From Opitutus sp. GAS368 (GTDB lineage: Bacteria > Verrucomicrobiota > Verrucomicrobiia > Opitutales > Opitutaceae), in assembly GCA_945869845.1 (NCBI GenBank), contig CAMBRG010000025.1:1-35164 (forward strand): a stretch of DNA of 35,164 bases, written 5' to 3'. The notes beneath the pieces are model-generated. The model made no database searches and had not been told where the DNA came from. It worked only from the letters and a program-made list of their open reading frames with translations. Numbering within the stretch: position 1 is the stretch's first letter; every line of letters starts with the position of its first letter. Both the position numbers and the translations under genes were made by a program. Positions 1-35,164 of this stretch are shown in pieces.

Positions 1-9
1 ACTTTCCGT

Positions 10-897
10 TCAACCGTGCACGATTTCCGTGCCGATGCCCTTGTCGGTGAAAATCTCCAGCAGCAACGAATGGGGGAGACGTCCGTCGATGAAGTGCACG
101 CGTTGCACGCCCTCGGCCAACGCCCGCACCGCACTGCCGACTTTCGGCCTCATGCCTTTGTCGATCACGCCCCGGGCTTTCAACGCTTCGACTTGGCTGA
201 TCTTGAGCGTCGAAATCAGGGTCGAGGCATCGGGCGGAGCGGAAAGCAGCCCCGGCACATCGCTCATATACACCAACCGCCGCGCGCGCAACGCACTGGC
301 GACGCGACCCGCCACCAGATCGGCGTTCACGTTGTAAGGCTTGCCGTCGTAGCCCTCGGCCACGGGCGAAATCACGGGAATAAAACCTTCGGCGATTTCT
401 TTTTTGATCAACTTCACTTTCACCTCGGTCACCTCGCCCACAAAGCCGAGATCCACCGTGTTGCCGTCGTCATCGGTCGTGAGTTTTTGGCACACGAGCA
501 CGCTGTCGCCCGCGAGCCCCTTGGGCTTGCCCTTGGCGGTGATGATCGCGTCGCACACATCTTTGTTCACGATCTCGTCGAGCGTGCGCTTCACGATGGC
601 CACGGTGGCCTCGTCGGTGACGCGCAGGCCGTTAATGAAATTCGCCGTCAAACCGGAGGACTCCATCGCCTTGGTGATCGCCTTACCGCCGCCGTGGACG
701 ACCACGACGTTTACTCCGACCGCCGCGAGAAACGCGATGTCGTAGGCCACCCGCGTGCGGGCGGCCGGGTCCGGATCGTCCATGAAACTTCCGCCGTATT
801 TCACGACGAAGGTGGAACCACGGAAATCTTGGATATAAGGCAGCGCCTCGAGCAGCACCTTCGCCTTGGCGGTTACTTCGGCAACATTCACATTCAT
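10..897 (-). CDS. argB: Acetylglutamate kinase
   Basis: Cytoplasmic kinase that phosphorylates N-acetyl-L-glutamate, the second step of arginine biosynthesis. The 295-residue product has the normal family length. It shows the N-terminal glycine-rich phosphate loop (VVKYGGSF, about residues 27-34), the second glycine loop [10 protein letters not shown] (about 65-74), the NVNADLVAG substrate/nucleotide segment near residue 190 and a typical C-terminal GTEI. The ATG at 897 is preferred over the in-frame ATG two codons further in because the N-terminus already matches the family. It lies head-to-head with argJ across about 200 bp, so the two arginine genes may share a control region. Family assignment is secure. 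Confidence 0.96.
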
Positions 898-1099
898 GGG
901 TAAATCAAGCGCCGCTTCGGACGAAACGAAGCGGGAAAAAACAATATTTTGCGGGCACGGTGTTTGGCGGGATGCAGAGAAGTAGCGCAGTCGGCCGGCG
1001 CATTTCCATCACATTCGCAGAGCGCGGAATAATTTAATCAAACTACATTCCGGAAAAAATCAGCTTCACACGAAGGCCCCGCGCGCCCACTTCTCCCTC
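898..1099. promoter_or_regulatory. Divergent argB/argJ intergenic region
   Basis: This 202-bp spacer separates two divergently transcribed arginine genes and must contain both promoters unless transcripts enter from outside. It holds the two most AT-rich patches of the neighbourhood, around 940-953 (AACAATATTTTG) and 1026-1046 (GGAATAATTTAATCAAACTA), which are plausible -10 regions for argB and argJ respectively. I could not assign convincing -35 boxes, and I see no ArgR-type operator palindrome. The regulatory role is inferred from geometry. Confidence 0.4.
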
Positions 1100-2416
1100 G
1101 TGGCCAGCACCGCCCTTACCTTCACCGACCGCGACGCTCATCGCGCCTGGCTCACCCGCCAAGCCCAACTCCCCGCCGGGTTTCGCGTGGGCACCACTCG
1201 GTTTGAGTTCATGCCCCGCGAGGCGCCCAAGCCCGCGAAGATGACCCTCACGTTGATCGCACTCGATCAACCGACGCCCGATTTTGCCGCCTTGTTCACC
1301 CGCAACGCCCTGCCCGGCGCACCCATCATCGTCGGTCGGCAACGGCTGCACGAGCCGACGCTCGGCGCGATCATCGTGAACAACAAAGTCTCCAACGTCT
1401 GCGCCCCCGGCGGCATCGAGGCGTCGGAGCGCATCTGCTCCGAACTCGCAAAATTGCTGGGGCTCTCCGCCGGCCAGATTCTCCCGAGTTCAACCGGCGT
1501 GATCGGCTGGGGCCTCCCGGTGGACGCCATCGTCAGCGCGCTACCGCAGACCTCCGCCGCGCTCACCGGCACCTCCATTTTGCCCGCCGCCGAGGGCATC
1601 GTGACGACCGATCTCTACCCCAAGATTCGCCGCGCCCACGTCGGCGCGGGCAGTATCGTCGGCATGGCCAAGGGCGCCGGCATGATCGAGCCCAACCTCG
1701 CGACGATGCTCGTCTACGTCTTGACCGATCTCGCGGTGCCTAGGGCCGAGCTGCGCGCCGCGCTCACCCGTGCGGTCGAAACCAGTTTCAACACCATCAG
1801 CGTCGACAGCGACACGAGCACCTCGGATACCGTCGCCCTCGTTTCCTCCGGCCGCGTGCCCTGCCCCGATCTCACCGCGTTTGAGACGGCGCTCACGCAG
1901 GTGTGCCGCGATCTCGCCGAGGATGTCGTGCGCAACGGCGAAGGGGTGCGTCACGTGATCCGCGTCGCCGTCAGCTCCGCGGCCACCGTGCCGCTGGCGC
2001 GCGCGATCGGCAAAGCGATCGTCAACGCCCCGCTCTTCAAGTGCGCCGTCGCCGGCAACGATCCCAATGTCGGCCGCCTCGTGCAGGCGATCGGCAAATA
2101 CGTGGGCGCCGAAGCCCCTAGCACCGATTTGTCGCAGTTGAAACTGCGGCTCGGCGGGATCGAGATTTTCTCCGGCGGCGTGTTTCAACTTAACCCCGCC
2201 AAGGAAGCCGCCCTAGTCGCCCATTTGCGGAGCGCGGAACTCTACGCCAGCGCGCCCCCGAAAGACGGAGTCTTCACCGCGCCAATCGACTTTCCGCCGC
2301 ACGAACGCTGCGTCGAGATCGAGGTCGTGATTGGCCACGGCACCGCCGAGGCCGTCGTCATCGGCGGCGATCTCACCCACGAATACGTGAGCGAGAACGC
2401 GGACTACCGGAGCTGA
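1100..2416 (+). CDS. argJ: Bifunctional glutamate N-acetyltransferase / ornithine acetyltransferase
   Basis: ArgJ transfers the acetyl group from N-acetylornithine to glutamate, recycling acetyl in the cyclic arginine pathway; some members also use acetyl-CoA. The 438-residue product carries the self-cleavage motif NLATML, with Thr202 as the expected new N-terminal nucleophile of the beta chain. It also has the preceding KGAGMIEPN segment, the GNDPNVGR motif near residue 318 and the family C-terminus (EYVSENADYRS). The start is a GTG at 1100; an internal ATG-only start would lose conserved N-terminal sequence. It is about 20-40 residues longer than many homologues at the N-terminus, so the true start could be slightly downstream. 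It sits divergently from argB. Confidence 0.95.
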   Translation: MASTALTFTDRDAHRAWLTRQAQLPAGFRVGTTRFEFMPREAPKPAKMTLTLIALDQPTPDFAALFTRNALPGAPIIVGRQRLHEPTLGAIIVNNKVSNVCAPGGIEASERICSELAKLLGLSAGQILPSSTGVIGWGLPVDAIVSALPQTSAALTGTSILPAAEGIVTTDLYPKIRRAHVGAGSIVGMAKGAGMIEPNLATMLVYVLTDLAVPRAELRAALTRAVETSFNTISVDSDTSTSDTVALVSSGRVPCPDLTAFETALTQVCRDLAEDVVRNGEGVRHVIRVAVSSAATVPLARAIGKAIVNAPLFKCAVAGNDPNVGRLVQAIGKYVGAEAPSTDLSQLKLRLGGIEIFSGGVFQLNPAKEAALVAHLRSAELYASAPPKDGVFTAPIDFPPHERCVEIEVVIGHGTAEAVVIGGDLTHEYVSENADYRS

Positions 2417-2438
2417 TTTCACGCTGGCAGTCCGCCGC

Positions 2439-2461
2439 GGCATGGGCGTCCCGCCCACGCC
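2439..2461. repeat. GC-rich hairpin between convergent genes
   Basis: An imperfect 10-bp stem (GGCATGGGCG / CGCCCACGCC, one mismatch) closes on a TCC loop between the 3' ends of argJ and the convergent gene at 2482. There is no T-run on either side, so it is not a classical intrinsic terminator, although it could pause both polymerases. A related sequence (ATGGGGGGACGCCCAT, 5606-5621) occurs elsewhere in the window, suggesting a small dispersed repeat family. Confidence 0.45.
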
Positions 2462-2481
2462 ACCGCTCGACGCAGTCCTCG

Positions 2482-4281
2482 CTACGACTTTGCCGGCGTC
2501 GCCGCCTTGGCTTTCGCCTTCGCGGCCTCGGCGGCTCCCGGCGGCAGATTGTCCCGGAGCGCCACAAACCGCGCCTGCGGCGCACCCGCCGGAGCGTAGC
2601 GCAGCCCGTGCTCGATCAGGAGCGCCGCGTTATCGACCGCCCCGCCGTAGAGGCACAGCACGGCCGTCTGGTAGACCAGCCCGAGCCGGCGCGGGTAGAA
2701 CTGCACTCCTTCCACCAAGATATCCAAAGTCTCCGGTTTCGCCGGGTCGGCACTGCGCACGTAAGTCTCCGCCATGAGTTCGTAGAGTTCGTTCATCATC
2801 GGCGGCTGCGTGCGCGCGACGAGCAACGGCGCGACGATCCCTTGGGTTTGGACCGACGAAAACTTTCCTTCGGCGCCGCCGGGCTGGTTCTTGGCGGCAT
2901 CGAAGCGCAGGCGGGCGAGATCCACGTAGGCCAGCGGGCGCACAACTTTTGCCGTCGTGGCGGCTTCGAGAAACTTCGCCGCCCGATCATCCCGTCCCGC
3001 CGTCCGCTCGTAGAGCCCGAGTGCGGCCAAGAGCCGTGGATCGCGTTCTCCGCGGGTGTAGGGGGCAATGAGCGCGGCCCGCGCGGCCTCGGTTTTCTCG
3101 GCCAACAACAGGGCTTCGCCTTTGATCCGGCCCACCTCCGACTCCGTGGCGTCGCGCAGAGCGAGCGGCGCCGGATCGGGAAAGCCCTCGCCCTTTTTGG
3201 CACTCCAGCCGAGCGAGGTGTAATTCGTGAAATCCAAATAACCGCGCAGCTCGAGCAACATGTCGTTGTAGCTGCTGCCGAAACATTCCTTGAAAAGCGC
3301 CTCGGTCGCCGGCTCCCGCGCCGAGCGCGTGATATACGTGACGAAACCTTTTTGGTGCCGCTTGCCGGTTTGATAGAGGCACATGTGGACAAACGCCGTC
3401 GCTTGTTTGGCCCAACGGCTGCCGATGGGATTGCGGGCGGTCGGCGAATCGTGCGTCACCGCAAACAATTCTTGAAACGACATCAGGCGTGACCGCGCCA
3501 AGGCCGCGTTGAAGTCACGGTCCTCGGCCGCCGCCGCGATCGAAACACCGCCCTCGCCCGCGGCGGCGCTGGCCTCATTGAGCATGGCGGCATTGGCCTG
3601 AGAAATCGAAACGGTGTTGGGATCTTCGAGCTTCGCGAATTCGATCATCGTGGGACTGAATTTCATGCTCATGAGGAGCTGCGCGAGTCCTTCTTCGAGC
3701 CAAGCCGCCATGCGCGGCGTATTGCGCGAGAGCAACGAATGCACGTATTCGCGGTAAAGTTGTTTGTAGGAATCGACCTCAATGAAGCCGTTGTTCTCTA
3801 CTCCGCCCGCCGCTTCCAAACCCGCCAAACCGAGTTCGCGGGTTTGCAGATCGACGATGATCGTCGAGCGCTCGGCATTGCGGAGAAACAAACTGGCCAA
3901 ACCGACCTGAGGACCGCCATCGGCCTTCACGGGGACGAATGCGTCGAACTTCCCGCCGCGACCGCAAAGAATCAACGTGGTGGGCGTCGGGCTGCGACCG
4001 ATCAGCGCCGGCCACACCACGCCGATGGCCTGATTGAACTGCTGGAAATCGCGCAGGAGCCGCTGGGTCTCGCGGTCGGAGGCGTTGGAGAGGATTTCAA
4101 AATTGGGAATCTGCGCGTGCCGCCATGACTCGGGCGGCGGCAACTCGCGGGAGTCGGTCACCGTAAAAGTCGGGAGCGAAATCGGGGCGTCTTTGGCGAC
4201 GTCTTCCGCCGCCGTGCCGACGACCGCGAGCAGCAACCAGGAAACCAACGGCCAAAGTCGAAACGAGAGTGAGAATTTCAT
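2482..4281 (-). CDS. Secreted gluzincin-like (peptidase-MA-type) protein, probably inactive
   Basis: About 599 residues. The start chosen is the ATG at 4281, because it begins directly with a signal peptide (MKFSLSFRLWPLVSWLLL, cleavage near TAA/E); an upstream in-frame ATG at 4326 would add 15 non-signal residues. After an 'LPTFTVTDSRELPPPESW' segment, residues 60-240 resemble peptidase-MA/DUF1570-like domains: a helix with REYVH (177-181) followed about 15 residues later by WLEEGLAQLL, the layout of HExxH plus EEGLAE in gluzincin proteases. The first zinc histidine is an arginine here, so catalysis is doubtful. The C-terminal third is helical and alanine-rich, suggestive of TPR-like repeats. 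It is convergent with argJ. Exact function unknown. Confidence 0.75.
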   Translation of the reverse strand: MKFSLSFRLWPLVSWLLLAVVGTAAEDVAKDAPISLPTFTVTDSRELPPPESWRHAQIPNFEILSNASDRETQRLLRDFQQFNQAIGVVWPALIGRSPTPTTLILCGRGGKFDAFVPVKADGGPQVGLASLFLRNAERSTIIVDLQTRELGLAGLEAAGGVENNGFIEVDSYKQLYREYVHSLLSRNTPRMAAWLEEGLAQLLMSMKFSPTMIEFAKLEDPNTVSISQANAAMLNEASAAAGEGGVSIAAAAEDRDFNAALARSRLMSFQELFAVTHDSPTARNPIGSRWAKQATAFVHMCLYQTGKRHQKGFVTYITRSAREPATEALFKECFGSSYNDMLLELRGYLDFTNYTSLGWSAKKGEGFPDPAPLALRDATESEVGRIKGEALLLAEKTEAARAALIAPYTRGERDPRLLAALGLYERTAGRDDRAAKFLEAATTAKVVRPLAYVDLARLRFDAAKNQPGGAEGKFSSVQTQGIVAPLLVARTQPPMMNELYELMAETYVRSADPAKPETLDILVEGVQFYPRRLGLVYQTAVLCLYGGAVDNAALLIEHGLRYAPAGAPQARFVALRDNLPPGAAEAAKAKAKAATPAKS

Positions 4282-4337
4282 GGGGCAACGAAGTTTAGGT
4301 GGAGAACACACCGGATCGCAAAACACGACCCAGCGTG

Positions 4338-4378
4338 CGGAGCTTCGTGGCCGGATAAAGTCCGAAAACGAAGCTCCG
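4338..4378. repeat. 11-bp perfect inverted repeat upstream of the gluzincin-like gene
   Basis: CGGAGCTTCGT (4338-4348) and ACGAAGCTCCG (4368-4378) are perfect reverse complements separated by 19 bases. The spacer contains a further CGGA/TCCG mini-stem. It sits 57 bp upstream of the ATG at 4281. No T-tract follows on either strand, so a terminator is unlikely. A protein-binding site, a leader hairpin or a dispersed palindrome are all possible. Confidence 0.45.
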
Positions 4379-4552
4379 GGGGTATATCCGGCGTTCGCCG
4401 AACCCGTTCGCTACCCGACGACGGCTCACTCGCCCGTTTTAGCTCGGATGTAGGGCCCAGATCATACCGTCCCCCGCGCCCCAGTTGGTCTACCGAGCAA
4501 CCGAACCCATGTCCATTAACCGCAGCAGCCGACCGCACGGAACTTGGCCGGA

Positions 4553-5464
4553 TTATCTCCGCTCGCTGAATTCCAGCAGCGCCGTCGCGAAGCGGCGGCC
4601 GATCTCTAGCGTACCTTTCGCGGTGAAATGCGTGTGCGACGGCGGCAGCGTCTCCGCGCCTTCGGTGTCCACATAGCGGGTGAGCGGATCCATCGCCGCC
4701 AACGCTCGCTGCTGCGCGACAACCACGGGCATGTGGGGATTTTTGTCGTTGCCAAAACGCGGGTTCACGCCGACCAACGCGATCAACTGCGGCGCCTCCA
4801 AATCCCGGCGCAACCGCGCGAGTATGTGGGCCAAGTTCTTCGCATACTCCGGGGCGGCCGTCTTCGTCGCATCGCTCTCCCCCTGCACCCACACAAGCGC
4901 ACGCAGGCGGAGTGTGATGCCTTGCGCCCGGGCCGCCGCCAGCGCCGCTTTCGTCTCGATCACCAACGCCCGGTAACACGCGCCCGTCGAGCCGGGGTCG
5001 TCCGGATTCCAATCCTGCATCAACGCCGTGCCGCTAAAGGCTGCTTTTACTATGGCCAACGGCCGGCCTTCCCGCGCGCGGAGCTCGCGCGCCAAGCCCA
5101 TCTCCGGACCGAAGCCACCCTCGGCCTTTTTGAAATTTCCATATTGGCGGGGCGACTTCGCCTTCGCCTCCGTCGTGGTCGTCTCCATCGGCATGCCTTT
5201 CGGCTGGGGCTGGAGCTGCGTCCACTTACCGCCGCTGGTGACATCGTAGTCGTCGGGCGGCGGATCGCCGACCCGCCACCAAAACATCACGTCCCGATCC
5301 GCCGCGTCCGGCGGCAGCTCGGACGCATACGCATCAAAACCCACGGCATTCGACTGACCGGCGATGAGCACCAGATCACGCGTCACGGTGGGTGCACGTG
5401 AACCCGTGTGGCTGCAGCCGGTCAAAACGAACAGAAACAGAAGGAAAGAGATGAGGCGTAGCAT
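4553..5464 (-). CDS. SGNH-type acetylesterase lipoprotein (sialate O-acetylesterase-like)
   Basis: About 303 residues from the ATG at 5464. This start gives a clean lipoprotein signal (hydrophobic core LLFLFVLTG, lipobox LTGC, Cys17), whereas the longer reading frame to 5644 adds a non-signal extension. The catalytic Ser38 lies in LIAGQSNAVG, a WVQGESD block follows mid-protein, and SHTHFTAKG near the C-terminus supplies the catalytic histidine. These are hallmarks of the SASA/DUF303 family of carbohydrate O-acetylesterases. The predicted role is removal of O-acetyl groups from polysaccharide at the cell surface; the substrate is not readable. It stands alone on the minus strand, preceded by a possible 41-codon ORF. 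Confidence 0.85.
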   Translation of the reverse strand: MLRLISFLLFLFVLTGCSHTGSRAPTVTRDLVLIAGQSNAVGFDAYASELPPDAADRDVMFWWRVGDPPPDDYDVTSGGKWTQLQPQPKGMPMETTTTEAKAKSPRQYGNFKKAEGGFGPEMGLARELRAREGRPLAIVKAAFSGTALMQDWNPDDPGSTGACYRALVIETKAALAAARAQGITLRLRALVWVQGESDATKTAAPEYAKNLAHILARLRRDLEAPQLIALVGVNPRFGNDKNPHMPVVVAQQRALAAMDPLTRYVDTEGAETLPPSHTHFTAKGTLEIGRRFATALLEFSERR

Positions 5465-5481
5465 GAACTCAAGAATGCGGC

Positions 5482-5607
5482 CTACGACGCGCGCTTTGTA
5501 AACACCACGTGCGTGGCCTGGGCCGACGCCACGGGCTCGGTGTGCTGGTAGCCGAGCTTCCGACCCGTGAACGAGCAGGCATCTTGTCCCGTCGTTTCCG
5601 ATTTCAT
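5482..5607 (-). CDS. Possible 41-aa small protein (hypothetical)
   Basis: An ATG at 5607 opens 41 codons ending in TAG at 5482, only 17 bp before the start of the lipoprotein esterase. The composition is protein-like (starting MKSETTGQDACSF and ending THVVFTKRAS) and not dominated by Arg/Pro as the shadow frames are. No signal peptide, no clear ribosome site and no family that I recognise. The frame can be extended five codons upstream through a dispersed palindrome. It may be a leader ORF, a decayed gene end or chance. Confidence 0.25.
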   Translation of the reverse strand: MKSETTGQDACSFTGRKLGYQHTEPVASAQATHVVFTKRAS

Positions 5608-5726
5608 GGGGGGACGCCCATACCACCCCCATCACTGACTTCACTTCGGGTTACGCTCGATCGTCGCCGGCTCGGAATCGTGCTCGCCCGCTCGACCGGA
5701 CCTCGTCAACTTGCCTGCGGTTCGTC

Positions 5727-5810
5727 GCTCGGGTGATGGAATGGCAGACATGCGGGTCTTAGAAGCCCGTGCCGTAAGGCGTGCAGGTTCGAGTCCTGTC
5801 CCGAGCACCA
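5727..5810 (+). tRNA. tRNA-Leu(UAG)
   Basis: A complete 84-base cloverleaf with encoded CCA. The acceptor stem GCTCGGG (5727-5733) pairs with CCCGAGC (5800-5806), followed by A plus CCA. The anticodon stem CGGGT/GCCCG encloses loop CTTAGAA with anticodon TAG at 5760-5762, decoding CUA/CUN leucine. The long variable arm (GCC-GTAA-GGC) marks it as a class II tRNA, consistent with Leu. The T arm is GCAGG-TTCGAGT-CCTGT. It ends only 10 bp from the convergent psd stop codon. Confidence 0.97.
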
Positions 5811-5820
5811 AAACGCCTCT

Positions 5821-6744
5821 TCAGCGTGGCGCGACCCCGAGGCGGTCACCCATCTTCGCGTAGATCTCAATGCAGTCGGCACTCTGGGCGAGCACGTCGG
5901 CGTCGAGCGCGATCCGGCCTTTTTGGAAAATCGTGATCACGCACGAGCCGCCGAAAGCGAACAGTCCCTTTTCGTCGCCCTTCGCGTAATCGCGGCCGAA
6001 GACGAAACTCTGGACGATGCTGCCGACGTTGGTCGCACCCACCTCTAACATCGCAACCTCCCCAAATCCCGGCGCCGTGATTACGGTCAGCGCGCGCTTA
6101 TTTTCCACCAAGTAGCCAATGTTGCGCCGGAGCGCGATGGGGCTGACGGAAAACAACCAACCGTTGATGATCTTCGCGTCGCTGGGTGTACCGCCGACCG
6201 CGAAGTGAAACCGGTGGTAGTCCACCGGGCACAGGCGCGAGATCACCATCGCCCCGCCGGCAAACTTTTGGGCGAGTACGCGTTGTTCCTCGGGCAAGGC
6301 CGCTTCGCCGAAAAGTTCGGCGAGGGTAAATTTCATCCCCTTGACGTAAAATCCTTCGACCGTGTCCACATCCTGAAAAGCGAGATGCCGGCCGTCCGCC
6401 GGGAAGATCGCCACATGGGGCTCGGGCGCGATCGGCCGGGCCTCCGGCTTCAGGGCGCGGTAGAAGAACTCGTTGAAGGTTTTGTAGTCGAACGGCGACT
6501 TCGCGAATTCATCCACGTTGAGCCCGTATTTGGTGATGAAGGGAATGATCTCCAGCGCACTGACTCGCTTGGACATTTTACGCCCATACCACTGCGAAAA
6601 CCAGGCGCGCTTCGCGAGCAGCCACACGAAGAACAATCCGGCCGGATTCTCATAAGCGAACCGCAGCCAACCCTCGCCATAGATCTGCTCGATCTTGAGG
6701 GCCTTTTCGTAGCGGTCGTAGTAGCGGATGGGTGCGGCGGACAT
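5821..6744 (-). CDS. psd: Phosphatidylserine decarboxylase proenzyme
   Basis: Membrane-associated pyruvoyl enzyme converting phosphatidylserine to phosphatidylethanolamine. The ATG at 6744 (MSAAPIRYYDRYEKAL) is chosen because it matches the start of the long-type family (PIRYYNRxTG-like, followed by IYGEGWLRFAYENP); the open frame runs on to 6966 but the extension is basic and unlike the family. The 308-residue product has PxDGR (PADGRHLAF), the VDYHRFHFAV histidine motif and the processing site FGGSC with Ser267 as pyruvoyl precursor. The usual threonine after that serine is a cysteine here. It is convergent with the tRNA-Leu gene and divergent from the RAYT gene. Confidence 0.94.
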   Translation of the reverse strand: MSAAPIRYYDRYEKALKIEQIYGEGWLRFAYENPAGLFFVWLLAKRAWFSQWYGRKMSKRVSALEIIPFITKYGLNVDEFAKSPFDYKTFNEFFYRALKPEARPIAPEPHVAIFPADGRHLAFQDVDTVEGFYVKGMKFTLAELFGEAALPEEQRVLAQKFAGGAMVISRLCPVDYHRFHFAVGGTPSDAKIINGWLFSVSPIALRRNIGYLVENKRALTVITAPGFGEVAMLEVGATNVGSIVQSFVFGRDYAKGDEKGLFAFGGSCVITIFQKGRIALDADVLAQSADCIEIYAKMGDRLGVAPR

Positions 6745-6862
6745 CACCCAACGGTCACGCATCAGGGCACGGGCGCAAAGAAGAAATCGCGCGATGGGAA
6801 CCGTGCTACAAAAACGAGACCGGATCGACTCACGAACCGATGCATTTAAAAAGGCGAATTCC

Positions 6863-6913
6863 GGCGACGGGGGCGTCGCCGCTCCAGATCTGGAGAAGCG
6901 ACGCCCCCGTCGC
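6863..6913. repeat. REP pair a (GGAG-type BIME)
   Basis: Left unit GGCGACG-GGGG-CGTCGCC followed by GCTCC (6863-6885) is mirrored by GGAG-AA-GCGACGCCCCCGTCGC (6892-6913). Each unit is itself a 7-bp palindrome next to a GGAG tetranucleotide, and the two face each other around CTCCAGATCTGGAG. This is the architecture of a bacterial interspersed mosaic element. It lies 51 bp upstream of the RAYT gene. Confidence 0.85.
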
Positions 6914-6964
6914 GTGGCCATCACGTTGGTTTGCCTTGGCCCGACCGCGGCACTGTCGTTTCCC

Positions 6965-7429
6965 ATGATGGAGCGCCCGCATTTACCCCACCTCCAGCCC
7001 TCGATCCGTCAACCGATCGTCTTCCTTACGGTCGTCACTCATGAGCGCAGACCCATTTTAGCCTGCGCTCCTGCTTACGAAATCCTGCGCTCCATTTGGG
7101 CGAACTCGCCGTCCCTCGATGGTTGGACCGTCGGCCAATATGTTCTGATGCCGGACCATGTTCACCTCTTCGCTCGGGCCGCCACGGACGCCAAACCACT
7201 GGCACGCTGGGTTCAAACTTGGAAATCACTCAGCAGTCGCCGGCTGGCGGCGGACCTAAAAATCACCCCGCCTATTTGGCAGAAAAACTACTTCGACCGA
7301 TTTCTACGTTCGGCGGACAATTATGGAGAGAAATGGAACTACGACGCAGCGAATCCCGTCCGCAAGGGCTTGGTCTCAACGGCTGAGACTTGGTCATGGC
7401 AGGGCAAGATGGAGGATTTGACGTTCTAA
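6965..7429 (+). CDS. REP-associated tyrosine transposase (RAYT, Y1/IS200-like)
   Basis: 154 residues from the ATG at 6965 (MMERPHLPHL); the frame is open upstream to 6728 but that stretch crosses REP pair a and the psd start, so it is not coding. The HUH motif is MPDHVHLF with His65 and His67. The candidate nucleophile is Tyr126 in NYDAANPVRKGLV, the typical 'YxxxNPVRxGLV' ending of this family. Members nick and rejoin single-stranded DNA at REP palindromes. REP pairs lie 51 bp upstream and 9 bp downstream, and three more pairs occur within 4.5 kb, so the gene probably recognises these elements. It appears intact: no frameshift, and both catalytic motifs present. It is a single-copy domesticated-type gene rather than a typical IS, since no terminal inverted repeats are seen. 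Confidence 0.88.
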   Translation: MMERPHLPHLQPSIRQPIVFLTVVTHERRPILACAPAYEILRSIWANSPSLDGWTVGQYVLMPDHVHLFARAATDAKPLARWVQTWKSLSSRRLAADLKITPPIWQKNYFDRFLRSADNYGEKWNYDAANPVRKGLVSTAETWSWQGKMEDLTF

Positions 7430-7438
7430 TCCATCCCT

Positions 7439-7502
7439 GCGACGGGGCCGTCGCCGCTCCAGATCTGGGCTCCAGATCTGGGGACGCGACGCCCTCGTCG
7501 CG
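7439..7502. repeat. REP pair b, with internal 13-bp tandem duplication
   Basis: GCGACGGGGCCGTCGCCGCTCC (7439-7460) faces GGGGACGCGACGCCCTCGTCGCG (7480-7502). The spacer contains GCTCCAGATCTGG twice in tandem (7456-7468 and 7469-7481), where pair a has a single copy. It begins 9 bp after the RAYT stop codon. Confidence 0.85.
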
Positions 7503-7577
7503 TTACGCTGTTTTGCTTTAGCCGAACTCACATCGCGCGGCACGAATCCGGCGTTCGCGCCTTTGCTTAGGAATCCC

Positions 7578-7631
7578 GGCGACGAGGCCGTCGCCGCTCC
7601 ACCTTTCTGGAGACGCGACGCCTTCGTCGCG
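7578..7631. repeat. REP pair c
   Basis: GGCGACGAGGCCGTCGCCGCTCC (7578-7600) and GGAGACGCGACGCCTTCGTCGCG (7609-7631) flank an 8-base spacer. Compensated differences from pair a (GAGGCC centre) keep the unit palindromic. It lies just past the 3' end of the DUF1592 gene. Confidence 0.85.
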
Positions 7632-7654
7632 TTGGCCTCGCCGCGCGGGCCAAC

Positions 7655-10126
7655 TCACCTCGACCGGAAAATCTCGCTGGTCAGGGACTCGAGGATGAGA
7701 GCGCGGAGGCCGTAACTATCTTTCTTCGCGGCTTGGAAAATTTCGTCGATCAAGGCTTCGTCGATCCCCTCCATCCGACGGCCCGTCGCATAGCTGAGAA
7801 ATTCCCTGATGAGATGGCGGGTAAAAATATCGGTCCGGCTCGCACCCAAAATAGTCTTAAAATCATAAAAACCCGCGTAGGTCTCACCGGAGCCAAACTC
7901 GCCGGTGGCATCGATCTTCGGCGCGGGCGCGTCGCCCTTGGGCTTGGGATAAGTTGTGCGCCAACGACCAATCGGGTCGAAGTTTTCCAAGCTGAACCCG
8001 AGCGGATCAATCTTCCGATGGCACTCGGCGCAGGCTTGGTCGGCCCGGTGTTTCGCCAGCCGCTCGCGAATCGTGGTGGCTCCGGTCACGTCCGGCTCAA
8101 TTACCGGGACCACATCCGGTGGAGGCGGAGGCTCGATTCCAAGGATGTTTTCCGAGACCCACACGCCGCGCGTGACCGGCGATGTTTCCACCCCGTTCGC
8201 ACTGACCGTGAGCACTCCGGCCATGCCGAGCAGTCCGCCCCGCTGCCGATTACCCGCGATGCTCACCCGCTGGAAACCGTCGGCCAGGCGGAGCGTTTTC
8301 TGCTCCGGCAGGCCGTAATGCTTGGCCAGACGCTTGTCGGCAAAGGTGTAGTCGGCGTCGAGAAACTGCCGCACCGGTCCGTTCTCCTTCAACAGGTGCC
8401 GGAAGAAGAGTCGCACCTCCGTCTTCATCGCCTCCGGCAGATTTTCGGCGTAATACACCCGCGCCGATTCCCGCGCCGGCGGCTGGCTGCCGAGGTCGCG
8501 CAAATTCAACCAGGCATCGACAAACGCATTTACAAATCCCCCAACTCTGCCGTCGGCAAGCAGACGCAGGGACTGCCGCTTGATCTCGTCGGGCGAAGTG
8601 AGTTTTCCGCTCGCAGCGGCGGCCAGCAGTTCATCGTCGGGTGGCGCCCCCCACAGTGTATAAGAAAGCCGCGACGCGAGATCGTAGGGGCCGAGCGCGG
8701 TTTCCTTCTCGTCCGTAACTTCGCTAAAATAGAGAAACGACGGCGAGCACAGCATCATCTTCACCGTATCGAGCGCGGCCTGCCGCGGCGTCGCCTGTTC
8801 TTCGAGCTGCAGGGCGTAAGTTTTCCGGATCACCGCGCGATCGGCGTCCGTCAGCGGTCGGCGATAAGCGCGGGCACCGAAGGCCTCGAGCTGATTGAGC
8901 GCGCGCTCCGTCTGAAAGCCGCCTTCGCCGAACACGGCGATCTCCTCTGCCCTGCCGCCGGGCTCGGCGACCGGACCGGAGACCTTGATCTCACCGATGC
9001 GGATGTGCGGGAGTTTCCCTTCCTGCAGCAGCAGCGTGCGGCCGACGTTCGACTTGGCGGATCGTCCTTGGAAATCGGCCGCATAACGTTTGTTGATCTG
9101 GATGACGGCCGAGCGGGACTCGTAAGGCCCGTTGGGGAAAATGAAACGCGGGGTCTGCCCGGCTTCGAGCCACACCCGGAATTTAAGCCACTCCGGTTTG
9201 TCATCGGGCACCACGGCTTGCGCCAGTAGTGGTTCGATCGCCTGCGGGTAATGGATGTGATTTTTGGTCGCGTCGCCGGGGACGATCCCGAGCAAAAAGG
9301 GCTCGGAGAAATCGATCCCGAAAAGCGCCGGATCATAGTGCGTGTCTCGGTGCATGGCCTGGACCAGCACCTCCAGATCGTAGAGTCCGGAAGCCGGCAC
9401 ACCTTTGAGGAAATCCTCGATGTGCCCGTAGCCGCCTTGGCGCGTATCCGTGTTCGGCTGCTCGTAAAGGCACAGAAATTTGTTGTTGAAGGCCGCCTTG
9501 TGCGAACCCGTCAGCTCCTCGTATTGCACAAAATTGCCCGTGAAGTGCCACGACTGCGGCGGCGTCTCCGGCCGCCCGAGCCGGGTCTCGACGAGGCGGT
9601 TGGCCGATTGGAAATACTGATCCAGCAGAAAGCCCGAGGTGATGAGCGACTTCCCGATGGTATCAATCGGCTCGCTCGCCTTTTCCTTGGGAAAATCGGC
9701 CGTCAGGCCGAGCGTGTCCACCCGGCGGCCGAAGAGGGTCACGAGCGTGTTCTCATATTCCCGGTTTGAAAGTCGCCGCATCACCGTGCGCGCCGCCGTG
9801 CTCTCGATTTTGCCCCGGGTCGTCGCGATCCCTGCCCGCAGCAGCCGGATCACGGCGAGCATCTCGTCGTCGCTCGGCTGGCGCTCCGCCTTGGACGGCG
9901 GCATCTCGCCCAACGTGATTTGGTCGATCATATCCTTCGCGTCGATCAAGTCCGCCTCGGTCGCGAGCGGCAGCTTGAAGTTCGCAAAGGTACGGTCGCC
10001 TTTCTGGTGCTCATCGTCATGGCACTTCAAGCAGTAGGTGCCGACGAACTGCGACAGCGCCTTAGATTCGGCCGATTCGGCCGCCCGAAGGGAGCCTGCG
10101 GCTAGCGCGAGAATGACCCAGCCCAC
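7655..10126 (-). CDS. Secreted planctomycete-type c cytochrome, DUF1592 family
   Basis: About 823 residues from a GTG at 10126, which places a signal peptide at the N-terminus (VGWVILALAAGSLRAAES). An ATG at 10216 is the alternative, but the added 30 codons run through REP pair d and look non-coding. A haem site YCLKCH lies just after the signal, and a second, CAECH, lies in the C-terminal third followed by KIDPLGFSLENFDPIG. The order matches PSCyt1/DUF1587, DUF1595, DUF1592 (PYDLASRLSYTLWGAPPDDELL), DUF1588 (GVLTVSANGVETSPVTRGVW) and DUF1585. The protein should be an extracytoplasmic haem protein; the biochemical role of the family is not established. It follows the DUF1552 gene on the same strand, its usual partner. 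Confidence 0.88.
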   Translation of the reverse strand: MGWVILALAAGSLRAAESAESKALSQFVGTYCLKCHDDEHQKGDRTFANFKLPLATEADLIDAKDMIDQITLGEMPPSKAERQPSDDEMLAVIRLLRAGIATTRGKIESTAARTVMRRLSNREYENTLVTLFGRRVDTLGLTADFPKEKASEPIDTIGKSLITSGFLLDQYFQSANRLVETRLGRPETPPQSWHFTGNFVQYEELTGSHKAAFNNKFLCLYEQPNTDTRQGGYGHIEDFLKGVPASGLYDLEVLVQAMHRDTHYDPALFGIDFSEPFLLGIVPGDATKNHIHYPQAIEPLLAQAVVPDDKPEWLKFRVWLEAGQTPRFIFPNGPYESRSAVIQINKRYAADFQGRSAKSNVGRTLLLQEGKLPHIRIGEIKVSGPVAEPGGRAEEIAVFGEGGFQTERALNQLEAFGARAYRRPLTDADRAVIRKTYALQLEEQATPRQAALDTVKMMLCSPSFLYFSEVTDEKETALGPYDLASRLSYTLWGAPPDDELLAAAASGKLTSPDEIKRQSLRLLADGRVGGFVNAFVDAWLNLRDLGSQPPARESARVYYAENLPEAMKTEVRLFFRHLLKENGPVRQFLDADYTFADKRLAKHYGLPEQKTLRLADGFQRVSIAGNRQRGGLLGMAGVLTVSANGVETSPVTRGVWVSENILGIEPPPPPDVVPVIEPDVTGATTIRERLAKHRADQACAECHRKIDPLGFSLENFDPIGRWRTTYPKPKGDAPAPKIDATGEFGSGETYAGFYDFKTILGASRTDIFTRHLIREFLSYATGRRMEGIDEALIDEIFQAAKKDSYGLRALILESLTSEIFRSR

Positions 10127-10137
10127 ACGCCGGACTA

Positions 10138-10195
10138 GAGCCGCGGTGCCTCCGTCGCGTTTACCCCGCGAGCGCGACGGGGGCGTCGCGGCTCC
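10138..10195. repeat. REP pair d, in the leader of the DUF1592 gene
   Basis: GAGCCGCGGTGCCTCCGTCGCG (10138-10159) and CGCGACGGGGGCGTCGCGGCTCC (10173-10195) form a long imperfect inverted repeat of the same family as pairs a-c. It fills about half of the 118-bp gap between the DUF1552 stop and the chosen DUF1592 start. It could stabilise or attenuate the upstream transcript. Confidence 0.8.
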
Positions 10196-10244
10196 AGCCA
10201 GCCAACCGAAGTGCATCGGCGAACGAAAATTTACGGGCCCCACG

Positions 10245-11537
10245 TTACGACACTCCGAAACGGCCGGTGCTGTTACCGAACGACTCCGTTTCGACCCCCA
10301 TGCGCTGGGCGAGGTCGACGTAAAGATTGCACAACGGCACCTTGTTCGAGCCGGTCGCGGGCAGCCTCTTGAATTCGCCATGGCGATAGCCACCGCCGGC
10401 GAGCACGATCGGGAGGTCGGAGTTTTTGTGCGAATTCGCATCGCCGATCCCACTGCCGAACAGCACCGCCGTCGAATCAAGCAAGGTCCGGTCTCCGTCC
10501 TCGATTTTGGCGAGGCGCGCGATGAACTTGGCGAACTGCTCGATCTGATAGTTCTCGAGCGTTATGAGGTGTTTGATCGCGGCCTCGTCGTTGCCGTGAT
10601 GCGAAAGTCCGTGATAGGATTTGTCGATGCCGAGGTCCTGCGGCAGGAAATCGCCGCCGATTTCCAGCGTGGCGATCCTCGTCGAATCGGTCTGAAGAGC
10701 CAAAGCGATCAATTCATAGAGGATCGGCAAATTCTGGACCTTACTTTTGTTCTCGGGCCGCTCGAAGGGTGGCTTCGGCTTGGGCAGGCCGGCCCAGCGT
10801 CGACGCAGTTCGAGGCGTTTTTCAACATCACGAATCGAAGTGAAATATTCGTCCAGCTTGTCCTTGTCCTCGCGGTTGACCTGCTTGGAGAGCCGATTCG
10901 CGTCCGCCAATCCCGCGTCGAGAATGGAAGCCTGCAAACGGTTCTCTTGGTTTCGACGGGCCAAGCGTTCTTGGGAATCGCTGGCAAAGAGCTTATCGAA
11001 CAAATCCGCCGGGCCCGTGATGGGTGGCACGCGGACGCCGGACTTCGTCCATGCGATCTGGCAGCCCCCGTGGATGCCGCCTTCGGAACCCACCGTCAGC
11101 GACGGAAACCGGGTCTGGTGTCCGATCTCGTCAGCCATGAACTGATCGATGGAGACATTCCCGGTGGGACGGCTCTGCGCCTCGGAGTTGAGCACGCCGG
11201 AGAGAAAGGAATGAACCGCGAAGTGCCCGCCCTTGATGCCATGATCGAGCCCACGGTAAACGGTCAGGTTTTTACGCACATCCCAAAGCGGCTTGAGCAA
11301 CGTCGTCTGCTCGTAGGCCGAACCAGTCGTTTCCGGGAAAAAGTGCTTCGCCTGATAACCCAGCAAATTGCCGACCGCGACAAATCGACGTGTTCCCGCT
11401 CCGGCGCCCTTCGCCGACTGCACCGCCGAGTTACCGCCGACCGCGCTGGCCAGGAGCGAAGGGAGCGACGGGAGCGCGAGCGTCGCGCCAAGAGACTGGA
11501 GAATGAAACGTCGGCGATTCATGGGGTTCATGCTCAT
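10245..11537 (-). CDS. Tat-exported DUF1552 protein
   Basis: About 430 residues from the ATG at 11537 (MSMNPMNRRRFILQSLGA); ATGs at 11531 and 11522 are also possible and would keep the twin-arginine signal. The signal has NRRRFILQSLGATLALPSLPSLLAS, a typical Tat n- and h-region, so the protein folds, or binds a cofactor, before export. Conserved blocks include GNLLGYQAKHFFP, YRGLDHGIKGGHFAVHSFLSG, SIDQFMADEIG and LLDSTAVLFGSGIGDANSHKN, characteristic of DUF1552 (PF07586). Members are almost always next to DUF1592 cytochromes, as here. The fold is thought to relate to the alkaline phosphatase/sulfatase superfamily. Function unknown. Confidence 0.88.
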   Translation of the reverse strand: MSMNPMNRRRFILQSLGATLALPSLPSLLASAVGGNSAVQSAKGAGAGTRRFVAVGNLLGYQAKHFFPETTGSAYEQTTLLKPLWDVRKNLTVYRGLDHGIKGGHFAVHSFLSGVLNSEAQSRPTGNVSIDQFMADEIGHQTRFPSLTVGSEGGIHGGCQIAWTKSGVRVPPITGPADLFDKLFASDSQERLARRNQENRLQASILDAGLADANRLSKQVNREDKDKLDEYFTSIRDVEKRLELRRRWAGLPKPKPPFERPENKSKVQNLPILYELIALALQTDSTRIATLEIGGDFLPQDLGIDKSYHGLSHHGNDEAAIKHLITLENYQIEQFAKFIARLAKIEDGDRTLLDSTAVLFGSGIGDANSHKNSDLPIVLAGGGYRHGEFKRLPATGSNKVPLCNLYVDLAQRMGVETESFGNSTGRFGVS

Positions 11538-11680
11538 GGGTGTATCTAAGAAGCGGGTGGGTGAACGGGGCTTGGCCGTCTTGGGTCTAACACAACTGAA
11601 CCCGGGCAGACGCGCGGGGCAAGGAGATCGTTGCGGGAAAAACGCCGACAATCGGCTCCCATTTATCCCGGAAATCTCGT

Positions 11681-11740
11681 GGGGACGCGACGCCCCCGTC
11701 GCGTTTCAGTCGCGAACGGCGACGGGGGCGTCGCCGCTCC
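11681..11740. repeat. REP pair e
   Basis: GGGGACGCGACGCCCCCGTCGCG (11681-11703) and GGCGACGGGGGCGTCGCCGCTCC (11718-11740) face each other with a 14-base spacer. The orientation of the units is outward compared with pairs a-c. It lies between clpB and the DUF1552 gene. The remainder of this 290-bp spacer shows no other clear signal. Confidence 0.85.
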
Positions 11741-11827
11741 AGTCGGAACAAGATCTCGGGAAATCCTTAGCCCGGTGCGCGCTCCGGCTAACGGTTAAAG
11801 AGCACCGGACCCTCTTCGCCTTCGTCT

Positions 11828-14437
11828 TTACTTCTTCACGGTTTTCGCGGGCTGGACCCGCGTCAGTCCGTCGTCCTTGACCATAAATGTGACCGTGGAG
11901 CCCTCCTCCACTTCGCCGGCAATGAGTCCGCGGGCGAGCTGCGTCTCGATGTGGCGTTGCAGGAAACGTTTCAGCGGCCGCGCGCCGAAGACCGGGTCGT
12001 AGCCTTTTTCGGCCGCCCAGTCTTTCGCTTTTTGGTCCAGCACCACGGTCACGCGGCGGTCGGCGAGGCGCTGGTTGAGATCCGCCAACAGGAGATCCAC
12101 GATGCTGGTGATTTCCTCCAGCGTAAGCGGCTTAAACAGGATCGTCTCGTCGATGCGGTTGAGAAACTCCGGCCGGAACGCTTTGCGCAGTTCCATCATG
12201 ACGCTCTCGCGCACGCTTTCCGGAATCGTGTCGCCGGTCACGCCTTCGAGGAGGAAGCGCGAACCGAGGTTCGAGGTCATGATGATGACGGTGTTCTTAA
12301 AATCCACGGTGCGGCCCTGCGAGTCGGTGATGCGGCCGTCGTCCAGGACTTGGAGCAGCACGTTGAACACGTCGGGATGCGCCTTCTCGATCTCGTCGAA
12401 GAGGATCACCGCGTAGGGCTTGCGGCGCACGGCCTCGGTGAGCTGGCCGCCCTCGTCGTAGCCGACGTAGCCCGGAGGCGCGCCGATCAGCCGCGAGACG
12501 CTGTGCTTCTCCATGTATTCCGACATGTCGATGCGCACCAGCGCGCCTTCGGTGTCGAAGAGCGTCTCGGCGAGCGCCTTCGCCAGCTCGGTTTTGCCCA
12601 CACCCGTGGGGCCCAGAAACAGAAAACTTCCGACCGGACGCCGCGGGTCCTTGATGCCGCTGCGGGCGCGGAGAATCGCCTCGGTCACCAGCGTCACGGC
12701 CTCGTGCTGGCCGATCACGCGTTGGTGCAGCACGTCTTCGAGGCGCAGGAGTTTGTCCTTCTCGCCCTCGACCAGACGCGTGACGGGCACACCGCTCCAT
12801 TTGGAGACGACTTCGGCGATTTCCTCCTCCGAAACCTCTTCCTTGAACAAGGTCGTCTGCTCGCGGCCCTTCTTCTCCAGCTTCTTCAACTCCTCTTCCA
12901 TCTGCGGGAGTTTGCCGTGGCGGAGCTCGGCCACCTTGTTGAGGTCGTAACCGCGCTCGGCTTTGTCCATCTCAATGCGGGTCGCGTCGATTTCCTCGCG
13001 GAGTTTGCGGGTTTTCTGGACCGAGGCTTTTTCTTTTTCCCAGTGGAGTTTGATGCCCTTGGATTTCTCGCGCGCCTCCGCGAGTTCGGCGCGAAGCGCG
13101 TCGAGCCGGCGCTTGCTGGCGTCGTCTTTCTCCTTCGCCAGCGCCGTTTCCTCGATTTCCAGGCGGAGGACCTTGCGGGTGAGTTCGTCGAGTTCCTGCG
13201 GCATCGAGTCCATCTCGGTGCGGATCATCGCGCAGGCTTCGTCCATGAGGTCGATCGCTTTGTCGGGCAGAAATCGGTCGGTGATGTAGCGATTCGAGAG
13301 CGTCACGGCGGCGACGAGCGCGTTGTCCTGGATGCGCACGCCGTGGTGCAGCTCAAAGCGCTCTTTGATACCGCGCAAAATCGACAACGCGTCCTCGACC
13401 GTGGGCTGGTCAACGACGACGGGCTGGAAACGCCGCTCAAGCGCCGCGTCCTTTTCAATGTGTAGCCGATACTCGTCGAGCGTGGTCGCGCCGATGCAGT
13501 GCAGCTCGCCACGTGCGAGCATGGGTTTGAGCAGATTCCCCGCGTCCATCGCGCCCTCGGTCTTGCCGGCGCCGACGATCGTGTGGAGCTCGTCGATGAA
13601 GAGAATGATGCGGCCATCGGCTTGTTTCACCTCGTTGAGCACAGCCTTGAGACGTTCCTCGAATTCGCCGCGATACTTCGCGCCGGCGACGAGCGAACCC
13701 ATGTCCAGGGAGAAGATCGTCTTGTCTTTCAGGCCCTCGGGCACGTCCCCGCGCAAAATGCGCTGCGCGAGGCCTTCGACGATGGCGGTCTTACCCACGC
13801 CGGGCTCGCCGATGAGGACGGGGTTGTTTTTCGTCTTGCGGGAAAGAATCCGGATCGTGCGGCGAATCTCCTCATCGCGACCGATGACGGGATCCATTTT
13901 CCCTTTGCGCGCCTGAGCCACGAGATCGACGCCGTATTTCTCCAGGGCGGCGTAAGTCGCCTCGGGGTTGTCGGTGGTGACGCGTTGGTTGCCGCGCACG
14001 TCCTTTAGGGTCTTCAGCACTTTCGCCCGATCCAAGTCGAAACTCTTGAAAAGTTTTTTGAGGCTCTCGGGCTTGGCCACATCGAGCAGGCCCAGCAGGA
14101 GATGCTCGACGGAGACAAAATCATCCTTGAGCGACTTTGCCTCCTCTTCGGCCCGGGTGAGCACATCGTTGAGGGCCTGCGTGACGTAGATTTTCGAGGT
14201 ATCGACGCTGCCCGTGACTTTTGGCAGGCGCTCCAGCTCGCGGTCCACCGCGAGCGCGAGTGCGGCGGCCGTGAGGCCAAGTTTGTCGACGATACCGGAG
14301 ACCAGCCCGTTCTCCTGCATGAGCAACGCGGAGAGCAGGTGCCAGGTATCCACCTCGTTGTGGTTGAGCCGACGGGCGACGTTTTGCGCGTCGGTGACAG
14401 CCTGACGCGACATTTGGGTGAGTTTGGCGGTGTCCAT
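11828..14437 (-). CDS. clpB: ATP-dependent disaggregase ClpB
   Basis: Hexameric AAA+ chaperone that threads aggregated proteins together with DnaK. The 869-residue length is normal. The N-terminal Clp-N repeats (residues 1-145) are followed by AAA domain 1 with Walker A GEPGVGKT (210-217) and Walker [10 protein letters not shown], then the long coiled-coil middle domain (about 410-530, Lys/Glu-rich), AAA domain 2 with Walker A GPTGVGKT (near 610), Walker [11 protein letters not shown], and the C-terminal small domain ([15 protein letters not shown]). The middle domain identifies ClpB rather than ClpA/ClpC. Transcribed alone; the upstream 207 bp include a GTAG-type REP pair and a GGGACCATTTTGTCCC palindrome, but I see no convincing heat-shock promoter. 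Confidence 0.97.
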
Positions 14438-14583
14438 AATGATGATCTATCGCACGCCCTACGCCAAATTGCGATGGGGTGATTTCCCCCGCACCGCTCC
14501 GCCGCGCCGCCGAACAAGGCGCGACACTGGGACAAAATGGTCCCGTGGGTTGGGTCAAAATGCAGCGGGGCGCGGTTCCGCCG

Positions 14584-14648
14584 GTAGGAGCCCGCTGGCG
14601 GGCGATTTTCCGCTGCGCCGCACGCATCGCGCGCAAGGGCGCTCCTAC
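14584..14648. repeat. GTAG-type REP pair overlapping the DUF1501 stop codon
   Basis: GTAGGAGCCCGCTGGCGGGCGAT (from 14584) is opposed by an inverted unit that, read on the minus strand from 14648, is GTAGGAGCGCCCTTGCGCGC. Each unit is a GTAG tetranucleotide plus a GC palindrome, a different family from the GGAG-type copies. The TAG of the right unit is the stop codon of the DUF1501 gene. Confidence 0.75.
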
Positions 14649-16123
14649 GCCAAAATCGCGCGCACGACGTGAGCCTCCTCGACGCCGGTGAGGCGCGCGT
14701 TGAGGCCGCGGAAGCGATGGGTGAACCGTGCGTGATCGATCCCGAGACAGTGCAGAATCGTCGCGTGCAGGTCGCGCAGGTGCACCGGATTCTCCGTAAT
14801 GTTGTAGCAGAAATCATCGGTCGCGCCGTATTCCATGCCGCCTTTGATGCCGCCGCCGGCGAGCCAAACGGTGAACGCCCGACCATGATGGTCGCGTCCA
14901 CTGTTGGGGTCGCCCAGTTTGCCTTGGCTAAAGACGGTGCGGCCAAACTCGGTCGCAAACACCACGAGCGTGTCCTCCAACAGACCGCGCTGTTTTAAAT
15001 CCCGGATCAGCGCGGCGGTCGGCTGGTCGATGTCGCGGCATTGGTTCGGCAACTGCCGGGCCATCGCGATGTGTTGATCCCAGCCCCGGTGAAAGAGCTG
15101 CACGAAGCGCACGTCCCGCTCGAGCAGCCGGCGGGCGAGCAGACAATTGGCCGCGTAACTGCCGGGCTTTTTCACCTCGGGACCGTAGTCGGCCAACGTC
15201 GCGGCCGATTCCTGACTGATATCAGTCAACTCGGGCACGGAGGTCTGCATCCGAAATGCCATCTCGTAGGCGTCGATCCGCGCCACGGTCTCCGGATCAC
15301 CGAGCTCGGCCGCGCGGCGGTGGTTGAGTTTCGCCAGATCGTCGAGCATCGCCCGGCGTTGGGGGCGGTCCACGCCGGGAGGATTGTTGAGGTAGAGCAC
15401 GGGGTTGGCTCCGGCCCGCAAGCCGACGCCTTGGTGCGAGGCGGGGAGAAATCCGCTGCTCCAAAGACGGGAGAAAATCGGCTGGCCGGGGTTTTTCCCC
15501 GTGCCTTGCGAAACCATCGCGATGAACGCCGGGAGATTTTGGTTCTCCGTGCCTAGACCGTAGCTCGCCCAAGCCCCCATGCTGGCATAACCGGGCAACT
15601 GATTACCCGTGTTCATGTAGGTGATCGCGGGGTCGTGGTTGATCGCCTCGGTGTGCAGGCTTTTGATGATGCAGATGTCGTCCGCAATCGTCTGAATATT
15701 GGGCAACAGATCGCTGATCCACGTGCCATGTTTGCCACAGCGCTTGCCGGTCATCAGCGGCGGCACGACCGGAAACGCACTCTGGTTGCTCGTCATACCG
15801 GTGATGCGCTGTGTGCCCTTGATCGAGGCAGGCAAGTCGAGCCCGGCATGCCGGTGCAGCATGGGCTTGTCGTCGAAGAGATCGACGTGCGAGAGGCCGC
15901 CACTTTGAAACAGACAGAGCACGCGCTTCGCCTTGGGCGCGAAATGCGGCAGACCGAGCAGCCCCTTTCCGACCGCCCCGCCGGCCGCGCCGGGCGCACC
16001 CAACGCGAGGGCGAGGTCGGATGAAAGCAGGGCGCCGAGCGCGACGCCGCCGATCCCGCGGGCGTTACGACCGATAAAGGTGCGACGGGTAAGATGACGG
16101 AGGTAATCGTGAGCCGGTTGCAT
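14645..16123 (-). CDS. Tat-exported DUF1501 protein
   Basis: 492 residues with an N-terminal Tat signal (LTRRTFIGRNARGIGGVALGALL). Typical DUF1501 (PF07394) blocks follow: VLCLFQSGGLSHVDLFDDKP, the GKRCGKHGTWISDLLPN region, MGAWASYGLGTENQNLPAFI, the VRFVQLFHRGWDQH block and VVFATEFGRTVFSQGK. The family belongs to the alkaline phosphatase-like superfamily and sits beside DUF1549/DUF1553 cytochromes throughout Planctomycetes and Verrucomicrobia. Its start codon lies 2 bp after the upstream cytochrome stop, so the two are translationally coupled. Its stop codon is donated by a REP element. The biochemical function is not established. Confidence 0.9.
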   Translation of the reverse strand: MQPAHDYLRHLTRRTFIGRNARGIGGVALGALLSSDLALALGAPGAAGGAVGKGLLGLPHFAPKAKRVLCLFQSGGLSHVDLFDDKPMLHRHAGLDLPASIKGTQRITGMTSNQSAFPVVPPLMTGKRCGKHGTWISDLLPNIQTIADDICIIKSLHTEAINHDPAITYMNTGNQLPGYASMGAWASYGLGTENQNLPAFIAMVSQGTGKNPGQPIFSRLWSSGFLPASHQGVGLRAGANPVLYLNNPPGVDRPQRRAMLDDLAKLNHRRAAELGDPETVARIDAYEMAFRMQTSVPELTDISQESAATLADYGPEVKKPGSYAANCLLARRLLERDVRFVQLFHRGWDQHIAMARQLPNQCRDIDQPTAALIRDLKQRGLLEDTLVVFATEFGRTVFSQGKLGDPNSGRDHHGRAFTVWLAGGGIKGGMEYGATDDFCYNITENPVHLRDLHATILHCLGIDHARFTHRFRGLNARLTGVEEAHVVRAILA

Positions 16124-16125
16124 GG

Positions 16126-19100
16126 TCAGTTGCGGGTGATGGTTTCACTCAAGTTGAAGAGTAGCGATGCGACTTGGGTCCAAGCCGCGTGCTCCGTCGG
16201 CCGGAGACGTTCGTCCCGGGGCGACTCACCGACCGCGAGCAACGCGAGCGCGGCCGGGGTGTCTTTGGCATAGTGCTGACGTTCGCGCCGCAAGGCCGAC
16301 TCGATCACGCCGAACTCGGCGGCCTCGGGCGGCCGGGAAACCGTCGCGGCAAAAGCCCAGCGCAAGCGCGCCGCATCGTCGCCCGGCTGGGCGAGCACCC
16401 GTTCCGCCAACACCCGTGAGGCTTCGACGAATTGGGGGTCGTTCAACGTCACCAGTGCCTGCAGCGGGGTGTTCGTCGTGCTGCGCGCCACCGTGCAGAC
16501 CTCGCGGTTGGGCGCGTCGAAGGCGGCCATATTCGGCGGTGACGCCGTGCGCTTCAAATACGTGTAGAGCGAGCGCCGATAAAGTTTCTCGCCGTGATCC
16601 TGCACAAATGTCTGCGCCGTCGCCGGGGTGCTCCCATAATGGCTGACCTCGCGCCACAGGTCGCCGGGCGCATAGGGATTCACGCTCGGTCCGCCGAGTC
16701 GCGGCACCAGCAGGCCGCTGACGGCTAGCGCCTGATCGCGCACAAACTCCGCCGGCAGCCGGAAACGCGGCCCGCGCGCCAGCAGCTGATTGGCCGGGTC
16801 GGTCTCCAATTGCCCGGCGGTCGCGGCCGAGCTCTGGCGATAGGTCCCGCTCGTCACGATCAACCGCACGAGGCGCTTCACATCCCAACCGCTCTCGACG
16901 AAATCAACCGCGAGCCAATCGAGCAGCTCCGGGTGCGTGGGCCAATCGCCCTGCAAACCAAAATCGGCCAACGTGCCAACCAAGCCCTCGCCAAAAAATA
17001 ATTTCCAAATGCGATTCACCGCGACCCGGGCCGTGAGCGGATTTTCCTTCATCGTGATCCATTGCGCGAGCCCGAGTCGGTTCTGCGGCGCACCGGCTGG
17101 CATCGGCGGCAGCGCGCCGGGGGTGCCTACCTCGACCTTTTCCCCGGGCTGCGCGTAGTCGCCGCGGTTCAATATAAACGTGTCGCGCGGAGCCGCGGCG
17201 ACGGCCATGACCATCGTCGGAAACGGCTCGGTGAGCGCGGCCAATTGCTCGCGGGCATTCGTGAGCTCAATCCGGTCCCGCCCCAACTCCGTCGCCTGGT
17301 GAGCGCACTGCGCCCAAAGGGTCGCCGTCGCCTCGGGCGGACGCGTCGCCGGGGCCAACGCCAGCGCGTCCACCACCGCGGCCGGCAGATCCGTGCCATC
17401 GTCGGTGCCGGTGACCACGGCGACTTGAATCAAGCCCGGCAGCAAGGCGCGCCCGGCACCGAAGCCGAGTTGAAAGTTTAAGTAAGGCCCAGCCCCTTGG
17501 CCGAGCGGCTTGACCAGCGTGGCGGTGAGATGCACGGGGCCGTCGGTCGCAGGATCGGGAGACCAACCCGAATCACTGCGCCGGTCGAGGCAGCCGACGG
17601 CGGGATGCTCCGCTTCCCACGAACTGGCGGTCACACGGGCAAAGGTCTCGAGTTTATTCACGTCAACCTGATCACCGGGCAGCGCGCCGATGGACGCGTC
17701 GATGGCCGTAAGTTTGAAGGTGCCCTTTTTCAACGGCTCCGCGGGGTCCGGGACGGCCGGGCCGGGCGCGGGTGGCGGGGAGGTTTTGAGGCGCGTGCCC
17801 TTGCCCCAGCCATTAAGTGGGAACTCCGCCACCGGATGGATCGTGACGCGCAGGCCGGTGATCGGGCGGTCGGTCTTCGGGAGTTCGGCCAAGATATCAA
17901 ACGCGGCGAGATCGCCGCCGCGAATAACCCTGACGCGGTCGTCGCCCACGATCTCGAGCACCGAAGCGTTCGGCGTCGAAACTTTCATCACCTTCACCGG
18001 CAACACTTGGAGATCGCGGCCGCGCTCCGCGAGCCGCGCCCGCTCGCGCGATTCCCAGGCGCCGAGCACCGCGGGATCGGGCTGCGCGAGCTTGGCTTCG
18101 AGTGCCGCGATGCGCGCGCGCAGCACGGGCTGAGCGTTGGTTTTCAGCACGGTGCGGGCGCGGACAAACGGTCCCGGATTCACCCCGCCGTTGCCGTCGA
18201 GCCCTTTGTCGCCGAGCGAATTGAAAAATGCGAACGTGCGGAAATAATCCTTCTGCGTGATCGGATCGAACTTGTGATCATGGCACTGGGCGCAGGCGAG
18301 CGTGAGCCCCAACACGGCCTCGCCGAGGGTTTTGACGCGGTCGGCGTTGTAGTTGGTCAGGTTCTCTTCGGGAATCGTGCCGCCCTCGTGGGTGACCATA
18401 TTGTTGCGCTGAAATCCGGTCGCAATCTGGTCGGATTCGGTGCGATTCGGAAGCAGATCACCGGCAAGTTGCGTCGCGAGAAAGCGATCGTAGGGCAGAT
18501 TATCGTTGAACGCCTGGATCACCCAATCGCGCCAGAGCCAGAGGTGCCGGCCGCCGTCGATGGAGAATCCGTTGGTGTCGGCGTAGCGCGCGGCGTCGAG
18601 CCAATCGAGCGCCAGCCGCTCGCCGAAGTGCGGGCTCGCGAGCAGGCGATCAACGAGCCGCTCGACGGCGTGCGGCGCGCGATCGGCAGCGAAGGCCTCG
18701 ACTTCCGCGAACGAGGGCGGGAGTCCCGTGAGATCGAACGCCAGCCGACGAATCAGCGTGCGGCGATCCGCCTCGGGCGCGGGCCGGAGTTTCTGCGCGG
18801 CGAGCTGCGCCTGCACAAAGGCGTCGATGGCCTGCACACCGAGCGGGAGAGAACCAACAAGCCCACTCGATTGCTTTCGCTCCTTCTCCCCCTCTCCCCC
18901 TCTCTCCTTCTCTCCTTCTCCAGCAATCGGCAGAGCCGATTTCCGCGGCGCGACAAACGCCCAGTGCGCGGAATACTTCGCACCGGCCTCGATCCAGAGT
19001 TTGATTTTTTCCTTCTGCGCGGCCGTGAGCTTGGAATGGGAATCCGGCGGCGGCATCACTTCGTCTTCGTCGGGGCTGATGATCCGGAGCCATGCCTCGC

Positions 19101-19350
19101 TGTTCGCGAGATCGCCGGGCTTGAACGCCGTGAACCCGTCGCGGTCGGCGTGGGCGAACTCGGCGACATCGAGCCTTAGCTTGGCCTTGCGGGCCTTCTC
19201 GTCGAAACCGTGGCAGGCAAAACAATTTTCCGAAAGGATGGGCCTGATATCGCGGTTGTAATCGACGGCACGGGCGGTCGATCCGATCCAGGCCGCCGCG
19301 ATGAGGACCATCAATCGCGGGGTGGCGGCGAAAATTTTTGTTCGATTCAT
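16126..19350 (-). CDS. Secreted PSCyt1-DUF1549-DUF1553 cytochrome
   Basis: 1074 residues with a signal peptide (cleavage near TARA/VD). The first haem site CFACH is at 43-47 in the PSCyt1 domain (YNRDIRPILSENCFACHG). DUF1549 follows (AIDAFVQAQLAA, RRLAFDLTGLPPS, a second CAQCH near residue 350 within GLTLACAQCHDHKFDPI). A middle insert of about 300 residues includes a beta-rich discoidin-like region. DUF1553 is C-terminal (NRLGLAQWITMKENPLTARVAVNRIWKLFFGEGLV). A Glu/Gly/Lys-rich low-complexity stretch at about 144-158 separates PSCyt1 from DUF1549. Extracytoplasmic haem protein, coupled to DUF1501 downstream and lying after two sulfatase genes, which hints at a role in glycan processing. Function of the family is unknown. 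Confidence 0.9.
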   Translation of the reverse strand: MNRTKIFAATPRLMVLIAAAWIGSTARAVDYNRDIRPILSENCFACHGFDEKARKAKLRLDVAEFAHADRDGFTAFKPGDLANSEAWLRIISPDEDEVMPPPDSHSKLTAAQKEKIKLWIEAGAKYSAHWAFVAPRKSALPIAGEGEKERGGEGEKERKQSSGLVGSLPLGVQAIDAFVQAQLAAQKLRPAPEADRRTLIRRLAFDLTGLPPSFAEVEAFAADRAPHAVERLVDRLLASPHFGERLALDWLDAARYADTNGFSIDGGRHLWLWRDWVIQAFNDNLPYDRFLATQLAGDLLPNRTESDQIATGFQRNNMVTHEGGTIPEENLTNYNADRVKTLGEAVLGLTLACAQCHDHKFDPITQKDYFRTFAFFNSLGDKGLDGNGGVNPGPFVRARTVLKTNAQPVLRARIAALEAKLAQPDPAVLGAWESRERARLAERGRDLQVLPVKVMKVSTPNASVLEIVGDDRVRVIRGGDLAAFDILAELPKTDRPITGLRVTIHPVAEFPLNGWGKGTRLKTSPPPAPGPAVPDPAEPLKKGTFKLTAIDASIGALPGDQVDVNKLETFARVTASSWEAEHPAVGCLDRRSDSGWSPDPATDGPVHLTATLVKPLGQGAGPYLNFQLGFGAGRALLPGLIQVAVVTGTDDGTDLPAAVVDALALAPATRPPEATATLWAQCAHQATELGRDRIELTNAREQLAALTEPFPTMVMAVAAAPRDTFILNRGDYAQPGEKVEVGTPGALPPMPAGAPQNRLGLAQWITMKENPLTARVAVNRIWKLFFGEGLVGTLADFGLQGDWPTHPELLDWLAVDFVESGWDVKRLVRLIVTSGTYRQSSAATAGQLETDPANQLLARGPRFRLPAEFVRDQALAVSGLLVPRLGGPSVNPYAPGDLWREVSHYGSTPATAQTFVQDHGEKLYRRSLYTYLKRTASPPNMAAFDAPNREVCTVARSTTNTPLQALVTLNDPQFVEASRVLAERVLAQPGDDAARLRWAFAATVSRPPEAAEFGVIESALRRERQHYAKDTPAALALLAVGESPRDERLRPTEHAAWTQVASLLFNLSETITRN
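18880..18921. repeat. 42-base pure pyrimidine tract inside a coding sequence
   Basis: The plus strand is uninterrupted C/T for 42 bases and built from CTCCTTCTC- and CCCCTCT-type units. The minus (coding) strand is all purine and reads as Glu/Gly/Lys/Arg in the linker of the cytochrome gene. Such mirror-like tracts can slip during replication or form triplex DNA. The length preserves the reading frame. Confidence 0.8.
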
Positions 19351-19433
19351 TTGGGTTGGAGAAACAGGAGAGCGCGAGAGGATCGAAAATCAAAGCGCAA
19401 ACCTCAGTCGTGCAACGTCACTTTTCAGCGGAA

Positions 19434-19452
19434 CGACGAAGCGTCGCGCTCC
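19434..19452. repeat. Solitary, decayed GGAG-type REP
   Basis: CGACGAAGCGTCGCGCTCC is, on the minus strand, GGAG followed by CGCGACGCTTCGTCG. This matches the half-unit of REP pair c (GGAGACGCGACGCCTTCGTCG) with a few differences. It lies between the sulfatase and cytochrome genes; no partner unit is visible in the 183-bp spacer. Confidence 0.5.
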
Positions 19453-19533
19453 TGCCGTGGCTAAACGTAGGGTGAAGACGCGTCGGTGGTTTGCGGGCCG
19501 GGTGGACCGTTGGTCGAACGACCCGGGGCCGAC

Positions 19534-21069
19534 TCACTCGGGAATGGGATCGCGGCGGAGCACGGGCTTGCCCTCCCAACTGGCGATATCGGTTGTTGGG
19601 TCGTAGGTGAGGACGCGGCTGGCGCTGTTCGGCGCGGGCGGGAGGTCGATCTTCGGCAGCCACTTCTTGTGCTCGGCGATGACGGCGGCGTGTTGCGGCC
19701 GACCGGCGAGATTGGCCCATTCGTTCGGGTCGGCCTTTAGGTCGTAGAATTCCTCGCTGCCGTCGGCGTAGCGGATGTAGCGCCAACGCTCGCTGCGGAT
19801 GCCGTGGTTGCCTTGATTGTGGCTGGTGATGGCAGGGCGGTCGCGTTTGGCCGCAGCATCCTTAAGTTGTGGCACGAGGGTTAGTCCTTCGAGGTCGGTG
19901 CGGGCGGGGACGCCCGTGAGGTCGATGAGCGTGGGATAGAGGTCGAGCAACTCCGCGGGCTGGAGGCAGCGCTGGCCAACCGTCACGCCGGGCCCGGCGA
20001 AAATGAGCGGCACTTTGGTGCTGCGATCCCAGAGGGTGTTTTTGCCGGTGATGCCTTTTTCTCCGAGGTGCCAGCCATGATCGCTCCAAACCACGACGAT
20101 GGTGTTCTCGGCGACGCCCGCTTCATCGAGGGCGGCGAGCAGGCGGCCGACTTGCGCGTCCACGAAGCTCGTGCTGGCGAGGTAGCTGCGGACCAGATTG
20201 CGCCACTGGTTGTTAGCTTTGACCCAATTGAGGCGCGGCTCGGGCAAGTTCCAATGCAAATACCAAGAGAAACGCGGCGTGTCCTCCCGATCGTTTTTCA
20301 GCACCTGCGGCAGCACGCTGTCGTCATCGGGGTATAGATCGAACCACTTCTGCGTCGCGTAGCACGGCACGTGCGGCAGGAAAAATCCGGCGGCGATGAA
20401 GAACGGTTGGTCCTTCGGGGCGGACTTGATCTGCTCCACGGTCCAACTCGCGACCTTGTAATCGCCTTTGCCGGTGTCGTCGTTGTCGAGCGGCCACACG
20501 CCCCAATCCATGAGCGGGTTATTGCCCATGGGGGTGGCGGGGATGAGTTTCTGCGGTGGCCTCGTGCCGACGCCGCCGAAGGGCGCGGTGACTTGAAACT
20601 CGGGGCGGACCGGTGCTGCGACCGCGCCGGTGTTCGCCTTGGCTTTGCCTTTGCCGGCGCCGGCACCGGGCGCACCCGTGCCGGCATGGAAGATTTTTCC
20701 CGTCGCCGCCGTGCGATAGCCGTGATCGGCGAAATACTGCGGGAGAGTCACGCGGTCTTTCCACTCGGGTAACGCGCGAAACCACGGCGCGAGTCCGTAA
20801 ATGCCGGTGGTAGTCGGGCGCAAGCTGAGCAGCAGACTGGTGCGCGAGGGGTTGCAAAGAGGCGACTGACAATGGGCGTTGAGGAACGTGGTGCCGCGCG
20901 CCGCAAGCTGGTCGAGATGTGGAGTCTTGGCCATTGGATGACCGCCAAGGTGGCCGACCCAGTCGTTCTGATCGTCGATGGCGATGAAGAGGATATTTGG
21001 CTTCGCCGCGAAGGAAAGCGCCGGGCCGGCCGCGGCGAGAAAGAGTGCGATGAGGGTGAGTGACTTCAT
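19534..21069 (-). CDS. Secreted sulfatase (iduronate-2-sulfatase-like)
   Basis: 511 residues with a signal peptide (MKSLTLIALFLAAAGPALSFA). The N-terminal metal-binding motif is AIDDQNDW and the formylglycine site is CNPSR (Cys72) followed by TSLLLSLRP, a type I Cys sulfatase signature that needs the formylglycine-generating enzyme. WSDHGWHLGEKG carries further metal/active-site residues. The C-terminus has the EFYDLKADPNEWANLA block typical of iduronate-2-sulfatase-like members. A Gly/Ala/Lys-rich insert (about residues 124-145) is unusual. The gene starts 30 bp after the upstream sulfatase stop, so the two are likely co-transcribed. The substrate cannot be read from sequence; sulfated polysaccharide is the usual role. 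Confidence 0.93.
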   Translation of the reverse strand: MKSLTLIALFLAAAGPALSFAAKPNILFIAIDDQNDWVGHLGGHPMAKTPHLDQLAARGTTFLNAHCQSPLCNPSRTSLLLSLRPTTTGIYGLAPWFRALPEWKDRVTLPQYFADHGYRTAATGKIFHAGTGAPGAGAGKGKAKANTGAVAAPVRPEFQVTAPFGGVGTRPPQKLIPATPMGNNPLMDWGVWPLDNDDTGKGDYKVASWTVEQIKSAPKDQPFFIAAGFFLPHVPCYATQKWFDLYPDDDSVLPQVLKNDREDTPRFSWYLHWNLPEPRLNWVKANNQWRNLVRSYLASTSFVDAQVGRLLAALDEAGVAENTIVVVWSDHGWHLGEKGITGKNTLWDRSTKVPLIFAGPGVTVGQRCLQPAELLDLYPTLIDLTGVPARTDLEGLTLVPQLKDAAAKRDRPAITSHNQGNHGIRSERWRYIRYADGSEEFYDLKADPNEWANLAGRPQHAAVIAEHKKWLPKIDLPPAPNSASRVLTYDPTTDIASWEGKPVLRRDPIPE

Positions 21070-21099
21070 GGGGTAAGTAGAAAGAATTCGGAGCGCGGG

Positions 21100-22749
21100 T
21101 TACTTAGATTTGTCCTTAGCCTTGCCTTGACCACCTTTCGACCGGGGCTGGCTGGCGAGCGTTTTTTGCACGAGTTCGGTGAAGCTGTCCGTCTGCCGCT
21201 GCCAGACTCGCTCCAGTTCCTGCACCTTCTGTGGCCAAGCGGCGGCGAGGTTTTGCTGTTCGGCGCGGTCGGTCTTCAGATCGTAGAGCTCCCACGGCTC
21301 ACCAGCGGCGGCCACGAGCTTCCAATCACCGACCCGCACGGCCCGATGCCGGTCGTGTAACCACCAGAGGTTTTCGCGAGCGATGGTCTCGTCCTTGGCA
21401 AAGGCAGGCACGAGGCTCCGGCCGGGCGCAGCGGGCATGGCCTCACCTTTCCACTCCGTCGGCTGCTTGATCCCCACGAGTTCGAGCACGGTCGGCACGA
21501 AATCAATGACGTGCGCGGGGGTGTGGCGCAGTTCGTTTTTGGCGGTGATGCCCTTCGGCCAATGCGCGATCAGCGGCGTGCTGATGCCGCCTTCATGCAC
21601 CCACGTCTTGTGCCGGCGATGAGGGGTGTTACCAACGCTGGAAAAGCCCGGGCCGAGACAAAGATAACTGCCGGCACTACCGGGAGAGGCCTGCGGATCA
21701 TGACCGCCGTTGCGCACCATGATTTCGGCGCTGGCCCCGTTGTCGGAGGCGAAGAGAATCAGTGTGTTCTCATACACGCCCATCGCTTTAAGCTGCGCGA
21801 TGACGCGCCCAATCTCTTGGTCCATACGATCAACCATCGCTGCATGGATGGCCATTTTGGTCGCTTGGAAACGACGCTGCTCGTCGGTTAGTTCGTCCCA
21901 AGGCAGCGGTCGGGCCACTTCACCGGGGCCGAGCTTTTCCATCGCATCAGGAAATGCGTAGGGCGGTCCGACCTCGCGCTCCAGCGCGGAAAGAGTGGTG
22001 CGGGTGATGCCGGCTTGTCTCTGCCGGGCGAAACGCGCGGCGCGAATCACTTCCCAACCGGCGAGATAGCGATCGCGATACTTTGCGATATCCTCCGGCA
22101 GCGCATGCAGCGGAAAGTGCGGCGCGATAAAAGGGATGTAATGAAAGAAGGGTCTGCCGGCGTGATTTGCGGCGTGATCCTGCAGACATGCGATGGCGTG
22201 ATCAGCCGTGGCGACGGTCGCGTAATAGCCCTTTTCATCCGGGGGCGGCGTGACGGGCACGTCGTCGATGGAGTTGCCCCGGGAGGTGAAAAAGTTCCCT
22301 TGGTTCTTCATGTCGAGCGAGCGATCAAAGCCGCCGGCGAGCACCTTGCCGTCGATGTGCCACTTGCCGCTGTGGTAGCTCCGATAGCCCGCCGGTTTCA
22401 GATACTCGGGCAGCAGCCTGGCCCAGGATTGGCGCACTCCCTGATTACCACCACCTACCCCAAGTAGCGCATCGCGATGAATCTGCTGAGCGTAATACCC
22501 CGAGAGCAGAGCGGCCCGCGAGGGCCAGCAGCGCGCTGAGTTATAAAACTGCGTGAAGCGCAGACCGTTCCTCGCGAGCGAATCAAGCTGTGGCGTCTGG
22601 ATCTCGCCGCCGTAACAGCCGAGATCGGAGTAGCCCAGGTCATCGGCGAGGATGAAGACAATGTTCGGCTTCGCCGCGAAGCCCGTCACGCCGGCCGCGG
22701 CCAGCAGCAGAGCCCACACCGTCGTTCGAAAATGGATCGATAAATACAT
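21100..22749 (-). CDS. Secreted sulfatase (arylsulfatase A-like)
   Basis: About 549 residues from the ATG at 22749, which places a signal peptide first (TTVWALLLAAAGVTGFA); the upstream open frame to 22938 overlaps a sulfatase remnant in another frame and is not a leader. FILADDLGYSDLGCYGG provides metal ligands and CWPSR (Cys74) followed by AALLSGYY is the formylglycine motif. LILFASDNGASAEI and the HKTWVHEGGISTPLIAHWPKG block match arylsulfatases, and WELYDLKTDRAEQQNLA is the usual C-terminal signature. It ends in a lysine-rich tail (KGGQGKAKDKSK). It lies between a sulfatase remnant and a second sulfatase on the same strand, consistent with an operon for sulfated glycans. Confidence 0.93.
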   Translation of the reverse strand: MYLSIHFRTTVWALLLAAAGVTGFAAKPNIVFILADDLGYSDLGCYGGEIQTPQLDSLARNGLRFTQFYNSARCWPSRAALLSGYYAQQIHRDALLGVGGGNQGVRQSWARLLPEYLKPAGYRSYHSGKWHIDGKVLAGGFDRSLDMKNQGNFFTSRGNSIDDVPVTPPPDEKGYYATVATADHAIACLQDHAANHAGRPFFHYIPFIAPHFPLHALPEDIAKYRDRYLAGWEVIRAARFARQRQAGITRTTLSALEREVGPPYAFPDAMEKLGPGEVARPLPWDELTDEQRRFQATKMAIHAAMVDRMDQEIGRVIAQLKAMGVYENTLILFASDNGASAEIMVRNGGHDPQASPGSAGSYLCLGPGFSSVGNTPHRRHKTWVHEGGISTPLIAHWPKGITAKNELRHTPAHVIDFVPTVLELVGIKQPTEWKGEAMPAAPGRSLVPAFAKDETIARENLWWLHDRHRAVRVGDWKLVAAAGEPWELYDLKTDRAEQQNLAAAWPQKVQELERVWQRQTDSFTELVQKTLASQPRSKGGQGKAKDKSK

Positions 22750-22838
22750 GGTAGTTGAAATTAAAATAGCCGTGTCATCGGCACGCTCCAGCGGCGTGGC
22801 TCTTGGAAGAGGAAGCGATAAGTGCCCGAGGGTCCGTG

Positions 22839-23006
22839 TCAGTGAAGCCCTAAGTCGCCGAACCCCTGATCGTCGCTGACGATCAGGAGGACGTTGGGGC
22901 GAGCCGGGGCGGCGGATTGCGCGACGGTTGGGACGCACGCAGCGCCCGCGACACTGAGCGCGACGACCAGTCGGAGGCGGGCACAGCTGTGAGACAGGGA
23001 AATCAT
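22839..23006 (-). pseudogene. Truncated sulfatase N-terminus (55 codons)
   Basis: Reading the minus strand from the ATG at 23006 gives a signal-peptide-like start (LRLVVALSVAGAACVPTVAQS) followed by RPNVLLIVSDDQGFGDLGLH and then a TGA at 22839. RPNxLLIVSDDQG is the metal-binding opening of sulfatases, but the CxPSR site and everything after it are missing. It starts 26 bp after the TonB receptor stop, exactly where the first sulfatase of the operon should be. The 90 bp that follow show no continuing sulfatase sequence in any frame that I can recognise, so this is a large internal/3' deletion rather than one frameshift. Confidence 0.75.
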
Positions 23007-23031
23007 GGAATCATCCCTTGAGCGACGACGC

Positions 23032-26022
23032 TCAAAACGTGAACGCCGCCTGCAAGGCCCAGCTTTGGCGCTGGCGTTGGTAGGTCCAGCGGTTCACACC
23101 GGCGGCCGTCGCGGCGAAGGGCAAAATATCTTCCTCGCCGAAGAGGTTGTTCACGTTGAGCTGCAGCTCGAGGGCGCGATTCTGCGGGAGTTGGAAGCGT
23201 TTTTTCAACATGCCGTTCCAGATCACGAAGCTCTGGCCGTAGAGCGGGGTCTTGCCGTTGTAGCCGATGACCGGGGCGCTGCGGTAACTCGCGCCGAAGC
23301 CGGCGCCGAAGCGCTCGCCGAGGAGCGGGAGCTTGGGGAATGAGAAGCTGTTGAAGAAGTTCAACGACTCCCGTTGGTGCTGCAGCGGCGACTGGCCTTC
23401 CTGCTGGTTGTTGGTGTTGATGATATCCAACGCAAACTGGCTCGCATCACTAACACGCGCGGGGTTGGTCGCGAAGTCGCGCTGCGGCGTGCCGTCGCGG
23501 GTGCGGATGAAGGTCTCGAGGTTGTTGTTGCGCGTGAGGTAGGGCACGGCGGCGTTGCTCTGCCAGACGGGCATCTCGGTGCGCAGGAAAGCGGCCATGC
23601 GCTGCCCGACGTTGGACAGCTCGAGGTCGGCGCGGCCGTAGTTGAGCGAGATGCGCCAGCGGGACGTGGGATTGGCGGTAAGCTCGACCTCCCAGCCTCC
23701 GCCGTCGGAATCGCCGTTGTCGCGGGACTCGGCGAGCAGGCTCGCGAACTGATATTTGGCCGCGATCCCCGCATCGGTGAACGCCTGGTAGATCCCGGCG
23801 ATGGCGGGGATCGCTGTCGTGCGGGTGGAGATGGGGTCGTAGATGCCGTTGACGTTGTCGGTGTCGTAACGGGTCACGCCAAGGACGACGCGATTGTCCA
23901 AAAGAAAAAAGCGCGCGCCGTAGTCTTTGCCGACACCTTTCTGCGGTGCGAGAGCGTTGTTCAGGAGGTCGCGAGCCGTCACGGGCCGGACGCTGTCGGA
24001 AGAGTTAAAGACGAGTGCAGCCCAGCGCACGGGGCGAAAGACGGCGCCAAAGGTGCGGGTATTGCCGGAGAAACTCGTGAGGCCGGCGGGGGTGTAGATC
24101 GTGTTTTCCGTCCGCGTGCCGCCAAACGGCTCGGCGTTCGGGATCAGCACGCTGCCGATGGCGCGGTTGGTCTCCTGCTGGTCGCGGCGGGCGCCGAAGG
24201 TGACGACGAGCCGTTCTTCGAAAAAATTGCTCTGCATCACCGCCATCACTGTATCGGTGCGATTGAACGTCCGTTGGGCACCACCGCTGCTGAGAAACTC
24301 GGGGCGCACGCCGGGCGAGTTGATCGGAGTCGCCCATGGATCATGCGCGCCGCGCGTGCCGCCGGGCGTGGTGAAATCGACATAGGTGCGGCGAATGATG
24401 GCGTTGGCCGCGTTGGTGACCGGGAGGGTGTTGTCGCGGCCCGCGGTGTTATATTCGGTGTAGGCCACGTTGTAGAATTCGTCCTCCACCCGCTGCGCGA
24501 GGGCGGCGACTTGGTGCTGGCCGAGCCACTTGCTGCGGCGGCGCAGGTCGAGTTCGTAGGAGAGCGTAGCGCGATAGTTGTCGGCCACGCGGCGCTGGAG
24601 GCGGTAGCCGGCGTTACCCTCGACGTAGAATTTGCCCGCAAACGGATTCGGCGCGAAGGCGTTCGGGATCAGTTGCCCGGGCGGCGTCGCCCCGAGCGTG
24701 CCGGTGGGCAGGGAGTAGCCGGGAAGTTCACGGTTGGCGTCGCCCCGGAGCCCGAGTTGGTTCCAGCCAATCACGAAGTTGGAACGCCACATGTCCTCCT
24801 GGCGATTGTAGCCCAGCTCGACATTGATTGGGCCGAGGCGCTGCTCGATCAGCGCGGTGAACAGGCCGTAGCGATTGTTCGACGTGCTGCCCGGACCGCC
24901 GAGATTGGCGCTGTCCGGCACCAAGCCGGCGATGGTGGTCGCAACCGTGCCGCCGCTCGTGGCGTTGGGACCGTTGAGTGTATCGAAGAAGCGCACACGC
25001 TGCGCGCCGGCGAGCGTGGGATTCGCATCGACGACGAGATTGTCGCCGTAGCGATACGCGTTGGGGCTGACCTGCGGCGCGAAGCGCAGCTGACCGGCGA
25101 ATGTCGCCTGCGTGCCTGCGGGGGCAGGCGTGCCGAGCTCGAAGATCGGGCCCGTCGCGAGGGGCCGGCCGGCCCGGATCCACGCGTCGGAGAAGTCGGA
25201 AACGGGAAAGGGCATCGCCTGAATTTGACGGGTGTCCACGTATTCGTAGTTCGTGCGCAGGCGGGTGGCGCGCCACGGCTGCCACGCGGTGGCGACGGCG
25301 ATGCCCTTGCGTTTTTCGAACTCGAAGTCGCGCCAGCCTTCCTTGTCCTCGAAGAGGCCGTTGAGGCGCACGGCGAATTTACCGCGGACGAGTTCGCGAT
25401 TGAAGTCGGCCTCGACGCGGCGGTTGTCCCAGCTCCCGACCGTGGCGCGAACTTCGTCGCGCTGCTTCGAGCCGAGCAGGGCAAATTTGGAGCCGGCATT
25501 GACCACACCGCCCGGGCCGCCGATGCCGAACAGAATGGAATTGGGGCCGCGCGAGACCTCAAAGCGATCGATGCTAAAGCGGTCGGAGCGCGTGATGGAC
25601 TGGAAGTAGTCGCGCGTCTGCGCGGCGCCGGTGAAGCCGCGGATGCGGATCTGGTTGTTGCCCTGCTGCACGGAGGCGAGGCCGGTGACGTCGCTGAAGT
25701 CGCGGCCGGCGTTGGTGGCGAAGTTAAGGTAGCCCTCGTAGTCGGTGACGTTGAGGTCGAGGATTAGCTCCTTGGTGAGCACCTGAATCGAGGCGGGGAT
25801 GTTCGCGAGGCTGGAGTTGAGACGGGTGCCGGACAGCGTGTTCGAGGCGGCGTAGCCCTGATCCTTCTCGGTGCGCACCTCAAAGGGCGAGAGCACCACG
25901 GTGCTTTCCGGCTCCGGCGTCGCCCTGCTCCGACCGGAAGCCGGCGGCGCGGTTTGGGCCAGTGCCGAGACGGGAAGGAAGAGTAGAGACAGGGCCAAGG
26001 AAACGTAACGGTAGGTTATCAT
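23032..26022 (-). CDS. TonB-dependent outer membrane receptor
   Basis: 996 residues, signal peptide with cleavage after SALA. The segment VVLSPFEVRTEKDQGYAASNTLSGTRL is the verrucomicrobial version of the TonB box plus plug start. The plug domain follows (SSLANIPASIQVLTKELI, IRIRGFTGAAQTRDYFQ, FEVSRGPNSILFGIGGPGGVVNAGSK), then a long 22-strand-type barrel ending in phenylalanine (AAFTF), the usual outer-membrane assembly signal. There is no N-terminal STN signalling domain, so it does not look like a FecA-type transducer. It lies 74 bp after the anti-sigma gene and directly before sulfatases, suggesting import of a large ligand such as a sulfated oligosaccharide. Ligand not determinable. Confidence 0.93.
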   Translation of the reverse strand: MITYRYVSLALSLLFLPVSALAQTAPPASGRSRATPEPESTVVLSPFEVRTEKDQGYAASNTLSGTRLNSSLANIPASIQVLTKELILDLNVTDYEGYLNFATNAGRDFSDVTGLASVQQGNNQIRIRGFTGAAQTRDYFQSITRSDRFSIDRFEVSRGPNSILFGIGGPGGVVNAGSKFALLGSKQRDEVRATVGSWDNRRVEADFNRELVRGKFAVRLNGLFEDKEGWRDFEFEKRKGIAVATAWQPWRATRLRTNYEYVDTRQIQAMPFPVSDFSDAWIRAGRPLATGPIFELGTPAPAGTQATFAGQLRFAPQVSPNAYRYGDNLVVDANPTLAGAQRVRFFDTLNGPNATSGGTVATTIAGLVPDSANLGGPGSTSNNRYGLFTALIEQRLGPINVELGYNRQEDMWRSNFVIGWNQLGLRGDANRELPGYSLPTGTLGATPPGQLIPNAFAPNPFAGKFYVEGNAGYRLQRRVADNYRATLSYELDLRRRSKWLGQHQVAALAQRVEDEFYNVAYTEYNTAGRDNTLPVTNAANAIIRRTYVDFTTPGGTRGAHDPWATPINSPGVRPEFLSSGGAQRTFNRTDTVMAVMQSNFFEERLVVTFGARRDQQETNRAIGSVLIPNAEPFGGTRTENTIYTPAGLTSFSGNTRTFGAVFRPVRWAALVFNSSDSVRPVTARDLLNNALAPQKGVGKDYGARFFLLDNRVVLGVTRYDTDNVNGIYDPISTRTTAIPAIAGIYQAFTDAGIAAKYQFASLLAESRDNGDSDGGGWEVELTANPTSRWRISLNYGRADLELSNVGQRMAAFLRTEMPVWQSNAAVPYLTRNNNLETFIRTRDGTPQRDFATNPARVSDASQFALDIINTNNQQEGQSPLQHQRESLNFFNSFSFPKLPLLGERFGAGFGASYRSAPVIGYNGKTPLYGQSFVIWNGMLKKRFQLPQNRALELQLNVNNLFGEEDILPFAATAAGVNRWTYQRQRQSWALQAAFTF

Positions 26023-26096
26023 GAGCGGTTTGGTTGAGGAGGGATTGAGGTTCAGATGGAAAATACGGGAGCCATAAAACGCGCGGGGCTACGGCG

Positions 26097-27101
26097 TCAC
26101 TGCGCGGGATTCTCCGCAGCGACATTGGCCGCTGGACGCAGGAGCAGTTCCGCTTTCACGTCGTCGACATAGGAGCCGGCAAACGTGACTGGCACCGCGG
26201 TCGGCTCGGGCTTGGTGCGGTTGATACGGATGTGCACGACGAGAAACCGGGTGGCCGTGGGCAGGGCCATGTTCACCGCGACACGTTCCCAGGTCGCAGA
26301 ATCGAGATCGGTGCGCTCCTGCTGTTGCCCGCTGAGGCCGAGGTGGCCTTCATACCACGCCTTCCAGTTTTCGCCGCGGTAGGGACGTGGATCGCGGGCA
26401 AAGGCAAACAAGGTCACGCCGCCGGCCAACTCCTCCTCGGTCTCCGGTGCCACTTGGTTGAACCAGGCCTCGGCATGCGCGACCACTCGCCCAGATTCGA
26501 TTTCGGCGCGATGCGCCGCGAGGTCGATCACCTGCAATTGGTCGCCGACATGGCTGAGCGGGGAATTCTCACCTTCCCAGTCGGAGCGCAAGAGCCGCAA
26601 CATCCATGCACCGGTGCGGGGAACCAGACCTGCCTTCTCAGGCGCGAGCTCGGCGTGATCGCCGCTCCAAATCCTGAATTCCTGCGGGACGCCCCGATTA
26701 CCGGGCGCCGCGCCCGTCTCGAAACTGTCGACGAGCAACTCGGCCAATACTGGTATCGGCTCGACTGCCGGAGGCAGGACGTAGGCCCAGACAACGGACG
26801 TAAGAACCGCGCCGGCGGCCAATCCCGTCACGAGCGGCAGACGTAAGCCGCGCAGCAAACCGCGATCGAGCCACGAAACCATCTTCCCCGCGCCGGGCTG
26901 CGGTCTGCTCGGCGTCATCGGTGCGGCGTAAGCACCGTCAGCCGCGAGTTCACGTAGGCGCACATCCGCCGCCGCCCACGAGCGCAACTCGGCCCGCGCT
27001 TCCGCGCTCTCGAGTAACACGGCGTTGAGGCGCGCCAGCTCCTCGCCTGAGATCGTGCCATCGAGATAAGCGAGGATCAGTTGGGAATGATCGGGGTTCA
27101 T
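26097..27101 (-). CDS. Membrane anti-sigma factor with large extracytoplasmic domain
   Basis: About 334 residues from the ATG at 27101, whose ATGA overlaps the sigma factor stop, the classic coupling of sigma/anti-sigma pairs. The N-terminal 60 residues (SQLILAYLDGTISGEELARL, then helices) look like the cytoplasmic sigma-binding module of FecR-like regulators. One transmembrane segment lies at about 88-109 (LPLVTGLAAGAVLTSVVWAYVL). The remaining 220 residues are predicted outside the membrane and are beta-rich: VDSFETGAAPGNRG, FRIWSGDHAELAPE, GAWMLRLLRSDWEGE. That pattern resembles LamG/carbohydrate-binding jelly rolls, though I cannot assign a family. No obvious FecR domain. It probably senses a signal and releases the sigma factor for the TonB/sulfatase genes. 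Confidence 0.75.
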   Translation of the reverse strand: MNPDHSQLILAYLDGTISGEELARLNAVLLESAEARAELRSWAAADVRLRELAADGAYAAPMTPSRPQPGAGKMVSWLDRGLLRGLRLPLVTGLAAGAVLTSVVWAYVLPPAVEPIPVLAELLVDSFETGAAPGNRGVPQEFRIWSGDHAELAPEKAGLVPRTGAWMLRLLRSDWEGENSPLSHVGDQLQVIDLAAHRAEIESGRVVAHAEAWFNQVAPETEEELAGGVTLFAFARDPRPYRGENWKAWYEGHLGLSGQQQERTDLDSATWERVAVNMALPTATRFLVVHIRINRTKPEPTAVPVTFAGSYVDDVKAELLLRPAANVAAENPAQ

Positions 27102-27643
27102 GATGATGCCTCTTGTTTCAGGGTGCCCTCGACGCAGCGCTGCACATCCACGCGGATGCGCCGCAACAATTGATACAGCCCATCGACGGTGCGTCCGGTC
27201 TGCGCCGCGACATCCTTGATCGCGGCCTCGGTCGCATAACATGCCAGCAGCAATTCACGCCGCTCGGCGGGCAGACGTTCCACACACACCTCCAGCGCCG
27301 CCATCTGCCGCGCCCGCAGCGGCGTTTCCCCGGCACCTTCGTCGGCGAGCTTGGCGATCACCGCCTCGTCGAGCACGAGCCGGTCGCGGGCCCGATCGCG
27401 CCGAAACCGCAGCGCCTCGTAGCGCGCAATCACGCAGGCCCAGCGGGGAAACGCTTCGGGCTCTCGGAGCTCGGAAAACTTGCGCCACGCCACCAACGCT
27501 ACGTCCGGCATCAGCTCATCGACATCCGCCGCCCGCGAAACGAGCGACCGCAAGTAGCCGCGAATCACCGGCTCGTGACGCGCGAGCAATTGCATGAAGA
27601 TTTCATGCGATTCACCAGGAGGAAGGGGCATCGGGGGTAACAT
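27098..27643 (-). CDS. ECF-type RNA polymerase sigma factor (planctomycete/verrucomicrobial group)
   Basis: 181 residues; ATGs at 27643 and 27631 are both possible and neither has a clear Shine-Dalgarno. Region 2 is visible as FMQLLARHEPVIRGYLRSLV, the DVDELMPDVALVAWRKFSEL helix and FPRWACVIARYEALRFRRD. Region 4 is VCVERLPAERRELLLACYATEAAIKDVAAQTGRTVDGLYQLLRRIRVDVQRCVE, a helix-turn-helix ending. The pattern fits the sigma-70 subgroup described from Rhodopirellula and relatives. It overlaps the anti-sigma gene by 4 bp. Inferred to drive the downstream TonB receptor and sulfatase genes. Confidence 0.9.
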   Translation of the reverse strand: MLPPMPLPPGESHEIFMQLLARHEPVIRGYLRSLVSRAADVDELMPDVALVAWRKFSELREPEAFPRWACVIARYEALRFRRDRARDRLVLDEAVIAKLADEGAGETPLRARQMAALEVCVERLPAERRELLLACYATEAAIKDVAAQTGRTVDGLYQLLRRIRVDVQRCVEGTLKQEASS

Positions 27644-27691
27644 GCAGACGCAGAGCGATTCATAAATAGACTCCCGGAATCCTGATAAACT

Positions 27692-27729
27692 GACGAATTT
27701 TTATAAAAAGGGACGAGTAAAAATTCGTC
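27692..27729. promoter_or_regulatory. AT-rich 11-bp inverted repeat upstream of the sigma gene
   Basis: GACGAATTTTT (27692-27702) and AAAAATTCGTC (27719-27729) are perfect reverse complements 16 bp apart. The left arm merges with a smaller palindrome, TTTTTATAAAAA (27698-27709). It is by far the most AT-rich spot in this GC-rich neighbourhood and lies 49 bp upstream of the ATG at 27643. Position and symmetry suit a promoter/operator of the sigma operon; the binding protein is unknown. Confidence 0.55.
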
Positions 27730-28046
27730 GGCATCGCCAATCGCCCTACCCTTCCGGTTTAGAACGTTATCCTGAGCTCGGCCAACCCCCTCAACCGCCG
27801 GCGCTCGCGCAATCTCCTCCACCTAAAACCGCTAAGCGTGCAGCGCTGAGCCGCCGAAATTTGGTAAGCGGTCGAACACGGCGCAGAGCTCGCGTGGTTT
27901 TTTGCCGCATTGGCGAGGGCCCAGCAGGGCCACCACCGGACTGCGTTTTGACCCGTTGCGGATCCGACGGAGGTAAACGGCCCGCTCAACCGTTCGTGAA
28001 ATCTTGCTACGTCGTTGCCGTTGTTCACCCGGCGAATTGGGCTAAC
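27730..28046. other. Intergenic stretch without a recognised gene
   Basis: Between the sigma operon palindrome and the 3' end of the metalloprotease gene I find no RNA gene, terminator or convincing coding sequence. An 89-codon minus-strand frame (27759-28028) ends GLAELRITF, reminiscent of a beta-barrel C-terminus, but the rest is not protein-like. A decayed gene end is possible. Confidence 0.4.
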
Positions 28047-30497
28047 TCAGCGCGGATTCACCTCAAATACCTCGACGATCGCCACGCCCGGGCGAGCGGG
28101 CTGGCTGGGCAACAACTCAAATGGCTCCACGGTGACCGTGTAGTTTCCGGGCACGAGGTCGGCCATAATGCACGGTTCGCGGCGGTTACCGGGGGCAAAG
28201 CCCGTCGCGAAAATCTGCCGTTCGTTGTAGTAGGTCACGTCTGGCCGGAAGTCGTCCTGCACGCCGTTCACGCGGGCGGCGCCGGTGCTCCAATCGTCAT
28301 TTTTCATGATCCGCTCGCCGGCGGAATTGAAGATTTCCATGGTGGGATCGTCCATGGCGCCGAGGCCAAACTTGGCCAGCGACGGACCTTGCACGCGGAT
28401 AAGGATTCGCTTCGTCGGGCCGGCCCCCGCCTTGACGACAAAACCCGCGATCATCTTGCGATCACGGTCGGCGAAGCCGCGCGTCGAGAGACTCAGAAAC
28501 CGGTTGTCCGTCGCCTCGGCTCCGTAGGCTTCCACGAGGGCGACGCCGGGCGCCGGGCCGGTCACGTTGATGGTGTAGTTACCGGGCGCGAGCGTGGTGA
28601 GCAGCGCGGCGTCGGCACTGCCGGCCACGAGGGGGAACGCGCCGGTCTGCGCCGCCGCCGCCGCGAGCGCCGCCGGGCCGGAGGCCGCTCCGATGGGCGT
28701 GCCCCAATCGTCGTTCACGCCGACGACGACGGGCGGATTCACGTCGACGTTGAACACCGTGAGGCGCGGATCGGCGAGGACCTCGGGAACGTTAAACGGC
28801 GCGGCCGCGAGCGCCGGGCCGGTGGCGCGAAGCAACACGCGCCGCGGGCCGGTGCCGCCGACCGCAAAGCCGGCGATGAGTTGCTGTTCGCCGAGGCCGC
28901 TAAAGGCGCGGGTCGCCACGTTGAGCAAGGTGCCGGTGTTGGAGGCGGCGCGGGTTTGCAGGCGAAAATTGGCGACCTCGAAGGCGCACTGGTCGATTGT
29001 CAGGGCATTATGCGCCTCGCCGGATTCCCCGGGCGGCACGCCCACCGGCACGCTAATCGGCGCGGGCGCGATCACATTGGGATTCGAGAAATAACCGACC
29101 CGCGTACCCGGCGCGTAGGCCATGATCGTGCGATAGGTAAGACCATCCTGACCGCGAAACCGGTGACCGAAGCTGTAAGGATAGGCTCCGTAGGAGAGCG
29201 CGCCGAGAGCGTTGCGGGCGTTGTTGCGGTCGTGGACACAGCCCAAGTTGTGCCCCAACTCGTGCGAGATCACTTCGGTGCCGGAGACGTAGGCGGATTC
29301 GACGACGGTGAAACCATAAAGCGGATTGGTGTTCTCGGCGGGTGCTTCGAGCACGTAGCCGAGGCCACTGCTCGATGAATCCAAGCGTTGCAGAATCAGG
29401 CACACCAGGTCGGCCCCGGCTTCATCGCGGATCGCGTGGATCTCGTCCATTTGACCATCGGTCGTCTTGCGGAGCGCATCCAAGGCCTCGCTCTGAACCG
29501 TCAGGCCGGTGCTGACCGATTCGTCGTAGCGCACTTCGGCGATGCGCACGAGCCGCACCCGGGCCGCGACTTGGCTGGCGGCGAGATCGCTGTTGGTTTT
29601 CGCCATGGCGTTGTCGAAAAGACTCTGCAGCGCGGCCGTGCGGGCCGCGCCCTTCAGCGTGGGCAACACGCTCTGGGTATGGGCAAACATCACATCGACG
29701 ACGACGCCCGTACCCGCGCTGGCCGCACCTGCCGAGGGCGGCGCGAGCTCCGCGCCCGCCGGAGCCTCCGACCCCGTCGCCGCCGCGGTCGCCGCATTAC
29801 GCCGGGCGAGCGTGAGCACCGCATCCGCGTCGAGGACCGGGCGTGGCGCATCGATCTGCGCACACGGCGGCACGAGTTCGTCGTCGATTTCGTAAAACTG
29901 CGACAACTCGGCGGTGGCCGCGCGCAGCGCATAGTTGCCCAACTCCACGTCTTGGATCGTGGCGTGGAGGAAGCCGTCGTTGTAAGAAAACAACGCCCGG
30001 CTCTGCGGCCGGCCCTCGATCGTGCCGATGCTCGTAAAGCGATCCGGCCCGAGCGTCGCGGTTTCGGCGATCAAGACCTTGAGCGTAGCGCCGCCGGGTA
30101 GCGGAACGTCGAGACGACCCTCGCCGGCCCGGGCCCAAAACGGCGACGATTTTCCCGATAACAGCTCCCGGTTGAGCCGCACGTAATGCATCGTCCGCGT
30201 CGGCGCCGGCAGCGCGCGGGTGAGCGCGGGCCCATCGGCCGGAGCCGCATAGCTGAACAGATTCCGCTCGCGGGCAGGCGAATTCACCACGGGCGCCGCT
30301 GTGATGATCCGAGGCTCGGACTCATTGGCTGCGGCCAAGGGCAGCTTCGCGGCTCTTTCTTTCGCCCTCGTGTTCGCTTCAACCGGCGCAGAACTGCGCG
30401 GCCCCGGCATCAGCGCCCACCAACCGCCGCCGCTGGCGATGAAGAGCAGAAGCAGAGGCCAGAGCGCCCGGCTCGGGTGACGACGTTCAAAACGCAT
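28047..30497 (-). CDS. Secreted reprolysin-like zinc metalloprotease with C-terminal repeat domains
   Basis: 816 residues. The N-terminus is basic with a hydrophobic helix (ALWPLLLLFIASGGGWWAL) serving as signal peptide or anchor. A prodomain-like region (about 80-250) precedes the catalytic domain: VVVDVMFAHTQS starts it, HELGHNLGCVHD (His412, Glu413, His416, His422) is the zinc site, and TIMAYAPGTRVGYFSNP supplies the Met-turn. This is the metzincin layout of M12B-like bacterial proteases. Residues about 540-660 and 680-816 are two diverged copies of a beta-rich domain (RVLLRATGPAL... DPRLTVFN ... NDDWGT ... PGNYTINVTG ... GVALVEAY) seen in many Opitutaceae exoproteins. It is monocistronic as far as visible. 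Likely degrades extracellular protein. Confidence 0.87.
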   Translation of the reverse strand: MRFERRHPSRALWPLLLLFIASGGGWWALMPGPRSSAPVEANTRAKERAAKLPLAAANESEPRIITAAPVVNSPARERNLFSYAAPADGPALTRALPAPTRTMHYVRLNRELLSGKSSPFWARAGEGRLDVPLPGGATLKVLIAETATLGPDRFTSIGTIEGRPQSRALFSYNDGFLHATIQDVELGNYALRAATAELSQFYEIDDELVPPCAQIDAPRPVLDADAVLTLARRNAATAAATGSEAPAGAELAPPSAGAASAGTGVVVDVMFAHTQSVLPTLKGAARTAALQSLFDNAMAKTNSDLAASQVAARVRLVRIAEVRYDESVSTGLTVQSEALDALRKTTDGQMDEIHAIRDEAGADLVCLILQRLDSSSSGLGYVLEAPAENTNPLYGFTVVESAYVSGTEVISHELGHNLGCVHDRNNARNALGALSYGAYPYSFGHRFRGQDGLTYRTIMAYAPGTRVGYFSNPNVIAPAPISVPVGVPPGESGEAHNALTIDQCAFEVANFRLQTRAASNTGTLLNVATRAFSGLGEQQLIAGFAVGGTGPRRVLLRATGPALAAAPFNVPEVLADPRLTVFNVDVNPPVVVGVNDDWGTPIGAASGPAALAAAAAQTGAFPLVAGSADAALLTTLAPGNYTINVTGPAPGVALVEAYGAEATDNRFLSLSTRGFADRDRKMIAGFVVKAGAGPTKRILIRVQGPSLAKFGLGAMDDPTMEIFNSAGERIMKNDDWSTGAARVNGVQDDFRPDVTYYNERQIFATGFAPGNRREPCIMADLVPGNYTVTVEPFELLPSQPARPGVAIVEVFEVNPR

Positions 30498-30837
30498 CCC
30501 CCGAGTTCATACGGCGGCGACGATTTGGCAACGCGACTTCCCGCCAAAGCCGATCGCAGCTAAACGGCGCACATCGCCGCTATCCTTTTTGCCCGTAGCG
30601 GCCGAGGTCAGAAGGCCGCATGCGCCGCACTGCCCGCCCGCCCGCCACCTCACGACGTCGGCTCCAAGCAGTCTACCGCGATTCCCAGTCCCCGGAGCCA
30701 AGCTTCGTGAGGCAAAAATCGCGTCGAATGCTACAAACGCGTGAACGTAAAACTCTGCCGAAATTTTTTGAACACATTGAATGCCTCCGCGTCTTCCGCT
30801 CCGTAGTTCAAGGTTTGTTTGGTGTTAGGGTTAGGTT
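30498..30837 (+). other. Gene-poor stretch upstream of an orphan terminator
   Basis: No convincing protein gene. A plus-strand frame at 30620-30850 is Arg-rich at its start and ends inside the terminator stem, so I do not call it. From about 30700 the base composition becomes AT-richer, with TTGAAC (30768-30773) able to pair with GTTCAA (30806-30811). Because a strong plus-strand terminator follows at 30838, a short non-coding RNA is possible, but no clear promoter is visible. Confidence 0.3.
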
Positions 30838-30872
30838 GAAGGCCGTCTAGGGGTAGACGGCCTTCTTTTTTT
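30838..30872 (+). terminator. Strong intrinsic terminator (plus strand)
   Basis: A perfect 12-bp stem GAAGGCCGTCTA / TAGACGGCCTTC with a GGGG loop is followed immediately by seven T residues. The T-run exists only on the plus strand, so transcripts must arrive from the left. The flanking genes are both on the minus strand, which leaves the terminated transcript unidentified. Confidence 0.88.
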
Positions 30873-30937
30873 GCCCACCTTCAAGTCGCTGGTTGGTCCA
30901 TCGCTTTTGCGGGAGTCGCTCAAGGGGATGGCCATCT

Positions 30938-31058
30938 CTCATACCAGCGTCACATGAGATTTGGACTTTTGTAGGCCGTCCGCTTGCGGACGCACCGAGC
31001 GCCTGCAAGCAGACTGCCTACGACGGAAAGTCTAAAAACCAAACGGCGCTGGTATGAG
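30938..31058. repeat. 121-bp palindromic element around a GTAG-type REP pair
   Basis: The ends CTCATACCAGCG (30938-30949) and CGCTGGTATGAG (31047-31058) are perfect 12-bp inverted repeats. Further inside, GGACTTT and AAAGTC, and TTTGG and CCAAA, also pair. The core (30971-31021) is a GTAG REP unit with palindrome CGTCCGC-TT-GCGGACG facing a diverged inverted unit. It resembles a MITE-like or composite REP element with no coding capacity. Confidence 0.7.
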
Positions 31059-31078
31059 TGAGTTCGCCCGAAAGATAC

Positions 31079-31110
31079 AAAAAAAGGCGGCCGAAATAAT
31101 TCGGCCGCCT
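31079..31110 (-). terminator. Intrinsic terminator of the second TonB receptor gene
   Basis: AGGCGGCCGA (31085-31094) and TCGGCCGCCT (31101-31110) form a perfect 10-bp stem with loop AATAAT. On the minus strand it is followed by seven T residues (A-run 31079-31085 on plus). It lies 32 bp past the TonB receptor stop codon, the right place and orientation. Confidence 0.92.
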
Positions 31111-31142
31111 CGATTAGAAGCTAAGAATCTACGAAAGGCCGC

Positions 31143-34121
31143 TTAGAAGGTCTTGCGGATAGAAACGTAGAAGAAACGACCCGCCGGGCGAGATACGAAG
31201 CTTTGATCGTAACCAACGCTATCGTAATAGAGATGAGGCTCTTTATCTAATACGTTATCCACCCCGACCGTCAGCCGGGTATTCTCCGCAAATGGCACGA
31301 GGCCGGTGGGAATATCCCAGCCGTAGAAGCCATTGAATGTGTAATAAGATTCAACTTCATAACCGTCACGCACGTAGTCGCCGTAGGGGCCAACAAAATT
31401 TTGGGTGAGGCCCGCGCTGTGCTCCTTGCGAGTCCAAAGCACGCTGCTTTGAATTCGGACGCGAGGAAAGCCATCGCGCCCGGCAAGATTCGCCGGATTG
31501 CTCGTACGGGTGAAACCGTAGAACTTATTGTAGGAGGCGCTGCTACGGAGCGAGAATTGGCCGTAATCGGTCGTGCGCTTACGGTAATTCACCTCGATAT
31601 CGTACCCCTCGACCTTTTGGAAGGCGAGGTTGAGCACGCCGTCGAGAATTGAAACAATGCGACCGGGCACAGTCACCGTCTGCCCAGGAGCAACCGGGGT
31701 CGTCGCGTTGTTCGGACCGCTCAACACGTTGATCGGGCTAGCAGTGGTATTGGTGTAGCTCTCGGTGCCGGGAGCGCGCGTAACCAAGCCGGCCGTGCCG
31801 CCGCCCACTTCGTTCTGGCGAATGAAGCCGGTGCCAGTCGTCGTGATGACGTTCTCTTGCTCGATGCGGAAATATGAGCTACCAAAAGAAAGGCCCTGCA
31901 ATTTCTTGAAAGGAACTTCATAAACAAATCCGTATTGCATGCCTTTGGCGAGTTCCGGGGTGAGGTTTGCGTTACCACCGGCGCGAACGAGCCGCTGGGT
32001 GGAGGCACCGTCAAAGGGGTCGCCGGTGAGAGCTTGGGGACGACGAAGGTCCGGCAGACCGTTAGGGAGGGACTCGCGCACGCCGCCGAAGAGCTGGGGC
32101 AGGGTCGGAGCACGGAAGGCTTCGTTGTAAGTCGCGCGGAGCACGAGCGACTTGAACGGCTGGTAACGGATGCCGTAGTAGGGCTTCACGCCGGAATCGT
32201 AACCTTCGCTGAACTTCTCGAAGCGACCGGCCGCGGTGAGCGAGAGCGAGTGCAGGAACTTGACGGTGCCGGTCTTCACGAGCGGCGCGGTCAACTCCAT
32301 GGCGACGGACTCAACCGTGCGACGAGCGTCGGTCGAATCGGCGAGCCTAACTTGGCCAATGATGTCATCCAGCTTGGTGGAGATGGCGTCGTTGGCTTCA
32401 CCGAACTTCTCCTTGCGGGCCTCAAGCAAGAAAGCGCCGCCGAGCGTGCCGGTGGGCAATTCGTAGAGATCGCCGGAAACTTGGCCGCGCCAGAGATCGA
32501 GGGTCGAATACCCGCCCTTTTGGGTGGTCACACGGAAGGTATCGAGCGTCGACGTCGGGTTGCGATAGTTGGCCCCGCCGAAGATGTTGAGGGCGTCGGG
32601 GGTGCTCCGGGCGAGGGACGCGCGAAGGCGGCTCTCGGAAATCGCATTGGAGGTCACGTCGACCACCTTGTCATTGTCATACGAGTAGTAGGTGTCCCAG
32701 TTCCAGCGACTGCTGATCGTGCCCTTGACGCCCGCAACGAGGCGGTAGGAATCGTTGGTGATGTCGGCCTTACGCGGCCCGATATCGACGGGGCGGAAGT
32801 TAAAGTTCAGGTCCACGCCAAAGGGATTCCAATGGTTGGTCTTCGGCAGGAGGAGATTGTTGTCACCCGCAGTCGAGATCGGCGAGGGCGCCAGCTCGAT
32901 GTGTGATTTGTTCTGCTGGAACGCCGTCTCGAGGTAGAGGCTGGTGTTCGTGGTCAGATCGTAGCGGAACGTGGTGTTGATACCCGTGCGCAAGGTCTCC
33001 GGGGTGAGCCAAACAAACTCTTGGAAATTATAGAGATTGGAAGGATCGCCACCGGGCGAAAGCCGCTGCGCTTCATAGGTCGCAGCCGCAGCCGCATTAA
33101 ACGCGCCGCCGGTGCCAATCCTCGAAGGGCTGGTGAAGCTCGGTGTCGCCGAAGCCAAGGTGCCGGCGACAGCGCCACCGGTTCCGGGCAGACGGGTGAT
33201 CGGGGTTCCCAGAGCCAAGCCGGGGATATTCACACCGTTTACGCCGTTGACTTGGCCAGCGGCGAAGCCCGACAGGCTCACGCGAGCTTGAGGACCGGTG
33301 CCAGAACGGAGGTCGAAATAGCCAGCCTGTGAATCAGCGACGTAGTCGCCTCCCAACGCGGCGAAGCGTTTGGTCAGATCTGCCGTCTTTGCAAAAGAGG
33401 TGTCAGAGGCCTTGAGCGCTCCGCGCTCGAAAACCGAGATGCCTACCGTGGCGCTGGCCTTGCCGCTGGAAGCACCGCCGAAGAACGAGAAGGACTTCTC
33501 GCTAACGTCCGTGTTGAAAGAGTTGCCGTAGCTGAGACCAACCTCAGCGCCGGTGTAATCTTTGCGGAGGATGATGTTAACGACGCCTGAAGTGGCATCA
33601 GCGCCGTAGATGGCAGAGGCACCGTCTTTGAGGACTTCAATGCGCTCAACCATGGCGATCGGGAAACGATTGAGGTCAACAAAGACCGTGCCGCCCGAGT
33701 TATTACCGGTCGGGGCGACCCGACGGCCGTTGACGATGATCAAGGTGTTATTCGCGCCAAGACCCCGAAGGTCGAGAGCCGTGGAGCCACGAACGGATGC
33801 CGTGGTGCCTCCCTCGTTGATTCCGATTTGACCCGCCTCGGGGAGATCGCGAAGCAAGTCGGTCAAATTGGTGCGACCGGTGGCGTCGATCTCTTGACGC
33901 GAGATCATTTTGATCGGCGACGGGCCCTCAAGGTCGACCCGCTTAATGTTCGAGCCCGTAACCTCGAATTTCTCGAGTTTCTGGGGAGCGGAGTTACCGG
34001 CGGTGGTAGTCTCCACGACGGGCTTCACCGTCGTTTGCGCGACCAAAAGGCCGGCACCGAGGAAAGAAGCAGTCGTGAGGCGCAAGGCCGCAGAAGCGGC
34101 AGCGGACATCGATTTGTTCAT
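31143..34121 (-). CDS. TonB-dependent outer membrane receptor
   Basis: 992 residues, signal peptide ending near VAQ. After a short TonB-box region (QKLEKFEVTGSNIKRVDLEGPSPI) the plug domain shows SRQEIDATGRTNLTDLLRDLP, LDLRGLGANNTLIIVNGRRV, FPIAMVERIEVLKDGASAIYGADATSGVVNIILRKDY. The barrel follows and ends with FFYVSIRKTF, a terminal aromatic residue. It differs from the first receptor in lacking the LSPFEV sequence and resembles the broad group of receptors used for peptides, siderophores or oligosaccharides. Base composition is slightly less GC-rich than its neighbours. It has its own terminator, and an S9-type peptidase gene is divergent from its start, suggesting peptide import. Confidence 0.94.
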   Translation of the reverse strand: MNKSMSAAASAALRLTTASFLGAGLLVAQTTVKPVVETTTAGNSAPQKLEKFEVTGSNIKRVDLEGPSPIKMISRQEIDATGRTNLTDLLRDLPEAGQIGINEGGTTASVRGSTALDLRGLGANNTLIIVNGRRVAPTGNNSGGTVFVDLNRFPIAMVERIEVLKDGASAIYGADATSGVVNIILRKDYTGAEVGLSYGNSFNTDVSEKSFSFFGGASSGKASATVGISVFERGALKASDTSFAKTADLTKRFAALGGDYVADSQAGYFDLRSGTGPQARVSLSGFAAGQVNGVNGVNIPGLALGTPITRLPGTGGAVAGTLASATPSFTSPSRIGTGGAFNAAAAATYEAQRLSPGGDPSNLYNFQEFVWLTPETLRTGINTTFRYDLTTNTSLYLETAFQQNKSHIELAPSPISTAGDNNLLLPKTNHWNPFGVDLNFNFRPVDIGPRKADITNDSYRLVAGVKGTISSRWNWDTYYSYDNDKVVDVTSNAISESRLRASLARSTPDALNIFGGANYRNPTSTLDTFRVTTQKGGYSTLDLWRGQVSGDLYELPTGTLGGAFLLEARKEKFGEANDAISTKLDDIIGQVRLADSTDARRTVESVAMELTAPLVKTGTVKFLHSLSLTAAGRFEKFSEGYDSGVKPYYGIRYQPFKSLVLRATYNEAFRAPTLPQLFGGVRESLPNGLPDLRRPQALTGDPFDGASTQRLVRAGGNANLTPELAKGMQYGFVYEVPFKKLQGLSFGSSYFRIEQENVITTTGTGFIRQNEVGGGTAGLVTRAPGTESYTNTTASPINVLSGPNNATTPVAPGQTVTVPGRIVSILDGVLNLAFQKVEGYDIEVNYRKRTTDYGQFSLRSSASYNKFYGFTRTSNPANLAGRDGFPRVRIQSSVLWTRKEHSAGLTQNFVGPYGDYVRDGYEVESYYTFNGFYGWDIPTGLVPFAENTRLTVGVDNVLDKEPHLYYDSVGYDQSFVSRPAGRFFYVSIRKTF

Positions 34122-34310
34122 AGCAGTTGTGTGGGTTGGGTTGGTTCCGGAGCCGCGGTTTTGACGCGGTTCCGTTTAGATAACTCTCCAGCCTTAGGTC
34201 AGCCGGTGCATTTTGGCAACGCGAATTTTCAAGAACGTAACCTTCATACATCTGGCTACCGGGGTTGACTCGTTGGACAAATCCGCCTGATTTCGCCAAA
34301 ATATTTGTTC
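34122..34310. promoter_or_regulatory. Divergent TonB receptor / S9 peptidase control region
   Basis: 189 bp between two divergent starts, so both promoters should lie here. For the plus-strand gene, TTGACT (34265-34270) and TTGGAC (34274-34279) are -35-like and AAAATATTTG follows closely before the ATG, but spacing is not ideal. Near the receptor start a hairpin GGAGCCGCG/CGCGGTTCC (about 34149-34173) could shape the leader. No operator repeats are certain. Confidence 0.35.
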
Positions 34311-35164
34311 ATGAGAACCCCTCGCTTCCTCCTACTGTTGCTCCTTTCAATCACCGGCCTTCAGGCCACGCCGGCTCCGCTCATCCCGCTGGACACCCTC
34401 TTCGCCGAGGCCGACATGACCTCTGTCGCCATCTCCCCCACCGGCCGTTACCTCACGTGGCTCGCGCCGAAAAATCAGCGCATCAACCTCGCCATCATGG
34501 ACCGCGAGACCAAACAGGTCCGCTGGCTCACCAACATGAAAGAGGAGAGTATCACCGCCTACCAATGGGTGAAGAAAGACCGCATCCTCTTCGCCCAACA
34601 ATGGGGTGGCCGTGAACAATACGGCATGTTCGCGTGCGATCCCGACGGTGGAAATCTGGTGGTCATCAACAAGCTCGAGCGGGTCGAAGCCAACGCCGAG
34701 GGCGCCGGCCAAGCCGACGCCCCCAGCAGCGAACGCGATTTACCGAAGAACCTCATCAGCACGCTGCCAAAAGATCCGGATCACATCCTCATGAACCGCA
34801 TCCGGGGCAGCTCTTTCCTCGGGGACGTCGTGAAGGTCAATATCCGCAACGGCAAAGAAACCATCGAAGAGCGCAACTACATCAATGCCCGCGCTTGGAT
34901 CGCTGACCGTAACGGCGTCGTCCGCGTCGCCATCTGCACCGATTTCGAAGAACCCATCCGCGTCAAATACCGCTCCACCGCCAAGAGCGAGTGGCGCACC
35001 ATCGGCGAATTCTCGAAGGAAACGTCTCTCTTCTTGGAGGAAGCCGCTCCGATTGAACCCCACTGGCGCCCCAGCGTTTTCGCGAAGGACAACCGCACCC
35101 TTTATGTAAAAACCTTTATGGAGCACGACAAGTCCGCGCTCCGCACCCTCGACCCCGAGACCGG
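34311..35164 (+). CDS. S9-family (prolyl oligopeptidase-type) peptidase, N-terminal part, cut by window edge
   Basis: An ATG at 34311 opens a frame that stays open to the last base of the window (284 complete codons). It begins with a signal peptide (MRTPRFLLLLLLSITGLQA). The following PLIPLDTLFAEADMTSVAISPTGRYLTWLAP is the typical start of the beta-propeller in acylaminoacyl-peptidase/DPP-like S9 enzymes; further blades contain WVKKDRILFAQ and DPDGGNLVV. The catalytic Ser-Asp-His hydrolase domain would lie beyond the window. It is divergent from the TonB receptor gene at 34121, a context in which secreted peptidases and peptide receptors are often paired. Family call from N-terminus only. 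Confidence 0.8.
   Translation, partial: MRTPRFLLLLLLSITGLQATPAPLIPLDTLFAEADMTSVAISPTGRYLTWLAPKNQRINLAIMDRETKQVRWLTNMKEESITAYQWVKKDRILFAQQWGGREQYGMFACDPDGGNLVVINKLERVEANAEGAGQADAPSSERDLPKNLISTLPKDPDHILMNRIRGSSFLGDVVKVNIRNGKETIEERNYINARAWIADRNGVVRVAICTDFEEPIRVKYRSTAKSEWRTIGEFSKETSLFLEEAAPIEPHWRPSVFAKDNRTLYVKTFMEHDKSALRTLDPET

Follow-up and report, generated by a model that had tools for sequence, protein, structure and literature searches.

A RAYT gene amid REP repeats with a variant GGAG head in Opitutus sp. GAS368

REP-associated tyrosine transposases (RAYTs), also known as TnpA-REP, and the REP hairpins that accompany them have been described in several systems comparable to the one considered here. 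The group 3 TnpA-REP REPtrons of Stenotrophomonas (Sm) and Marinomonas (Mb) combine a small RAYT carrying a conserved D at the E100 position with inverted pairs of a perfect short palindrome (8 bp in Sm), which has a small loop, follows directly after a GTAG tetranucleotide and has a CT beside it, the dinucleotide at which characterised RAYTs cut (PMC8266576). In E. coli, the RAYT (solved structure 4ER8) is likewise a chromosomal gene, flanked by BIMEs, and the stem of its REPs is bulged. Its C-terminal tail, which contacts GTAG, is missing in group 3; furthermore, the E. coli enzyme accepts no change in GTAG, a change of base 2 of the Sm guide (GCAG) makes cleavage barely detectable, and attempts to retarget both enzymes have failed (PMC8266576). 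By the published definitions, a REP hairpin has GT[A/G]G at its foot (PMC2817692, PMC3686654, PMC6006769), and one report puts degenerate heads such as GYAG on record (PMC3733652). Since the published genome survey looked for GTAG and GTGG heads alone, GGAG families would escape it (PMC6006769). RAYTs have been considered little studied in the phylum of the present organism, Verrucomicrobiota, which is only half right: the same earlier report describes Opitutus terrae as very rich in GTAG REPs, with several REP families in the genome, one of them mutated to GTGG, and mentions no GGAG family in the text consulted (PMC3733652).

In this paper, we describe a RAYT gene and its surrounding repeats in a window that comprises the whole of contig CAMBRG010000025.1 (C25; 35,164 nucleotides) of the Opitutus sp. 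GAS368 assembly (3.62 Mb, 219 contigs, 83% complete). The gene (6965..7429, plus strand) is an intact ORF encoding 154 amino acids, and its start residue is the same in the 72% and 63% identical homologues. It sits between psd, encoding phosphatidylserine decarboxylase (PF02666; 5824..6744, minus strand, start near 6744), and a DUF1592-type gene; a tRNA-Leu at 5727-5810 adjoins the 3' end of psd, an Rfam scan of the window returned nothing but one tRNA, and planctomycete-type cytochrome families occur among the gene content. The protein scores 91.5 bits (cut-off 80) with the NCBI REP-associated tyrosine transposase model NF047646 and is also matched by the Y1_Tnp domain in a profile search; with the IS200 model NF033573 it reaches 27 bits, far under the cut-off of 55. 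Among solved structures, 4ER8 is the best sequence match, and in the alignment to it H65-V-H67 falls on the HUH motif, Tyr126, of catalytic type, pairs with Tyr115, and the equivalents of W94, Q95, R104 and N119 are conserved; the second His and the Tyr are invariant across the homologues of a 98-row set. A modest AlphaFold model (pLDDT 67.5, built from three sequences) has a fold that matches Y1 transposases and 4ER8. Inverted REPs stand on both sides of the gene, as they do in the RAYT/TnpA-REP family, to which it belongs. We regard the locus, with a probability of about 0.85, as a REPtron, in which a Y1/HUH transposase encoded on the chromosome, and probably domesticated, is surrounded by copies of the REP that serves as its substrate. 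REPtrons are a known kind of system, and one other member of the phylum has already been reported to have them; the GGAG head makes the present one a variant.

Each unit consists, head first, of GGAG, an 8-bp stem arm, CCC(C/T) and a second 8-bp arm. The first-pass annotation had placed an intact RAYT between REP pairs 51 bp upstream and 9 and 149 bp downstream, and these coordinates (6864-6913, 7439-7501 and 7579-7630, respectively) were confirmed, with a chance expectation of none. The upstream pair is made up of the units 6862..6885 (minus strand; GGAG-CGGCGACG-CCCC-CGTCGCCG) and 6892..6915 (plus strand; GGAG-AAGCGACG-CCCC-CGTCGCGT, with one outer mismatch), whose heads face each other and which fold together at z -7.4. 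Downstream, the inner pair is formed by 7437..7460 (minus strand; core 7439-7460, 9 bp past the RAYT stop) and 7480..7503 (plus strand; GGGG head), and the outer pair by 7577..7600 (minus strand) and 7609..7632 (plus strand). Two further pairs had been claimed: the one at 11681-11740, at the 3' end of clpB, holds, with units at 11681..11704 (plus strand; GGGG head) and 11717..11740 (minus strand), while at 10.1 kb a unit at 10172..10195 (minus strand; core 10174-10195) is accompanied by a first member, at ~10136-10158, that is degenerate. The heads point inward in the pairs flanking the RAYT and outward in the 10.1- and 11.7-kb pairs. A decayed single unit (19434..19452, minus strand; GGAG, 5-bp stem, 3-nt loop) is also present as annotated, the shuffle expectation for this 5-bp form being 0.04. 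The nine intact cores of the window share the palindrome GCGACG-N4-CGTCGC with GGAG or GGGG heads. The first-pass annotation needs correcting in that the stem includes the two positions that follow GGAG, and is thus an 8-bp stem that starts directly at the head. In third-order Markov shuffles of the window, a head-bearing core was found in 0 of 200 and the bare palindrome at a mean of 0.05; a loose fuzzy scan (up to four edits) was discarded, as it gave hundreds of chance matches.

The repeat is amplified across the genome, in which a search allowing at most one mismatch found 50 units, compared with 1 for a reversed-pattern control, and 33 of the 34 distinct repeat sites examined fall outside called genes, which take up 81% of the DNA. 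At the two outermost positions of the stem, which were left free in the search, the bases vary as AC/GT, CG/CG or CC/GG, and 54 of 60 cells show pairing, compared with a mean of 29.7 and a maximum of 47 on shuffling. A T stands immediately 5' of the head in all 30 units, and a CT in 19 of these 30 (4.5% expected). Of the features by which REPs are defined, a short palindrome, many copies, intergenic placement and arrangement in pairs are found here, and a tandem array is present as well. The array, on contig C75 (L148; 6290-6918), has REP pairs in tandem at ~115-bp spacing with conserved spacers. The genome contains five RAYT-like genes, of which this repeat flanks only the one in the window; the RAYT on contig C44 (L180, near 3834-4256), 42% identical, is flanked to either side by GTAG-AACCGACC repeats of its own. 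The genome therefore contains a GGAG and a GTAG system at once and, like that of O. terrae, has several REP families. In the small size of the RAYT and its conserved D, the perfect palindrome with its small loop directly after the tetranucleotide, the inverted pairs and the neighbouring CT, the locus resembles the group 3 REPtrons, and it is unlike E. coli in that the stem has no bulge; it differs from group 3, and from what is described for O. terrae, in the head.

Among 44 units recovered by a search with the head left as G..G, the head was GGAG in 40, GGGG in three, GTGG in one (a non-REP loop) and GTAG in none. As the family lacks the GT[A/G]G head, a published defining feature, we file it as a variant; the first-pass annotation had seen the GGAG head and missed its departure from the published one, and a literature search of incomplete coverage found no description of a GGAG head. 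In the protein, the segment W105-Q-K-N-Y-F-D-R112-F113-L-R115 aligns with the guide-contact region of the E. coli RAYT, in which H101, the counterpart of residue 112, contacts the guide (PMC6006769), and where E. coli has H101-A102 the window RAYT has R112-F113. On a tree of 98 RAYTs from the family and the class, with heads called by hand from hairpin lists, head base 2 changes four times, compared with 31 times under shuffled labels. All 58 RAYTs with GT heads have H at residue 112 and one of I/L/V/A at residue 113 (A once). Of the 39 with GG heads, 31 have R or T at residue 112; at residue 113, the GG RAYTs have F/Y in the clade of the window gene and Q/R in a second clade. A rule fixed beforehand (F/Y/Q/R at residue 113 for GG, I/L/V/A for GT) was correct in 37 of 37 held-out loci from other classes of the phylum, for which an automatic head caller was used, and is obeyed by two more loci, one in an acidobacterial MAG and one in a kiritimatiellal MAG. 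Overall, residue 113 agrees with head base 2 at 136 of 136 RAYT loci, a set from which G292b (Leu113) was excluded because its head register is ambiguous (GGAG or GAGG), and which would have one exception if that locus were scored GG. Residue 112 as the sole determinant was correct in 35 of the 37 and is refuted by RAYTs that combine R112 and Leu113 with GTAG; a universal residue-113 rule is refuted by a distant DHR-type subfamily (H112-R113) with GTAG heads, and the rule is therefore local to the subfamily of the window RAYT. A kiritimatiellal RAYT (L339, 1908-2666) carries a proline-rich in-frame insert that resembles translated REP DNA (DGVEPVPP repeats).

From this association we tentatively propose, at a little less than even odds, that GGAG REPs form a large unlisted class in the phylum, that residues 112-113 set guide base 2, that the RAYT-REP code has co-changed, and that GGAG and GTAG systems can operate side by side within a single genome. 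A strong competitor, which we also hold to fall just short of an even chance, and which targets the specificity part alone and leaves the REPtron itself unaffected, is that the association reflects shared ancestry, specificity being set by other residues or by the loop and stem, with GGAG merely tolerated. The combined tree has about three head changes, one of them forced by well-supported branches, so that the association is not statistically independent of ancestry; several further alignment columns differ between the clades, and the distant subfamily shows Arg113 together with GTAG. Against descent as the full explanation, residues 112-113 belong to the stretch by which the E. coli enzyme touches the guide (PMC6006769); one GG clade has F/Y and the other Q/R, while I/L is found in a GT clade nested among them; and the RAYTs L362 and L370 combine R112, Leu113 and GTAG.

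The position of the gene bears on a second alternative, namely that the RAYT and its REPs move as one block, as insertion sequences do, and that the block inserted here into a REP pair already in place, which we consider unlikely. In five genera (G000, G010, G240, G092 and G173), psd is the positional anchor, with the RAYT upstream of it and transcribed in the opposite direction, and the other anchor, clpB (11828..14437, minus strand, in the window), faces it in these genera wherever the region extends far enough; the same locus and orientation in five genera argue for long residence. The congener G226 (psd 95%) lacks the RAYT: in a blastn comparison, 5658-6919 and 7576-16129 of the window match and overlap on a single 60-bp REP pair, and 6920..7575 (656 bp, the RAYT and the inner downstream pair) is absent. 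Exactly one pair thus stands where the window has pair-RAYT-pair-pair, and mobility would make this the pre-insertion site. Deletion by recombination between the pairs 6862-6915 and 7577-7632 would, however, be expected to yield an identical junction; the direction is unproven because insertion into a pair gives the same product, and we infer that G226 lost the gene, as opposed to never having had it. Mobility would also fit the closest homologues in G230, G081 and G079, which are at other loci, so that the gene must have moved or been exchanged at times, and the other RAYT subfamilies (40-44% identical, GTAG) that adjoin psd and/or clpB in G225, G229, G174 and G069; in G225 and G229 a different RAYT (40-41% identical, GTAG repeats) occupies the same place. 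On the other side, no identical second copy of the RAYT was found in the 83% complete assembly, the next best being 42% identical, and RAYTs are published as mostly single-copy and vertically inherited (PMC8049555, PMC6006769). The locus shares with IS200/IS605 the Y1 HUH fold and hairpins with a guide tetranucleotide, which in those elements form the ends; unlike them, it has dispersed solitary repeats and a gene fixed at one locus in five genera. The psd/clpB vicinity is a recurrent RAYT site, with nine loci including the window, of different subfamilies and in either orientation; regions homologous to 5658-16129 of the window are L137, L138, L139, L140, L141, L144, L146, L189 and L190. The DUF1592- and DUF1552-type genes between the RAYT and clpB (7655-11651) are found at this spot in the window and G226, and not in G225, G229, G010 or G240.

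We compared 252 genomes of the family. The RAYTs most similar to that of the window (61-72% identical) come from seven other genomes, in which the gene lies between repeats of the same general kind; hairpins flank 49 of 50 family RAYT loci; and the GCGACG repeat occurs in 6 of 8 genomes with a RAYT at least 60% identical, compared with 50 of 244 others (Fisher p = 0.002). G010, G173 and G240 have the stem core GCGGCG..CGCCGC, a paired change. The stem type beside the RAYT is also the commoner one in the genome, namely GCGACG in G000 (40 vs 1), G081 (78 vs 0) and G092 (60 vs 15), and GCGGCG in G173 (22 vs 2) and G240 (9 vs 0); in G010 the two types are mixed. The first-pass view that the RAYT is embedded in its own REP family is borne out by the NF047646 score and by the flanks of its close homologues, and its proposed genome-wide search for the unit revealed the amplification given above. 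The expected relation between copy number and RAYT presence was recovered as an enrichment among carriers, while a one-to-one relation is rejected by repeat-rich genomes with no cognate RAYT: orphan repeats number 83 in G174 (complete, one contig), 23 in G082, 17 in G025, 14 in G061 and 12 in G015, and none of the RAYTs checked in these five genomes is flanked by the repeat. Abundance in relatives without the RAYT, which had been named as telling against the pairing, is thus found in part, and what had been called a clear enzyme-substrate pairing is less clear than that. The only GGAG-type RAYT found in G174 (L220, 1657-1803) has its N-terminal part missing, and its own flanking stem differs (GCGGCCG). 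For repeats without a RAYT in Pseudomonas and Stenotrophomonas, RAYT loss is the published explanation (PMC3686654). That the RAYT is a bystander, positionally associated with hairpins kept for transcription ends, RNA stability or gyrase binding, would account for the orphan repeats, for the many repeats between convergent or co-directional genes and for the terminator-like look of one unit, but it is highly improbable, as the repeats accompany just one of the five RAYTs plus its homologues across genera, the asymmetric head, the loop and the preceding CT are strand-specific and unneeded by a terminator, and the RAYT clade predicts head base 2.

Under the REPtron reading, the RAYT probably copies these hairpin repeats, and comparison with the characterised enzymes suggests how it might do so. 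It would bind the strand that carries the head, with the REP folded as a single-stranded hairpin, and the beta4 segment (residues 105-115, residue 113 being a candidate contact) would read the GGAG guide at the base of the 8-bp stem; H65 and H67 would hold the metal, and Tyr126 would cut at the CT usually found just 5' of GGAG. Units, singly or in pairs, would then be copied to intergenic sites by strand transfer, the gene itself staying put in the long term. Guide base 2 may have gone from T to G in this lineage along with the guide-contact segment, and recombination between flanking REP pairs would delete the gene and leave one pair, with orphan repeats persisting.

What specialists may find worth pursuing is the altered head, the way it matches the guide-contact segment, and the empty site at which a single pair remains. 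Natural RAYT-REP pairs that differ at guide base 2, and for which the candidate residues are few, would make guide choice testable by a two-residue swap, and the one-pair site in G226 offers a concrete route by which a RAYT may be lost and its repeats turn orphan.
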